Of a DNA stretch of 64,000 nucleotides, positions 1 to 64,000 are shown in pieces. How positions within the stretch are numbered: position 1 is the stretch's first letter; each line of letters opens with the position of its first letter. Both the position numbers and the translations under genes were made by a program. Below the pieces are notes generated by a model, which saw only the letters and a program-made list of their open reading frames with translations, did not search any database and was not told where the DNA came from. The DNA lies in assembly GCA_949285915.1 (NCBI GenBank), contig CASDZW010000005.1, forward strand, positions 1-64,000, in the 5' to 3' direction. Source of the DNA: an uncultured Collinsella sp. Lineage in GTDB: Bacteria > Actinomycetota > Coriobacteriia > Coriobacteriales > Coriobacteriaceae.

Positions 1-42
1 GCACGGAGGCGCCACTGGCGCCTCCGGCTCGTGCGGAACTTG
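1..42. repeat. Palindromic dispersed repeat, copy 1
   Basis: GGAGGCG-CCACTGG-CGCCTCC (5-25) is a perfect stem-loop followed by a tail reading CTCGTGCGGAACT. Nearly the same sequence occurs in reverse orientation inside the TerB-domain gene (about 48861-48905). It lies upstream of ilvC at the window edge, so its left limit cannot be seen. Confidence 0.55.
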
Positions 43-110
43 CGGGCGGCGATATGCCCGCGGGCGGTCGGCAGCGCCCATTCGCCCTCCGCGAGCGTCA
101 AGAGAGGTAA

Positions 111-142
111 TTGTCGCGCGGCGTGCGCGATGACCATAGATA
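111..142 (+). promoter_or_regulatory. Possible ilvC promoter
   Basis: TTGTCG (111-116) and CATAGA (135-140) are separated by 18 bases, about 35 nt before the ilvC start. The match is modest and no T-box or other leader was recognised in this 176-nt region. Confidence 0.3.
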
Positions 143-176
143 CGGGTTTTAGAACCGATAAGGTAAGGAGTAAGAA

Positions 177-1172
177 ATGGCCGTTACGATTTACTACGAG
201 CAGGATTGCAAGCCTGAGGTGATCCAGAACATGAAGGTTGCCGTCATCGGGTACGGCAGTCAGGGTCACGCCCATGCGCTGAACCTGCTCGACTCGGGCT
301 GCGACGTGCGCGTGGGCCTGCGCGAGGGCTCCAGCAGCTGGGCAAAGGCCGAGGAGGCGGGCCTCAAGGTCATGACGATGGACGCCGCCGCCGAGGAGGC
401 CGACCTCATCATGATGCTCGTTCCCGATGAGACCCAGCCCAAGGTCTACGAGGAGCACATCAAAGACCACCTCAAGCCCGGCAACACCCTCGCCTTCGCC
501 CACGGCTTCAACATCCACTTCGGCTACATCAAGGCGCCCGAGGACGTGAACGTCATCATGTGCGCCCCCAAGGGCCCGGGCCACATCGTGCGCCGTCAGT
601 TCACCGAGGGCTCCGGCGTGCCGGACCTCGCCTGCGTGGCGCAGGATGCCACGGGCAACGCCTGGGACATCGCGCTCGCGTACTGCTGGGGCGTGGGCGG
701 CGCCCGCTCCGGCATCATCAAGGCCACTTTCAAGGAGGAGACCGAGGAGGACCTCTTCGGCGAACAGGCGGTGCTCTGCGGCGGCCTCGTGGAGCTCGTG
801 AAGGCCGGCTTCGAAACCCTCACCGAGGCCGGGTATCCGCCCGAGCTCGCCTACTTTGAGTGCTACCACGAGATGAAGATGATCGTCGACCTCATGTACG
901 AGAGCGGCATCCACTTCATGAACTACTCCATCTCCAACACCGCCGAGTACGGCGAGTACTACGCCGGCCCCAAGGTCATCAACGATCAGAGCCGCGCGGC
1001 CATGAAGCAGATCCTCGCGCGCATCCAGGACGGCAGCTTTGCGCAGGAGTTTGTGGACGACTGCAACAACGGCCACAAGTGGCTCCTCGAGCAGCGCGAG
1101 AAGATCAACGAGCACGAGATCGAGAAGACGGGTGAGAAGATCCGCTCGATGTTCACCTGGATCAAGAAGTAG
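177..1172 (+). CDS. ilvC: Ketol-acid reductoisomerase (NADP-dependent)
   Basis: Second step of valine, leucine and isoleucine synthesis: isomerises and reduces acetolactate or acetohydroxybutyrate with NADPH and Mg2+, in the cytoplasm. The 331-residue product has the short (class I) length. A Rossmann motif [13 protein letters not shown] lies near residues 24-36, followed by the C-terminal knotted helical domain with an [12 protein letters not shown] segment carrying metal-binding acidic residues. The start is supported by AAGGAG six bases upstream. It stands alone: ilvBN and leu genes are not in the window, and a strong terminator follows. Confidence 0.97.
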
Positions 1173-1230
1173 CCCGCTCGTTTTTTGTCGTTTGGTCAAA
1201 TTGGCGCGTGAGAGGGTAATCGTGCGCCCG

Positions 1231-1267
1231 GAAAAGCGTCCTCTGCGGTTGGCGGAGGACGCTTTTC
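1231..1267. terminator. Rho-independent terminator after ilvC
   Basis: GAAAAGCGTCCTC (1231-1243) pairs perfectly with GAGGACGCTTTTC (1255-1267) across an 11-nt loop. The stem has T on the 3' side and A on the 5' side, so it could act in both directions. Confidence 0.85.
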
Positions 1268-1769
1268 TTCTGGCTATGGGTCATGTGGGGCGTGCGCTTG
1301 AGGCGAAATGCGTGTCTCGGCCGGTTCGCCCTCGTGGGAAATGCCCTCTCGCGGGGTGATTTGACCAAACAGGCGCCTGCGAACGCGCGCTGTGGCGTAG
1401 ACTGGGAAGCAGGACAGACGGAGGGGGAGCGGCTCGTTGCGGCCCGCGCTGCGTTTGCCGAGCGGTGTGCTCCCCGGCAGCCGTCGTATCGCATCTGAGT
1501 GCGTGCGCAAAGAGCCATGCCTCGCAAGCGGACACGGTCAGCGCAAATTCGGCGAACGGTATCTCGGGCGCGCGGAGCGTGCGCGCTAAGTTAACACTTG
1601 GTGACACCCCCGGCGGCGCCGGGGGCTTGTCTATTATGGACAGCACCCGGCAAGAGCGCGCAGCGGCTTCTGGTCGATGGGCGTGCGTGCAGACGGCGGC
1701 TCGTGCATGCACGATGCCGCACGGAGCCGGTGGGGGAAGTATCCATCTTCGAATGAAGGAGCTCGCATC
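1268..1769. other. 502-bp intergenic region before the ABC operon
   Basis: No credible gene is seen on either strand. It holds a GC-rich hairpin at 1607-1625, a TATTAT box at 1632-1637 and a long leader up to the first binding-protein gene. No T-box signature (such as a TGGNACCGCG antiterminator) was found. A regulatory leader is possible but unproven. Confidence 0.5.
1607..1625 (+). promoter_or_regulatory. Strong GC hairpin upstream of the ABC operon
   Basis: CCCCCGGC and GCCGGGGG form an 8-bp stem with a GGC loop, followed by CTTGTCTATTAT. It could be the terminator of an unseen RNA or an element next to the promoter (TATTAT, 1632-1637). No matching -35 was found. Confidence 0.4.
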
Positions 1770-2777
1770 ATGAAGCGACTCAAGACCTTTGGCGCGGCAC
1801 TTGCTACGGGAGCCCTTGCTCTTGCGCTTGCTGCCTGCGGCGGAAATGGCGGTACGGTAGAGGGCTCGTCCGCGGCATCGGGCGACGCTGCTGCCGGCAC
1901 TACGTATAAAATCGGCGTCCTGCAGCTCACGGAGCACGCGGCGCTCGACGCTTCCAACGAGGGCTTTGTGGCCGCGCTCGACGACGCGGGCATCACCTAC
2001 GAGATCGACCAGCAAAACGCTCAGAACGATCAGCCCACGTGCCAGACGATCGCGTCCAAGCTCGTGAATGACGGTGACGACCTCATCCTCGCCATCGGCA
2101 CGCCCGCAGCGCAGGCCGTGGCGAGCGCGACGACCGACATTCCCGTCATCGGCACCGCCATCACCGACTTCGCTGAGTCCGGCCTTGTTGCCGATAACGA
2201 CGCTCCCGGTGGCAACGTGACGGGCACCTCCGACCTCACCCCCGTCGCCGACCAGATCGAGCTCCTCGAGCAGCTCGTTCCCGAGGCAAAGACCGTCGGC
2301 CTGCTCTTCTGCACCGCTGAGGCCAACTCTGAGGTTCAGATTGCAATGGCCGAGGAGGCGCTGGACGCCGCGGGAATTGGCCACGAGCGCTACACCGTCT
2401 CGAGCTCCAATGAGATTCAGCAGGTCGTCGAGTCGATGGTGGGCAAGGTAGACGCCGTCTACACGCCGACGGACAACACCATCGCCGCAGGCATGGCCAC
2501 TGTCGCCATGGTCGCCAACGAGCATCAGCTTCCCGTTATCGTGGGCTGCGACACCATGGTCGAGGACGGCGGTCTCGCCTCCTACAGCATCAACTACTAC
2601 GATCTTGGGTACAAGGCCGGCCAGATGGCCGTGCGCATCCTCACCGAGGGCGTCGATCCGGCCGAAATGCCCATTGAGTACCTCGAGGCCGAGGATTGCC
2701 AGCTCATCGCCAACCAGCAGACGGCAGATGAGGTCGGCATCGATATCTCGGGTCTCGAGGGCGCAGAGATCGTCTAA
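1770..2777 (+). CDS. ABC transporter substrate-binding lipoprotein (PF04392 family), copy 1
   Basis: Extracytoplasmic binding protein of an ABC importer. The N-terminus is a lipoprotein signal (MKRLKTF..LALAAC, lipobox Cys near residue 21) followed by a Gly/Ser linker. The fold matches the PF04392 family, which includes TrpX-type proteins; conserved stretches include QNAQNDQPTCQTIA and YTPTDNTIAAGMA. The start is placed at the ATG with GAAGGAG nine bases upstream; an in-frame upstream start would put the signal peptide inside the protein. It is a tandem paralogue of the next gene and heads the operon with permease and ATPase. The ligand is not known; an aromatic amino acid such as tryptophan is a family-based guess. 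Confidence 0.88.
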   Translation: MKRLKTFGAALATGALALALAACGGNGGTVEGSSAASGDAAAGTTYKIGVLQLTEHAALDASNEGFVAALDDAGITYEIDQQNAQNDQPTCQTIASKLVNDGDDLILAIGTPAAQAVASATTDIPVIGTAITDFAESGLVADNDAPGGNVTGTSDLTPVADQIELLEQLVPEAKTVGLLFCTAEANSEVQIAMAEEALDAAGIGHERYTVSSSNEIQQVVESMVGKVDAVYTPTDNTIAAGMATVAMVANEHQLPVIVGCDTMVEDGGLASYSINYYDLGYKAGQMAVRILTEGVDPAEMPIEYLEAEDCQLIANQQTADEVGIDISGLEGAEIV

Positions 2778-2819
2778 CGCACCTTCGCCCTTTAGGGCTT
2801 CCTAGGAAAGGATTTCACC

Positions 2820-3842
2820 ATGGCTACGATTATCGATCGCCGCATGTTTGCTAAGGGTTTTGCCGCTACCGCCGTGGCGACGGGCGCCATCGCGCTCGCC
2901 GGCTGCAGCGGGGAGGAGGCGCCCGCCGGCTCCGGTGCTGCCTCCGGCGCCTCCTACAAGATCGGCGTACTGCAGCTCACCGAGCACAGCGCTCTTGATG
3001 CCGCCAACGCCGGCTTTGTGAAGGCGCTCGACGACTCCGGTATTACCTACGAGATTGAGCAGCAGAACGCGCAGAACGACCAGTCCGCCTGCCAGACGAT
3101 CGCCCAGACGCTCGTGAACGACGGCTGCGACCTCATCCTCGCCATCGCCACCCCCGCCGCCCAGGCGGTTGCGGGCGCGACGAGCGACATCCCCATCATC
3201 GGCACCGCCATTACCGACTTCGCCGCATCCGACCTCGTTGCCGACAACGATGCGCCCGGCGGCAACCTCACCGGCACCTCCGACATGAACCCCGTCGCCG
3301 ACCAGATCGACCTGCTCCAGAAGCTCGTTCCCGAGGCAAAGACCGTCGGACTTCTTTACTGCACCGCCGAGCCCAACTCCGACATCCAGATCGCCATGGC
3401 CAAGGAGGAGCTCGAGGCCATCGGCCTTACCGGCGTCGAGTTCACCGTCTCGAGTTCCAATGAGATCCAATCGGTGGTCGAGTCCATGGTCGGCCAGGTC
3501 GACGCCATCTACACGCCGACGGACAACACCATCGCCGCTGCGATGACGCAGGTCGCCTCGATCGCCAACGAGGCCAAGGTCCCCACCATCTGCGGTGAGG
3601 TTGGCATGGTCGAGGCCGGCGGTTTGGCTTCGGTCTCCATCAACTACGAGGAGCTCGGTTACCGCGCCGGCGAGATGGCCGTCGAGATTCTCACCGAGGG
3701 CGCCGATCCGGCCGAGATGCCCGTCGAGACCATGAGTGCTGCCGAGTGCGACCTCGTCTTCAACCAGGCGACGGCCGATGAGATTGGCGTCGACGTCTCG
3801 TCGCTTGTGGACGAGGGCGGCGAGGACGTGAGCGCGGCGTAA
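2820..3842 (+). CDS. ABC transporter substrate-binding lipoprotein (PF04392 family), copy 2
   Basis: Second binding protein, 42 bp after copy 1 and closely similar along its whole length (shared KIGVLQLTEH and YTPTDNTIAA blocks). It differs at the N-terminus: an Arg pair (DRRMFAKGF) precedes the hydrophobic stretch and an LAGC lipobox, so export through the Tat pathway is possible, whereas copy 1 has a plain Sec signal. Two binding proteins feeding one permease/ATPase suggest two related ligands or affinities. AGGAAAGGATTTCACC precedes the ATG. A hairpin separates it from the permease gene. Confidence 0.88.
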   Translation: MATIIDRRMFAKGFAATAVATGAIALAGCSGEEAPAGSGAASGASYKIGVLQLTEHSALDAANAGFVKALDDSGITYEIEQQNAQNDQSACQTIAQTLVNDGCDLILAIATPAAQAVAGATSDIPIIGTAITDFAASDLVADNDAPGGNLTGTSDMNPVADQIDLLQKLVPEAKTVGLLYCTAEPNSDIQIAMAKEELEAIGLTGVEFTVSSSNEIQSVVESMVGQVDAIYTPTDNTIAAAMTQVASIANEAKVPTICGEVGMVEAGGLASVSINYEELGYRAGEMAVEILTEGADPAEMPVETMSAAECDLVFNQATADEIGVDVSSLVDEGGEDVSAA

Positions 3843-3906
3843 GGCGCCTGAGCGTTTCCACTCCATTTCGCGACGAGCTCCGGTGGCAGGCTCCCGCGGT
3901 CCCTGC

Positions 3907-3954
3907 TACACTGTCACATTACCTGCGCCTCGACGGGAACTCCCCCGTCGAGGC
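3907..3954 (+). promoter_or_regulatory. Intra-operon hairpin with a possible internal promoter
   Basis: GCCTCGACGGG (3927-3937) pairs perfectly over 11 bp with CCCGTCGAGGC (3944-3954), followed only by ACATTT. A TACACT box lies at 3907-3912. The arrangement would let binding proteins be made in excess over membrane subunits by partial termination or 3'-end protection. Confidence 0.5.
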
Positions 3955-4011
3955 ACATTTGGCTGAACGGAACGGACGGAGCGTCCGTGCAACGATAGGG
4001 AGGCTTTCGCT

Positions 4012-4968
4012 ATGGGACTCGCGCTTCTGGGTGCCGTATCCCAAGGTATTCTCTGGGGCATCATGGTGCTCGGGGTGTTTATCACCTATAAGCTGCTCGA
4101 CATCGCAGACCTGACGGTCGACGGCAGCTTTGCGCTCGGCGGCTGCGTGTGCGCCGTCATGGTGGTCGGCGGGATGGATCCCTTGCTCGCCATCGTGGTC
4201 GCCATGGTCGCCGGCATGGTCGCGGGCGCCGTCACGGGCTTTCTGCACACTGTGTTTGAGATCCCTGCGATTCTCGCGGGCATCCTGACGCAGATCGGTC
4301 TGTGGTCCATCAACCTGCGCATCATGGGCAAGTCCAACACGCCGCTGCTCAAGAACGAGACCATCTTCAGCTCCGTGACCGATGCCACGGGTCTGTCCAC
4401 CAACGTGGGCGCCATCATCGTGGGCGTTGTTATTGCGGTGGTCATTATCGTTGCGCTGTACTGGTTCTTTGGCACCGAGATCGGCTCGGCCTGCCGCGCC
4501 ACCGGCAACAACGAGGCCATGGTGCGCGCGCTCGGCGTCAACACCAAGGTCACCAAGATGATCGCACTCACGCTCTCCAACGGCCTCGTCGGCCTCTCCG
4601 GCGCGCTCATCTGCGAGAGCCAGAAGTACGCCGACATCGGCATGGGCACGGGCGCCATCGTCATCGGCCTTGCCGCCATCGTGATCGGAGAGGTACTCTG
4701 GCGCGTGCTGCCGGGTGCCAAGCTCCACGCCTTCGGCGGCCGCCTGACCTCCGCTGTGGTCGGCTCGATCGTATACTTCCTCATCCGCGCCATCGTGCTT
4801 CAGATGGGCATGGACGCCAACGACATGAAGCTGCTCTCCGCCATCATCGTGGCGCTCGCGCTCTGCGTGCCCGTGGTGTGGGAGAAGTACCAGCTCCGTC
4901 GCGCCTACGCCCGCGCCTCGCGCGAGCTTCCTGAGACCGAAGGCGCCACCACCGAAGGGGGGCGATAG
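4012..4968 (+). CDS. ABC transporter permease (TrpY/branched-chain permease-like)
   Basis: Membrane subunit of the importer: 318 residues, mostly hydrophobic, with about eight predicted transmembrane segments. The family resembles permeases paired with PF04392 binding proteins (BPD_transp_2 fold). A cytoplasmic loop near residues 155-185 (GSACRATGNNEAMVRALG) matches the coupling region expected to contact the ATPase. GGGAGG lies eight bases before the ATG. It is separated by only 3 bp from the downstream ATPase gene. Confidence 0.87.
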   Translation: MGLALLGAVSQGILWGIMVLGVFITYKLLDIADLTVDGSFALGGCVCAVMVVGGMDPLLAIVVAMVAGMVAGAVTGFLHTVFEIPAILAGILTQIGLWSINLRIMGKSNTPLLKNETIFSSVTDATGLSTNVGAIIVGVVIAVVIIVALYWFFGTEIGSACRATGNNEAMVRALGVNTKVTKMIALTLSNGLVGLSGALICESQKYADIGMGTGAIVIGLAAIVIGEVLWRVLPGAKLHAFGGRLTSAVVGSIVYFLIRAIVLQMGMDANDMKLLSAIIVALALCVPVVWEKYQLRRAYARASRELPETEGATTEGGR

Positions 4969-4971
4969 GCG

Positions 4972-5766
4972 ATGCTGACACTCTCTCACGTCTCCAAGAC
5001 CTTCAACGCCGGCACCATCAACGAGAAGCGCGCCCTCGTGGACTGCAACCTTCATCTCGCACCCGGCGACTTTGTGACGATCATCGGCGGCAACGGCGCC
5101 GGTAAGTCGACGCTCATGAATATGGTCGCCGGCGTCTATCCCATCGACGCGGGCACCATCACGCTCGACGGCAAGAACATCTCGCGCCTGTCTGAGCCGG
5201 CGCGCGCCAAGTACCTCGGCCGCGTGTTCCAGGACCCGATGATGGGCACGGCGGCTGACATGCAGATCATCGAGAACCTCGCCATGGCAAAGCGCCGCGG
5301 GCGCGCCCGCACGCTCGCCTGGGGCGTCACGCGTGCCGAGAAGGAGGAGTACGCTGACCGTCTACGCGAGCTCGGGCTCGGGCTGGAGAAGCGCCCGACT
5401 GCCAAGGTGGGCCTGCTCTCGGGCGGCCAGCGCCAGGCGCTGACGCTTCTTATGGCCACGCTTACCGAGCCCAAGCTGCTGCTGCTTGACGAGCACACCG
5501 CCGCGCTCGACCCCAAGACGGCTGCCAAGGTGCTCGACCTCACCGAAAAGATCGTGGCCGAGAAGAACCTCACCACGCTCATGGTCACGCACAACATGAA
5601 CGACGCCATCCGTATGGGCAATCGCCTCATCATGATGCACGAGGGTCGCATCATCTACGATGTCCGCGGCGACGAGAAACGCTCGCTCACCGTGAAGGAC
5701 CTGCTGCAGAAGTTCGAGGAGGTCTCGGGCGGCGAGCTCGCCAACGACCGCATGCTGCTGTCGTAG
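4972..5766 (+). CDS. ABC transporter ATP-binding protein
   Basis: Cytoplasmic ATPase driving the importer. The 264-residue product has Walker A GGNGAGKST (near residue 42), a signature in the form LLSGGQRQAL, Walker B KLLLLDEHTAALD and the switch His in MVTHNM. Its start lies 3 bp after the permease stop with a GAAGGGGGG ribosome site inside the permease end, indicating translational coupling. It closes the operon; a strong terminator follows. Confidence 0.93.
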   Translation: MLTLSHVSKTFNAGTINEKRALVDCNLHLAPGDFVTIIGGNGAGKSTLMNMVAGVYPIDAGTITLDGKNISRLSEPARAKYLGRVFQDPMMGTAADMQIIENLAMAKRRGRARTLAWGVTRAEKEEYADRLRELGLGLEKRPTAKVGLLSGGQRQALTLLMATLTEPKLLLLDEHTAALDPKTAAKVLDLTEKIVAEKNLTTLMVTHNMNDAIRMGNRLIMMHEGRIIYDVRGDEKRSLTVKDLLQKFEEVSGGELANDRMLLS

Positions 5767-5793
5767 ACCGGTTTCTCCTGAGGACAATACGAC

Positions 5794-5823
5794 AAACGGC
5801 ACCCCGCGGGGTGCCGTTTTTTT
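5794..5823 (+). terminator. Terminator of the ABC operon
   Basis: AAACGGCACCCC and GGGGTGCCGTTT form a 12-bp stem around a 2-nt GC centre, followed by a T run. It also lies close to the end of the convergent phosphatase gene and may serve both. Confidence 0.92.
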
Positions 5824-5868
5824 GGCGAGGGTGCGGCGTAGACGGCGCGTGCCGTCATACGGGAGGCG

Positions 5869-6684
5869 TTACTCCTCGAGGTAGCGTTGCCGCAGCGTGG
5901 CGCGGTCCTCCTCCGTGACGCCGAGCGCCTGCTTGAGGTAGCCGTCGATGCCGCCGTACTCGCGCTCGAGGAAGCGGACGGCGGAGTTTAGGGCCGCCAT
6001 GCGCGCGGCGTAGTCGATCGAGTACTCAAGCGGTGCGAAGAGGTTCGTGGCGAGGTAGTCGCTCTCAATCTGGTCCCAGGACACGCCGAGCACCCACTCC
6101 ACGAGCATGGACGCCATGCCGCAGCGGTCGCGCCCTACCGAGCAGTGCCAGAGCGCCGCTCCCTCCTCGCAGGCAAGAAGTGCCTCAAAGAACTGCCGGT
6201 ATCCTTCAAGGCCGCCCGGGCCTGCCAGGATAAAGGGGTAGAACGCCTCCATAAAGGCGTCGGGGTTTTGCGACGCCTGCGCCTGTTGCATGGCGACGGT
6301 CGCCTTGGTGGCACGCTCCTGCGTGATGCCGGCCGCCTCCTCGGGCAGGATGTTGGCGTGGACGTAGCGCGCGCCGGGGAAGTAGCGGATGGGGTCGGGG
6401 AGTTCGGAGAGCTCGATGTCGTTGCGCAAATCGACGATGAGGGAGAGGTGGTAGTCGTCGCGCAGGCGGGCGAGGTCGCCGTCGCTCGCAAAGCCTAGCG
6501 CGCCCGAGCGCAGCAGCAGCCCCGGCTTGACGCGCCGTCCGTCGGCACCGATAAGCTCGCCGAGGTCGCGTGTGTTGGGCAGCACCTCAAAATCGATGCG
6601 CCCGTAGCCCTCGCGCCCGGCGGGGCCGGGCAGAGCCGGACGTTCGACGTAATCGGGAAGGTTCTCGGTCAGACCGGTTATCAC
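5869..6684 (-). CDS. Tyrosine-protein phosphatase (Y_phosphatase3 family)
   Basis: Protein or phosphoinositide phosphatase of the bacterial tyrosine phosphatase family. The catalytic P-loop CX5R is visible as HCSVGRDRCG near residue 176, and the N-terminal family motif NTRDLG..IGADGRRV is also present. The start is taken as a GTG with AAAGGAG just upstream (271 aa); an extension to an upstream ATG would add a basic stretch unlike the family. No signal peptide. It is a single-gene unit, convergent with the ABC operon. The substrate is unknown. Confidence 0.85.
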   Translation of the reverse strand: MITGLTENLPDYVERPALPGPAGREGYGRIDFEVLPNTRDLGELIGADGRRVKPGLLLRSGALGFASDGDLARLRDDYHLSLIVDLRNDIELSELPDPIRYFPGARYVHANILPEEAAGITQERATKATVAMQQAQASQNPDAFMEAFYPFILAGPGGLEGYRQFFEALLACEEGAALWHCSVGRDRCGMASMLVEWVLGVSWDQIESDYLATNLFAPLEYSIDYAARMAALNSAVRFLEREYGGIDGYLKQALGVTEEDRATLRQRYLEE

Positions 6685-6885
6685 GCAATGCTCCTTTGAC
6701 GGTTCCGCGCGCGGGCGTTGCCGGGCGCGGCGGTTTCTCACGGTTATGTATTGTGCCACCACCGCTCGCCGCGAATGTTAGGGAACTGTATGGAATAGCG
6801 TCTAGAGCTTGAGTAAGATAGGGGCGAGCAGAACGCTCAGCGACAACGAGCGGCCCAGCCGCTCAGGCATGGCGAGGAGGCCTCC

Positions 6886-7440
6886 ATGAAGCTGTGGGAC
6901 AAGATCAGAAAGACCGGTACGTCTGAGGAAGCCTATCGCCCCGAGCAGGCGACGTTCGCCGTGCGACCGGATACCGTGTACGCCCCGGTCTCGGGCGTGC
7001 TCGTGAGCATCGAGGAGATCAACGACGAGATCGTCTCCTCCAAGTTGCTGGGCGAGGGTTACGGCATCCTGCCCGTCGGCGACGCTATCTACGCGCCGGC
7101 AGACGGCCGTGTGGTCATGACGACCGTCACCAACCACGCCATCGGCCTTCTCACCACGACCGGGGTCGAGGTCATCATCCATATCGGCTTGGGCACCGTG
7201 GCGATGAACGGCAAGGGCTTCACCAGCTACGTCAATCAGGGCGACGAGGTTCGCGCCGGCACGCCGCTCATTGGGTTCGATTCCGCGGCGATCAAGGACG
7301 CCGGCTTTGAGGACGTGGTGACCGTGGTGGTGTCCAATGCGTCCCAGGTGGGGCACATCGAGCACGCCGCCGTCTCCAACACGCTCATCGGCGACCGACC
7401 GCTCGTGAAGATCGGCGACCCGCTGCTCGTCATTCGCTAA
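6886..7440 (+). CDS. PTS glucose-type IIA component
   Basis: Carries phosphate from HPr to a IIB/IIC sugar transporter. The 184-residue single-domain protein matches the EIIA-Glc fold: PVSGVLVSIEEI near the start and two histidine motifs, TNHAIGL (about residue 83) and VIIHIGLGTV (about residue 97, the phosphorylated His). There is a 15-20 residue N-terminal extension beginning MKLWDKIRKTG. GAGGAGGCCTCC precedes the ATG. IIB and IIC partners are not nearby, so it may serve several permeases. Confidence 0.92.
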   Translation: MKLWDKIRKTGTSEEAYRPEQATFAVRPDTVYAPVSGVLVSIEEINDEIVSSKLLGEGYGILPVGDAIYAPADGRVVMTTVTNHAIGLLTTTGVEVIIHIGLGTVAMNGKGFTSYVNQGDEVRAGTPLIGFDSAAIKDAGFEDVVTVVVSNASQVGHIEHAAVSNTLIGDRPLVKIGDPLLVIR

Positions 7441-7470
7441 CGGCAAAACGTCCAAACGCCTGAACCCCGG

Positions 7471-7498
7471 CGCCCCGACGGCACGCTTCGTCGGGGCG
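7471..7498 (+). terminator. Hairpin after the PTS IIA gene
   Basis: CGCCCCGACG and CGTCGGGGCG form a perfect 10-bp stem with an 8-nt loop, 30 bp after the stop codon. There is no T run, so it may be a weak or factor-assisted terminator. Confidence 0.6.
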
Positions 7499-7598
7499 TC
7501 GTGCTGCCGCGCGCGCTTCGGTCGCGCCTTGTAGGTCGCACCTGCTATCATGGTGTGCGCACAACATCGCCCGCATGGCGGGTTCGGAAAGGAATCAT

Positions 7599-9038
<1,440 letters not shown>

Positions 9039-9055
9039 ACTCCTCTCAACCAGAG

Positions 9056-9158
9056 CGACCGGACTGCAGCACGCTACCTTGCCGTTCAGCTTCGTCGGCA
9101 TGGCCCTGAGGCCTATGCCTTCTCGCTTCACGGCAATCTAGCGCACTGCAGCCGGTCG
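9056..9158. repeat. 103-nt imperfect inverted repeat (long stem-loop)
   Basis: The left arm begins CGACCGG-A-CTGCAG at 9056 and the right arm ends CTGCAGCCGGTCG at 9158. The arms match over about 45 positions with a few mismatches (shared blocks CGACCGG, CTGCAG, CGCTA, TTGCCGT, AGC, GGCAT). A nested GGCC-CTGA-GGCC hairpin caps the structure. It lies between the asnS stop and its terminator, so it would be transcribed as part of the 3' UTR. It could be a miniature mobile element or a structured RNA. Confidence 0.7.
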
Positions 9159-9233
9159 TTTCTCCTTTCACGGGGGAAGGTTCGGGCAAACCTGCGGCAC
9201 ATGGCTGGCCGTTTCCTTTGTTGGGATGAGAAT

Positions 9234-9280
9234 GGCCTCCCCGGTGTGTGCCCTTGTGGGTAGCGCCGGGGAGGCCTGTT
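9234..9280 (+). terminator. Terminator of asnS
   Basis: GGCCTCCCCGG (9234-9244) pairs perfectly with CCGGGGAGGCC (9266-9276), followed by TGTTTT. Confidence 0.85.
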
Positions 9281-9289
9281 TTCACGAGT

Positions 9290-9372
9290 GGGTGCGGTCG
9301 CGTTTGCTAGCGGGTGCGGTCGCGTTCGCGTGCAGGTGCGCCTGCGTTCGTAAGTGGGGGCGTGCGGTCGCG
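9290..9372. repeat. Short direct repeats at a convergent junction
   Basis: The 15-mer GGGTGCGGTCGCGTT occurs at 9290-9304 and 9312-9326, and its core GTGCGGTCGCG again at 9362-9372, next to the end of the GH31 gene. No function is evident. Confidence 0.5.
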
Positions 9373-9373
9373 C

Positions 9374-11515
9374 CTAGCCGATGAGCTCGACCTGCTTGGT
9401 AGCGCAGTGGGCGCCGTCCGCGGTTACCTCGATGGTGTGGAAGTGCTCGGGTGCTTCGATATCGGTGGTGTAGCCGTCATCGTCGTAGAGCGTGTAGGTG
9501 ATGCGCTTGGCGCCGCCCATGTTGGCGAGCAGGCGCAGGTGGTCAAAGTCCATCGCCTGCGTGCTCGGCGCGGGCTGGGCGACGGGCACCACATGGCCGG
9601 GGCGGATGAAGAAGACCATCTCGTCAAGATCCAGCGACACGTAGTGGTCGCCCGCGGCGAGGTCCTCGATGTCGTAGTCGTCAAGCGCGCGATAGCGCAC
9701 CATGCGCATGGGCTCGGGCAGATACACCATGCGGCCGCGCGCGTTCTCCTCAATCACGGGCGCGATCATGAGGGACTCGCCCACAAGCAGCTGGTCCTCG
9801 ACGCGGCGTGCGCGCTCGTCCTCGCCAAACTCAAAGGCGAGCGGCTTGAAGTAGAGGTCGCCGGCAAGCGAGGCCTTCACAAACTCGCTGTAGAGGTAGG
9901 GGAGAAGCGCGTAGCGCAGCTCCACGATGCGGCTCATGGTGTCGACGTGCTTGAACGTGTCGAGCTCCTGCGCGCGGCGGCTCGCGGAGTGGTTGCGCAT
10001 AAGCGGCGTGAAGACCGAGAACTGCAGCCAGCGCGTCATAAGCTCCTCGTTGGTGTCGCTGCCAAAGCCGCCGAGGTCGGGGCCGCAGTAGAGGAAGCCG
10101 CACATCTGAATGCCCGGCATCTGGCAGACGGCGAGCTTCAAGTGCGACCACCAGGCCATGTTGTCGCCCGTCCAGATACCGCTCACGCGGTGCATGCCAA
10201 TCATGGAGCTGCGCGAGAAGAGCAGGATGCGCTTTTCGGGCGAGAGGCGGCAGAACGCCTCGCCCGCCGCGCGCGAGAGGTTGGAGCCAAAGAGGTTGTG
10301 CACGCGGTCGTGGCGCACGCGCTCGCCGTCGATGGTGTGGTAGAAGAGCTTGTAATCGGCGGGGTTGTTGGAGAGGTTAGAGAAGGTAGCGACCATGTCA
10401 AAGAACGTGTTGAGGTCGAGCTCTCCCTCGCGCAGCTCGTCCACCTTGGCATACGCCTCGGCCAGGCGCTCCTCGGTGTAGAAGATCGAGGGCTCGTTCA
10501 TATCGTTCCAGAAACCGTCGATCCCGAGGTCGAGAAGCTTCTTGTACTGGTCGCCAAACCAGCGGCGGTTGTCGGGGTCCATGACGTCGACCAGGTGGCA
10601 GTGTCCGGGCCACACGCCAAGGGTGAAGTCCTCACCGGCGGCGTTCTTGCAGAAGCGGTTCTCGGCCACGCCCTCCTCGTACACGTCGTAGCCCGGCTCG
10701 ACCTTGAGGCCGGCATCGATGATGGGGACGAGGTGGATGCCGTCGCTCTTGAGCTCGGCGGTGAGCTCCTCAAAATGCGGGAAGCGCTCGCGGTCGACGG
10801 TGAAGCTCTTGTAGCGCTCCATGTAGTCGATGTCCATGTAGATGGCATCGAGTGGGATGCCCGCCTTGCGGTAGCGGCGCGCGATGTCGCGGAAGTCGTC
10901 CTCCGTCTTGTAGAACCAGCGGCTCTGCTGGTAGCCGAAGGCCCACTTGGGCGGGATGTAGCTTCTGCCCACGAGCGAGCGGAACTGGCGGACGATGTCG
11001 GTGGGGTTCTCGCCCTCGATAAGGTAGAGGTCGCAGTCGGGGTACTCGAGCGCGACCTGGATGCGGTCGATGTCGGTCTCGCCCATGTCGAAGGAGATGA
11101 CGCCCGCCGTGTCAAAGAAGGCGCCGAAGGTCTCGCGCCCACTCACGATAAAGAAGTTGTGGGCGCTGTAGAGGCTGTGGCGGTCCTCGGTGTGGCGCGC
11201 GTTGTCCATGCAGCGCGACACGTAGGTAAAGTTGCGCTTGTTGATGCCGCGTACCTGCTCGCCGAGACCGTAGACGATGTCATCGGGGTCCATCGTGTAG
11301 GTGAAGAAGAGCAGGTCGGTGAGGTTGCTGGCATCGAGCGGGTTTCCCTCGACCTCGCCGGGGTTGCTCACCTCGGTTGAGCGGTCGCGCTCGTGCTCGA
11401 CGGGCTCGCCGGGGCGGTGTACGGTGAAACGGCGCACCTCGCCCGTCTCTGCCGCGGGCTTTGTAAGCACGGCATCCGTCTCGATGGGTTGTCCAAAACG
11501 ATAGCGAACAATCAT
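9374..11515 (-). CDS. Glycoside hydrolase family 31 (alpha-glucosidase-like)
   Basis: Retaining alpha-glycosidase acting on alpha-linked glucosides or xylosides. No signal peptide, so probably cytoplasmic, acting on imported oligosaccharides. The 713-residue product has the GH31 N-terminal beta domain, then the barrel with IYMDIDYM, the nucleophile motif DGFWNDMNEPSIF (near residue 337) and the acid/base region IWTGDNMAWW (near residue 450), then beta domains. The ATG is preferred over a TTG three codons upstream because GAGAAAGG then has a workable spacing. It is divergent from an AraC regulator, 159 bp away, that probably controls it. Confidence 0.92.
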   Translation of the reverse strand: MIVRYRFGQPIETDAVLTKPAAETGEVRRFTVHRPGEPVEHERDRSTEVSNPGEVEGNPLDASNLTDLLFFTYTMDPDDIVYGLGEQVRGINKRNFTYVSRCMDNARHTEDRHSLYSAHNFFIVSGRETFGAFFDTAGVISFDMGETDIDRIQVALEYPDCDLYLIEGENPTDIVRQFRSLVGRSYIPPKWAFGYQQSRWFYKTEDDFRDIARRYRKAGIPLDAIYMDIDYMERYKSFTVDRERFPHFEELTAELKSDGIHLVPIIDAGLKVEPGYDVYEEGVAENRFCKNAAGEDFTLGVWPGHCHLVDVMDPDNRRWFGDQYKKLLDLGIDGFWNDMNEPSIFYTEERLAEAYAKVDELREGELDLNTFFDMVATFSNLSNNPADYKLFYHTIDGERVRHDRVHNLFGSNLSRAAGEAFCRLSPEKRILLFSRSSMIGMHRVSGIWTGDNMAWWSHLKLAVCQMPGIQMCGFLYCGPDLGGFGSDTNEELMTRWLQFSVFTPLMRNHSASRRAQELDTFKHVDTMSRIVELRYALLPYLYSEFVKASLAGDLYFKPLAFEFGEDERARRVEDQLLVGESLMIAPVIEENARGRMVYLPEPMRMVRYRALDDYDIEDLAAGDHYVSLDLDEMVFFIRPGHVVPVAQPAPSTQAMDFDHLRLLANMGGAKRITYTLYDDDGYTTDIEAPEHFHTIEVTADGAHCATKQVELIG

Positions 11516-11612
11516 GAAGGCCAAACCTTTCTCGCATCGGTGCCTCGGCAGCGCGCCTTGGCTCTACGTGGGACGTTGTGCCACAAGATACCCTAGAGAA
11601 CCGGGTGGATTC

Positions 11613-11640
11613 TTGCGTGATTCGGCGGTATAAATATAAC
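11613..11640 (+). promoter_or_regulatory. Promoter of the AraC-type regulator
   Basis: TTGCGT (11613-11618), a 16-bp spacer and TATAAC (11635-11640) lie 35 bp before the start codon. The A+T-rich block between the divergent GH31 and regulator genes is a likely operator region. Confidence 0.5.
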
Positions 11641-11674
11641 GATTATGACTTTCTTGTTAGGGAGGTTGGTGCAT

Positions 11675-12622
11675 ATGCTCGCTCGCCTCAAAGAGGGTAG
11701 GGAACACGGCTCGGATCTCTTCCCGCTCGATACCTTTGACCAGCGCGCCCAGGCGGGGTGCGACATCGGTTACATCCACTGGCACGATGAGGTGGAGTGG
11801 GTCTATGTGGCAGAGGGCACAATTGACGTGTTTGAGGACGGCAGCACGCGCCGCGTGGGTGCGGGCGAGCTCTTTGCCGTCGAGCCCCGTACCCTCCACC
11901 GCTACAGCGCCGTGAGCGACTGCCGGCTCTTTGTGATCGTTTTTGACGGCGGGCTTCTGGAATTCGCGCAGGCGGACGTTGCGTCGCGCCGCTATATCGA
12001 TCCGTACCGCGCTGGCACCCTGACAGTGAGAAACCCGGTGCGCGACGAGGGCGGCGCCATCGGCGCGGCGTTTGAGCAGATTCTCTCCGACTGCCGCGAT
12101 CTGCCCCCGTGCTTCACGCTCGACGTGCGGATATGCCTTCTGCGCATCTTCCAGGAAATCGTCCGCACGGGGAGCCTCGTTGAGAACGAGCGCGACCGTC
12201 ACAGCCTCGCGGCGGCGGAGCGGGCGGTCCGCTACGTGCAGGACCATTACGCCGAGCAGATATCGAGCGCAACGCTCGCTCAGGTGAGCGGGTACCAGCC
12301 GCAGTACTTCTCGCGCTTCTTCAAGCGTGCGACCGGTCTCACCCCGACGGCCTTCATCAACCGCTACCGCATCGAGCGGGCCTGCGACGAGCTGCTGGAT
12401 ACCGACCGCTCGATCATCGATATCGGTCTCTCGTGCGGGTTCCAGTCCACGAGTTACTTCATCAAGAAATTCAAGGAGTTCAAAGAGGTCTCGCCCCAGC
12501 GGTACCGCAAGACGGTGCTCGGGAGCTACCGGGCGAACCGCGAGCATTATCAGGCGATCGAGGTCGGTGGGACAGGCGTTGACTTTGTCACGCCTGCTGA
12601 CAAAAATAGCGTTTGTGCCTAA
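11675..12622 (+). CDS. AraC-family transcriptional regulator
   Basis: Sugar-responsive type regulator: an N-terminal cupin domain (YIHWHDEVEWVYVAEGTI, with metal-like His residues, about residues 30-50) and a C-terminal double helix-turn-helix (SGYQPQYFSRFFKRATG and SCGFQSTSYFIKKFKEF). The start is the ATG behind GGGAGG; an upstream in-frame ATG would overlap the promoter. It sits between the divergent GH31 gene and the co-directional MalY-type gene 44 bp downstream, so both are candidate targets. Confidence 0.88.
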   Translation: MLARLKEGREHGSDLFPLDTFDQRAQAGCDIGYIHWHDEVEWVYVAEGTIDVFEDGSTRRVGAGELFAVEPRTLHRYSAVSDCRLFVIVFDGGLLEFAQADVASRRYIDPYRAGTLTVRNPVRDEGGAIGAAFEQILSDCRDLPPCFTLDVRICLLRIFQEIVRTGSLVENERDRHSLAAAERAVRYVQDHYAEQISSATLAQVSGYQPQYFSRFFKRATGLTPTAFINRYRIERACDELLDTDRSIIDIGLSCGFQSTSYFIKKFKEFKEVSPQRYRKTVLGSYRANREHYQAIEVGGTGVDFVTPADKNSVCA

Positions 12623-12666
12623 GAAACTTTGCCGCCTCGCGCGGCGTTTGACGGAAGAGGGAGCGC

Positions 12667-13881
12667 ATGAAGTACGATTTCACGACCATCATGGACCGCC
12701 GCGGGCAGGACGCCGTTGCGGTGGACGGCCTGACCGACACGCCGACCGGCATGGCCCCCACCAAGCCCGCCGAGGGCTTCGATGCTATCCCCATGTGGGT
12801 CGCCGACATGAACTTCCCCGTGGTCCCCACCGTGCCCGAGGCGCTTATCGAGCGTGCCCGCCAGCCGCACTTCGGCTACTTCGAGCCGCGCGACGAGTAC
12901 TTCCAATCCATCATCCGCTGGCACGAGGTCCGCAACGGCGTCACGGGACTGCGCCCTGAGCATATCGGCTACGAGAACGGTGTGCTCGGCGGCGTGGTGT
13001 CGACGCTTCAGGCGTTTGCCCGCCCGGGCGATGCGGTGCTGCTGCACAGCCCCACCTACATCGGCTTTACCGGCAGCATCGAAAACGCCGGCTTCAAGAT
13101 CGTGCACTCTCCGCTCGTGCGCGACGAGGCGGGCGTCTGGCGCATGGATTACGCCGACATGGAGCGCAAGCTCGCCGAGCACAAGATTCACGTCGCGGTG
13201 ATGTGCTCGCCGCACAACCCCTGCGGACGCGTGTGGGAGCGCGCCGAGCTCGAGCAGGCGATGGAGCTCTATCGCAAGTACGACTGCGTTGTCATCTCGG
13301 ACGAGATCTGGTCCGACATCATTCTCCCCGGGCACACCCATACGCCCACCCAGTCGGTCTCCGAGGATGCCCGCCAGCGCACCGTGGCGCTCTATGCGCC
13401 GAGCAAGACCTTCAACCTTGCGGGGCTTGTGGGAAGCTACCACATCATCTACAACGACTACCTGCGCGACCGCGTGGTCGCCGCCTCGTCCAAGGCGCAC
13501 TACAACGAGATGAACGTGCTCTCCATGCACGCCCTCATTGGCGCCTACAAGCAGGAGGGCTACGAGTGGGTCGATGAGCTGCGTGAGGTTCTGGGCAAAA
13601 ACGTCGACTGGGCGTGCCGGTATATCGACGAGCACTTCGAGGGCGTGCATGTGACCAAGCCCGAGGGCACCTACATGCTCTTCCTCGACTGCACCGAGTG
13701 GTGCGCCGCACACGGGCACGACATCGACTGGTTGCTTACCGAGGGCTGGCGCGTGGGCGTCGACTACCAGGACGGTCGCCCCTTCCACGGTCCCTGCCAC
13801 ATCCGCGTGAACCTTGCGCTGCCGCTTTCGCGCGTGCAGGAGGCGTTTGAGCGCCTCGACCGTTACGTGTTCAACGCGTGA
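12667..13881 (+). CDS. MalY/PatB-type PLP aminotransferase (cystathionine beta-lyase-like)
   Basis: Fold-type I PLP enzyme of 404 residues. The PLP lysine lies in APSKTFNLAGL (near residue 240), and the substrate/PLP region AVMCSPHNPCGRVW is typical of the MalY/PatB branch. These enzymes cleave C-S bonds of cystathionine or cysteine conjugates, releasing a thiol, pyruvate and ammonia; MalY can also modulate the maltose regulator. GAAGAGGGAGCGC precedes the ATG. The position after an AraC gene and near a GH31 enzyme makes a maltose-regulon link worth noting but unproven. Confidence 0.88.
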   Translation: MKYDFTTIMDRRGQDAVAVDGLTDTPTGMAPTKPAEGFDAIPMWVADMNFPVVPTVPEALIERARQPHFGYFEPRDEYFQSIIRWHEVRNGVTGLRPEHIGYENGVLGGVVSTLQAFARPGDAVLLHSPTYIGFTGSIENAGFKIVHSPLVRDEAGVWRMDYADMERKLAEHKIHVAVMCSPHNPCGRVWERAELEQAMELYRKYDCVVISDEIWSDIILPGHTHTPTQSVSEDARQRTVALYAPSKTFNLAGLVGSYHIIYNDYLRDRVVAASSKAHYNEMNVLSMHALIGAYKQEGYEWVDELREVLGKNVDWACRYIDEHFEGVHVTKPEGTYMLFLDCTEWCAAHGHDIDWLLTEGWRVGVDYQDGRPFHGPCHIRVNLALPLSRVQEAFERLDRYVFNA

Positions 13882-13990
13882 GCGCGCCCGCAGCTGGGGC
13901 ATCGTGCGCCGCACGGGGCGAATGACACCCCTCTGCGCAAAAATGCGTTTGCTGACCTCCTGTGAGCCCCTATGAGCTGGGACTTCTTTG

Positions 13991-14025
13991 GTGCCCTTTC
14001 CCCGCCGGGGCGAAAGGGCACTTTT
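13991..14025 (+). terminator. Terminator after the MalY-type gene
   Basis: GTGCCCTTTC (13991-14000) pairs with GAAAGGGCAC (14012-14021), with further CCC/GGG pairing inside, followed by TTTT. A second small hairpin, CTGGGC/GCCCAG (14026-14044), follows directly. Confidence 0.85.
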
Positions 14026-14148
14026 CTGGGCAACAAAAGCCCAGATAAGCAGGGGGTTATTTTATAAACTGAGGCCTCAAAAAGGTCAGCAGATCAATTT
14101 TTGCGCAGAGCGTCGCGGCCAACCGCGCGTCAGGGCCGTTTGGGAGTC

Positions 14149-14772
14149 TTATTGTCGCGGTGACACGCCGATTGCCGCGGCGAGTGCGGCGACATCGCCC
14201 GTGAAGTGGAACGCCTGCATGCCGGCGACCTCGGCTCCGCGACAGTTGTCCGCGTTGTCGTCGACAAAGAGGCACTCCGCCGGCACGAGTCCATAACGCC
14301 TGCAAAGCAGCTCGTAGATGGCGGGATCCGGCTTCATGAGCTTCTCCTCCGCGGAGACCACGCGTCCTTTCATAAGGGGGTAGGCGGGGCAGTGGTCGAG
14401 CTGCTCGTCGATGCGCGTGCCGGCGTTCGAGAGCAGGTAGAGGTCGTAGCTTTGCTCGTATAGGCGGCAGGCAAGGTCGTTTACCTCGGGGATAGGCTCG
14501 GAGTAGCGCGCCCAGTGGGCGGCCATATCGTGCAAGTTGGGCCAGAGTCGTTCGGGCAGGTGCGCCTCGGCGATGCGCATCATGGTCGGGTAGCCGATGG
14601 TGCCCGAGTCCAGGAGCGCCCATTCGCCGCGCCCAAAATAGGCGGCCTGCAAGAGCGCGGCATCCTGCTCGTTATCACAGAAGCGCGTCGCAAAGTACGG
14701 CCCGTTGAAGGTCATGAGTACGTTGCCCATGTCAAAGACGATGTTTTTGATGGAGCCGGCGGACGTGTTCAT
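14149..14772 (-). CDS. HAD-family hydrolase
   Basis: Phosphatase-like HAD protein of 207 residues. Motif I is VFDMGNVLM near residue 13, where the usual second Asp (DxD) is replaced (DMGN) as in the YihX/HAD-IA group. Motif II is LLSNAG, motif III the Lys in EEKLMKPDP, and motif IV FVDDNADN. Likely a sugar-phosphate or haloacid-type hydrolase; the substrate cannot be read from sequence. GGGAGGGCCC precedes the chosen ATG. Monocistronic, convergent with the MalY-type gene and divergent from feoAB. Confidence 0.85.
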   Translation of the reverse strand: MNTSAGSIKNIVFDMGNVLMTFNGPYFATRFCDNEQDAALLQAAYFGRGEWALLDSGTIGYPTMMRIAEAHLPERLWPNLHDMAAHWARYSEPIPEVNDLACRLYEQSYDLYLLSNAGTRIDEQLDHCPAYPLMKGRVVSAEEKLMKPDPAIYELLCRRYGLVPAECLFVDDNADNCRGAEVAGMQAFHFTGDVAALAAAIGVSPRQ

Positions 14773-14843
14773 GGGCCCTCCCGAAGATGCGTTGTCCCGT
14801 ACAAAAATATGATAACGATTGGTGCGCGCCGTCGCGAAAGTTA

Positions 14844-14910
14844 GCCGAGGTGTGTATAGTAAGGCGGAATCACGTGATACCAATGCCCGGCGCGCACACT
14901 GCCGAGGTGT
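14844..14910 (+). promoter_or_regulatory. Direct repeats and promoter region upstream of feoAB
   Basis: The 10-mer GCCGAGGTGT occurs at 14844-14853 and 14901-14910, each followed by a TATA-rich box (GTATAGT and TTATATA). The pair could be two promoters or operator sites for an iron-responsive regulator. The regulator is not identified. Confidence 0.4.
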
Positions 14911-14934
14911 TTATATAGGGATGGGGGACCGAGC

Positions 14935-17292
14935 ATGACGCTCGATGAACTCGAGATTGGCAAGGACGCCATCGTTGCGTCTGTTGACTGTGACGACCCG
15001 TCGCTTCGCCAGCACATCTTCGATATGGGCCTTACGCCCGGTATCGAGGTGACCATGATCAAACTCGCCCCCATGGGCGACCCTATGGAGATCCGTCTAA
15101 GAGGCTACGAGCTTACGCTCCGGCGCGACGACGCGGCGCGCATCGCCGTGTCCGACGTGCATGACGCGCACAACTGCCCGCGCCGTGAGACCCCGGCGGG
15201 CGTTACCGCGCATCCGGCGCTTGGCGAGGAACCGGCGCGTCCGCGGCGTGAGGGCGCGGCGCTTTCTGAGTCGGCGCCGCTCAGCTTTGCGCTCGCTGGC
15301 AACCAGAACTGCGGCAAGACCACGCTCTTTAACCAGCTCACCGGCTCCAACCAGCATGTGGGCAACTTTCCTGGCGTGACGGTCGACCGTAAGGACGGCC
15401 AGATCCGCGGGCATGCAAACGCCACGGTGACCGACCTGCCGGGCATCTACTCGCTCTCGCCGTATACGAGCGAGGAGGTGGTGAGCCGCCAGTTCATTTT
15501 GGAGGAGCACCCCAACGCGATCATCAACATCGTCGATGCCACCAACATCGAGCGCAACCTCTATCTCACGCTCCAGCTCATGGAGCTCGATTGCCCCATG
15601 GTGCTTGCGCTCAACATGATGGACGAGGTGGCGGCAAACGGCGGCACCGTCGACGTAAACGCGCTCGAGGCGGCGCTCGGTATTCCCGTCGTGCCCATCT
15701 CGGCCGCCAAGAACCAGGGCACCGACGAGCTTGTCGAGCACGCGCTGCACGTGGCGCGCTTTCGCGAGCATCCGGGCCGAATCGACTTTTGCGCCGAGGA
15801 CGGGCCCGATGGCGGCGCGCTTCACCGCTGCATCCACGGCCTCATCCACCTCATCTCCGACCATGCGGAGGCGGCTCAGATTCCCACGCGCTTTGCTGCG
15901 ACGAAGCTCATCGAGGGCGACCGTCTGGTCATCGATGCGCTCGCGCTCGACGAGAACGAGCTTGCCGGTGCCGAGCACATCATCTCGCAGATGGAGGGAG
16001 AGGCACATGCCGACCGCCTCGCGGCGCTTGCCGACATGCGCTTCTCCTTTATCGAGAGCGTCTGCGAGCGTTGCGTGGTGAAGCCGCGCGAGAGCCGCGA
16101 GCACAAGCGCAGCGTCGCTGCCGACCGTATCCTCACCGGCAAGTACACCGCCATCCCGGTGTTCCTCGGTATCATGGCACTTGTGTTCTGGCTTACGTTC
16201 GACGTCATCGGCCAGCGTCTCTCTGATCTGCTTGCCGAGGGAATCGACTGGTTCACCGGCGTGGTCGACGTGGCGCTCACCAACTTTGGAACAAACCCGG
16301 TGGTGCATGCGCTCGTGATCGACGGCATCTTTGCCGGTGTGGGCAGCGTGCTTTCGTTCCTGCCCGTTATCGTGGTGCTCTTCCTGTTGCTCTCCATCCT
16401 CGAGGACTCGGGGTACATGGCGCGCGTTGCCTTCGTGATGGACAAGCTGCTGCGCAAGATCGGCCTTTCCGGCCGGAGCTTCGTGCCCATGCTCATTGGC
16501 TTTGGCTGCTCGGTGCCTGCCATCATGGCGACGCGCACCCTCCCCTCCGAGCACGACCGTAAGATGACGGTCATGCTCACGCCGTTTATGAGCTGCTCGG
16601 CAAAGCTGCCGGTCTACGCGCTGTTTGCGGGGACGTTCTTCCCCGATGCCGCACCCGCCGTCATGCTCGCGCTCTACGTGATGGGCATGGTCGTGGGCGT
16701 CCTCGTGGCGCTCGTGCTCAAGGGGACGGCCTTCCGCGGCGACCCGGTGCCCTTTGTGATGGAACTTCCCAACTACCGCCTGCCGAGCGCCAAGACGACG
16801 CTTCGCCTCGCGTGGGACAAGGCCAAGGGCTTTGCCACCAAGGCGTTTACCATCATCTTTGTGGCGAGCGTGGTCATCTGGGTGCTTCAGACCTTCGATA
16901 TCCGTTTCAACGTGGTGGCGGACCAGGCAGACAGCATGCTCGCCGGTGTGGGAGCGCTGCTCGCCCCGGTGTTTGCGCCGCTCGGTTTTGGCAACTGGAT
17001 GGCCGCGGCTGCCCTTGCCGCCGGCTTTGGCGCGAAGGAGAACGTGGTCGCCACGCTTACGGTGCTCATGGGCGGCACGACGGCGGCCCTCACGGGGCTC
17101 TTCACGCCGCTCACGGCGTTTGTCTTCCTCACGTTCACGCTGCTCTACACGCCGTGCGTGGCGGCGGTCTCCGCCGTCAAAAACGAGCTCGGCGTCCGCA
17201 TGATGTGGGCGGTCATCGCCATGCAGTGCGGGGTCGCCTGGGTGGTTGCCCTCATCGTGCGGCTTGTCGGCATGGCGCTTGGCCTTGCGTAG
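14935..17292 (+). CDS. feoB: Ferrous iron transporter, FeoA-FeoB fusion
   Basis: Inner-membrane Fe2+ importer with a cytoplasmic GTPase. Residues 1-75 form a FeoA (SH3-like) domain that is usually a separate protein. After a 35-residue linker comes the G domain: G1 GNQNCGKTTLFN, DLPG (G3) and NMMD (G4). A Gate-Core membrane region with about eight helices follows (for example RSFVPMLIGFGCSVPAIMAT and GFGAKENVVATL). Length 785 aa. No feoC gene follows. The fusion would guarantee one FeoA per FeoB and supports anaerobic or microaerobic iron uptake. Confidence 0.94.
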   Translation: MTLDELEIGKDAIVASVDCDDPSLRQHIFDMGLTPGIEVTMIKLAPMGDPMEIRLRGYELTLRRDDAARIAVSDVHDAHNCPRRETPAGVTAHPALGEEPARPRREGAALSESAPLSFALAGNQNCGKTTLFNQLTGSNQHVGNFPGVTVDRKDGQIRGHANATVTDLPGIYSLSPYTSEEVVSRQFILEEHPNAIINIVDATNIERNLYLTLQLMELDCPMVLALNMMDEVAANGGTVDVNALEAALGIPVVPISAAKNQGTDELVEHALHVARFREHPGRIDFCAEDGPDGGALHRCIHGLIHLISDHAEAAQIPTRFAATKLIEGDRLVIDALALDENELAGAEHIISQMEGEAHADRLAALADMRFSFIESVCERCVVKPRESREHKRSVAADRILTGKYTAIPVFLGIMALVFWLTFDVIGQRLSDLLAEGIDWFTGVVDVALTNFGTNPVVHALVIDGIFAGVGSVLSFLPVIVVLFLLLSILEDSGYMARVAFVMDKLLRKIGLSGRSFVPMLIGFGCSVPAIMATRTLPSEHDRKMTVMLTPFMSCSAKLPVYALFAGTFFPDAAPAVMLALYVMGMVVGVLVALVLKGTAFRGDPVPFVMELPNYRLPSAKTTLRLAWDKAKGFATKAFTIIFVASVVIWVLQTFDIRFNVVADQADSMLAGVGALLAPVFAPLGFGNWMAAAALAAGFGAKENVVATLTVLMGGTTAALTGLFTPLTAFVFLTFTLLYTPCVAAVSAVKNELGVRMMWAVIAMQCGVAWVVALIVRLVGMALGLA

Positions 17293-17490
17293 CCACAGGG
17301 CGATTCCGGTCGCGCCTCGAGTGAGCGGGCCGTGCATCGGCCGCTCTCGGTAGGGCTTCGCCGCTCGCCGATTATTCCGACCGTTTGCGAGTGGTATCTT
17401 GCGCGTTTCCTAACGGCAACAATACATGCGCAGGATGGATGGTACCCCGCGGGGCACCACCCGCGCGGCGGAACCGAAGGGAGGACCACC

Positions 17491-17862
17491 ATGATTCGTC
17501 CTGCTACTTCTTCCGATGCCGAGCGCGTCTTCCACCTTCTGTGCTGCGCTCGGGGCGCTCAGCGCCCGTACGGCGAGTTTGCCGAGACCTTCGCGGGCAG
17601 GCTCGCCTCGCCGGACGAGGCCTGCCTTGTTGCCGAGGAGGCCGATGGTACGGTCTGGGGCTTCATCGCCCTGCGCGCGACCGATCCGGCAGACGCGCAC
17701 GATCCCATGGCGATCTCCGAACTCATCGTGGCCTCGCGCATGCGCGGCATGCAGGCGCATCTCATCGCGCGGGCCTACCGCTTGGTGCACGCCCTGCGCC
17801 ACTGCGCGCGCACGCTTGCGCACCGCTCCCCGGGCGAGGCCCCGCAGCTGCGCATGGCCTAA
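17491..17862 (+). CDS. Short GNAT-like protein (possible truncated N-acetyltransferase)
   Basis: The 123-residue product starts like a GNAT acetyltransferase (MIRPATSSDAERVFHLL, then VAEEADGTVWGFIALR) and keeps a strand corresponding to motif A (AISELIVASRMRGMQAHLI). The usual acetyl-CoA loop (Q/R-x-x-G-x-G/A) is degenerate and the C-terminal third of the domain is missing. A clear AAGGGAGG ribosome site precedes the ATG. It may be a decayed or non-catalytic relative. Confidence 0.6.
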   Translation: MIRPATSSDAERVFHLLCCARGAQRPYGEFAETFAGRLASPDEACLVAEEADGTVWGFIALRATDPADAHDPMAISELIVASRMRGMQAHLIARAYRLVHALRHCARTLAHRSPGEAPQLRMA

Positions 17863-17984
17863 GCGCGGTCCCGTCCCGCCATCTTCAGCCGGCCGTCTCG
17901 TCCCGCCGCCTGGTCCCGCCATCTTCAGCTGACCGTCGCGGTATCATCTGCCCATGGTGGCGCGTAGGCGAGCAGGGGAGGGCC

Positions 17985-18530
17985 ATGGCAGAGTATCGAC
18001 ACATCGAGCACAGCTTCGACCCGGTCTTTGACGAGCGGTCGCGCACCCTCGTGCTGGGCTCGTTTCCCTCGGTGCTCTCACGCGCTAATGCGTTTTTCTA
18101 CGGCAACCCCCAGAACCGTTTCTGGCGCGTGATCGCCGCGTGCACAGGCGAAGCGGTCCCGCCCAACGAGGGCGACCCGCTTGCCCCGGGCGAGCCGTCG
18201 GCTACGCTTGACCAGTCAATCGAGGCAAAACGCGCACTTCTCATCCGCCATCGTATTGCGCTTTGGGACGTGATTGAGAGCTGCGACATCAAAGGCTCGT
18301 CCGACGCGAGCATCAAAAACGTCGTGCCCGCTCGCATCGAGCGCATCTGCGACGTTGCCCCCATAGAGCGCGTGGTTGCCAACGGGGCGACGGCGGGTCG
18401 CCTCTACCGGCGCTACCTTGAGGCGCAGGTGGGTATCGAGGCCACGGTGCTTCCCTCGACGAGTCCCGCCAACGCGAGCTGGTCGCTCGAGCGGCTCATC
18501 GCGCGCTGGAGCGAGGAAATCGGCGCGTAG
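17985..18530 (+). CDS. DNA-deoxyinosine glycosylase (uracil-DNA glycosylase superfamily)
   Basis: Base-excision repair enzyme removing hypoxanthine from deaminated adenine. The 181-residue product has the superfamily fold with the first motif as LVLGSFPSVLSRANAFFY (residues 23-40), NPQNRFWRV after it, and a C-terminal PSTSPANAS loop typical of the hypoxanthine-DNA glycosylase group. GGGGAGGGCC lies just upstream of the ATG. It follows the short GNAT-like gene by about 120 bp. Confidence 0.85.
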   Translation: MAEYRHIEHSFDPVFDERSRTLVLGSFPSVLSRANAFFYGNPQNRFWRVIAACTGEAVPPNEGDPLAPGEPSATLDQSIEAKRALLIRHRIALWDVIESCDIKGSSDASIKNVVPARIERICDVAPIERVVANGATAGRLYRRYLEAQVGIEATVLPSTSPANASWSLERLIARWSEEIGA

Positions 18531-18626
18531 CGGCTCCGCTGCCGGCGCTACCGCAGCCTCTGCCGGGTGGGCGCAGGCTTCCGGGCGCGCCTGCGTGTCG
18601 GGTGTGTGTGCTTGCCATGGGCTTGC

Positions 18627-18655
18627 TTGACGCGCGCGGCGCCATACGCGATACT
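18627..18655 (+). promoter_or_regulatory. Promoter of the rplJ-rplL operon
   Basis: TTGACG (18627-18632), a 17-bp spacer and GATACT (18650-18655) lie about 220 bp before rplJ, leaving room for the L10 leader. Confidence 0.65.
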
Positions 18656-18689
18656 ATCACGCGTTAACGCACGATTCCGCTGCCAGAGA

Positions 18690-18811
18690 CAGCCGGTGCC
18701 GCGGGGCCACAAGGCTCCAACGCTCAAAGGGGTAACCCGCCAGCCGAGGTGGTTGAGAGCCTAGACTTGCTTCTCGCCCCCGTCGCTCTTGCAGCACGGG
18801 GGTTTCTTTTT
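18690..18811 (+). promoter_or_regulatory. Ribosomal protein L10 leader with attenuator-like hairpin
   Basis: AGGCTC-CAAC (18712-18721) pairs with GTTG-A-GAGCCT (18752-18762), enclosing CCGCCAGCCGAGGTGG. This matches the known L10-binding leader type that represses rplJL translation or transcription. A hairpin CCCCCGT/ACGGGGG (18777-18783/18796-18802) followed by TTTCTTTTT (18803-18811) looks like an intrinsic terminator ahead of the genes, suggesting control by attenuation. Family assignment is by pattern, not by a covariance search. Confidence 0.75.
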
Positions 18812-18875
18812 CGAGGCATCCCCGTCACGTCCTGCACGGGGTCGTGCCCGGAAAAGACGAGAAGGAGGTGTACGT

Positions 18876-19397
18876 ATGCCAGCACAGTACAAGATCGAGA
18901 AGGTTGCCGAGATCGAGCAGCGTATCGAGGCCAACAACGGCGTCTTCGTGGTGAACTACCGCGGTCTCACGGTCAAGCAGTCCGAGGACCTGCGTCACAA
19001 GCTCCGCGAGGCCGGCGCCGAGATGAAGGTCTACAAGAACAACCTCGTTCGTCTCGCTCTTAAGAACCAGGGCCAGCCCGAGATCGACGATATCCTCGTC
19101 GGCCCCGTCGCCTACGTGTTCTATGAGAATGAGCCGGTCGAGTCCGCTAAGGCCCTGAAGGAGTTCGCCCAGAAGTCCAAGGGCGTGCTCGAGGTCAAGG
19201 GTGGTATCTCCGAGGGTAAGGCCGTTACGGCCGAGGAGGTCAACGCCATCGCCGACCTGCCGACCAAGGACCAGCTGCTCGGCCAGATCGCCGGCCTTAT
19301 CAACGGCTTCGCCCGCGATATCGCCGTCTGCGTCAACGGCGTGTCCTCTGGTCTTGCTCGCCAGATCTCCCAGATCTCCGAGCAGAAGGCCGCCTAA
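18876..19397 (+). CDS. rplJ: 50S ribosomal protein L10
   Basis: Stalk base protein that binds 23S rRNA and anchors L7/L12 dimers. The 173-residue product has an N-terminal RNA-binding domain (GVFVVNYRGLTVKQSEDLR, AEMKVYKNNLVRLAL) and a C-terminal helix for L12 binding. GAGAAGGAGG is well placed before the ATG. It is the first gene of the operon with rplL, 99 bp downstream, and is probably autoregulated through its leader. Confidence 0.97.
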   Translation: MPAQYKIEKVAEIEQRIEANNGVFVVNYRGLTVKQSEDLRHKLREAGAEMKVYKNNLVRLALKNQGQPEIDDILVGPVAYVFYENEPVESAKALKEFAQKSKGVLEVKGGISEGKAVTAEEVNAIADLPTKDQLLGQIAGLINGFARDIAVCVNGVSSGLARQISQISEQKAA

Positions 19398-19496
19398 CAG
19401 GCGTCCCGCGCGGCTTGCCGCGCACCGTGGCATTCGTGCCGCACCGTAGTTTTTCAGCTCCGCGCCATCCGGCGCGGGAACCGAAAGGATTTTAAA

Positions 19497-19877
19497 ATGG
19501 CTAAGCTTACCAATGAGGAGATCATCGAGGCCCTCAAGGAAATGACCCTTCTCGAGGCTTCCGAGCTCGTCAAGATGATCGAGGACACCTTCGGCGTTTC
19601 CGCTGCTGCTCCGGCTGCCGTCGTGGCCGCTGGCCCGGCTGCTGGTGCTGCCGAGGAGGAGGAGAAGACCGAGTTTGACGTCGTGCTCGAGGGCTTCGGC
19701 GACAACAAGATCCAGGTCATCAAGGTCGTCCGTGAGCTCACCAGCCTCGGCCTCAAGGAGGCCAAGGAGGTCGTCGAGGGCGCTCCCAAGGCCGTTCTCG
19801 AGGGTGTCAAGAAGGAGGACGCCGACGCTGCCAAGGAGAAGCTCGAGGCTGCCGGCGCTGCCGTCTCCATCAAGTAA
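19497..19877 (+). CDS. rplL: 50S ribosomal protein L7/L12
   Basis: Stalk protein recruiting translational GTPases. The 126-residue product has the N-terminal dimerisation domain, an Ala-rich hinge (about residues 35-52) and the conserved C-terminal domain with [20 protein letters not shown] and [27 protein letters not shown] precedes the ATG. A strong terminator ends the operon. Confidence 0.98.
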
Positions 19878-19931
19878 CTCCCGGCAGGTCTGGTACCTGC
19901 TCATGGCCGCATAACATAGCGACCGCTTTGC

Positions 19932-19965
19932 AAGGGGTCGAGGGCATAGGTCCTCGGCCCCTTTT
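19932..19965 (+). terminator. Terminator of rplJ-rplL
   Basis: AAGGGGTCGAGG (19932-19943) pairs with CCTCGGCCCCTT (19952-19963) with one mismatch, and a T run follows. Confidence 0.88.
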
Positions 19966-19974
19966 TAATGCGCA

Positions 19975-20000
19975 TTTGGGGACGGGGTCGTTTTATGCAT
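19975..20000. repeat. Half copy of the GGGGACGGG repeat
   Basis: TTTGGGGACGGGGTCG...ATGCAT resembles one arm of the perfect palindrome at 33295-33360 (shared TTTGGGGACGGG, TCG and ATGCA). Both lie at convergent gene junctions. The second arm is missing here. Confidence 0.45.
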
Positions 20001-20016
20001 GCGCACCCCCGCGCGG

Positions 20017-20871
20017 CTAACGGGAGCGAAGCGCCGTATAGGGGAGCGAGCGCTGCAGAAACGCCATGTTCTTGCGGTAGTCGCGCGCAAACACGCAGCA
20101 AAAGAGCGAGTCGAGCACAAACTGCACGGCGATATGGCTCGCAAACTGTGTGATGCGATGTTGCAGGCTCTCGCGATCGCTCACCATGAGGTAGGCGTCG
20201 AGGCTCGGCAGCGCCCGGCGGGCCCGCTGCGAGCCCACGAGGATAATGGGCGTGCCCTGTTCCCTCAGCACCGAGATGATGCGCCGATAGCTCGCCTGCA
20301 GGCCCGAGTAACTGATGATGATGGCCGCATGCGTCTTGTCTGAGGCGAGGGCGAGCCTGCTCATACGCTCACCCGAAAGCGGGCAGACGGCGCGTTTGCC
20401 GGCCGAGAGCAGCCGTTCCTCAAACATCTGCGCCGGGTAGACATTGTGCGAGCCGGTGTAGATCTCTACGCTCTTTGCCTGGGAAACGAGGCGAGCGGCG
20501 CGCTCGAGCTCGCTGGGCTCCAGGAGCTTTACCGTGTCCGCGACGGTGGTCTCGTAGAGTGTGGACATGTTGGCAACGATGGTGCGCTGCGCATCGCCCG
20601 GGGCAAAGGGGAAGTTCACATCGACCGTGGCGATTGGATCGGGCCGCGCGGCTTGGATCTTTCCCATCTCCAGTTTGAGTGCCTTAAAGCCCAAGAGGCC
20701 GAGCTTCTTGCAGAGGCGCTGGATGCTCGCCTTTGAGGTCGAGGTTGCCTGCGCGAGCTCCTCCAGCGTGTAGCCACCAAGGCGCTGTCCTAGGTCCAAT
20801 ACGGCGTGGGCGAGCTGGAGCTCGGTGGGGGTGAGGTTGTCCGCTTGGGCGATGCGCTCTTCGATGGTCAT
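20017..20871 (-). CDS. RpiR/MurR-family transcriptional regulator
   Basis: Sugar-phosphate-sensing regulator. An N-terminal helix-turn-helix (TLEELAQATSTSKASIQRLC, about residues 36-55) is followed by a SIS domain (VEIYTGSHNVYPAQMF, AIIISYSGLQASYRRII) that would bind a phosphorylated sugar. AGAGG lies five bases before the chosen ATG; a GTG two codons upstream is less likely. It is divergent from the GH4 phospho-glycosidase gene, its likely target. Confidence 0.87.
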   Translation of the reverse strand: MTIEERIAQADNLTPTELQLAHAVLDLGQRLGGYTLEELAQATSTSKASIQRLCKKLGLLGFKALKLEMGKIQAARPDPIATVDVNFPFAPGDAQRTIVANMSTLYETTVADTVKLLEPSELERAARLVSQAKSVEIYTGSHNVYPAQMFEERLLSAGKRAVCPLSGERMSRLALASDKTHAAIIISYSGLQASYRRIISVLREQGTPIILVGSQRARRALPSLDAYLMVSDRESLQHRITQFASHIAVQFVLDSLFCCVFARDYRKNMAFLQRSLPYTALRSR

Positions 20872-20887
20872 GGGCACCTCTCAAAAA

Positions 20888-21000
20888 TGCTCAAAACGTT
20901 TCAATCTGAGTATAATCTAAGGCAAATCTGCCCTAAAAAGATGCAGAACATCTCAGATTTGCTGCACAACGCACGGGTGACAGGCACACTGGAGATGTTC
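20888..21000 (+). promoter_or_regulatory. Promoter and operator region of the GH4 gene
   Basis: TGCTCA (20888-20893), 17 bp, TATAAT (20911-20916). Downstream, GAACATCTC (20946-20954) and GAGATGTTC (20992-21000) form a 9-bp inverted repeat separated by 37 bp, a candidate site for the divergent RpiR regulator. Confidence 0.5.
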
Positions 21001-21049
21001 GGAAACGCGCGGCGCCCCACGGTGCCGCTGGGGCAGAAAGGACACCCAC

Positions 21050-22450
21050 ATGGCAGACAAGCAAGGCGTAAAAATCGTAACGATCGGCGGCGGCTCGAGC
21101 TACACGCCCGAGCTCATGGAGGGCTTCATCAAGCGCTATGACCGCCTGCCGGTGCGCGAGATCTGGCTCGTCGACATCGAGGACGGCCGCGAGAAGGTTG
21201 AGACCGTCGGCGCCATGGCGCAGCGCATGTGGGATGCCTCGCCCTACGACGTCAAGGTCCACATCTCCTTCGACCGCCGCGAGGCTCTGCCGGGCGCCGA
21301 CTTTGTGACTACGCAGTTCCGCGTGGGCCTGCTGTACGCCCGTATCAAGGACGAGCGCATTCCGCTGTCCTACGGCATGCTCGGCCAGGAGACCAACGGT
21401 GCCGGCGGCATGTTCAAGGCCTTCCGCACCATTCCCGTCATCGGCCAGATCATCGCCGACATGCGCGAGCTCTGCCCGGATGCCTGGCTCATCAACTTCA
21501 CCAACCCCTCCGGCATGGTGACCGAGGCCGCCATCAAGCACTTTGGCTGGAAGAAGACCATCGGTCTTTGCAACGTGCCCGTGGGCTCCATGATCAACGA
21601 GCCCAAGCTCATCGGTTACGAGGAGAACGACCCGCGCCTCACCTTCCGCTTCGCCGGCCTCAACCACTTCCACTGGCACCGCGTGTGGGATGAGAACGGC
21701 CGCGAGGTCACCCACGACATCATCAGCCACCTGAACGACCGCGACAACGGCATGCCCGCCAACATCGACGAGGTCGAGCTGCCGCTCGAGATGCTCCATT
21801 CCATGGGCATGATTCCCTGCGGCTACCACCGCTACTACTACATGCACGAGGAGATGCTCGCACAGGAGGTCCGCGACTTTGGCAAGGGCGAGTGCCGCGC
21901 CGAGGTCGTGAAGAAGACCGAGGACGAGCTCTTTGAGCTCTACAAGGACCCCGAGCTCGACCACAAGCCCGAGCAGCTCGCCAAGCGCGGCGGTGCGCAC
22001 TACTCCGACGCCGCCTGCGAGACCATTGCCTCCATCTACGGCGATACCAACACCCACATGGTCGTCTCCACGCAGAACAACGGCGCGGTGCCGGACCTCG
22101 CCCCGGATTCGATCGTAGAGGTCTCCGCGCTCATCGGCCGCCACGGCGCCGAGCCGCTCGCCTGGGGCCCCATGCCCAGCCAGGAGCGCGGTTGGCTGCA
22201 GTGCATGAAGGCCATGGAGGAGTGCGTCATCGAGGCCGCCATCACGGGCGACTACGGCAAGGCGCTCGAGGCGTTCTGCCTGAACCCGCAGGTGGAGAAC
22301 GGCAAGAAGGCCCAGTGCGTCCTGAACGAGCTCCTTGTGGCGCACGAGAAGTACCTGCCGCAGTTTGCCGAGAAGATCGCCGAGCTCAAGGCTGCTGGCG
22401 TGACGGTCACCGACGAGACCGCCGCCCGTCTGGTGGCCGAGGGCAAGTAA
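21050..22450 (+). CDS. 6-phospho-glycosidase, glycoside hydrolase family 4
   Basis: NAD+- and divalent-metal-dependent enzyme hydrolysing phosphorylated disaccharides brought in by the PTS. The 466-residue product begins with the NAD-binding stretch KIVTIGGGSSYTPELMEG. It has the metal-binding LCNVPVG (Cys near residue 175) and GLNHFHWH, typical of the 6-phospho-beta-glucosidase branch (CelF/LicH). Start supported by CAGAAAGGA. A terminator follows. The PTS IIA gene at 6886-7440 fits the same route, although no IIB/IIC is visible. Confidence 0.93.
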   Translation: MADKQGVKIVTIGGGSSYTPELMEGFIKRYDRLPVREIWLVDIEDGREKVETVGAMAQRMWDASPYDVKVHISFDRREALPGADFVTTQFRVGLLYARIKDERIPLSYGMLGQETNGAGGMFKAFRTIPVIGQIIADMRELCPDAWLINFTNPSGMVTEAAIKHFGWKKTIGLCNVPVGSMINEPKLIGYEENDPRLTFRFAGLNHFHWHRVWDENGREVTHDIISHLNDRDNGMPANIDEVELPLEMLHSMGMIPCGYHRYYYMHEEMLAQEVRDFGKGECRAEVVKKTEDELFELYKDPELDHKPEQLAKRGGAHYSDAACETIASIYGDTNTHMVVSTQNNGAVPDLAPDSIVEVSALIGRHGAEPLAWGPMPSQERGWLQCMKAMEECVIEAAITGDYGKALEAFCLNPQVENGKKAQCVLNELLVAHEKYLPQFAEKIAELKAAGVTVTDETAARLVAEGK

Positions 22451-22497
22451 CAAAGGTTTAGCCGGCATCTCCGGCAACAACCGGTCCCCTCAATAGG

Positions 22498-22525
22498 CGC
22501 GCCCGCTTCCCGCGGGCGCGTTTTT
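22498..22525 (+). terminator. Terminator of the GH4 gene
   Basis: CGCGCCCGC (22498-22506) pairs with GCGGGCGCG (22512-22520), followed by TTTTTG. The remaining bases to 22761 show no gene. Confidence 0.88.
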
Positions 22526-22761
22526 GTGTCGCGTCGTCTGGTACAGCGCCGCGGAATCGCGAAGCTCGGCCCCGCAGGACTGCGCGGCTCAGGTCCGCTA
22601 GCTGTGTCGGGCACCGCGAGCGGCGCCGCTACACCGGCAGGCGGCGCGCGCCTTACCGAATCTTGACACGCACCTCACGCGCGCTTGCCGCGTGCGGGGT
22701 AATCCTATCTAGTAACGGATGCCGGACGCGCAAGGCGCGGCCAGAGGGCGAGGAGACGGTC

Positions 22762-23019
22762 ATGAGCATGTTCGACGATATGGTTGGCGAGCGCGACAGC
22801 GAGTTCACCGGTCTCAAGGGCATGATCCTTCGCTATGTGGGAAACGTCTACACGCTGGTGCTCGTGGGCCTGTTCTTCCTGGCGTTTGCGCAGGCCTATC
22901 CGGGCGCCGCGCTGCCGCTGCGCATCTGCGCCGGCATCTCGTTTGTGCTCGCGGTCATCATCAAACCCCTTAAGATGTGGTGGCAGGGGCGGCAAAACGT
23001 AGGCGGCGCACAAGGGTAG
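22762..23019 (+). CDS. Small membrane protein of unknown function
   Basis: 85 residues with two adjacent hydrophobic segments (YTLVLVGLFFLAFAQAY and ICAGISFVLAVII) and charged ends (MSMFDDMVGERDSEF; KMWWQGRQN). The ATG is preceded by GAGGAGACGG; a longer in-frame start upstream lacks a ribosome site. It precedes the leader of the RGG-repeat gene by 200 bp. The family is not recognised. Confidence 0.65.
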   Translation: MSMFDDMVGERDSEFTGLKGMILRYVGNVYTLVLVGLFFLAFAQAYPGAALPLRICAGISFVLAVIIKPLKMWWQGRQNVGGAQG

Positions 23020-23123
23020 CAAGGCCTAACGCCCAATATCGCCATACCCCGTATACGTGCGCCTTTTGTGCGGGCGCAGGTTGTGGCGCGCAGATTGCGC
23101 CGTTACCCCTAAACTGGATTCTC

Positions 23124-23205
23124 GCCGTCGGAAGACGGCTGATTTGACATGGCCGGAAGGCCCAAGATGGCGCGGAAGCGCCCCTAAGAGCGCCTGTGGT
23201 GGCGC
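23124..23205 (+). promoter_or_regulatory. Array of four hairpins in the 5' UTR of the RGG-repeat gene
   Basis: Three consecutive stems close on identical GGAA (GNRA-type) tetraloops: GCCGTC/GACGGC (23124-23139), GGCC/GGCC (23151-23162) and GGCGC/GCGCC (23169-23182). A fourth hairpin, GCGCC/GGCGC with a TGTGGT loop, occupies 23190-23205 and is followed by GCGGAAAG and the ribosome site. The last hairpin ends 18 nt before the ATG. The regularity suggests an RNA-binding or translational control element. Confidence 0.7.
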
Positions 23206-23223
23206 GGAAAGTAGAAGGTCTGC

Positions 23224-24147
23224 ATGGACGAGATGAACGAGACGATGAACGAGACCGTGGAAGAGACGATCGAGGCTCCCGTGGAGGAGGCCGCTGACGA
23301 CATCGCCGCCGAGGTTGTCGAGGCCGAGGAGGCCGTCGTCGAGGCCGAGGATGCCACCGAGGACGAGCCCGAGGTTAAGAACGTTCCCGAGGATCTGGAC
23401 ACCCAGCTCCTCGACAAGCTCAACCGCGCCGCGCGCCTTATGCGCAACCGTCGTAGCGCTCTTGAGCAGGAGGCCGAGGCCGATCGTGAGCGCAACGACA
23501 ACCTGATGCGCGCCCTCAAGCTCCTGGAGCTCAAGCCCCGCATGGAGCAGAAGGAGATGGCCGACCTCATGGGCATGCGCCTGCGCGAGCTCAACGGCAT
23601 CCTTGCCGAGGCCGAGAAGCACGACATCGTGGGCCGTATCGAGCCCGAGGACAACGACATGCGCGCCGTGGTGGTCTTTGCGAGCGAGGACGCCCAGGAG
23701 CTGGCTCAGGCCCAGGGCGAGAAGCGCAAGAAGTACATCCCCACGCTTTCCTCCGAGGACGCCCAGACGCTGCTCGAGCTCCTCGACAAGGTGATCGATC
23801 CGCTCGTGGGCATGGGTCTGGACGAGGACCGCGGCCCGCGCGGCGGTTTTGGTGACCGCGGTGCCCGCGGTGGCGACCGTGGTGGTCGCGGCGGCTTTGG
23901 TGACCGTGGTGGCCGTGGTGGCGACCGTGGCGGTCGTGGCGGCTTTGGCGGCGGCCGCGGTGGTGACCGCGGTGGCCGCGGCGGCTTTGGCGATCGCGGT
24001 GGCCGTGGCGGCTTTGGCGGTCGTGGCAACGATCGCGGTTTTGGTGGCCGTGGCAACGACCGTGGCGGTCGCGGTGGCTTCGGCGGCCGTGGCAACGACC
24101 GCGGTGGCCGTGGCGGCTTTGGCGATCGCGGCGGGTTCCGCGGCTAA
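23224..24147 (+). CDS. Acidic, winged-helix-like protein with a C-terminal RGG/FGG repeat tail
   Basis: 307 residues in three parts. Residues 1-60 are very acidic (Glu/Asp/Val/Ala). Residues 60-200 form a helical domain resembling a MarR-like helix-turn-helix (LELKPRMEQKEMADLMGMRL, AEAEKHDIVGRIEPEDNDMR). Residues 203-307 are almost entirely Gly, Arg, Asp and Phe in repeats such as GDRGGRGGFG. RGG boxes are known RNA-binding, condensation-prone tails in RNA helicases and eukaryotic RNA-binding proteins. GAAGG lies five bases before the ATG. Its own leader carries four hairpins. Function unknown; an RNA-associated role is inferred. Confidence 0.8.
   Translation: MDEMNETMNETVEETIEAPVEEAADDIAAEVVEAEEAVVEAEDATEDEPEVKNVPEDLDTQLLDKLNRAARLMRNRRSALEQEAEADRERNDNLMRALKLLELKPRMEQKEMADLMGMRLRELNGILAEAEKHDIVGRIEPEDNDMRAVVVFASEDAQELAQAQGEKRKKYIPTLSSEDAQTLLELLDKVIDPLVGMGLDEDRGPRGGFGDRGARGGDRGGRGGFGDRGGRGGDRGGRGGFGGGRGGDRGGRGGFGDRGGRGGFGGRGNDRGFGGRGNDRGGRGGFGGRGNDRGGRGGFGDRGGFRG
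23836..24144 (+). repeat. Coding tandem repeats (Gly/Arg-rich)
   Basis: Imperfect units encoding (G)DRGGRGGFG and GGRGNDRG follow one another for about 300 bp. Codons vary between GGC, GGT, CGC and CGT, so the repeats are kept at the protein level but could still change length by slippage or recombination. Confidence 0.85.
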
Positions 24148-24220
24148 GCGCTGACCCCATTTAGTGTGCCGAGCGTGCCGCTGACATCCTCGGCGCGCCC
24201 AAGATAGCTAACTCAACAAA

Positions 24221-24256
24221 AGAAAGCGGCGGAACATTGCGTCTCCGCCGCTTTCT
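24221..24256. terminator. Bidirectional terminator
   Basis: AGAAAGCGGCGGA (24221-24233) pairs perfectly with TCCGCCGCTTTCT (24244-24256). On the minus strand the stem is followed by a T-rich stretch, so it serves the convergent zinc-ribbon gene best. Confidence 0.8.
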
Positions 24257-24291
24257 GCATCCGTTCAGCTCAACGGCCCCGCTAGCGCCGG

Positions 24292-24591
24292 TTATTCGCC
24301 GCCAAAGATCTCCATAATGTCCGAGAGGGCGGAAAGCGGGCTCTCCTTTTTCTTTGTACGGGTCTGGCGGTGGTGGTCGCCGCTGCGGTCGAACGGCATC
24401 CGGCTCCGATCGTCCTCGCGGCGCGGATGCTGCTCATAGTAGTCGTCGCGTGCGCCGCGCGCTCGGTCGATGATCTTGTCGAGTTCCCCGCGGTCGAGCC
24501 AGATGCCGCGGCACTCCGGGCAGTAGTCGATCTCGACGCCGTTCTTCTCGGTCATCAGCAACGTCACGTCTTTGCAAACCGGGCACTTCAT
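24292..24591 (-). CDS. Zinc-ribbon protein, TFIIB-type (zf-TFIIB family)
   Basis: 99 residues. The N-terminal zinc ribbon has MKCPVCKDVTLL and YCPECRGIWLDRGEL, the conserved pattern of the zf-TFIIB domain (two CxxC pairs, residues 3-27). The rest is a charged, His/Arg-rich linker (EQHPRREDDRSRM) and a short C-terminal helix. CAGGAG precedes the ATG; longer in-frame extension upstream is not supported. Function unknown; these proteins are often small and stand-alone. Confidence 0.82.
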   Translation of the reverse strand: MKCPVCKDVTLLMTEKNGVEIDYCPECRGIWLDRGELDKIIDRARGARDDYYEQHPRREDDRSRMPFDRSGDHHRQTRTKKKESPLSALSDIMEIFGGE

Positions 24592-24729
24592 AGCTGTCTC
24601 CTGTCTGTAGGCGGATGTGCATGTGTTCGCGTATGCCCTCGTTGGCGCACGCTTATTCCGCGCTCGGTAAGCGGTAGCAACCGGACGGGGAGCGGGTATC
24701 ATCGACGTAGGTGTAGGCGAGGAGGCCCT

Positions 24730-25257
24730 ATGAGAACATTTGTCGCGCTCGAGTTGCCCGAGGCGTTTGAGGACGAGGTGGCAGACCTCGCACGCCAGCT
24801 GTCGGGCATGGTGTCCGGCCGTTTCATGAAGCGGGAGACCTACCATCTGACGCTTGCGTTTCTAGGAGAGATTGGCGAGGCGGAGTCTCGCGAGGTCATT
24901 GCAGCGCTCGACGAGGTGGCAGGCTCTTGTGACACCGTTGCCCTGCGACCCGAAAGCTTAGGGACGTTTGGCAAGCCGCGCGATTGCACGCTCTGGCTCG
25001 GCCTCACGCAAACAGATGAGCTCATGACCCTTGCGGACGAGCTACGCACCCAGCTGGACAAGCGCGGCATCGCATACGATTGCAAGGCCTTTCGTCCGCA
25101 TATCACCCTTGCCCGCCGTGTCGTCCTTCCCAAGGCACCGCTCGAGGGCTTGGTGTTTCCCGCAGCAGATACCGCGTGCCGGCTAACGCTCTTCAAAAGC
25201 ACCCTCTCGCAAGAGGGTGCCTCCTACAAACCACTGTATTCGGTAGAGCTTGGGTAG
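24730..25257 (+). CDS. thpR: RNA 2',3'-cyclic phosphodiesterase
   Basis: 2H phosphoesterase (LigT/ThpR family) opening 2',3'-cyclic phosphates to 2'-phosphates, linked to RNA processing. The two catalytic HxTx motifs are present: YHLTLAFLG (His near residue 41) and FRPHITLARR (His near residue 127). Length 175 aa is normal. GAGGAGGCCCT precedes the ATG. Directly downstream the DNA changes to the lower-G+C restriction island. Confidence 0.9.
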   Translation: MRTFVALELPEAFEDEVADLARQLSGMVSGRFMKRETYHLTLAFLGEIGEAESREVIAALDEVAGSCDTVALRPESLGTFGKPRDCTLWLGLTQTDELMTLADELRTQLDKRGIAYDCKAFRPHITLARRVVLPKAPLEGLVFPAADTACRLTLFKSTLSQEGASYKPLYSVELG

Positions 25258-25288
25258 GGCCGCATCCAATTAGGTTTTGATAGAAGAA

Positions 25289-25332
25289 GATCCACGTAGA
25301 ACATACGATCGATCGATACAATAATCGCGATC
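25289..25332 (+). promoter_or_regulatory. GATC-rich promoter region of the R-M gene
   Basis: Four GATC tetranucleotides occur within 44 bp (25289, 25307, 25311 and 25329), two in the palindromic run CGATCGATCG, next to a TACAAT -10-like box (25317-25322). If the nuclease/methyltransferase recognises GATC like Sau3AI, methylation here could report modification state and control expression. Specificity is inferred. Confidence 0.55.
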
Positions 25333-25360
25333 GAACTCATGTTCTTACGTGGTGGTTGCG

Positions 25361-28026
25361 ATGGCCGTTTCTCAAACCGCATACGATGAGACTTCAGCGG
25401 AATCCATTGCTGCATATGCAAAGCAGCTGGAGGGAAAGACGCTTCGCACTGTTTGCGAGATTGATAGCCTTGCCGATTCCCATGTGAGGAAAGGGGTGTT
25501 CGGCAACGCCGTCGAGGAGCTGTTCTTCCACTACGATATCAACTCCAAGTCAGCGCCGGATTTTGAGGAAGCGGGCACTGAGCTCAAGACCACGCCGATA
25601 AAGAAGAGGAAGGGTGGTGGCTATTCCGTTAAGGAACGTCTTGTCATCAGCATGATTAACTACATGAAGGTTGTTGATGAGACTTGGGAGACAAGTTCGC
25701 TCCAAAAGAAGCTGCATAAGATTCTTCTTATTGCCTATCTGTACGATAAAGAGCTCAATCCGGTGGACTACCTCATCAAACTGGTCGAGTTATGGGGAAT
25801 TCCGCCCGAGGATGTTCCTACCTTCAAGAAGGATTGGGATATCGTCGTTAGCAAGATTCGCGCTGGTCACGCGCATGAGCTCTCGGGGTCGGACACGCTG
25901 TATCTGGAAGCGGCGACAAAAGCGTCTTCTGCTAAGGATCGAAGGAAACAGCCATTTTCCTCTGAGCTGGCAAAGCCGAGGGCCTGGGCAATTAAGCCGT
26001 CGTATATGACGGCAACCCTGAATCACATGCTTGACGCCCAGCGTATCGAGCGTCATCGCGGTGAGGACAATCTCGACCTCCTCAACCTCGTGAGAAAGCG
26101 TTTTGAGCCTTATATTGGGCTGACGGAGCTCGAACTTGCCGACGTCTGTGGCTATGATTTCCGCGGCAAGCGGAAACCCAAGAATCTCTGCGCGCTCATC
26201 ACCCGCTCGATACTTGGTGTTCAAGAGGGCTCAAAGATTGCAGAGTTTGAAAAGGCGGGAATCAAGCCTAAAACGCTGCGGCTCAAATGCGACGGAGTGC
26301 CCAAGGAATCGCTTTCCTTTCCCGCATTCGACTATTGCATCTTGGCAGACACACCCTTTGCCGAGAGCGATTTCTACGAACAACTGCACCAGAAATACCT
26401 CTTCGTTATATTCCGAGAACGAAAAAGCGAACGAGGCGTGTACCGCTTGGCAGAGGTGCTTTTCTGGCAGATGCCAGATCGTGATCTTCTGGAGGCGCGC
26501 CGTTGTTACGAGGAGATGCAGCGTCGTGTGCGTAGCGGCCATGCGGATCGATCGGTAAAGTCGACCGAGAACCGTTGTTGCCATGTTCGTCCGCATGGAA
26601 GAAATAAACAGGACGTTCTGCCAACGCCCTATGGATCCTTCGAAACGAAAAAGTGTTTTTGGATCAATGCGCGCTATATCGGCGAGGAGATCGATAGAGT
26701 AAAGCGGGAACTTTTTGCCTCGACGTCACGAGCGCTCGAGGAAAGAATCGAACGGAGAAACGTGTCGGGACACATTATTCGCGTAGCAGAGCTGTTTGCC
26801 GGTGTGGGCGGTTTTCGCCTTGGCCTCGAGGGCTATGAGAACAAGGAGCATCCGGAATTCGCCATGCCTTCTGCAGGCCCTTTTGTGACAGTCTGGGCTA
26901 ACCAATGGGAGCCGCCGGGATCGCCGGTGAAGCAGTTTGCTGCCCGGTGCTATGAGGCAAGGTTTGGCTATGGGTCGGTGGTGAACGAGGACGTTCATCT
27001 CGTGCTCGACGAATTCGAAGCGGGCAAGATCGATATCCCCGATGTCGATATGATTGTCGGCGGCTTCCCTTGCCAGGACTATTCGGTGGCAAAACCGCTT
27101 TCCCAGTCGAATGGCATCGAGGGCAAGAAAGGTGTTCTCTGGTGGGATATCTACCGGTTCCTTCAGCTTAAGAATCGGCCACGTTTCGTTCTGCTTGAGA
27201 ATGTCGACCGTCTGCTGAAGAGCCCCGTTGGCCAGCGTGGCCGCGATTTCGCAATCATTCTGTCCTGCTTTGCATCTCTCGGCTACGCGGTCGAATGGCG
27301 AGTTATCAACGGTGCGGATTACGGCTTCCCGCAGAAGCGGCGCCGTGTATACATTTTTGCCGAGAGAACGGATGAGGATTGGGACCTCGAAGAGCGCCTG
27401 TCCGATGGTGTGATGGCTGACGCGTTCCCCGCGGAAGTGGTCGGTAGCGTGGACCGCTTCAAACTCCTTTCTGATCCGTACGAGAATTCAGAGCGCTTTG
27501 GTGCAGGGGCGAAGAAGTCGCCGTTCATGCGCGCCGGCGTAATGCAGGGCGGGGCGGTGGCGACTGCCGAAATCTCGCCGCGCTACGATGGCGACATGAA
27601 GGTGCTCGGAGACGTGCTTGTTTCTGACCAAGAGGTTCCAGACGACTTCTATGTTGAAGACGAGAAACTCGACAAGTGGCGCTATTTCAAGGGTGGAAAG
27701 AGCGAACCGCGCACCAACAAGAAGACTGGCTTTACCTATACCTATTCGGAAGGTGCCATGGCGTTCCCAGATCCGGTGGACGCGCCGGCGCGTACCATCC
27801 TCACAAGTGAGGGGGGGGGTCGGCTTCCCGGAGCAAGCATATCGTGCAAGCCGGCGACGGCAGATACCGCCGTCTGGTCCCCGACGAGCTCGATCAGCTT
27901 CAGGGTTTCCCGAAGGGCTGGACGGACACCGGCATGTCGGATGTTCGTCGTGCGTTCTGCATGGGCAACGCGCTCATCGTCGGTATCCCGCATCGCATCG
28001 GTGAGGCGATAGCAAAAAGGTTGTAG
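25361..28026 (+). CDS. Sau3AI/MutH-like restriction endonuclease fused to DNA cytosine-C5 methyltransferase (frameshifted near the 3' end)
   Basis: One polypeptide for cutting and modifying DNA. Residues 1-470 match Sau3AI: the MutH catalytic set PDFEEAGTELKTT has D67, E74 and K76, with the same D-x6-E-x-K spacing as E. coli MutH, and a second MutH-like half without the triad follows. From about residue 476 comes a 5mC methyltransferase: motif I RVAELFAGVGGFRLG, motif IV GGFPCQDYS (catalytic Cys), motif VI LLENVDRLL, motif VIII QKRRRVYIFAE. At a run of nine G (27811-27819) the frame is lost. The shifted frame resumes with SRSKHIVQAG, RRLVPDELDQLQGFP and GNALIVGIP (motifs IX-X) and ends at 28026. 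As read, the first frame runs on to 28012 without motifs IX-X. G7 or G10 would restore one protein of about 887 aa. Low G+C suggests transfer. Confidence 0.85.
27811..27819 (+). repeat. G9 homopolymer tract within the methyltransferase
   Basis: Nine consecutive G follow AAGTGA. Reading frame is retained only with 7 or 10 G. A slipped-strand switch, a fixed mutation or a sequencing error would all look the same here. Confidence 0.9.
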
Positions 28027-28047
28027 TGCGCTCTAGGTTCGGAAGAG

Positions 28048-29115
28048 CTAATTGCGCTCCAGTGCGCGTTTTGCTTGAACTGCCGTCCGCTCGCGATATT
28101 CTGCGAAATGAGCAGCGAGCCTTTGTTGAGATGGCCTGTGTTTCGTTGTGTGCGGATAGAGTATCGTCCGTCCCTCAAGATCACCGTATTCGCTTTTCAT
28201 GAGGTTTGATGAGACATGTACGGTGAGGTTATGGGGATCGATTGATATTAAATGGCGATCGAAGAGCTGGCGGATATCAGCTCGTAAGCATAGGCCGTTT
28301 GAAGGTCGGTTACTCGCCATTCCAAGGTAAGACACGATACGGGTGACCTGGAGCGCGTTGCTTTCACTGCAACCCGTGACCGCGCAGCGATTCTGATACG
28401 TGTCGAGAACCTCTCTGCGATATTGGTGCTGACGCGCGGCTTGGATGAGAGGGATGAGCCCCTCTTGCTCCTCGTTGAGTCGCCCTGTTTTAAGGGCACG
28501 CTCTATCTCTTCGGCGTTACTCTTGTTGATGCCACCGTCAAATTCGATCATGACGCGCTCGATTTCTGGCTTTGCGACAGATTCGGTGATGATGGGTGAG
28601 AGAGACGCCAGCGGCGTTTCAAGACACACCGGGCCATGGAGCAGAAAAGTCTGCGCAATCGTGTCGTAGTGTTCGACAAAGGCCAGGCCGAGGCAAAGAT
28701 AGTCAGAGCTCGTCTTCTTTAGAAAGACTCCAACTGGAAGGCCATCGCGTAGGCATTTGTGGAGGGCCTCGTTATATTGGGTGCTGGTAGACGTACTGCC
28801 TTCGTTTTTTCGTTGCTCGCTATACGACATGACCCAAGTGCCGTCATCAAGCTCATGGATGCGATCTTGTGAGTAAAAGGAGTTGGCAGTAGAGGTGACC
28901 GAGAGTGCGTATTCCGCATTGCTTGGCTTATGGATTCCACGCTGAGCAGCGAGTTTAATACTGATATCTTTCGGGGCACTGCTTCCGTAGGGTCGAGGAC
29001 CCCTCTCTCCCGCATGCTTATAAAACCATGTGTATGCATCGAGGAAAGCGTGCGGAGCAATACTCTCCGCTCTTTCAAGGGTCAACGTTGCACCTTGATA
29101 GACCTGGATAGCCAT
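28048..29115 (-). CDS. HNH-domain protein next to the R-M gene
   Basis: 355 residues, convergent with the R-M fusion and of similar low G+C. The C-terminal 120 residues match HNH_2: RCAVTGCSESNALQVTRI, SNGLCLRADIRQLFD, HLISIDP. The first His usually found in an AAHI-like motif is replaced (VTRI), so activity is uncertain. The N-terminal 200 residues (DDGTWVMSYSEQRKN, GLPVGVFLKK) resemble the DNA-recognition halves of McrA-type or SRA-linked HNH enzymes, but this is a weak call. GGGAGTGCAT supports the ATG; upstream starts lack a site. It may be a modification-dependent nuclease or an R-M accessory gene. Confidence 0.7.
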   Translation of the reverse strand: MAIQVYQGATLTLERAESIAPHAFLDAYTWFYKHAGERGPRPYGSSAPKDISIKLAAQRGIHKPSNAEYALSVTSTANSFYSQDRIHELDDGTWVMSYSEQRKNEGSTSTSTQYNEALHKCLRDGLPVGVFLKKTSSDYLCLGLAFVEHYDTIAQTFLLHGPVCLETPLASLSPIITESVAKPEIERVMIEFDGGINKSNAEEIERALKTGRLNEEQEGLIPLIQAARQHQYRREVLDTYQNRCAVTGCSESNALQVTRIVSYLGMASNRPSNGLCLRADIRQLFDRHLISIDPHNLTVHVSSNLMKSEYGDLEGRTILYPHTTKHRPSQQRLAAHFAEYRERTAVQAKRALERN

Positions 29116-29300
29116 ATGCACTCCCATCGACTGTTCAATTAGATCATGTGGACTCGCTGTGATCAAGTTGTCGGTCGGTAAATGGGATGACGCTTAGAAG
29201 GGCTGGCGTGGTATCAATTTCTTGTCCGCACGAGACCGTACGCTTATTCCAGCAGAAAGGGGTGCGCTAGCAAGCGCGCCCGCGAGGTTGGGAGGCAACC

Positions 29301-29639
29301 ATGTACGAACCGTCACGTGTGCTCGCGTCGTTTTATGTGGCAGGGTTTCAGTTTGGCGAAGGTGCTCTCGTCTTGGGAGACCTTACGGTCGGCGCAAAGC
29401 TGGAGATGGTCTTAGAGCCGGACAATCCGCATGATCCATCTGCCATAGCGCTCCGTTTTGCCGGCAAGCGCATAGGCTATATCCCGGCGGAGCATAACGA
29501 GCTGTTTGCGACCATGCTCTACTACGGTCATGCCGACGCCCTCGAGTGCATCATTCAGCAGGTGTCTCCTGAGCGCAGCCCGTGGCACCAGGTGCGCGCC
29601 GCTGTCTACATTGTGGATGCACGTTCTGCGCAGCAGTAG
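29301..29639 (+). CDS. Stand-alone HIRAN-domain protein
   Basis: 112 residues forming a single HIRAN domain: FYVAGFQFGEGALVLGDL, LEPDNPHDPSAIALRF, RIGYIPAEHNELFATML. HIRAN domains bind single-stranded 3' DNA ends and usually occur in SNF2-type helicases such as HLTF; here the domain is alone. GGGAGG lies five bases before the ATG. It sits just outside the restriction island with normal G+C. A role in DNA damage or replication stress is likely from the family, not shown. Confidence 0.82.
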   Translation: MYEPSRVLASFYVAGFQFGEGALVLGDLTVGAKLEMVLEPDNPHDPSAIALRFAGKRIGYIPAEHNELFATMLYYGHADALECIIQQVSPERSPWHQVRAAVYIVDARSAQQ

Positions 29640-29652
29640 GCGTATGAAAAGA

Positions 29653-29677
29653 CCCCGCACCTTAAACGGGTGCGGGG
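29653..29677. terminator. Bidirectional terminator
   Basis: CCCCGCACC (29653-29661) pairs with GGTGCGGGG (29669-29677). On the minus strand TCTTTTC follows, so it ends the YeiH gene; it also lies just after the HIRAN gene. Confidence 0.82.
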
Positions 29678-29704
29678 CCAGCGCGAACGGAGCTGTCTCG
29701 TGTG

Positions 29705-30751
29705 TTACCAGATGCCAAGCATGTGCTGCATACCTAGGCTGACGGCGGCAATGCCGACCCAGCAGCAGAGGCCCATGAGGATGGGTTTGCCGCCCGTTCG
29801 CACGAGTTTCACCAGGTCGGTGTTGAGGCCGATAGCCGCCATTGCCATGACGATGAAGAACTTAGAGAGCTCCTTCACCGGTGCCGTGACCGTGCTCGGC
29901 AGGGCAAAGACGGTGGTGATAACGCTCGCGAGCACGAAGAAGATGATGAAGTAGGGGAAGATCTTCTTAAGGCTGAACGTGCCAGCTGACTCCGCGTCTC
30001 CTGCCGCGGCCGCCTTCTTGGCGCGACGCAGCTGCAGCACCGCCAAGGCGAGCGTGATGGGGATGATGGCGAGCGTGCGCGTGAGTTTGACGATGGTCGC
30101 GGTGTCGAGCGTGTTGGCGCCCGGATGCATGCCGTCCCAAGCGGACGCCGCCGCGGTTACCGAGGAGGTGTCGTTCACCGCGGTGCCGGCGAATAGGCCG
30201 AAGCCCTCGTTGGTGAGGCCGAGCATGCCGCCGAGTGCGGGGAAGATGAGGGCGGCGATGATGTTGAAGAGGAAGATGACCGAGATTGCCTGGGCGATCT
30301 CCTCATCGTCGGCATCGATGACCGGCGCGGTCGCGGCAATGGCCGACCCGCCACAGATGGAGGAACCCACACCTACGAGCGTCGAGATCTTGGACGGAAT
30401 CTTGAGCGTGCGGCACAAAACAAAGGCGATCACGAGGGAGGTGGTAATGGTAGAGATGATGATAGGGAGCGAGGTGGCGCCAACTTGGGCGATTTGAGCG
30501 AGGTTAAGGCCAAAGCCGAGCAGGATGACGGCATACTGAAGCACCTTTTTGGAGGTGTACTTGATGCCTGGCTCGAGGGCGGCAGTGTCGCGACCGCGCA
30601 GCAAAAGTGCGACGGCCATACCAATGAGAATGGCAAAGACCGGGCCGCCGACTACCTCAAACTGCTTGCCGAGCAGCCAGGCGGGGAGTGCTAGGGCAAG
30701 GCAGAGGGCGATGCCACGGGCGTTGGTGCGTATGCTCTGGGCGAGTTGCAT
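29705..30751 (-). CDS. YeiH-family putative sulfate exporter
   Basis: Polytopic membrane protein of 348 residues with about ten transmembrane helices (PF03601). Conserved [20 protein letters not shown] near residue 130 and [16 protein letters not shown] near residue 185 mark the family. YeiH proteins are proposed sulfite or sulfate exporters. GAGGAGGTCAT precedes the ATG. It is divergently transcribed from a LysR-type gene, the usual YeiH/YeiE arrangement, with a 106-bp shared control region. Confidence 0.88.
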
Positions 30752-30793
30752 ATGACCTCCTCAAACTCGTTTTTCTCTATGCTATGCCCCTCG

Positions 30794-30806
30794 TCTCATA
30801 ATGAGA
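30794..30806. promoter_or_regulatory. LysR-type operator palindrome
   Basis: TCTCAT-A-ATGAGA is a perfect 13-bp palindrome of the form T-N11-A, placed between the divergent YeiH and LysR genes, as expected for the recognition site of the LysR protein. Confidence 0.65.
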
Positions 30807-30857
30807 ATCTACCTAACGGTTATACTTGCATCAGAAATCGTTATAGATTGGAGTCCC

Positions 30858-31757
30858 GTGCTCGATTATCGCGTTCGCAGCTTTCTCGCCGTCTGCTCGC
30901 TCGGCAGCTATACCCGCGCCGCGGCAGAGCTTCATATCACCCAGCCCGCTATCACGCAGCATATTCGTGCCCTCGAGGCGCACTATGGGTGTGCGCTCTT
31001 TGAGCGAAGCGGGCGCGTGATGCGGCTAACGCCGGCGGGCGAGCTGGCGCGGCGACGGCTCGCCGTTGCGGCAAACGATGAGGAGCGCCTGTGCCGTGAG
31101 CTTGCTGCCCTCGCTAATGAGGGGGCGCGACGGACGCTCAGGCTCGGTTGCACGCGCACCATTGCAGATTACCTCGCGCCGCGCCTGCTCGCCCATATGA
31201 CAAGGACGGGAGGGCAAGGGAGCGTTGCCATGCGCGTGGGTAACACCGCAGAGCTCACCGCCGCACTCGATGTCGGTGCACTCGACCTTGCGTTGGTGGA
31301 GGGCTCCTTTGACAGGAGCAGATTTGATGCCGAGGTGCTCTCCCGCGAGTCCTACATCGCCGTTGCCCGCGCAGGCGTGCGCGCTACATCGCTTGAGGGC
31401 CTGCTCGACCGTGAGCTGGTGGTGCGCGAGAAGGGCTCGGGCACGCGCGAGATCCTGGAGCGTCTGCTCGGCGCTCATGACGTTGCCTTGGACGACTTTG
31501 CGGGCCTGATCGAGTTGGGCAGCATCCCCGTCATCAAGGTAGTGGTGGGGGAGGGCGATGCGGTGACGTTCATCTATCGCATCGCAGTGGAGGACGAGCT
31601 CGCAAGCGGCGCGCTCGTTGACGTGACACCTCCCGATCTTGCTTTGGAGCACGACTTCACCGGTATCTGGGAACGCGGGAGCCTCTACGGAGATGAGCTG
31701 CGCGCCCTTGTGGTGCAGTGGCGGGAGCATCTTTGTCCGCACGGTGCGATAGGCTGA
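30858..31757 (+). CDS. LysR-family transcriptional regulator (YeiE-like)
   Basis: 299 residues. N-terminal winged helix-turn-helix (LAVCSLGSYTRAAAELHITQ, PAITQHIRALEAHYGCALFE) and C-terminal periplasmic-binding-fold effector domain. A GTG start is chosen because TTGGAGTCCC precedes it and LysR helix-turn-helix regions begin within a few residues of the start; an upstream ATG would add about 19 unusual residues and overlap the operator palindrome. Likely regulates the divergent YeiH exporter. Confidence 0.87.
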   Translation: MLDYRVRSFLAVCSLGSYTRAAAELHITQPAITQHIRALEAHYGCALFERSGRVMRLTPAGELARRRLAVAANDEERLCRELAALANEGARRTLRLGCTRTIADYLAPRLLAHMTRTGGQGSVAMRVGNTAELTAALDVGALDLALVEGSFDRSRFDAEVLSRESYIAVARAGVRATSLEGLLDRELVVREKGSGTREILERLLGAHDVALDDFAGLIELGSIPVIKVVVGEGDAVTFIYRIAVEDELASGALVDVTPPDLALEHDFTGIWERGSLYGDELRALVVQWREHLCPHGAIG

Positions 31758-31800
31758 TGATGGGTACAAAGCACGCAGATGCATGCGGTTAGGAGCGACG

Positions 31801-33288
31801 ATGAACGAGATTAGATGCCCCAAATGCGGGACGGTCTTTACCGTGGACGAGTCTGGCTATGCAGACATCGTACGGCAGGTGCGTGACGAGCAGTTTGCCG
31901 CGGAGCTCGCGGAGCGCGCCGAGGCGTTTGAGCGCGAGAAGAACCAGGCCGTGGCGCTTGCCGAGGCGAGTGTGCGTGCGGAAGGCGACCGCGCCCTTGC
32001 CGCCGCCCGTGCGGAGGGGGAGCGTGAGCTTGCCGAGCGCACGGCAAAGATAGGGGAGCTCACGGCAAAGCTCGATGCCGCTGAACGCGAGCGCTCGCTC
32101 GCCCAGGAGAGCGCTGCGGCGGCTGCGCGCGAGGAGGCGTCGCGGAGCGTGGCCGATCTGCAGCGCGAGGTCGACCGTCTTACCGCCGAGCTGGGGCGGC
32201 GCGAGGACGCGGCGGCGCTTGAGGCGGCATGTGCCCGCCAGGAGATGGAGCGCAAGATAGCCGAGCGCGACCAGAAGATTGCCGAGCTCAACCAGAAGAT
32301 TGCCGGCGAGGGTGCGGCGCGCGAGCTTGCGGTCACGCAGGCCGTTGCGGCGGTGGAGCGCGAGCGCGATGAGGCAAGAAGCGCGCTCGTTCACGAGAAG
32401 GCGCTCTACGAGGCGAAGCAACAGCAGATCGAGGCGACCCACACGCTCGAGCTCGAGGAGGCCAAGAAGACCGCGGACGAGCTCATTCGCTACAAGGACG
32501 AAGAGATCGAGCGCCTGCGCGATATGAAGGCGCGCCTCTCCACCAAGATGGTGGGCGAGACGCTCGAGCAGCATTGCGAGACGGAGTTCAACCGCCTGCG
32601 CATGACCGCTTTCCCGCACGCGTACTTTGAGAAGGACAACGACGCGAGCGACGGCACCAAGGGAGACTTCATCTTCCGCGAGTGCGACGAGGCGGGCAAT
32701 GAGATTGTCTCAATCATGTTTGAGATGAAAAACGAGAACGATGAGACGGCGACCAAGCACAAGAACGAGGACTTCTTTAAGAAGCTCGATCAGGACCGCA
32801 AGAAGAAGGGCTGCGAGTACGCAGTGCTGGTGACGCTGCTGGAGCCCGAGAGCGAGCTTTACAACACGGGCATCGTGGACGTGTCGTACCGCTACCCCAA
32901 GATGTACGTTATCCGCCCGCAGTTCTTCATCCCGCTTATCACGCTGCTGCGCAACGCCGCGATGAACGCGCTCGCCTACAAGCAGGAGCTTGCGCTTGTG
33001 CGTCAGCAGAACATCGACGTCACGAACTTTGAGGAGAAGCTCCTCAAGTTCCAGGACGGGTTCGCGCGCAACTACGGACTCGCCAGCCGCAAGTTCCAGA
33101 CGGCCATCGATGAGATCGACAAGACCATCAGCCACCTGCAGAAGGTAAAGGAGAACCTGATCTCGAGCGAGAACAACCTACGGCTTGCCAACGATAAGGC
33201 GCAGGACCTCACCATCCGCAAGCTCACGCGCGGAAACAAGACCATGAAGGAGGCCTTTGACGCCGCACGTGCGGAAGCGGGGGAGTAG
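31801..33288 (+). CDS. DUF2130 (RmuC-like) coiled-coil nuclease-fold protein
   Basis: 495 residues: an N-terminal zinc ribbon half (EIRCPKCGTVF), a long Glu/Ala/Arg-rich coiled coil (about residues 25-245), then the DUF2130 domain with a PD-(D/E)xK-like core: GDFIFRECDEAG and IMFEMKNEND. The second Cys pair of a full zinc ribbon is not obvious. DUF2130 proteins resemble RmuC, which limits DNA inversion and recombination. TTAGGAGCGACG precedes the ATG. It ends 7 bp before a perfect palindrome shared with the convergent helicase gene. Confidence 0.82.
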   Translation: MNEIRCPKCGTVFTVDESGYADIVRQVRDEQFAAELAERAEAFEREKNQAVALAEASVRAEGDRALAAARAEGERELAERTAKIGELTAKLDAAERERSLAQESAAAAAREEASRSVADLQREVDRLTAELGRREDAAALEAACARQEMERKIAERDQKIAELNQKIAGEGAARELAVTQAVAAVERERDEARSALVHEKALYEAKQQQIEATHTLELEEAKKTADELIRYKDEEIERLRDMKARLSTKMVGETLEQHCETEFNRLRMTAFPHAYFEKDNDASDGTKGDFIFRECDEAGNEIVSIMFEMKNENDETATKHKNEDFFKKLDQDRKKKGCEYAVLVTLLEPESELYNTGIVDVSYRYPKMYVIRPQFFIPLITLLRNAAMNALAYKQELALVRQQNIDVTNFEEKLLKFQDGFARNYGLASRKFQTAIDEIDKTISHLQKVKENLISSENNLRLANDKAQDLTIRKLTRGNKTMKEAFDAARAEAGE

Positions 33289-33294
33289 GGCGTT

Positions 33295-33360
33295 TGGGGA
33301 CGGGTTCGAATCATGCAACAGAGGGGGGGTAGCCCGTTGCATGATTCGAACCCGTCCCCA
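33295..33360. repeat. Perfect 25-bp palindromic repeat at a convergent junction
   Basis: The left arm (33295-33319) begins TGGGGACGGGTTCGAATC and ends ATGCAAC; the right arm (33336-33360) is its exact reverse complement, with a 16-nt G-rich loop. It separates the convergent DUF2130 and helicase genes by a few bases on each side. The core GGGTTCGAATC resembles a tRNA T arm, but no tRNA is present. A diverged half copy is at 19975-20000. Probably a REP-like element or bidirectional transcription barrier. Confidence 0.85.
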
Positions 33361-33371
33361 TTTCACGCATT

Positions 33372-36035
33372 TCAGTCGAGCAGGTCATCAATGAAGCCGA
33401 CGCGGTAGTTGGTGAAGACCGCCTCGCCCTCGGCCTGGGTGGCATCGAGGTCGATATCGGCCATGATGCCAAAGTCGCGGTCGCCTGCCTCGTCGGAGAA
33501 AATCTGGTGCACGTGCCAGACGTGTGCGGTCTGCTCGTCGGACTCGTCGATTGCAAGGAACGCCGTCGAGCGGGCGTCTGCGTCGGTGAGGATCTCTTCG
33601 TGAGCCTCATGGTAGGCGTCGAGCGCCTTCTGCCAGCGGAGCTCTCCCATGCCCCACGCCTCGTCGAGCTCGCCCAGCTCGCGCACATGGCCGCGCGCCG
33701 CGTGGCGCACGCGCGCGAAGAGCGCGTTGCGCACGAGCAACGTGACGCCGCGACGATCCGCCACCACCTGGTCGGCGGCGGTGGGAGGTGCCGCGTCGAG
33801 GGCGGCGGGGTCGCCGGCTGCTGCCCATTCGTCCACAAGGCTGGAGTCGATGGAGCGGACCATGAAGCCGAGCCAGCTTATGACCTCGTCAAGCTCCGGC
33901 GTGAGCTTGGAGGTGGGGACGGTGCGGTCGAGCGCGCGGAACGCCTCGGCGAGATAGCGCAGAAGGATGCCCTCTGAGCGGGCGATCTTGTAGCGCTGGA
34001 TGTAGCCCTTGAAGTCAGACGCGGTCTCGAGCATGTCACGCAGGACCGATTTGGGGCTGAGCTCGAAGTCGTTGGCCCAGGGCACCTTCTGGCAGTACTC
34101 GGCAAAAGCCGCGTCGAGCAGGTCCTCGAGCGGCTTGGGGTAGGTGACCTCAGCGATGCGCTCGAGACGCTCCTCGTAGTCGACGCCGTCCGCCTTCATG
34201 GCGGCCATGGCGGCGTCGCGCGCGGCGCGTTCCTGGGCGCGCAGCACCTGTTTGGGGTCCTCGAGCGTGGCCTCTACCATCGAGATAAGGTCGAGCATGT
34301 AGGTCTCGCTCTCGGGGTCGAGAAGCTCGAGAGCGGCGAGCAGAAACGGCGAGAGCGGCTGGTCGAGAGCAAAGTCCTCTGGCAAATCGACCGTGAGGGC
34401 AAAATCGCGCTCGGGCTCGGTGCCTGCCGGTGCATCCGGCGCGGGCGGGACCTCGGTTACCACGACGACGCCGGAGTCGATGAGCGTGGCAAAGATCTCG
34501 TCGGCCCGTGCCTCGAGAGCGAGCTTCTCCTCGGGCGTCTGTAGGCTCTCCGCGATGAGCTCCGAGACGCGCACACGCGCGTCGCCGCCGCGCTCCACCA
34601 TCGACAGCACCATGGAGTGCGTGATGGAAAGGCGCGGGCGCAGGGTCTCGGGAGCGGCATCGCAGAGGCGCTCGAACGTCTGCTTGTTCCAGGTAACAAA
34701 GCCCTCGGGCGGCTTCTTGCGCTTGAGTTTGCGGAGCTTTTTGGGGTCGTCGCCGGCCTTGGCGAGGAGCTTGGCGTTCTCGATCTCGTGCTCGGGCGCC
34801 TCCGCTATGACGAGCCCCTCGGTATCAAAGCCCGCGCGGCCCGCGCGACCGGCGATCTGGTGGAACTCGCGCGCACGGAGGCGGCGCATCTTGTGGCCGT
34901 CGTACTTGGTGAGGGCGGTGAGCACCACGGTGTGGATGGGCACGTTGATGCCGACGCCGAGCGTGTCGGTACCGCAGATGACGGGGAGGAGCCCCTGCTG
35001 GGCGAGCTTCTCCACGAGCAGGCGGTAGCGCGGCAGCATGCCCGCGTGGTGCACGCCCACGCCGCACGATATGAGGCGCTTCAAGATCTTGCCGAAGGCG
35101 GTTGAGAACCGCGTGCCCCGGCTGACCTCTTTGATGCGCTCGCGCTGCTCTTTGGTGGCGACGCCGAAGTTGGCGAGCGCCGTGGCGGAGGCGAGGGCGG
35201 CGTCCTGCGAGAAGTGCACGATGTAGAGAGGGGCCTCGCCGCGGCGGAGCGCCAGCTCGACCGTGCCCTCGAGAGCGGTGTCGACGTACTCGAAGGCGAG
35301 CGGCACCGGGCGCGGCGCGTCGGCAACGGTGTCGACGGTGCGTCCGGTCTTCTGCTCGAGTGCCGCGGCGATGGCGGTGGTGTCGCCGAGGGTTGCGCTC
35401 ATAAGCATGAACTGCGTGTGCGGCAGCGTGAGCAGGGGCACTTGCCACGCCCAGCCGCGGTCGGGGTCGGCGAAGTAATGGAACTCGTCCATGGCGACGG
35501 TGCCCACGTCCGCCTCGTCGCCCTCGCGCAGCGCCTGGTTGGCGAGGATCTCTGCCGTGCAGCAGATGACGGGCGCGCCGGTGTTGATGTGCGTGTCGCC
35601 CGTGATCATACCGACGTTGTCGCGCCCGAGGACATCCACGAGGTCAAAGAACTTCTCCGAGACGAGCGCCTTGATGGGAGCGGTGTAGTACGCGCGATGC
35701 CCCTGCGCCATTGCCATAAAGAGCTGCCCCAGCGCCACGAGCGATTTGCCGGAGCCCGTGGGCGTGCCCAAGATCGCGTGGTCGCCCGCGGCGAGGTCCA
35801 TGAGGGCCTCCTCCTGATGCGGCCAGAGCTCGATGCCGCGATTCTCGCACCAGCCAAGAAAGCGCTCGAAGGCCTCGTCTGCCGAGAGCCAGGGTTCCGG
35901 CTCCTCGCCGTCCTCGGGCTCGAACCAACTCGGCGAGAGCGCACCGAGTGAGCCGGGCGCGGCGGGCGCGGTGCCGCCGGCGGCAAACGAGCTCGCTGCG
36001 ATGCGGCTTGGTTCGGGATGGGACGTTGCGGACAT
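33372..36035 (-). CDS. Ski2/Mtr4-like DEAD/DEAH-box helicase (DUF3516 family)
   Basis: 887 residues. Helicase core: Walker A LGTPTGSGKSLVA (near residue 93), motif II as DEFH, motif III MSATLGD, and motif VI HQIAGRAGRAGFD, the Ski2/HelY pattern. The second half (from about residue 480) is a helical domain ending in a DUF3516-like region (AIDESDEQTAHVWHVHQIF). The family is typical of Actinobacteria and is likely to work on RNA or structured nucleic acid. GAGGAGCCCC precedes the ATG. An unstructured Ala/Pro/Ser tail covers the first 35 residues. Confidence 0.88.
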   Translation of the reverse strand: MSATSHPEPSRIAASSFAAGGTAPAAPGSLGALSPSWFEPEDGEEPEPWLSADEAFERFLGWCENRGIELWPHQEEALMDLAAGDHAILGTPTGSGKSLVALGQLFMAMAQGHRAYYTAPIKALVSEKFFDLVDVLGRDNVGMITGDTHINTGAPVICCTAEILANQALREGDEADVGTVAMDEFHYFADPDRGWAWQVPLLTLPHTQFMLMSATLGDTTAIAAALEQKTGRTVDTVADAPRPVPLAFEYVDTALEGTVELALRRGEAPLYIVHFSQDAALASATALANFGVATKEQRERIKEVSRGTRFSTAFGKILKRLISCGVGVHHAGMLPRYRLLVEKLAQQGLLPVICGTDTLGVGINVPIHTVVLTALTKYDGHKMRRLRAREFHQIAGRAGRAGFDTEGLVIAEAPEHEIENAKLLAKAGDDPKKLRKLKRKKPPEGFVTWNKQTFERLCDAAPETLRPRLSITHSMVLSMVERGGDARVRVSELIAESLQTPEEKLALEARADEIFATLIDSGVVVVTEVPPAPDAPAGTEPERDFALTVDLPEDFALDQPLSPFLLAALELLDPESETYMLDLISMVEATLEDPKQVLRAQERAARDAAMAAMKADGVDYEERLERIAEVTYPKPLEDLLDAAFAEYCQKVPWANDFELSPKSVLRDMLETASDFKGYIQRYKIARSEGILLRYLAEAFRALDRTVPTSKLTPELDEVISWLGFMVRSIDSSLVDEWAAAGDPAALDAAPPTAADQVVADRRGVTLLVRNALFARVRHAARGHVRELGELDEAWGMGELRWQKALDAYHEAHEEILTDADARSTAFLAIDESDEQTAHVWHVHQIFSDEAGDRDFGIMADIDLDATQAEGEAVFTNYRVGFIDDLLD

Positions 36036-36140
36036 GGGGCTCCTCGTTCAACGGGATGGCGGGCGTTCGACTCGTCTCATTATGGCAGATGACCGATGGG
36101 GAAGCGCCGAGGGCGCGCTGCCGGTGCCATGCGGGTCCCG

Positions 36141-36983
36141 CTATAATCGCCGTGCTTCGTTGCGACGGCGGTTGATGAGGTTCATGACCGCCGCCTCCAT
36201 ACCGAGCGGGACGTAGTCAAGCGACTCGAGGTCGTCGGGCAGGTAGGCGACGAGGCTCTGTTCGGTGTCGCGCCCGCGCTGGACCTGCTCGGGCGAGGGC
36301 GCGTCGGCGGGGACGGCGCAGACGCCCCAGACCGCGGCGCCCTGTGCGGCCAGTCTGGCCTCGTACTCGGTCTCGGGAAAGCCCGGGTGCTCGGCGCGCA
36401 CGTCGTCCGAGGTCCAGATGACGCGATATCCTGCCGCGGCGAGCTGCGTGAGCGTGTAGTCGCGCAGGGGCTGGCTGTCGGTGCGCAGCGTGAGCGTACC
36501 CCCGTGGACGAGAAGCCGGCGGTAGACGAGGAGATTATCGACCGTGGTGGTGCGGCGCCGTGCAAAGTGGCGCTTGGGGTAGGGCGTGGGGAAGTTCAAG
36601 GTGATGCCCGCAAGCTCGCCGGCGGCAAAGATGCGCTCGAGCGCGCCGGTCCCACGCGGGATGACAAGCGCGTTTAGCACCTGCTCCTCGCAGATGCGCT
36701 GGGCGGCGTAGGCGATGCAGATGGGCTCGATATCCACACCTATAAAGAGGCTTTGCGGCGAGCGGCGTGCGCTCTCAACAAGAAAGGAGCCCTTGCCGCA
36801 GCCGAGGTCGAGGTAGACGGCATCAAAGGAATCCGCACACGCCCCATCGGCGACGAGTGGAAAACATGCCTTGGCCCAGCGCCCGGCAAACGCCTCGGGC
36901 TTTGTCTCGATGGCGTCGCCGTAGCGCTCGAGGCGCTCCTCGAGCACGAAGTTCTTGGGCGTGCGGATGTGCGTGAGTCCCAT
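36141..36983 (-). CDS. trmB: tRNA (guanine-46-N7)-methyltransferase, divergent
   Basis: SAM-dependent enzyme making m7G46 in the tRNA variable loop. The 280-residue product has YLDLGCGKGSFLVESA (SAM motif I, near residue 58) and SLFIGVDIEP. The normally invariant FPDPWPKxRH motif reads FPTPYPKRHFARRR, so Asp and Trp are replaced; function may be retained, altered or lost. AAAGG lies before the ATG. It follows the Trm9-like methyltransferase gene by 61 bp on the same strand, next to Elp3: a small tRNA-modification cluster. Confidence 0.78.
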   Translation of the reverse strand: MGLTHIRTPKNFVLEERLERYGDAIETKPEAFAGRWAKACFPLVADGACADSFDAVYLDLGCGKGSFLVESARRSPQSLFIGVDIEPICIAYAAQRICEEQVLNALVIPRGTGALERIFAAGELAGITLNFPTPYPKRHFARRRTTTVDNLLVYRRLLVHGGTLTLRTDSQPLRDYTLTQLAAAGYRVIWTSDDVRAEHPGFPETEYEARLAAQGAAVWGVCAVPADAPSPEQVQRGRDTEQSLVAYLPDDLESLDYVPLGMEAAVMNLINRRRNEARRL

Positions 36984-37044
36984 GGGGGCCTTTCGGGCGG
37001 GTCGGTGTCGTTCGGCGATATTATGGGGAGCCCCGGGCGTCCGG

Positions 37045-37869
37045 TCAACCGCTGCGCGTAAGGACCAGATAGCGGTTGAGCGCGCCCGATTTGCCATCGG
37101 CAAAGAACCGCTCGATCTCTTGCGCGCAGTTCGCCACGTCGCGGGCGAGCGCGGAGATTTCGTCCTCGGTGAAGTGGTGGCAGTACCGCAGTGCCGAGGC
37201 ATCGTCCTGCCAGCCGAGGAGATAGTCGTTTCCGTCGAGCGCAGGCGCCGTCCCGGTTGCGCGGGCCCGTTCAGTGGCCGCGCGCGCCTTGGCAGCCAGG
37301 CGCTCGTCGTCCATGAAGCGCCAGAAGGAGAGAACGACGGTGCCGCCGGGCGCAGTCGATGCGATAAGCGCGCGAATAACGGCGAGGCGGAGGTCCCTGC
37401 TGGGGACGTGGTGCATAAAGCCAAAGCAGCACGAGAGGTCGCAGGCGGGGATGCCGCCGAGCGGCTCGAGGTTGTTGCCGGCCGCCGTGGGGGAGAGCAG
37501 CGCTTCCAGGATGTCGACTTCGCGGAAGTGCGCGCGCACATTCTCTGGTGCGCGCCCATCGCCGTCGCCCGGGCGGGCGGAGGGACAATCCGCGCTAGCC
37601 AGCTCAGCGCAGCGGTCGACCCCGTAGTAGTTGATACGGGTGCGCGGGAGGGTGCGGGCGAGGTGCCGAGCGAGCCGCATGTTGCCGCACGCAAGGTCGA
37701 GTACGCGCAGGGGCGCGTCCGCCTTGGTGTCAGACGCGCTTGCGGCAAGCTCGACTACGCGTGCCCAGCCCTGCCACGGCGCCGTGCGCGTGGCGGAGAA
37801 GGACGCGGCGTGGTCGCGGTAGAAGCGGTTGTTGAGCGCGATGAGGGCGCGGGCGTCATCGGTATCCAT
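37045..37869 (-). CDS. SAM-dependent methyltransferase resembling Trm9/ALKBH8
   Basis: 274 residues. The N-terminal segment NNRFYRDHAASFSATRTAPW corresponds to the FSQTRYKPWP signature of eukaryotic Trm9. Then come the SAM motif VLDLACGNMRLARHL, YYGVDRCAEL, and FMHHVPSRDLRLAVIRAL, which parallels the VHHW..R motif of Trm9, plus a C-terminal YCHHFTEDEISAL. Trm9 methylates cm5U34 to mcm5U34 in tRNA, the step after Elp3. Here the gene is divergent from elp3 with a 73-bp shared promoter region. GAGAGGACCCC supports the ATG. Assignment to Trm9 function is inference from motif and context. Confidence 0.7.
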   Translation of the reverse strand: MDTDDARALIALNNRFYRDHAASFSATRTAPWQGWARVVELAASASDTKADAPLRVLDLACGNMRLARHLARTLPRTRINYYGVDRCAELASADCPSARPGDGDGRAPENVRAHFREVDILEALLSPTAAGNNLEPLGGIPACDLSCCFGFMHHVPSRDLRLAVIRALIASTAPGGTVVLSFWRFMDDERLAAKARAATERARATGTAPALDGNDYLLGWQDDASALRYCHHFTEDEISALARDVANCAQEIERFFADGKSGALNRYLVLTRSG

Positions 37870-37926
37870 GGGGTCCTCTCGGCGCATGCGCGCATGCGCC
37901 CGGTCGCCGGGGAAAGCGGCTCTTAG

Positions 37927-37942
37927 TATAGAATCTCAGACT
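37927..37942 (+). promoter_or_regulatory. -10 element for a leaderless elp3 transcript
   Basis: TATAGAAT (37927-37934) lies only 8-16 bp before the elp3 ATG and there is no Shine-Dalgarno sequence, so transcription would begin at or next to the start codon. Confidence 0.5.
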
Positions 37943-40051
37943 ATGGAAGAGATTGTATTGCATATCGTCGAGCGCCTGCGCGCGGGCGAGCAGGTGGATG
38001 ACCGCGTGCTCGTGAAGCTCATCCATGCGGCGGCAAAGCACGCGGGCGGCGATAAGCGCGCCTTTGCCAAACGACGCCTTCTGCCCTTTTACCAGCGCAT
38101 CAAGACAGAAGAACCCGAGCGCTGGGCCGCGTGGGACATCACGCCCGATATCGAGCGCAAGCTCGTCCAGGTGCTTCGCATGAAACCGCGCCGTTCGGCC
38201 TCGGGGGTGGCAACCATCACCGTCATCACCAAGCCGTGGCCGTGCTCGGGATCGTGTCGGTTCTGCCCAAGCGACCTGCGCATGCCCAAGAGCTATCTGG
38301 CCGACGAGCCCGCTTGCGAGCGCGCCGCGCAGAACGCCTTCGACCCCTACCTGCAGGTGTCTGCCCGCCTTACGGCGCTCGTACAGATGGGGCACGCGAC
38401 CGACAAGATCGAGCTCATCGTACTCGGGGGCACGTGGAGCGACTATCCGGAGGGGTATCAGATCTGGTTCATCCGCGAGCTCTTCCGGGCGCTGAACGAC
38501 GGCGCCATCGCGGGCGTAGCGGAGAATCCGCTGCTGAGGGGTTTTGCCGACGAGGATGCCGCCGCCCCCGCAGAGAACGACCCCGTGCCGCCCGGCGTGC
38601 GCCGCCGCCGCGCGGAGCTCGCTACATGGGGCATCCTACCCGCCTCATCTGCCCCCGCTCCTGCTCGCGGCGATGCCGCCCGGGCATGCGGGAGGCAGCC
38701 CGCCGCCTCCACGTCCCCGACGTATCTGGGGGTCGACGCCGCCGAGCTCGCCCGCCTGCAGGCCGAGGTCAACGCCGGCACTACCACCTACAACGCCGCT
38801 ATCGCGCGTCTCTTTGGCGAGAGTCCCGCCTGGCGCTGCGCTTCTGCCGCGCAGACCGCGTCGATTGAGGAGCTCGAGGTCGAGCAGCGCCGCAACGAGG
38901 ATGCGCGCCACCGCGTTGTGGGCCTTGTCATAGAGACCCGGCCGGACGCCATCACGCCCGCGCGCCTCGCCCTCATCCGCCGTATGGGTGCAACTAAGAT
39001 CCAGATGGGCGTGCAGAGCACCTGCCAGCGTATCCTCGACATCAACGGTCGCAACACCGCGAACGACCGCATCGCCCGCTCCTTCTCGTACCTGCGTCTT
39101 TTTGGCTTTAAGATTCATGCACACGCCATGGTGAATCTGCTTGGGGCGGACCCGGCGGGCGATAGGGAGGATTACCGTCGCCTCGTTTCCGACCCCGCCT
39201 TTATGCCCGACGAGGTGAAGCTCTACCCCTGCGCCCTTATCGACGGCGCGGCACTCTGCCGCGATTGGGAGAGCGGTGCGTGGCGCCCCTATACAGAAGA
39301 CGAGCTTATCGATGTGCTCTGCGCCGACGTGCGCGCCACCCCCGCGTGGACGCGCGTGTCGCGCATGATCCGCGACTTCTCTTCGGGCGACATCAAGGCG
39401 GGCAACAAGAAGCCCAACCTGCGCCAGCTTGTGGAGGAGCGCCTGCGGGCACAGGAACGCGCGGGCGAGGGACCCGTGCGCGAGATTCGCTTCCGCGAGA
39501 TCGGTACCCACGAGGTCGATGTGGACGAGCTCGTCCTCGATGAGGTCTGCTATCAAACCCAGACGACCGACGAGCACTTTTTGCAGTGGGTGGACGGACA
39601 GGGGCGCATCGCGGGTTTTCTGCGCCTGTCGCTGCCGCACGCGGACGCGGTCCGCGCGCTTGCGGAGGAGATGGCCGCTGCGGGGCTTGCGGCCCCTGTC
39701 CAGCCGAACGAGGCCATGATCCGTGAGGTCCACGTGTACGGCATGGCGGAGCGTGTGGGCGAGGCGGGCGCGGCAGCGCAGCACCGCGGACTCGGCCGCG
39801 ATCTGGTGGAGCGCGCCTGTGCTATTGCCCACGACGCGGGTTTCATGCACATAAACGTCATCAGCTCGGTGGGCACGCGCGCCTACTATCGACGGCTTGG
39901 CTTTGTCGATTGTGGCCTCTACCAGCGGCGCGATCTCACCAAGACGTCAAATGGCGCACATTTGGGCAAAAATGCTCAAGTCGGTTATGGGCATGAAATT
40001 CCGCAACACGGGCGGAAAGGTCAAAACGGAGGCTCTCATGAACATGCGTGA
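37943..40051 (+). CDS. Elp3-family tRNA uridine-34 carboxymethyl synthase (radical SAM/GNAT)
   Basis: Bacterial Elp3: uses SAM and acetyl-CoA to build cm5U at tRNA position 34. The radical SAM domain has PWPCSGSCRFCPSDL (Cys spacing 3 and 2, near residue 96), then EPACERAAQNAFDPYLQ and IVLGGTWSDYP. RRNEDARHRVVGLVIETRPD continues the barrel, and the C-terminal GNAT domain has HRGLGRDLVERA and YYRRLGF. At 702 residues it is about 150 longer than usual; an Ala/Pro-rich insertion of roughly 100 residues lies near 195-310. Start chosen at the ATG just after a -10 box. Its end overlaps the next gene by 14 bp. Confidence 0.9.
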   Translation: MEEIVLHIVERLRAGEQVDDRVLVKLIHAAAKHAGGDKRAFAKRRLLPFYQRIKTEEPERWAAWDITPDIERKLVQVLRMKPRRSASGVATITVITKPWPCSGSCRFCPSDLRMPKSYLADEPACERAAQNAFDPYLQVSARLTALVQMGHATDKIELIVLGGTWSDYPEGYQIWFIRELFRALNDGAIAGVAENPLLRGFADEDAAAPAENDPVPPGVRRRRAELATWGILPASSAPAPARGDAARACGRQPAASTSPTYLGVDAAELARLQAEVNAGTTTYNAAIARLFGESPAWRCASAAQTASIEELEVEQRRNEDARHRVVGLVIETRPDAITPARLALIRRMGATKIQMGVQSTCQRILDINGRNTANDRIARSFSYLRLFGFKIHAHAMVNLLGADPAGDREDYRRLVSDPAFMPDEVKLYPCALIDGAALCRDWESGAWRPYTEDELIDVLCADVRATPAWTRVSRMIRDFSSGDIKAGNKKPNLRQLVEERLRAQERAGEGPVREIRFREIGTHEVDVDELVLDEVCYQTQTTDEHFLQWVDGQGRIAGFLRLSLPHADAVRALAEEMAAAGLAAPVQPNEAMIREVHVYGMAERVGEAGAAAQHRGLGRDLVERACAIAHDAGFMHINVISSVGTRAYYRRLGFVDCGLYQRRDLTKTSNGAHLGKNAQVGYGHEIPQHGRKGQNGGSHEHA

Positions 40052-41012
40052 CGCGCACCAGATGCTCGCGACGGTCGGCCTCATCTTGGTGATCGCCTTC
40101 GCCCTGCAGCTTGCGACCCTGCCGCCTGCGGGCATCGTCATCGTCTTGGTGGTGCTGGCGGTGGTCCTAATTGGGCTCTACCTGCACGTTCGCGCGCAGG
40201 CAAAAGCGGGCGCCGCGTCTCCTGCGCCTCAGGTGCGCGAGATCGCCTCTCCCGACGGCGAGCCGGTGCGCGTGCTCGAGAGCGGTGGTGTCTACCAGTC
40301 GGCTACGTATCTGGACGAGCGGCGCTTTGAGCCGGTATTTGCCTACCAGCGCGCCTTTGAGGTGATGTTTGAGGTAGAGGATGAGATGCGCGCCGCGCAT
40401 GGGCACGGTATCGAGCGCGCGCTCGCGATCGGCGGTGGCGGCTTTGCCTGGCCCAAGTACACCCTCACCCGCCATCCGGAGCTCATGCTCGATGTGGTGG
40501 AGTCCGACCCTTCGGTCATCGAGCTTGCACAGCGCTGGTTTTTTGTTGACGAGCTTAAGCGTCAGGTAGGCGGCAGGCTGTACATCATGGAGGCGGACGG
40601 CCGCGAGCTCATCGACGAGCTTGCGCCCGGCATGGAGTTTGCGGCAACGTCCACGGCCGTGCACTGCCGCGCGCCCTATGACGCCGTGGTGAACGATACA
40701 TTCTCCGGCGCCGAGCCCGTGCATGCGCTTGCCACCGTGGAGGCCGTGCGTTCCGTACACGCGGTGCTCCGCTCGGGTGGCCTCTACCTCACCAACGTGG
40801 TCTCGCGCGAGGAGGGGCGCGACCTCACGTTTCTGCGCGACGAGGCGGCGACGCTCGCCGAGGTGTTCGCCCACGTGCACATCATCCCTGCGACCGACGA
40901 GCTCTGGGGCGGGGAGGACAACTACCTCATCATCGCAACCGACGGGGCGTATGCGTTCACCGATGCCATTCCCTTTGACGAGGACTTTCTGGGCACGCCC
41001 CTTCGGGACTAA
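40038..41012 (+). CDS. Spermidine synthase-like protein with two N-terminal membrane helices
   Basis: 324 residues. Two hydrophobic helices (about 10-50: LATVGLILVIAFALQ, IVIVLVVLAVVLIGLYLHV) anchor a cytoplasmic domain of the SpeE/methyltransferase fold: ALAIGGGGFAWPKYTL, LMLDVVESDPSVIELA, and DAVVNDTFSGAEPVHALAT. Polyamine synthases have Asp residues here, but the membrane anchor and the AFPxK-free substrate loop leave the reaction open. CGGAGG precedes the ATG; the start lies inside the 3' end of elp3, implying co-expression. Confidence 0.75.
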   Translation: MNMRDAHQMLATVGLILVIAFALQLATLPPAGIVIVLVVLAVVLIGLYLHVRAQAKAGAASPAPQVREIASPDGEPVRVLESGGVYQSATYLDERRFEPVFAYQRAFEVMFEVEDEMRAAHGHGIERALAIGGGGFAWPKYTLTRHPELMLDVVESDPSVIELAQRWFFVDELKRQVGGRLYIMEADGRELIDELAPGMEFAATSTAVHCRAPYDAVVNDTFSGAEPVHALATVEAVRSVHAVLRSGGLYLTNVVSREEGRDLTFLRDEAATLAEVFAHVHIIPATDELWGGEDNYLIIATDGAYAFTDAIPFDEDFLGTPLRD

Positions 41013-41092
41013 ACGTGCGGCTGAGGCGTAAGCCTCGTTCAGGCGCTAACGCGTATAAACGGCGCCTTTGGCAGACCCGGCCCGGCGCTCGG

Positions 41093-41122
41093 TTTACCGC
41101 ACCCTCGAACCTTGCGTATACT
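41093..41122 (+). promoter_or_regulatory. Possible promoter of the capA-type gene
   Basis: TTTACC (41093-41098), 18 bp, TATACT (41117-41122), about 33 bp before the chosen start. Confidence 0.45.
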
Positions 41123-41154
41123 GGCGGGAGAAGGCCGCGTCGATGGAGTGCCCC

Positions 41155-42435
41155 ATGAAGCAGGATATGCCGAGCAACACACCGGACCGTACGGACGCGG
41201 GGCGCCCTGTCCCGCACCTCGTTTCGCGTAGGAGCGTCCTTGCGGCGCTCGCCGGCGGCGCGGCGCTGCTGCCGCTCTCCGCTCTTACGGGGTGCGCGCC
41301 CGACCTCCTAGGTGGCTCTGGCTCCGCTGGGACATCGGCGGGAGGCGGCCTTGCGACCATCGAGGACTCCGTCTCCGAGCCCCGGCGCGTGTCCATCGCC
41401 ATGGTGGGCGATGTGCTCGTGCATGAGGGCGTGTGGATGAGCGGCGAGCGTGCGGACGGCACGCGCAACTACGACCACATCTTCGCTCCCGCGCGCGAGC
41501 TTATCGAGGATGCGGACATCGCCATCGTGAACCAGGAGACCGTGCTCGGCGGCGATGCGCTGGGGCTCTCCGGCTATCCGGCGTTCAACAGCCCGCAGGA
41601 GATGGGCGATGCCGAGGCTGCTGCGGGTTTTGACGTGGCATGCTCGGCCACCAACCATGCCCTCGACAAAGGTTTTGCCGGCATCGAGGCCACGCGCGCA
41701 TTCTGGCGCGAGAACCATCCCGAGGTCGTGAGCGCGGGAATCGCCGAGACGGCCGAGGCGGCAGCCGAGATCCCGCTTATCACACGTGACGACATCACCG
41801 TTGCCATCTTGAACTATACCGAGAGCACCAACGGCATCCCCATCCCCGCGGCGAGTCCGTGGTGCGTGAACATGCTCGAGCGCGAGGCCATCGCCGCCGA
41901 CGTTACCGCTGGGCGCGAGCAAGGGGCAGATATCGTGGTGGTTTGCCCGCACTGGGGCGTCGAGTACCAGCTCGAGCCTACTGACGGGCAGCGCGAATGG
42001 GCGGCTTATTTTGCCGAGCTCGGCGTTGACGCCGTCATTGGCACGCACCCGCACGTGCTCGAACCGGTTGAGCTCGTCGCGCGCCCGGACGGCGGTCAGA
42101 TGCCCGTGTTTTGGTCGCTTGGCAACTTCATCTCCTGGCAGGCCCGCAAGGACACCATGGTGGGCGGTTTTGCCAAGGTGACCTTTGAGATGGCCGGCGA
42201 CGCGCCACGCTTGGCCGGCGTTGCGCTCACGCCGGTGGTGAGCCACCTTTCGCTCGATACGCAGATGGCGTCCTATCCCATAGCCTCCTACACCGAGGAG
42301 CTTGCCGGCGCCAACGGCATCCGCCGATCGGGCGGGTGCGGCGACTTCACGCTCGCATGGTGCCACGACCTCTGCGCGCAGGTGCTGGGCGAGGGCTATG
42401 ACCGCGAGCGAGGGGTGTTTGAACTCACGCTCTAG
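41155..42435 (+). CDS. CapA-family lipoprotein (poly-gamma-glutamate synthesis-type metallophosphatase fold)
   Basis: 426 residues. The N-terminus has a Tat-like SRRSVLAALAGGAALLP and lipobox LTGC, so it is exported and lipid-anchored. The CapA fold is shown by SIAMVGDVLVHEGVW, VNQETVLGG, ACSATNHALDKGF, VVCPHWGVEYQL, GTHPHVLEPVE and FWSLGNFIS, with the metal-binding Asp, Asn and His positions of calcineurin-like enzymes. Real function in most bacteria is unclear; capsule or cell-wall polymer work is the usual suggestion. TGGAG supports this ATG; another ATG four codons upstream is possible. Confidence 0.88.
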   Translation: MKQDMPSNTPDRTDAGRPVPHLVSRRSVLAALAGGAALLPLSALTGCAPDLLGGSGSAGTSAGGGLATIEDSVSEPRRVSIAMVGDVLVHEGVWMSGERADGTRNYDHIFAPARELIEDADIAIVNQETVLGGDALGLSGYPAFNSPQEMGDAEAAAGFDVACSATNHALDKGFAGIEATRAFWRENHPEVVSAGIAETAEAAAEIPLITRDDITVAILNYTESTNGIPIPAASPWCVNMLEREAIAADVTAGREQGADIVVVCPHWGVEYQLEPTDGQREWAAYFAELGVDAVIGTHPHVLEPVELVARPDGGQMPVFWSLGNFISWQARKDTMVGGFAKVTFEMAGDAPRLAGVALTPVVSHLSLDTQMASYPIASYTEELAGANGIRRSGGCGDFTLAWCHDLCAQVLGEGYDRERGVFELTL

Positions 42436-42450
42436 TTGCCAGCGTGTTGC

Positions 42451-42480
42451 TTTACATGCTTTAAAGCGTGTGCCTTATCT
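42451..42480 (+). promoter_or_regulatory. Promoter/operator of the RelB-PIN operon
   Basis: ACATGCTTT (42454-42462) and AAAGCGTGT (42463-42471) make an 18-bp palindrome with one mismatch. It sits between TTTACA (42451-42456) and TTATCT (42475-42480), as expected for an autorepressing antitoxin. Confidence 0.6.
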
Positions 42481-42527
42481 GCTAGCATACTTGTGTGGAT
42501 GCAAGCTGGGTGGGCGAGGTGAATCGT

Positions 42528-42995
42528 ATGGCAGTAACGACGGCAGTTCGCGAGAAGCCACGGCAACAGGCGCCGCAGGTGCTACGCGGAAGAATGACTG
42601 ACCAAAGTACTCCGCAAAAACCGCGACAGGCTCAGGTTAACGCGCGTATCGATGCCGAGCTCAAGGAGGCGGGCGACGCTGCGCTTGCGGCGGCGGGACT
42701 CACGCCTACGCAGGCGGTGCGCATGCTATGGTCGCTCGCGGTGCGCTATCAGGATGAGCCCGAGCGCTTGCATGAGGCGCTCGATCCGGATTCAGCAGCT
42801 CCCTCTGCTGATGAGATGGCCGAGCGTCACCGCAAGATTGAGGCGGTGCGCAGAGGGGCATCGCTTATGGAGAAGTTTTTCAAAGAATTCGCTATAGTGC
42901 CTCAGCCGGATTCCGATCGCCGGGCTCTATCTGAACGTGAGTATTACGACCTGTTGCGAGAAGAGCATTTTCGGGAGAAAGGCTATATCCAATGA
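42528..42995 (+). CDS. RelB/DinJ-type antitoxin
   Basis: 155 residues. The central segment QVNARIDAELKEAGDAALAA followed by AGLTPTQAVRMLWSLAVR is a ribbon-helix-helix RelB/DinJ domain that binds DNA as a dimer; the remaining C-terminus (RREYYDLLREEHF-like) would wrap the toxin. GAGGTGAATCGT precedes the ATG; a second ATG 22 codons later is an alternative start. The stop overlaps the PIN toxin start (ATGA). A palindromic operator lies upstream. Confidence 0.78.
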   Translation: MAVTTAVREKPRQQAPQVLRGRMTDQSTPQKPRQAQVNARIDAELKEAGDAALAAAGLTPTQAVRMLWSLAVRYQDEPERLHEALDPDSAAPSADEMAERHRKIEAVRRGASLMEKFFKEFAIVPQPDSDRRALSEREYYDLLREEHFREKGYIQ

Positions 42996-43507
42996 AGCGA
43001 CCGATAGTGCTTGCGATCGATACTAACGTCTGGCTCGATCTGTTTGACGGTGCACGTGAGAAGCATCTCCAGAGCAGTGCTCTTCTCGAGAAGGCGGGCG
43101 AGAGAGGCTGTGAACTTGCCTTTGCGGTGAGTAGCGCAAAAGATGTCTATTATGCTCTGGCTTCGGTTTGTAAGCGCCGCGCACGTGAGGCGGAGGGGGA
43201 GCTTACAGAAGAAGCTGCTCGCGCTGCAGAGCATTTTGCCTGGGCGTGCGTTGAAAACATGCAGGAGATTGCAACACCGGTAGCGGTTGACATCTCGGAT
43301 GTATGGCTTGCGGGAAAATACCGTAGCCAAGTGCACGATTTCGAGGATGCGCTCATCGCGGCGGCGGCAATGCGCTGCCATGCAGATGTCCTCGTCACCA
43401 ACGACGAGCGCTTCCTGCGCCACTGCCCCGTGAACGCGATGGATGTTGCCGATGCTCTTGTGTACCTGACCATGGACGATAACCTCACATCTTCTCTGAT
43501 GCAGTGA
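42992..43507 (+). CDS. PIN-domain ribonuclease toxin
   Basis: 171 residues. The PIN fold acidic residues are visible: VLAIDTNVWLDLF (first Asp, near residue 9), a middle acidic residue in SSAKDVYYAL, HDFEDALIAAAAM and VLVTNDERFL. These enzymes cleave RNA, often tRNA. It is translationally coupled to the RelB-like antitoxin by a 4-bp overlap. RelB-type antitoxins usually pair with RelE, so a PIN partner is a mixed pairing. Confidence 0.82.
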   Translation: MKRPIVLAIDTNVWLDLFDGAREKHLQSSALLEKAGERGCELAFAVSSAKDVYYALASVCKRRAREAEGELTEEAARAAEHFAWACVENMQEIATPVAVDISDVWLAGKYRSQVHDFEDALIAAAAMRCHADVLVTNDERFLRHCPVNAMDVADALVYLTMDDNLTSSLMQ

Positions 43508-43577
43508 GGCAACTGTACTGTCCATCGTTGAGGTGACTTTGGGTCGGAAAAAAGAATGACCCGTTCTTTATCTACGG

Positions 43578-43594
43578 TCTTAAATGAGTTAAGA
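43578..43594 (+). promoter_or_regulatory. Candidate operator of the HicAB operon
   Basis: TCTTAA and TTAAGA form a 6-bp inverted repeat with a 5-nt spacer, ending 12 bp before the HicA start codon and overlapping an A+T-rich promoter zone. Confidence 0.45.
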
Positions 43595-43606
43595 TTGGAG
43601 TAGGCT

Positions 43607-43783
43607 ATGGTCAAGCGCAAGGAGGTTACTGACATTCTCAGATCCGCCGGATTGAAACCGACGGGCGGTACCAACCATGAGCACTGGACAGATGGTGTTC
43701 ATTTCACTCAGGTTCCACGCCACCGCGAGATTCCCAATGCGCTGTTCGAGAAGATAAAGAAGCAGGCGGGAATCAAGAAATGA
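43607..43783 (+). CDS. HicA-type mRNA interferase toxin
   Basis: 58 residues with the double-stranded-RNA-binding-like HicA fold: KEVTDILRSAGLKPTGGTNH, catalytic His in NHEHWTDG, then VPRHREIPNALFEKIKKQAG. ATTGGAG precedes the ATG. The HicB-like gene follows after 30 bp. The order toxin then antitoxin is typical of HicAB. Confidence 0.82.
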   Translation: MVKRKEVTDILRSAGLKPTGGTNHEHWTDGVHFTQVPRHREIPNALFEKIKKQAGIKK

Positions 43784-43813
43784 CGATGCCTGCATTGCGA
43801 AGGAGCGAAGACT

Positions 43814-44266
43814 ATGTTTGTTCTTCAGGAATTCGAGTTATTCGAAAGCGAGGGATATGTCCTTGCGATTCCCTGTAACCTTGATGGTGGAACCGAGGGC
43901 GTTTCTTATGAAGATGCAGCCGCGATGGCGGCTGATTGGCTAAAAGGCATGGCAGAGCATTGGCTTATGACGGGCGCCGTGGTTCCCAAGCCAGTGTTGG
44001 GAAACGCGCCGCAGCATGGGGGAAGAATTCTGCTCGTTGGGGTTGAGGTGTCACTTACCGCCATTGACGCCGTGACTGCCACGGAAGCGGCGGCCCTTTT
44101 GGGGGTATCTCGTCCGCGTATCACGCAGTTAATATCAACTGGCGGACTTGAAGGGTATCGGCAAGGGCGCAACACCTATGTTACCAAGGCGAGCATACAG
44201 GCGCGTCTGGACGAAAGGCCAAGCCTCCGAACCCCCCATGAAAGGCCTGAGCTCTTGCAGGCGTAG
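43814..44266 (+). CDS. HicB-type antitoxin with C-terminal helix-turn-helix
   Basis: 150 residues. The N-terminal half is the degenerate RNase H-like HicB domain (FESEGYVLAIPCNLDGGTEG, SYEDAAAMAADWLKGMAEHW). The C-terminal half is an excisionase-like helix-turn-helix (ATEAAALLGVSRPRITQLIS), which would bind the operon promoter. GGAGCGAAGACT precedes the ATG. It ends 58 bp from the convergent helicase gene. Confidence 0.8.
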   Translation: MFVLQEFELFESEGYVLAIPCNLDGGTEGVSYEDAAAMAADWLKGMAEHWLMTGAVVPKPVLGNAPQHGGRILLVGVEVSLTAIDAVTATEAAALLGVSRPRITQLISTGGLEGYRQGRNTYVTKASIQARLDERPSLRTPHERPELLQA

Positions 44267-44324
44267 CCCGGCGATACAATTCTGCCCGTCGTCAGCTCTC
44301 TTGGCAAATCCTGTAGGCGTCGAG

Positions 44325-46745
44325 TTAGCAAGTCGACCATTCTCGTACGCGCTCCCGCATGCCTGAGATATCGAGCACGCCCTCGGCAAAGCCCTTGCGC
44401 ACAAGCTCGGCGGGCAAGAACTCGTCGTACTTGTCAAAGTAGGGGACCTCGCTTGGGTAGACGAGCTCGATGGGGCTCTCAAGCGCTTCCGCCGCGTCCG
44501 CCACGGTAGCGAAGAACTCCTCTGAGCTGGCCTTCATCTTGAATTGCATGAAGTAGGGGCGGGCGACGTCCACGCCCGAGATGCCAAGGTCCTTGGCGCA
44601 CTTGATCTTGATGAGGCGCTCGAGGGCGAGGAAGGCGTAGCTCCCGAGCCAGGGGATAAGGACCCAGGTGTCCCCGCCCAGGTTGATGAGGGGCTCGGTT
44701 GCAGCGCCCGAGAGCTCCGCGGTGCGCCGCGCCTGCGCGAGGCGGGCGCGTGCGTTCTCCTGGAGGTAGGGATAAGTTTCGTGCGAGGCGAGGACCCGGC
44801 GCATGCGCTCGAGCACATGGGTGTGGATGTCTCCCGGGCAGTCGCCAAAGTAGGCGGGAACGCGCCCCTTGACCTGCGTGCAGTACACGAGGTGACGCTT
44901 CCAGTCGACCTCCTCGACCACCCAGCAGGCGCCTGCGATGGCGATGCGCTCGCCGGGCGGTGGCGGGTTGACGATGGTGCCGAGCTCCGCCGATTCGCAG
45001 CGCACCGTGAACTCCTCGTTCTCTTGGAACACCGCGTAGAACTTGAACGAGTTGGTGTAGCGCTCGCCCGTGAGGCCGACGATAAGGCCGCCGCCCTCGG
45101 TCTGTTCGATATGATCCGTCTCAATGAGGTGGCGCAGAAGTACGCGGAAGTCGTCCGCCGAGACCCGGTGGAAGTAGGAGAGGGTGAGCACGCGCGCGGC
45201 AAGTGCGGCCGGTGTGAGCTCGCCGGTCGATGCGAGTGTGGCCATGGTCTGGTGGTAGAGCAGGCTGTAAGGCAGGCGGTCGAGGCGCGGTGGCTCGACC
45301 CACTTCTCCTCGCGGTAGAGCTCTACGAGCGAGATGCCCTGTAAGAGTTTCCACGGGATGGTCTCCGGCATGGTGGTGCGGGGCTCTGGCTGCTCCTCGC
45401 GCATGACAAAGTGCATCTCGGGCGGGCTCCCGCGCCTGCCGGTGCGGCCCATGCGCTGCAGGAAGCTCGACACGGTGAAGGGGGCATCGATCTGGAAGGC
45501 GCGCTCGAGGCGGCCGATATCGATGCCGAGCTCCAGGGTCGCGGTGGTGACCGTGGTGTCGAGACGGTCCTCGTCGCGCATGATCTCCTCGGCGGTCTCG
45601 CGGATGGCGCTGGAGAGGTTACCGTGGTGGATGAGGAAGCGATCGGGCTCGTGCGCCGCCTCGCAGTAGGCGCGAAGCATCGTGCAGACCGCCTCAGCCT
45701 CCTCGCGGGAGTTTACGAAGACGAGGCACTTGGCGCCGCGCGTGCGCTCGAAGATGTAGCCGATGCCGGGGTCCGCGTCGGCGGGCGCCTGGTCGCTCGG
45801 GGCAAGAAGGGCGTTCTCCTCAACGGGCGGGATGCGGACCTTATCGTTCTCGGTGGTGCCATGCGGGGCGTCTGCGCTCGTGCCTTCCGCTGCGCTCAGC
45901 GCGCCGGGCAGTTCGGGCACCTCGCTTGCGTCGACGCGCTCGACGGCAATGACGTCGGCCGCGATGGTGCCGTCTGACCGCAATGCGCTTGTCGCTGCGC
46001 CCGCGTGGCCAAGCTCATCCCGCGCGCGCTCCGTCGCTTGCGGGCCGGTGATGTAGAAGTGCTCCATGGAGAGGCGCCAGGTGCGGCGGGGCTCTTCGAA
46101 ACGGGGGATGACGCAGCCGCGGCTCGTGCCGGAGGCAAGAAGAGCACCCGTGCGCTTGGGGTCGCCGATGGTCGCGGAGAGCCCGATGCGGCGCGGCTCG
46201 ACGCCCGCCATGCGCGAGAGGCGCTCGATGAGGCAAAGCGTCTGGCCGCCGCGGTCGCCGCGCAAGAGCGAATGCACCTCGTCGATCACCACAAAGCGAA
46301 GATCGCCGAAGATCCTGGGCATCGCGGCGTGCTTGTGCATGAGGAGTGCCTCGAGCGACTCGGGCGTAATCTGCAGGATACCGCTCGGCTCCTTCATGAG
46401 TTTGCGTTTGTGCGAGGCAGCGACGTCGCCGTGCCAGTGCCAGACGGGGATGTGCGCCTCGTCGCAGAGGTCGTTCAGGCGCAGGAACTGATCGTTGATG
46501 AGAGCCTTGAGTGGGCCGATATAGAGGGCGCCCACGCTTGCGGGTGGGTCCTCGTCAAAGAGCGTGAGGATGGGAAAGAAAGCCGCCTCTGTCTTGCCCG
46601 AGGCGGTCGACGCCGTGAGGAGGACATGGTCGTCGGTGTTGAAAATGGCATCTGCTGCCGCGACTTGGATGGAGCGAAGCCCCTCCCAATCGTGGTCGTA
46701 GATGAAGTCTTGGATAAACGGCGCGTACCGTTCGAAGACGCCCAT
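44325..46745 (-). CDS. Lhr-like DEAD/DEAH-box helicase (BrxHI-like)
   Basis: 806 residues. Core motifs: TASTASGKTEAAFFPI (Walker A, near residue 50), VIDEVHSLLRGDRGGQ (motif II and the following Lhr-type stretch), GLSATIGDP (III), TTATLELGIDIGRLE (V) and LQRMGRTGRRGSP (VI). A winged-helix and helicase C-terminal region follows. GAGGAGG lies before the ATG. It is the last gene in a minus-strand series TerB protein, DUF2791 ATPase, micropeptide, helicase. Lhr-like helicases and DUF2791 ATPases co-occur in type 2 BREX, which supports a defence role. Confidence 0.85.
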   Translation of the reverse strand: MGVFERYAPFIQDFIYDHDWEGLRSIQVAAADAIFNTDDHVLLTASTASGKTEAAFFPILTLFDEDPPASVGALYIGPLKALINDQFLRLNDLCDEAHIPVWHWHGDVAASHKRKLMKEPSGILQITPESLEALLMHKHAAMPRIFGDLRFVVIDEVHSLLRGDRGGQTLCLIERLSRMAGVEPRRIGLSATIGDPKRTGALLASGTSRGCVIPRFEEPRRTWRLSMEHFYITGPQATERARDELGHAGAATSALRSDGTIAADVIAVERVDASEVPELPGALSAAEGTSADAPHGTTENDKVRIPPVEENALLAPSDQAPADADPGIGYIFERTRGAKCLVFVNSREEAEAVCTMLRAYCEAAHEPDRFLIHHGNLSSAIRETAEEIMRDEDRLDTTVTTATLELGIDIGRLERAFQIDAPFTVSSFLQRMGRTGRRGSPPEMHFVMREEQPEPRTTMPETIPWKLLQGISLVELYREEKWVEPPRLDRLPYSLLYHQTMATLASTGELTPAALAARVLTLSYFHRVSADDFRVLLRHLIETDHIEQTEGGGLIVGLTGERYTNSFKFYAVFQENEEFTVRCESAELGTIVNPPPPGERIAIAGACWVVEEVDWKRHLVYCTQVKGRVPAYFGDCPGDIHTHVLERMRRVLASHETYPYLQENARARLAQARRTAELSGAATEPLINLGGDTWVLIPWLGSYAFLALERLIKIKCAKDLGISGVDVARPYFMQFKMKASSEEFFATVADAAEALESPIELVYPSEVPYFDKYDEFLPAELVRKGFAEGVLDISGMRERVREWSTC

Positions 46746-46852
46746 ATTCCATCCTCCTCTCATAGGCGCATACCCGCCAAACGTCGAACGACCAAGACAA
46801 CAATGGGCGTTCGACGCCCCGGTGAGACCCCGCGCTGCGCAGGGACGCGTTG

Positions 46853-46956
46853 GCGTATACTCGGTACGAGCAGAAGGTTTAAAGCCCTCCTGCGGTAAGG
46901 TGATAGGCGGGGAAGCCCGCGCCGAACAGCCGTCTCCGCATAAGGCGGCTGTTCCC
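46853..46956 (+). ncRNA. Possible structured small RNA convergent to the micropeptide gene
   Basis: After a TATACT box (46856-46861) on the plus strand come three potential hairpins: GCAG-AGG/CCT-CTGC (about 46870-46894), GCGGG/CCCGC (about 46909-46922) and GAACAGCCG/CGGCTGTTC, the last ending near 46956 ahead of CCATTT. The transcript would converge on the 3' end of the micropeptide mRNA, as in type I toxin-antitoxin loci. No recognisable -35 was found, so this is tentative. Confidence 0.25.
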
Positions 46957-46987
46957 ATTTACGCGGCTTCACCCGTCGGTTAGTGTC

Positions 46988-47071
46988 TTATCCGATCAGC
47001 AGAACCAGGATAATCACCAGTGCGAGCAGTATGGCTGCAGCGCACAGGAGACGAGTTAAGGCTGCGAGCAT
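46988..47071 (-). CDS. 27-residue hydrophobic micropeptide
   Basis: The peptide starts MLAALTRLLCAAAILLAL and ends VIILVLLIG: a single membrane helix with one Arg near the N-terminus, like Ibs/Ldr-type toxins or small membrane regulators. GGGAGGGATCCT is an excellent ribosome site. A palindromic TATA region lies about 50 bp upstream. It lies between the ATPase and helicase genes of the putative defence module, on the same strand. No homologue is recognised. Confidence 0.6.
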   Translation of the reverse strand: MLAALTRLLCAAAILLALVIILVLLIG

Positions 47072-47123
47072 AGGATCCCTCCCTTCTCCCTGCGAGACTC
47101 GGAGGGCACCGCCCGCTCGATAC

Positions 47124-47136
47124 GGTATAGTATACC
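47124..47136 (-). promoter_or_regulatory. Palindromic promoter of the micropeptide gene
   Basis: GGTATA-G-TATACC is a perfect 13-bp palindrome. On the minus strand TGTGG-TATACT forms an extended -10. A similar TGTGG-TATGAT lies upstream of the TerB gene (about 50415-50425), suggesting common control. Confidence 0.5.
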
Positions 47137-47208
47137 ACAAAATAGAACTAACGTTCGCTTACGTGATAAGAGGTTTACTTTAGCAGCGGACGCTGCAACC
47201 CCGAGCTC

Positions 47209-48579
47209 CTACAGCGTGAACTCGGCAAACGCTGTCGCATCACGAGCAGGAGAGCTTGGCGCGACCGAGGTGCTTGCTGCCGTTGCCGGAGTGCCGAGTG
47301 CGCTTGCACCAACACCTTCGTCCTCGTTAGGATCGCGGTCGGCAATCGCGCTGCCGCCAACCTCGCGCAGCAGGTCGTCGACGGTGAGCGCGGGGTTCTG
47401 ATAGGCGATGTCGAGCAGCTCGATGAAATCGCGGATGACCTCACGCGGGGTGAGGTACGTATCCGCCCCCACGCGGCCGAACTCGATCTTGAGGAAATCG
47501 ACAAGGTTCTGCTCGGTGAGGCGCGGCTCGTACCCAAAGTATCCCGCATGGATCTGCTGGAGCTTTTCGATGAGGACGAGCAGTTCCTCGTAGGTGAGCG
47601 GATGCAGGTTGATGATGGGGGCGAGCATGTCGCGCATGCCCTCGCGGGCGAAGCGGCCCTGCGTGAGGCGCGAACGGAGCGCCTCGTACGAGAAAACGCC
47701 GCGCCGGCGGTCCTCAATGGATTGCGGTGTCCCGCCCATGATGACGCCCAGGTGGTGCGCCTTTCCCTGGAGGGTGTCGTTGTACATCGTGAGGATCTTC
47801 TCGTAGTTGTACTGGCGCGTGACGGTGTTGGGAATCTTGAAGAGATTCACGAGCTCGTCGATGAGGACGAGGAGCCCCTTGTAGCCCGCGCCCACAAGGA
47901 ACTGCGCAAAGAGCTTGATGTAGTCGTACCAGTCATCATCGGTGATGATCGTGGTCGTGCCGAGTTCCGTACGCGCCTCGCTCTTGGTGCGGTATTCGCC
48001 GCGCAGCCACTTGATGACGCAGCTCTTGGTCTCGTCGTCGCCCTCGAGCGATGCTGCGCGATAGCGACGGAGCATGCGCGTGAAGTCGAAGCCGTGGACG
48101 AGCTCCTCGAGGGGCGCCATCTGGGCAGCGAGGGCGTCCTCGCCGGTGGCATCATCGCCCGTTGCCGCTACCCAGCGGTCGAGGACGAGTGTGAGCGCAC
48201 CGCCCTCGGGGCGCGTCTTGGTAGAGAGGTTGCGGATGAGCTCTCGGTAGGTGGCAAGACCCTGGCCCTGTCCGCCCTGCAGGCGGCGCTCAGGGGAGAG
48301 GTCCGCGTCCGCCACGACGAAGTTCTCGCCCATGGCGTGGGTGCGGATAGTCTGTAGAAGGAAGCTCTTGCCCGCGCCGTAGCGGCCCACGAGGAAGCGG
48401 AAGGAAGCGCCGCCGTCCGCGATGAGGGCGAGGTCGGTCAGAAGCGCCCGAATCTCGACCTCTCGCCCCACGGTGATGTAGGGGAGGCCGATGCGCGGTA
48501 CGACGCCGCCCTTGAGCGAGTTCAGGATGACGGCGGCGACGCGTTTGGGAACGCGTGGCACAGATGCGGTATCGGTCAT
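47209..48579 (-). CDS. DUF2791 P-loop ATPase (BREX BrxC/BrxD-like)
   Basis: 456 residues. Walker A FLVGRYGAGKSFLLQTIR (near residue 65), Walker B-like GLLVLIDELVNLF (near residue 250), and a sensor-like MGGTPQSIED match the BrxC/D (DUF2791) ATPase group. The N-terminal IGLPYITVGREVEIRALL also fits. The C-terminal 40 residues are a low-complexity Ala/Ser/Thr tail. Its ATG overlaps the stop of the TerB gene (ATGA), so the two are co-translated. In BREX type 2 the related BrxD is encoded with the BrxHI helicase; here PglX and PglZ are absent. Confidence 0.85.
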   Translation of the reverse strand: MTDTASVPRVPKRVAAVILNSLKGGVVPRIGLPYITVGREVEIRALLTDLALIADGGASFRFLVGRYGAGKSFLLQTIRTHAMGENFVVADADLSPERRLQGGQGQGLATYRELIRNLSTKTRPEGGALTLVLDRWVAATGDDATGEDALAAQMAPLEELVHGFDFTRMLRRYRAASLEGDDETKSCVIKWLRGEYRTKSEARTELGTTTIITDDDWYDYIKLFAQFLVGAGYKGLLVLIDELVNLFKIPNTVTRQYNYEKILTMYNDTLQGKAHHLGVIMGGTPQSIEDRRRGVFSYEALRSRLTQGRFAREGMRDMLAPIINLHPLTYEELLVLIEKLQQIHAGYFGYEPRLTEQNLVDFLKIEFGRVGADTYLTPREVIRDFIELLDIAYQNPALTVDDLLREVGGSAIADRDPNEDEGVGASALGTPATAASTSVAPSSPARDATAFAEFTL

Positions 48580-50375
48580 GATGCAATCAGCTCCCGTATG
48601 TCGTCACGGTAGTCGTCTATGATGCACGGGCCCGTGGGGCCGAATTCGATGGCGGTGTCGCCGAGCAGGTCGAAGAGTTTCTCGTTAATGGTGTCTACCA
48701 GCAGATCCTCAGACATTCCCGCGGGCATTGTCGCCGCTCCACCGTCCAGAAGGGCGGCAACGTACGCAGATTCCTCAGACGTAAGCAGTCCGTCTGATGA
48801 TGCCTGTGCCGCAGTCGTTTGAGCGAGCTGTCCGTGGGGCGAGGCGGATTCTCCCTCCGCGAGTTCCGCACGAACAGGAGGCGCCAGTGACGCCTCCTGC
48901 AGAGCAGGACTGCTCGAAGCGGAGGGAGAATCCGCCTCGCCCCACGGGGCGCTCGGGGCAGACTCGGTCAGATTGGATTCCTCCTCTTCCCGCTCCTCGT
49001 CGATGAGCAGCGCCTCCCGCGTCTCTGCCGCAGCGCTGCGGATGCCCAAGAGCTTGGAGAGGTCGATGTCTATGACGCGCGGTGCGGAAGTTTCCTTCCA
49101 AGCAAGCCACGCCTCTATCTCGCGATCGATGATCTTCGCAAGATACTTGGGACATTTTGCTTCTTTGAGCTGCGGCTCGAAGGAGAGTGCCTCGCGCAGG
49201 CGGAAGTCGCAGGCCCGAGCGATCTCGCCCCAAGCTCTGCTGCGCCCCTGACCGCCGTAGATGCGTCGGCAGGTCCAAAGACCGCGACGACAGCGGTAGC
49301 GGTGAATGGGGTCGAGCTCGTACTCGGCGTCTGAGTGAGGGTGCTCCTCAAAGAAGACGGCGGAGCCGAACATGGTATAGCCCATCTCGGCCTCCTCTCC
49401 AAAAGAGCTCTCCACCAGACCGTGCGTACGGTTCTTTCGATAGTAGGCGAGCATGCGGACAAAGACCGCTGAGGCCACATGGCGAAGGTCGTCCGGGTGC
49501 TCGTGGAAAAGGCTCGAGGCGCTCAGACGGTAGGAGGAGTGAAGATCGATGGCCTCGAAGAGCCGCTGTTCTGCGGCTTCATCCGGCGGCAGAGGGAGGG
49601 CGGGCGCCTGAGCGCGGCGCGCCGACTTCCCACCGCCCGTTATAGTGTTGGGTGCCGTTTCCTGCGGCGAGGCGGCATCCGCGAGCGGCGCGTCCTCGTC
49701 CAGCCAATCGACAAGCGCCGGGTCAAACGGTGTGAAGGCGCGCGCGATGGCGATGAGCTCGAGGTCGAGCTTGCGGACAGGATCGTCGGCCAGAAGCTCG
49801 GGGTCGAGCGCGTGGTAGATCACGTAGTCGTGGAGCCAAGCGCGTACGTTGCGGTCGATATCGGGGGCGAAGGTGCGAAAGCTCTCCCAGAAGGAGCGAA
49901 TTTTGTGGTAGCCGTCGAGCGGGTTTTTGGCACCGATACCGTTGATGAGCTCGTACAGGTAAACGTAGGCAAACGACTTGGGCGCCTCGGCCACCTCGCC
50001 GCGGCGCACGGCGGCACGCCAGGTGAAGTACCCCCGTAGTTGACGGTCGCTCATATCGTTGTAGGTGGGATAGTAGGAGGCAAAGCTCCCGTGGTAGGGG
50101 CAGTCGTCCTCAAAGTCCTCCATAAAGCGAGCCTGCCGGTAGAACAGCTCGGCCTCAGACAGCCAGCGGCCCCGCGACTCGGGCGAGCGCTCCTGCCAGC
50201 GCGAGATGCCGCGCATCTGGCGGTAACGGTCGGGCAGGTAGCTCGCCATCTGGCGGCCGGTCCGCACGATGGGCTCGTCCTTATAGACGCTCTTTGAGAA
50301 GTGGGAGCTCTGGCGCAGGCGCTCGTTAGCGTTGAGCCGTGCGATGAGCTCGTGGATATCGATGTCCGCCGCCAT
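48576..50375 (-). CDS. TerB-N/TerB-C domain protein
   Basis: 599 residues. The TerB-N region (about residues 90-160) has LRGYFTWRAAVRRGEVAEAP and YVYLYELINGIGA. A middle helical domain follows, then a low-complexity linker (about residues 470-525) coded by a nested palindromic insertion, then a C-terminal TerB-C-like domain (LTSEESAYVAALLDG, DTINEKLFDLLGDTAIEF). Such proteins were linked by comparative genomics to helicase/ATPase modules of the tellurite-resistance-related stress systems. GGGAGGTGGGAC supports this ATG. First gene of the module; promoter near 50415. Confidence 0.82.
   Translation of the reverse strand: MAADIDIHELIARLNANERLRQSSHFSKSVYKDEPIVRTGRQMASYLPDRYRQMRGISRWQERSPESRGRWLSEAELFYRQARFMEDFEDDCPYHGSFASYYPTYNDMSDRQLRGYFTWRAAVRRGEVAEAPKSFAYVYLYELINGIGAKNPLDGYHKIRSFWESFRTFAPDIDRNVRAWLHDYVIYHALDPELLADDPVRKLDLELIAIARAFTPFDPALVDWLDEDAPLADAASPQETAPNTITGGGKSARRAQAPALPLPPDEAAEQRLFEAIDLHSSYRLSASSLFHEHPDDLRHVASAVFVRMLAYYRKNRTHGLVESSFGEEAEMGYTMFGSAVFFEEHPHSDAEYELDPIHRYRCRRGLWTCRRIYGGQGRSRAWGEIARACDFRLREALSFEPQLKEAKCPKYLAKIIDREIEAWLAWKETSAPRVIDIDLSKLLGIRSAAAETREALLIDEEREEEESNLTESAPSAPWGEADSPSASSSPALQEASLAPPVRAELAEGESASPHGQLAQTTAAQASSDGLLTSEESAYVAALLDGGAATMPAGMSEDLLVDTINEKLFDLLGDTAIEFGPTGPCIIDDYRDDIRELIAS
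48832..48947. repeat. Nested palindromic element inside the TerB gene
   Basis: A perfect 29-bp inverted repeat (48832-48860 and 48919-48947; starts CCGTGGGGCGAGGCGG) encloses a second one, CAGGAGGCG/CGCCTCCTG (48875-48883/48891-48899). The inner part matches, in reverse, the repeat at 1-42. The whole element is read in frame as an Ala/Ser/Pro-rich linker. Confidence 0.8.
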
Positions 50376-50509
50376 GTCCCACCTCCCGTTCATCCGCTAC
50401 GTGGAATCTCTCTATCATACCACAGAGACAAACAGGTGTTCGTTATTGGTGCGGGATATATTGCCGGAGTGTCGGGCAGCGCTTTTAGCCGTAGGCCGCG
50501 ACGGGTCGA

Positions 50510-51379
50510 TCAGGCTCGTTTTTCCTGGAGGTCCCGGGCACGCTCGATGATCGTTTGACGGAGCTCCTGCGCGCGACGCTTGGGGAGGGGGAGCCGGGCG
50601 CCGTCTGCGAGCATGATGCCGTCGTTCTCAACACGCTCGACGTACCCGATGTTTACCACGTGCTTGCGCGAGATGCGCAAAAACTGCGAGGGCAGCAGCT
50701 CTTCGACGGCCGACAGAAGCTGGCGAACCTCTGTGGTCCCGTTGGTGAGATGCAAGATGGTGGTCTTGCCCGCGGCCTCGGCGTAGATGAGCAGGCGCGG
50801 GTTCACAAAGACCGTGGTGCCGCGCGAGACGATGGTGATGCGGTCCTGAGCCTCGCTCCCGTGGCGGCCGGCGCGCAGAATCGCCTGCACGTAGCGGTAG
50901 GTGCGTTCGCCCATCTCGAGGGGCCGCTCCTCGCTTTGCGCGGGCGCCTGATGCTGGGTAGAGAAGTGGGCGAGGTAGATGCGCCAGACGCCATCCTGCT
51001 TGCGCAGGCACATGCTCACCATCTGGTTCTCTGCCATGATCACCTGGCGCTCGGAGAAATCGGAGTAGATGGTGAACGTGCCCACGACGGTCACGTCATT
51101 GGGGTCGCTTGAGCGGGTGATGCTGAACTGCGCGTCGCGCACGATGAAGTCGGGGAGGTCAGCGCGCTTGCCGAGGTTCGCGCGCATGTCTTCCAGTCCC
51201 GAGAAAGTCGGGCCGCATGCGGTGACGAGCGTGCAGTCGGGTGTGGCGCGGCTAAAGAGCGGCTCATAGTCATGGCTGTAGGCACCGCGCACGATGCGGT
51301 CCACAAGCTCGATGAGCTCGGCAGACTCGGGATGGTCTACCTGCTGTACAGATGCGGCTTCTTCACCTACCGAATCCAT
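50510..51379 (-). CDS. LytTR-family DNA-binding regulator with NTF2-like N-terminus
   Basis: 289 residues. The C-terminal LytTR domain is clear (SRGTTVFVNPRLLIYAEA, LPSQFLRISRKHVVNIGYVE). The N-terminal 140 residues look like a SnoaL/NTF2-like fold (ELVDRIVRGAYSHDYEPLF, KQDGVWRIYLAHFSTQHQ) rather than a receiver domain, so it is probably a one-component sensor of a small ligand. It lies upstream of the TerB module on the same strand, 134 bp away. The ribosome site (GAGG) is rather far from the ATG. Confidence 0.8.
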   Translation of the reverse strand: MDSVGEEAASVQQVDHPESAELIELVDRIVRGAYSHDYEPLFSRATPDCTLVTACGPTFSGLEDMRANLGKRADLPDFIVRDAQFSITRSSDPNDVTVVGTFTIYSDFSERQVIMAENQMVSMCLRKQDGVWRIYLAHFSTQHQAPAQSEERPLEMGERTYRYVQAILRAGRHGSEAQDRITIVSRGTTVFVNPRLLIYAEAAGKTTILHLTNGTTEVRQLLSAVEELLPSQFLRISRKHVVNIGYVERVENDGIMLADGARLPLPKRRAQELRQTIIERARDLQEKRA

Positions 51380-51527
51380 GGCCGACGGCTCACCTCTTTT
51401 CGTGATACGTACCTTCCCGCACGGCGGTGCGCCCCTTAAGCATACATGCTTTATGAGCGAGCGGTTGAAACAACCTCAGATGAACGTGAGCGCAAGGGCG
51501 TGCGGGCGAAGGCGGCGCATCTAGGAT

Positions 51528-51803
51528 TTAAGCAGCGTCACCTCCCGATTGGTAGGCGGTTGCAAGGTAGCGCTGCAGCTGTGCCTGCGCGGCGTAGGAG
51601 GTGAGGGAGGCCTGCGCGGCCGTTCCGCGTGCTGCTGTTGCAAGGCGTTCGGTGACCAGACGCCGCAGAGTGGGGTTGCGTAGCTCCGCACAGGTAGCGG
51701 ATACGACGCGAATGTTGGGAAACGCATCCCGGTCAACCGGCATGCTTTGGGGGTCGTCGGTCACATCGAGAGCAACGTTGCTATGGGGCCAGTACAGTGC
51801 CAT
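51528..51803 (-). CDS. Hypothetical small protein
   Basis: 91 residues, soluble, starting MALYWPHSNVALDVTDDPQS, with a helical C-terminal half (LRRLVTERLATAARGTAAQA). No family recognised. GGGAGGAG six bases before the ATG is strong. An 8-bp hairpin (CGATGCGC/GCGCATCG, 51822-51840) sits in its 5' UTR directly before the ribosome site and may influence translation. Confidence 0.6.
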   Translation of the reverse strand: MALYWPHSNVALDVTDDPQSMPVDRDAFPNIRVVSATCAELRNPTLRRLVTERLATAARGTAAQASLTSYAAQAQLQRYLATAYQSGGDAA

Positions 51804-52184
51804 GATCTCCTCCCGTCCTTGCGATGCGCCGAGCGCATCGTCTTCTCGCTCGATATGCCAAGCGTACGGACGAGGTCTTACAGATATTCGAAGGGGTCCA
51901 ACCGCAATCTGACCGGCCCAGCTCAGAGGCCCCGTTTGCGATTTTTTAAAACGTTCGCGTCCGGGCGGGAGCATGAAGGGGGTTCTTCCATATTGCGGAC
52001 ACATCCCCTGTATCTGGCACGATTCGCGGCGGCGCTTTCTTTCGGGACCGTTACGGCATTGGCTTGTTTGGGGGCGCATGCAGCGCGCCCGATACAATGG
52101 GGAGCACGCGCTTTTGTTTGGTAAAGTGCATCCTCACAGACGATGGCCCGCGCAACGCGCCAGACCGCCCCGTAGGGAGAGACG
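51804..52184. other. 381-bp divergent intergenic region
   Basis: Contains the 5' hairpin of the small gene on the minus side and, on the plus side, a TACAAT box (52093-52098) about 90 bp before the FAD dehydrogenase gene. It is slightly less G+C-rich than the flanks. No further gene is supported. Confidence 0.5.
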
Positions 52185-53786
52185 ATGGCAAGAGACAACG
52201 CCCAAGCGCTCATTCATACCTTCGATGCCGAGTTTGAGGACTACGCCCGTGACGAGTCGCGCAGTCGCGGCTGGGCAGAGAGCATTTCGTTCCCGACGGA
52301 TGAGGACGAGGTCCGCGCCGTGCTGCGTGCACTCGCTGCCGAGGGCGTGCCCGTGACAGTCCAGGGCGCCCGAACGGGCCTTGCCGCCGGTGCGGTGCCC
52401 GCGGGCGGCCATATCATGAACCTCTCACGCATGAACCGCTATCTGGGCCTGCGCAAAGACGACGAGGGGCGCTTCTACCTGCGCGTCCAGCCGGGTGTTG
52501 TTCTGCTCGACCTGCGCAAGCACCTCTCTGCCCGCGATATCCCCGCAAGCGGGTGGGATGCGGCGTCGCGCGCGGCGCTGGACGCGTTTGCGCAGGCGCC
52601 CGTGCAGATATTTCCGACCGATCCCACCGAAGCGTCCGCCTGCTTGGGCGGTATGGCCGCCTGCAACGCCTCGGGCGCGCGGAGTTATCGCTATGGTGCC
52701 ATGCGCGGCCACGTGAGCGGCTTGCGTCTCGCACTCGCCGACGGGGACGTGCTCGCGCTTCGTCGCGGCGAGGCACGCGCCTGCGGCAGGGCGCTTACGC
52801 TCACGACCGAGGGTGGCCGTATAATCGCGACCGAGCTGCCGGGCTACCGCATGCCTGCGTGCAAGAGCGCCTCGGGCTACTACGTTGCGGACGATATGGA
52901 CGCCATCGACCTCATCATCGGCTCGGACGGCACCCTCGGCGTCATAACCGAGCTTGAACTCGAGCTTATGCCCGCGCCCGCGGTCACGTGGGGGGTTAGC
53001 TGCTTTCTGGCGGAGGAGCGGCAGGCGCTCGACGCCACGTGCGCGCTGCGCGAGCGCCTCTCGTGCGCCTCGGCTATCGAATACTTCGACCACGCCGCGC
53101 TCGAGATCCTGCGCGCCCAGCGTGCGTCGGGCGCGGCGTTTGCCTCGCTTGTGGAGCCGCCTGAGGGGGCGGGGTGCTGCCTGTTTGTCGAGCTCGAATG
53201 CGCCTCTGAAGACGAGGCCATGGCGGAGCTTTCGCTTGTGGGCGAGGTGCTCGCCGCGGTGGGCGGAAGCGAGCGCGATACTTGGGTTGCCCGTACCGAT
53301 ACCGACCGAGAGGCGCTCACGTTCTTCCGCCATGCGGTGCCCGAGAGCGTGAACATGCTCATTGATGAGCGCCGCCGGACCGATTCTGCCATCACCAAAC
53401 TCGGCAGCGACATGGCGGTGCCCAACGAGCGCCTGTACGAGGTCGTGGCGCTCTACCGCGCGACCTTGGCCGAGGCCGGGCTTGAGGCCGCCGCGTGGGG
53501 GCACATTGGCGACAACCACCTGCACGTGAACGTTTTGCCGCACGACGCCGCAGATTACGCCGCCGGCAAGGAGCTTTTCGCCCGGTGGGCGCGCGAGGTC
53601 GCCGCCATGGGCGGTGCGGTCTCTGCCGAGCACGGTGTGGGCAAGCTGAAGCGCGACTTCCTCAAGGCCATGTACGGCGAGGGGGCGCTTTGCGAGATGG
53701 CGCGCGTCAAGCGCGCGTTCGATCCCGCGGGTATGTTTGGCCGAGGAAACCTCTTTGACGAGAGCCTGCTGGAAGGGGGTGCGTGA
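52185..53786 (+). CDS. FAD-linked lactate dehydrogenase subunit (LctD/GlcD-like)
   Basis: 533 residues. FAD-binding domain (FAD_binding_4): VTVQGARTGLAAGAVPAGGH near residue 60, LGGMAACNASGARSYRYG near residue 155, IDLIIGSDGTLGVITE. The C-terminal FAD-oxidase domain has WGHIGDNHLHVNVLP and SAEHGVGKLKRDFL (metal-binding His residues). With EtfB and EtfA directly downstream it matches the LctBCD complex of acetogens, which oxidises lactate with NAD+ by electron confurcation using reduced ferredoxin. AGGGAGAGACG precedes the ATG. Confidence 0.88.
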   Translation: MARDNAQALIHTFDAEFEDYARDESRSRGWAESISFPTDEDEVRAVLRALAAEGVPVTVQGARTGLAAGAVPAGGHIMNLSRMNRYLGLRKDDEGRFYLRVQPGVVLLDLRKHLSARDIPASGWDAASRAALDAFAQAPVQIFPTDPTEASACLGGMAACNASGARSYRYGAMRGHVSGLRLALADGDVLALRRGEARACGRALTLTTEGGRIIATELPGYRMPACKSASGYYVADDMDAIDLIIGSDGTLGVITELELELMPAPAVTWGVSCFLAEERQALDATCALRERLSCASAIEYFDHAALEILRAQRASGAAFASLVEPPEGAGCCLFVELECASEDEAMAELSLVGEVLAAVGGSERDTWVARTDTDREALTFFRHAVPESVNMLIDERRRTDSAITKLGSDMAVPNERLYEVVALYRATLAEAGLEAAAWGHIGDNHLHVNVLPHDAADYAAGKELFARWAREVAAMGGAVSAEHGVGKLKRDFLKAMYGEGALCEMARVKRAFDPAGMFGRGNLFDESLLEGGA

Positions 53787-53789
53787 GAG

Positions 53790-54596
53790 ATGCATATCGT
53801 GGTCTGCGTAAAGGCGGTGCCCGCCTCGACCGAGGTCAAGATGGACCCGGTGACCAACACGATCGTGCGCGACGGCGGCGCGTCGGTGGTGAATCCGTTT
53901 GACGCGACGGCGCTCGAGGTTGCGCTCTCTTTGGCCGAGGAGCGGCGGCGCGCGGGCGAGCCGTGCCGGGTGAGCGTGCTCTCCATGGGCATCCCGGCTA
54001 CCGAGGCGCTCCTGCGCGACTGCCTTGCCCGTGGGGCGGACGGGGCGCTCCTTCTATCTGACCGGGCGTTTGCGGGTGCAGACACCCTTGCCACCACCTA
54101 TGCCTTGAGCTGCGGCATCGCCCATCTGGCGAAGCAGTGGGGAGAGCCTGATCTTGTGCTCTGCGGCAAGATGGCCGTTGACGGCGACACCGCCCAGATC
54201 GGCCCCGAGCTTGCCGCCACCCTTGGCGCGACGTGCGCGACCGATGTGCGCGAGGTTCTCACCTGCGGCGCGGGCGCCATAGCGGTGCGCGCCGCGGTGG
54301 ATGGGGGCACGGCCGCGCTCGAGCTGCCGCTGCCGGCGGTCCTCACGCTTGCGCGCGAGGCGGCCCAGCTGCGCATGCCGAGCATCGCGGGGGTGCGCGC
54401 CGCCGCAGAGATGCCGGTGGAGGTGCTCGGCGCCGCTGCCGTGGGTGCGGACGCCGCGCGCACGGGGCTCGCCGGGTCACCCACGCAGGTGGTGCGCTCC
54501 TTTGTGCCCGAGAGCCAACGGGAATCGGTGGCGGTCGACGGAACGCCGGCGGAGCAGGCGCTCCGCCTGGTAGAGATTATCGAGGGGGTGGCCTGA
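53790..54596 (+). CDS. Electron transfer flavoprotein beta subunit (LctB-like)
   Basis: 268 residues, 3 bp after the dehydrogenase gene. MHIVVCVKAVPASTEVKMD and NPFDATALEVAL at the N-terminus, then DLVLCGKMAVDGDTAQIGPE, are the EtfB signatures. In the Lct complex this subunit would hold the bifurcating FAD and bind NAD. The stop and next start share bases (TGATG). Confidence 0.92.
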   Translation: MHIVVCVKAVPASTEVKMDPVTNTIVRDGGASVVNPFDATALEVALSLAEERRRAGEPCRVSVLSMGIPATEALLRDCLARGADGALLLSDRAFAGADTLATTYALSCGIAHLAKQWGEPDLVLCGKMAVDGDTAQIGPELAATLGATCATDVREVLTCGAGAIAVRAAVDGGTAALELPLPAVLTLAREAAQLRMPSIAGVRAAAEMPVEVLGAAAVGADAARTGLAGSPTQVVRSFVPESQRESVAVDGTPAEQALRLVEIIEGVA

Positions 54597-55825
54597 TGGC
54601 GGGACTCGTAATTGACGCCGATCGCTGCATCGGCTGCAAGCGCTGCGAGCGCGCCTGCGCCACGGCGGGAATCGAGGTCGTGGACCGACTCGCGCGCCCA
54701 ACGGAGGGCTGCGTGCTTTGCGGGGCGTGCGTCGACGCCTGCCCGGTGGGTGCCATATCGCTCGTGCGTGATGAGGTAACGCAAAGCGACCTGGGGGCCT
54801 ATCGCGATATCTGGGTATTCGCGCAGGTGGACCGCGACGGGTACCTTATGCCCGTTGCCCGCGAGCTTACCGCCAAGGCCCGCGAGCTCGCGGCGGCGCG
54901 GGGCTGCGAGGTGGTGGCGCTTGTTGCCGAGGGCGAGCTCGCAGACGATGCGGTGGCGCACGAGCTCATAGCCTGCGGCGCCGACCGGGTGCTCCGGGCG
55001 CGCGACGAGCGCTTTGCGCTGGTGGATCCTGAGCTGCTGGCAAGCTGGGTGTGCGCACTCGCGCGTGCCCGGCGCCCCGAGATCGTGCTCTTTGGCGCCA
55101 CGCCGCTGGGGCGCGAGCTCGCCCCGCGCGTGGCCGCGGAGCTCAAGACGGGTCTCACGGCAGATTGCACGGCGCTCTCCATCGACAGCGAGACGGGTCT
55201 ACTCCATCAGACGCGCCCCGCCTTTGGCGGCAACCTCATGGCGACGATCATGTGCCCCGTGCACCGTCCGCAGATGGCGACGGTGCGTCCCGGTGTTTTT
55301 GCGGCACCGGAGCTCGACTCCTCCCACACGGGCGCGATTGAAGAGGCGCCGCTCGATGCGGACGTACGGCCGCGCGTGCGGACCCTCGCCTTTGAGCGCG
55401 CCACCTCGGCCTCATCCATCGCGCAGGCAAAGCGTCTCGTGGTGGTGGGGCGCGGTATCGGCTCCAAGAAGAACCTCCCGCATATGGAGCGCTTGGCGGA
55501 GCTTCTGGGGGCGCAGATCGGTTGCACGCGGCCGCTGGTAGAGGCGGGCTGGCTCGACTACGCGCATCAGGTGGGGCAAACTGGGGTCGCCGTTGCGCCC
55601 GAGCTTCTCGTGAGCATAGGCGTGTCGGGTGCGATCCAGCACCTGGCCGGCATCTCGGGCGCCGGCAAGGTTATTGCCGTGAACGAGGACGCGCAGGCGC
55701 CCATCTTTGGTGCGGCGCAGTATCGCGTGGTGGGGGACGCCGTAGAGGTGGTAGAAGAGCTCGTCGCGGCGCTTGAGGCGCGCGGCGGCGTGGGCGCGTC
55801 CCCAAGCGCGCCCTCGGTACGCTAG
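54596..55825 (+). CDS. Electron transfer flavoprotein alpha subunit with N-terminal ferredoxin domain (LctC-like)
   Basis: 409 residues. The first 60 carry two [4Fe-4S] motifs: CIGCKRCERAC and CVLCGACVDACPVGA, as in the LctC/bifurcating EtfA branch. The EtfA domain follows, with IVLFGATPLGRELAPRVAA and the FAD-binding C-terminus VVVGRGIGSKKNLP, IGVSGAIQHLAGISGAGKVI and AVNEDAQAPIFGAAQY. The ferredoxin domain supports electron entry from ferredoxin. Its stop codon overlaps the stop of the convergent AzlD gene (CTAG). Confidence 0.92.
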   Translation: MAGLVIDADRCIGCKRCERACATAGIEVVDRLARPTEGCVLCGACVDACPVGAISLVRDEVTQSDLGAYRDIWVFAQVDRDGYLMPVARELTAKARELAAARGCEVVALVAEGELADDAVAHELIACGADRVLRARDERFALVDPELLASWVCALARARRPEIVLFGATPLGRELAPRVAAELKTGLTADCTALSIDSETGLLHQTRPAFGGNLMATIMCPVHRPQMATVRPGVFAAPELDSSHTGAIEEAPLDADVRPRVRTLAFERATSASSIAQAKRLVVVGRGIGSKKNLPHMERLAELLGAQIGCTRPLVEAGWLDYAHQVGQTGVAVAPELLVSIGVSGAIQHLAGISGAGKVIAVNEDAQAPIFGAAQYRVVGDAVEVVEELVAALEARGGVGASPSAPSVR

Positions 55826-56148
55826 AACACGAGGTTCACAAGCACCATATAGAGCGCGGTCGAGGCAAAGATGGAAAGCAGCATGCTGTGGCGCCAGAGG
55901 TAGAGGCCGCCCGCAAGCAGGATGCCCGCTGCCTCGAGGATGCCATGGCTGCCCTCGAGGGGGTCGACATCTTTTAGACAGTACACAACGAGCAGGCCAA
56001 AAACCGCGCCGGGCAGCGCATGCCCAAGATAGGAGATGTAGCGCGGCGTCTCGCGCCCCGGCGGAAACGCGATGAAGGCGATGGTGCGCGTGAGAACCGT
56101 TGCCGCTCCGGCAGCAAAGACGGTGATGAGCATCTGCGTGGTTGTCAT
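55822..56148 (-). CDS. AzlD-family branched-chain amino acid exporter subunit
   Basis: 108 residues, four hydrophobic segments, with the family motif FPPGRETPRYISYLGHALPG. Works with AzlC to export branched-chain amino acids or analogues. The ATG overlaps the AzlC stop (ATGA); a longer in-frame reading upstream lies within azlC and is not real. Confidence 0.88.
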   Translation of the reverse strand: MTTTQMLITVFAAGAATVLTRTIAFIAFPPGRETPRYISYLGHALPGAVFGLLVVYCLKDVDPLEGSHGILEAAGILLAGGLYLWRHSMLLSIFASTALYMVLVNLVF

Positions 56149-56900
56149 GAGCGGCTCGCCCCCGCGGTGCCGTAGGCGCGCTCGATGCGGCTGCGCAGCA
56201 GCGTGACGGCGATGAGGATGAGCACCATCGCAGGAATCATGAAGCTGTCTGCACCAAAGATGACGAGCGCCGCTGCCGCAGCGAGGACGCCCGTGCAGGC
56301 ACTCAGATGCTGCGCGTCCTTTTCCCACTGGTCGAGGAAGATCACCACAAAGAGTGCCGTCATGGCAAAGGAAACGCCCTCGATGGAGGTGGCGACAACC
56401 GCACCAAAGACGCCGCCCAGCGTGCAACCGACGATCCAGTAGAGGTGGTTGAGCAGCGTCACCCACAACATGAACCAGCCCCGGTCGACGCCTGCGGGCG
56501 GTTCGGTGGCGTAGTTGATGGAAAAGGTCTCGTCACACATGCCAAAGATGAGGTAGGGACGTTTGCGACCGAGCCCGCGGAAGCGCTCGAGCATCGAGAG
56601 GCCGTAGAAGAGGTGCCGGGCGTTGATGATGAGGACCACGGCAAAGGTGGCGAGGGGATCGAAGGCGCCGGCAAGCTGCGACGCTACGACAAACTCCGCC
56701 GAACCGGCGAAGATGACGATGCTCATAAGGGTGGGCATCCACCAGGGGAGGCCGAGCGAGCCCGCATAGATGCCGCAGGTGATGCCGAGGAACACGAACC
56801 CGGCGAGAATGGGAATCGTGTGCGGGAACGCGGCCGCGAGCGCGGCGCGGGCACGGTTGCGGCGCGCAGCGAGGTAGGTTTGCGGGTCGGTTTCGGTCAT
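56145..56900 (-). CDS. AzlC-family branched-chain amino acid exporter subunit
   Basis: 251 residues with about six membrane helices. Family motifs: IPILAGFVFLGITCGIYAG, MSIVIFAGSAEFVVASQL and INARHLFYGLSMLERF. Start chosen at MTETDPQ; the ribosome site is weak (GGATACGCCC), and an ATG 11 codons upstream cannot be excluded. Forms an operon with AzlD. Confidence 0.88.
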   Translation of the reverse strand: MTETDPQTYLAARRNRARAALAAAFPHTIPILAGFVFLGITCGIYAGSLGLPWWMPTLMSIVIFAGSAEFVVASQLAGAFDPLATFAVVLIINARHLFYGLSMLERFRGLGRKRPYLIFGMCDETFSINYATEPPAGVDRGWFMLWVTLLNHLYWIVGCTLGGVFGAVVATSIEGVSFAMTALFVVIFLDQWEKDAQHLSACTGVLAAAAALVIFGADSFMIPAMVLILIAVTLLRSRIERAYGTAGASRS

Positions 56901-56972
56901 GGGCGTATCCAGGGATAAAAGACGGCAGGACACCCTAGGGCGTCCTGCCGGTACGTGCGGTGCGTTTTGGTG

Positions 56973-57725
56973 CTAGGCAAAGACAGCGGCCACGCGCGCC
57001 GGAAGGCCCGTCGCGCCCTCGATGTGCGGCCACGTTACAAAGACGATGGCGCCGGTGGCGGGCACCTTGTCGAGGTTCGCCATAACCTCGACCTGAAGGT
57101 GCCCGTGGTCGAGGACCCAACGCTCGCAGGCAAGGTCATCGGCCTCGGCGGCAAGGTAGGACGCGTCGGTATCAAAGGTCTCGTGACCGTTCATCTGGAT
57201 GCGGCGCTCCTCGTAGAGGAACTGGAGTGCCGGCAGCGACCAACCGGGGCAGTGCTCGCCGCCCTCGGCATCGAAGTTGTTGAGGGCGGCGTTGTCCGGC
57301 CAGCGCAGGTACCAGTCGGTGCGCAGCGCCACGAAGGCGCCCTCGGGGATGCGGCCGTGCTCGGCCTCCCACGCCTCGATATCCTCTACCGTCACCGCAA
57401 CATCGGGACCCTCGGCAGCAATCTTGGGCGTGAGGTCGATCACGCAAAGCGGCATGGCCATCTTATCGACGCCAAACGCCTCGGAGCCGACCTTGCCCGG
57501 GGTGAAGTGGCTCGGGAAGTCCACGTGCGTGCCAAACTGACCAGGGAACTTGTAGGTGTGGATGCGGCAGGAGAGCATCTCCTCGTCGTAGTCAAAGACG
57601 GTACGGCAGAGCTCGACCGAACCCTCCGGGATGCCCGCCCAGTAGGGGCTCTCGTTGGTGAGCGGATGGGTGAGGTCGACCCAGGTTGCAGATTGCAGCT
57701 TCTCGAGTTCAGGCCAAAGGCTCAT
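56973..57725 (-). CDS. Cyclase family protein (kynurenine formamidase-like metal hydrolase)
   Basis: 250 residues. The metal-binding signature HxGTHxDxPxH-like is seen as KFPGQFGTHVDFPSHF (near residue 62), preceded by WVDLTHPLTNESPYWAG. A second conserved part, GAFVALRTDWYLRW, follows. The family hydrolyses formylkynurenine, isatin or related amides; the substrate is not known. AAAGGGG supports the ATG; a start 16 codons upstream lacks a site. It lies 72 bp upstream of azlC on the same strand, so it could share a transcript. Confidence 0.85.
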   Translation of the reverse strand: MSLWPELEKLQSATWVDLTHPLTNESPYWAGIPEGSVELCRTVFDYDEEMLSCRIHTYKFPGQFGTHVDFPSHFTPGKVGSEAFGVDKMAMPLCVIDLTPKIAAEGPDVAVTVEDIEAWEAEHGRIPEGAFVALRTDWYLRWPDNAALNNFDAEGGEHCPGWSLPALQFLYEERRIQMNGHETFDTDASYLAAEADDLACERWVLDHGHLQVEVMANLDKVPATGAIVFVTWPHIEGATGLPARVAAVFA

Positions 57726-57858
57726 GGGGGTCCCCTTTCTCGGGCGGTTGCGGATGGAGCCGAGTGTAATCATGATATGCCTTTACCTTGCTGGCATCGC
57801 TGCGCATGGATGGAAATTAACACGACAAGAGGTGCCCTTTGTGTCGCTTTTCCCGCGA

Positions 57859-58755
57859 CTAGATTTGTTCGTCCACCCAAGCGCGCAGGTGTCCGTCCAT
57901 CCGATTCATGAGCTGCGCCGTCGCTCGGTTGGTGAAGGGGCGCTCGATGCCAAAAGGCCTCTCGAAGGGTTGGAAGATGAAGCCCTGGTCGAGCGCGATT
58001 TCGAGGCTTGCGGGATAGACGAGCTCGTAGGTGAAGCAGGCGAGGGCAACGAGGTAGTCCGCCGGCTCGGTCCTCTCGTCGCGCCGCACGCAGCGGTGCG
58101 CAAAGAACGCATTCTCGGTGGCGGGGGAGACGGCGCTGGCGAGAAGCTCGTCCTCTGTGATGCCGAGGACGGTCTGGACGTCGTCGGTGCAGGTGACGCG
58201 CAGGATGTCGATCTTGTCCGCATCGCGCACGACGTCGCAGACGGCACGTGTGCGCACGTCAAGCTCATCGGGCAGGCGGAAGGCGCTGTGATAGCCCACG
58301 GCGGCGCGGATGAGGGCGGCAGCCGCGGGGTCTGAGGCCGCCTCGGGGGCAAACGCGGCGAGTGCACCCGCCTCGCGCGCATGCGCTGCGAAGGCGTCGT
58401 CTGCGCGAGCCGCCGCCACGACGTTTACGAGCACAGGGTCATCTAGGTGGCTGGCACCCTCAAAGAGTACGTCCACGCCGATGGCGGCATGGTCTGCCGA
58501 GGCACGGTCGTTAAAGGTGTCCCAGCGCCTCAGCTGCTCAAAGCGACCGATATCGTGCAAGAGGCCGGCGAGCCAACAGAGGTCGATGCCCGCCGGCGTA
58601 AAGCCCTGGGCGCGCGCAATCTCCTCGGCAAGTTCCGCAACGCGCAGCGTGTGCTCGATCTTGAGTGCCACGCGCGGATTGCTCGCATCGTAGGGTGCTA
58701 CATAGGTGTCGAACGCTGCTCGCGCCTTTGCGCGGTCGATTTCCAACGGTGCCAT
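57859..58755 (-). CDS. HD-domain phosphohydrolase
   Basis: 298 residues. HD motif set: ALKIEHTLRVAELAEEIARA (first His), AGLLHDIGRFEQLRRWDTF (HD pair, near residue 67), ADHAAIG and VVRDADKIDILR. Likely a nucleotide or polyphosphate hydrolase. No Shine-Dalgarno sequence is visible before the ATG; the mRNA may be short-leadered. A triple TTACCAGTTT-type repeat lies upstream. Confidence 0.82.
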   Translation of the reverse strand: MAPLEIDRAKARAAFDTYVAPYDASNPRVALKIEHTLRVAELAEEIARAQGFTPAGIDLCWLAGLLHDIGRFEQLRRWDTFNDRASADHAAIGVDVLFEGASHLDDPVLVNVVAAARADDAFAAHAREAGALAAFAPEAASDPAAAALIRAAVGYHSAFRLPDELDVRTRAVCDVVRDADKIDILRVTCTDDVQTVLGITEDELLASAVSPATENAFFAHRCVRRDERTEPADYLVALACFTYELVYPASLEIALDQGFIFQPFERPFGIERPFTNRATAQLMNRMDGHLRAWVDEQI

Positions 58756-58803
58756 GGTTTGCAGTCTCTATTCTCGACAAAAGACAGATTGACTAGATAT
58801 GTT

Positions 58804-58844
58804 ATCCAGTTTGCCCGGAAACTGGTAACAAACTCTTACCAGTT
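58804..58844. promoter_or_regulatory. Overlapping inverted repeats (three TTACCAGTTT-type sites)
   Basis: CCAGTTT (58806-58812) can pair with AAACTGG (58819-58825), while AACTGGTAA (58820-58828) can pair perfectly with TTACCAGTT (58836-58844). The middle arm is shared, so the two hairpins are mutually exclusive, or three copies of one operator are present upstream of the HD gene. Confidence 0.6.
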
Positions 58845-58896
58845 ATGTGAAGGCATGATTAGCTGAGAAGCTTGATTTTTGCGTCTGTAGACGTCG

Positions 58897-64000: not shown

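Follow-up and report, generated by a model that had tools for sequence, protein, structure and literature searches.

We investigated whether an elp3 gene and a neighboring methyltransferase gene in an uncultured Collinsella sp. form a wobble-uridine modification pathway of the kind usually associated with eukaryotes, where Elp3 is paired with Trm9. The window analyzed is a 64,000-nucleotide stretch (positions 1 to 64,000 of contig CASDZW010000005.1, assembly GCA_949285915.1). A sequence-only reading had proposed that Elp3 and a Trm9-like methyltransferase, located 73 bp apart and followed by TrmB, constitute a reduced two-enzyme route from cm5U to mcm5U. Our analyses confirmed the genes, their spacing, and the presence of the motifs FSATRTAPW and MHHVPSRDLRLAVIRAL in the methyltransferase, and the interval given for the locus is correct as an envelope (Table 1). 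The proposed interpretation was supported, although the modified nucleosides themselves were not measured.

Table 1. Features of the elp3–methyltransferase locus in the window.
Feature	Coordinates	Strand	Start	Length	Description
elp3	37943..40051	+	ATG 37943	702 aa	Radical SAM + GNAT (KAT) tRNA U34 enzyme
Methyltransferase gene	37045..37869	-	ATG 37869	274 aa	Trm9-like class I SAM methyltransferase
Intergenic region	37870..37942	.		73 bp	Shared between the divergent genes
trmB-like gene	36141..36983	-			trmB-like tRNA m7G46 methyltransferase

To establish the identity of Elp3, we compared it with curated protein families and with structures in the PDB. The protein scored 376.3 bits against TIGR01211, above the cut-off of 350, and its PDB hits were DmcElp3, MinElp3, and Elongator Elp3, with E values down to 1.9e-73. 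The radical-SAM cysteines (Cys101/105/108) and the KAT residues K155, K390, E595, H597, and Y648 were conserved, as judged against MinElp3 (K150, K266, Q461, which is E in DmcElp3, and Y517), with the MinElp3 and DmcElp3 sequences taken from HMMER alignments rather than from full records. By contrast, the zinc-binding cysteines of the linker, C384/C386/C389 in MinElp3, are replaced by V/E/F; these cysteines are also missing in eukaryotic Elp3 (PMC6367351), and their loss does not exclude the protein from being an Elp3. The protein also contains an N-terminal extension of ~80 aa and a lineage-specific insert of ~120 aa in the radical-SAM half.

Next, we examined whether the two genes are inherited together. 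Of 119 Coriobacteriia genomes, 49 encode Elp3; the methyltransferase was present in 48 of these and in 0 of the other 70, and the presence or absence of the two genes was concordant within two genera and four families. The genes were divergently transcribed in 44 of 48 relatives, within 1 kb of each other in 38 of them, while same-strand adjacency was seen in only 2 of 48; the two genes are also divergent in the window, and so are not an operon there. Co-occurrence was retained even when the genes were 240 kb apart in one genome, or located on separate contigs in another. There was one exception, an Elp3-positive genome lacking the methyltransferase, and a further genome contained an extra copy away from elp3. 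In a wider set of 296 Actinomycetota, the 28 Elp3-positive genomes were exactly those with methyltransferase hits at E <= 2.1e-8. Six Elp3-positive genomes outside the Coriobacteriia carry a shorter methyltransferase family, divergent from elp3 in the four in which both genes lie on one contig, revealing synteny in two separate actinobacterial lineages.

We then investigated the relationship of the methyltransferase to Trm9. Among Pfam families only generic methyltransferase domains matched the window protein, including Methyltransf_23, and a direct PDB profile search of the window family gave no decisive hit, with Trm9 at E 0.06 (7e-9 by hhalign). Foldseek analysis of an AlphaFold model (pLDDT 86) was likewise not discriminating, returning generic methyltransferase matches, natural-product methyltransferases among the best, with the Trm9 structure 5cm2 only at rank 40. 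The link was clearer through the shorter family, whose best PDB hit was yeast-type Trm9 (5cm2, E 1.9e-20), aligned over nearly all of that chain, and which is homologous to the window family (hhalign 6.4e-24). Direct comparison of the window family ranked a haloarchaeal Trm9-like protein and yeast Trm9 above the generic methyltransferases tried, although by a small margin. In phylogenetic trees, where generic methyltransferases, including viral-contig hits to the shorter family, served as outgroups, the family grouped with Trm9 (96/93) when the longest outgroups were removed, but its place was unresolved when they were retained, and the AU test did not reject a union of the family with generic methyltransferases (p 0.30).

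Conservation of residues involved in tRNA binding provided additional evidence. Mutation of Trm9 residues R29, H115, R241, and N271 impairs tRNA binding and kcat (PMC5372719). Using a Yarrowia Trm9 sequence read from a HMMER alignment, we found these residues to be matched by R28, H153, R228, and N265 of the window protein and to be invariant in 43 of 43 family members, whereas none of 28 generic methyltransferases aligned with them has more than two. The fifth tested residue, Y243, which is important in yeast, is Cys in all 37 coriobacterial sequences.

To place the pair in the context of wobble-uridine modification, we searched the same 119 genomes for the usual bacterial enzymes. MnmE was over its cut-off in 0 of 119 and MnmG in 1 of 119, whereas the thiolase MnmA was present in 117 of 119. 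U34 tRNA genes for Lys, Glu, Gln, Arg, Gly, and Leu were present in a relative. Although Trm9 and ALKBH8 need Trm112, a search with PF03966 found no such partner in the window's genome, which is only 82% complete, and scattered weak matches elsewhere did not track Elp3.

These observations suggest, with reasonable but not full confidence, a two-enzyme pathway in which Elp3 binds a U34 tRNA and uses acetyl-CoA and a 5'-deoxyadenosyl radical to form cm5U34, after which the stand-alone methyltransferase binds the same anticodon loop and methylates the carboxylate with SAM to give mcm5U34; thiolation by MnmA could give mcm5s2U34 in Lys, Glu, and Gln tRNAs. The reactions, their order, the tRNA substrates, and independence from Trm112 are inferred from sequence rather than from tRNA chemistry. 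In this reading the pair fills the niche of MnmE/MnmG. It is also probable, though somewhat less firmly so, that a Trm112-independent mcm5(s2)U34 pathway made of only Elp3 and a diverged Trm9 stands in for MnmEG across a major group of human gut bacteria, and has been lost or moved as a unit many times.

Other explanations were considered less likely. Co-inheritance requires only that the two enzymes belong to the same pathway, and the methyltransferase might act on the Elp3 product at U34 to form something other than mcm5U, such as a methylated ncm5U or hydroxylated derivative, or a 2'-O-methyl on the modified nucleotide. The replacement of Y243 by Cys is compatible with this possibility, as is the variety of xm5U34 nucleosides, including ncm5U, in archaeal organisms with Elp3 (PMC5372719; PMC6313347). 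However, we consider it unlikely, since the Trm9 residues thought to orient cm5U34 are conserved, and the simplest substrate of a methyltransferase paired with Elp3 is its carboxylate.

We regard as very unlikely that the methyltransferase is a small-molecule or protein methyltransferase merely sharing a regulatory region with an Elp3 that does its usual job. The generic Pfam and Foldseek matches would allow this, but the pair co-occurs when the genes are far apart, is present or absent together in several lineages, and has invariant Trm9 residues outside the SAM-binding core. It appears equally improbable that coriobacterial Elp3 is not a cm5U34 enzyme and that the pair modifies a different RNA or position. 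The large insert, the loss of the CxCxxC zinc linker, and TIGR01211 scores of 230–427 bits, compared with about 600 in the other actinobacterial lineages, point in this direction, yet all tested catalytic residues and the three radical-SAM cysteines are retained, and the absence of MnmEG leaves U34 otherwise without its usual C5 pathway.

Several related systems are known. Compared with the eukaryotic pathway of Elongator (Elp3) with Trm9/Trm112 or ALKBH8/TRMT112, the pair shares the Elp3 radical-SAM and KAT active sites, the equivalents of R29/H115/R241/N271, and, less certainly, full-length similarity of the methyltransferase via intermediates, but differs in having no recognized Trm112, Cys in place of Y243, a unique insert in Elp3, and adjacent, divergent genes. 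The other Elongator subunits, which we did not search for here, are missing in the known archaeal and bacterial precedents. Pairs of a stand-alone Elp3 and a Trm9 homolog were already proposed for the archaea Haloferax volcanii and Sulfolobus solfataricus, in the latter as clustered genes (PMC2584109; PMC5372719), and the description of the pathway as usually regarded as eukaryotic should thus be softened, as the archaeal proposal dates from 2008 (PMC2584109). Archaea have Trm112 and use NcsA/Tuc1-type thiolation, whereas here the thiolase would be the bacterial MnmA, and the sequences are strongly diverged. DmcElp3 of Dehalococcoides mccartyi (5l7j) is also a bacterial stand-alone Elp3 with the same catalytic residues, but lacks the N-terminal extension and the insert and keeps the zinc linker. 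The bacterial MnmE/MnmG(/MnmC) pathway modifies C5 of U34 in the same tRNAs and ends in a methyl transfer in some bacteria, but involves unrelated enzymes and chemistry, and is essentially absent from Coriobacteriia. mcm5U is treated as a eukaryotic signature nucleoside (PMC2584109), and a 2017 review stated that no Trm9-type genes were detectable in bacteria (PMC5372719). A bacterial pair in culturable gut Coriobacteriia would show that Elp3–Trm9 wobble chemistry occurs in all three domains, and would offer a minimal two-protein system without Trm112 or the other Elongator subunits, together with natural Elp3-positive and Elp3-negative sister species.

The trmB-like gene, which the sequence-only reading had noted, is the next gene on the same strand as the methyltransferase gene. 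Its product matched Pfam Methyltransf_4 (PF02390) with 97 bits and fell just under the NCBIfam TrmB cut-offs (98 bits against TIGR00091, cut-off 112.65). TrmB adjacency was found only in loci of the window's own family and not near the pair in loci from other families; it is not part of the conserved unit and is probably not part of the pathway. The tRNA gene set does not explain the presence or absence of the pair, since identical sets of 45 tRNAs were found in an Elp3-positive and an Elp3-negative species of one genus. An apparent truncation of both genes in one genome coincided with a run of masked bases, and was not interpreted as a deletion.

We first examined the gene content of the locus. 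The sequence belongs to a Collinsella-like coriobacterium, its closest match being Collinsella sp. An307, whose methyltransferase is 83% identical, and the assembly from which it derives is 1.88 Mb and 82% complete. The elp3 and methyltransferase genes are divergent with 73 bp between them. Elp3 passes the NCBIfam cut-off (376 against 350 bits) and matches solved bacterial, archaeal, and eukaryotic Elp3 structures. By contrast, the methyltransferase matches only generic methyltransferase domains and no NCBIfam model. A spermidine-synthase-like ORF follows, whose likely start overlaps the end of elp3, and which may be cotranscribed with it.

Coordinates of the features of the locus and of loci elsewhere. 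G numbers denote genomes and C numbers contigs.
Feature	Location	Strand	Length
elp3	37943-40051	+	702 aa
Methyltransferase gene	37045-37869	-	274 aa
trmB	36141-36983	-	280 aa
Insert in the radical-SAM half of Elp3 (protein P0002, residues ~188-310)	38500-38875		about 120 residues
Spermidine-synthase-like ORF	40039-41012	+	
Second, stand-alone methyltransferase copy (L023 / L010)	G049:C4:255276-256094		
Same-strand elp3 and methyltransferase, G029	G029:C1:2840995-2843792		
Same-strand elp3 and methyltransferase, G043	G043:C28:29329-31895		
Haloarchaeal plasmid methyltransferase (Natronorubrum bangense)	L082:2456-3166		
MnmG over cut-off	G062:C8:4785-6713		

To examine whether the pairing is real, we searched 119 Coriobacteriia genomes, all of which except the window's own are at least 90% complete. 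A true Elp3 (best stretch of 230 bits or more) was present in 49 genomes and the methyltransferase in 48; all 48 lie within the 49, and none of the 70 Elp3-negative genomes has the methyltransferase (Fisher p about 1e-32, ignoring kinship). Kinship inflates this figure, but the trait is patchy and concordant inside genera, with both genes in genomes G035, G059, and G073 and neither in G047 of one genus (g14), and both in G117 and neither in G103 of another (g24), as well as inside four families (f2, f3, f4, and f10). The genes are divergent within 1 kb in 38 genomes, divergent at 1–5 kb in 6, on the same strand within 1 kb in 2, and apart in 2 (at 240 kb in G118, and on separate contigs in G017). 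They therefore stay together in genomes even when not adjacent. In two genomes of one genus, G029 and G043, the methyltransferase lies directly downstream of elp3 on the same strand, with overlapping ends in G029, in an operon-like arrangement. The exception to co-occurrence is G087, which has elp3 with an unrelated reading frame upstream, while G049 carries, in addition to the usual adjacent pair, a second, stand-alone copy of the methyltransferase with no elp3 nearby. Adjacency of TrmB was found only in loci of the window's own family.

The search was then extended to 296 Actinomycetota, in which the 28 Elp3-positive genomes are the same 28 that carry methyltransferase hits at E <= 2.1e-8. 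Six of these (G150, G172, G183, G305, G319, and G326) lie outside Coriobacteriia, and carry an Elp3 at about 600 bits together with a 234–242 aa methyltransferase. In four of the six the two genes are divergent neighbors; in the other two they sit on different contigs, with the methyltransferase close to a contig end. None of the six has MnmG over the cut-off.

Next, we investigated what the METHYLTRANSFERASE is. The best hit of the short family among 177,635 PDB sequences is Yarrowia Trm9 (5cm2, E 1.9e-20), aligned over nearly the whole chain, while the next hit covers only the SAM-binding core. The short and window families align over about 205 columns at E 6.4e-24. The window family alone reaches Trm9 only at E 0.06 by HMMER, but at 7e-9 by hhalign. 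In a controlled ranking, a haloarchaeal protein (L082, WP_006068033.1) and yeast Trm9 came above generic methyltransferases from plasmids and viral contigs, though the margin over the latter is small. The yeast Trm9 mutants R29A, H115A, R241A, Y243A, and N271A are reported to impair tRNA binding and kcat (PMC5372719). R29, H115, R241, and N271 are invariant in 43/43 family members (R28, H153, R228, and N265 in the window protein), whereas Y243 is Cys in all 37 coriobacterial sequences (C230 in the window protein) and variable in the short family. Of the 29 other methyltransferases in that alignment, only L082, which is annotated only as "class I SAM-dependent methyltransferase", has all four residues, and the rest have at most two; L082 groups with Trm9 (96/91). 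The tree joins both actinobacterial families with Trm9 and L082 at 96/93 when the four longest outgroups are removed; with these retained, placement is unresolved, and the AU test rejects neither this grouping nor a union with generic methyltransferases. The predicted structure is a good class I fold, but Foldseek does not single Trm9 out.

In Elp3, the residues needed for acetyl-CoA hydrolysis in MinElp3 (PMC6367351) are kept (K155, K390, E595 as in DmcElp3, and Y648), as are the three radical-SAM cysteines. The zinc linker cysteines are gone, as in eukaryotic Elp3, and the radical-SAM half of the coriobacterial protein contains an insert, with a conserved C-terminal part, that is not found in MinElp3 or DmcElp3. 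Unlike DmcElp3, the protein has an N-terminal extension, a region that in MinElp3 matters for tRNA binding (PMC6367351).

A 2017 review states that no genes similar to Trm112-dependent methyltransferases were detectable in bacteria (PMC5372719), and mcm5U is listed as a eukaryotic signature, yet Elp3-Trm9 pairs were proposed for Haloferax and Sulfolobus (PMC2584109). We found no description of the bacterial pair in a literature search that did not cover most subscription papers. The bacterial pair is inferred to work like Elongator/Trm9, although the replacement of Y243 by Cys, the missing Trm112, and the weak direct tree support leave formal membership of the methyltransferase in Trm9 open.

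The metabolic context of the pair was examined in the same 119 Coriobacteriia genomes. MnmE is over cut-off in 0/119 and MnmG in 1/119, the single case (genome G062) being possibly contamination or a recent transfer; weaker MnmE and MnmG matches are probably Der and TrmFO relatives. MnmA is present in 117/119, and the absence of a hit in the window's own genome may be explained by its incompleteness. No Trm112 tracks with Elp3. Most likely, Elp3 makes cm5U34 and the methyltransferase esterifies it to mcm5U34, with optional 2-thiolation by MnmA, although this chemistry is inferred. An Elp3-positive species and its Elp3-negative congener have identical sets of 45 tRNA genes, with both U34 and C34 isoacceptors for Lys, Glu, Gln, and Arg (AGR codons), which would fit a tuning role that can be lost.
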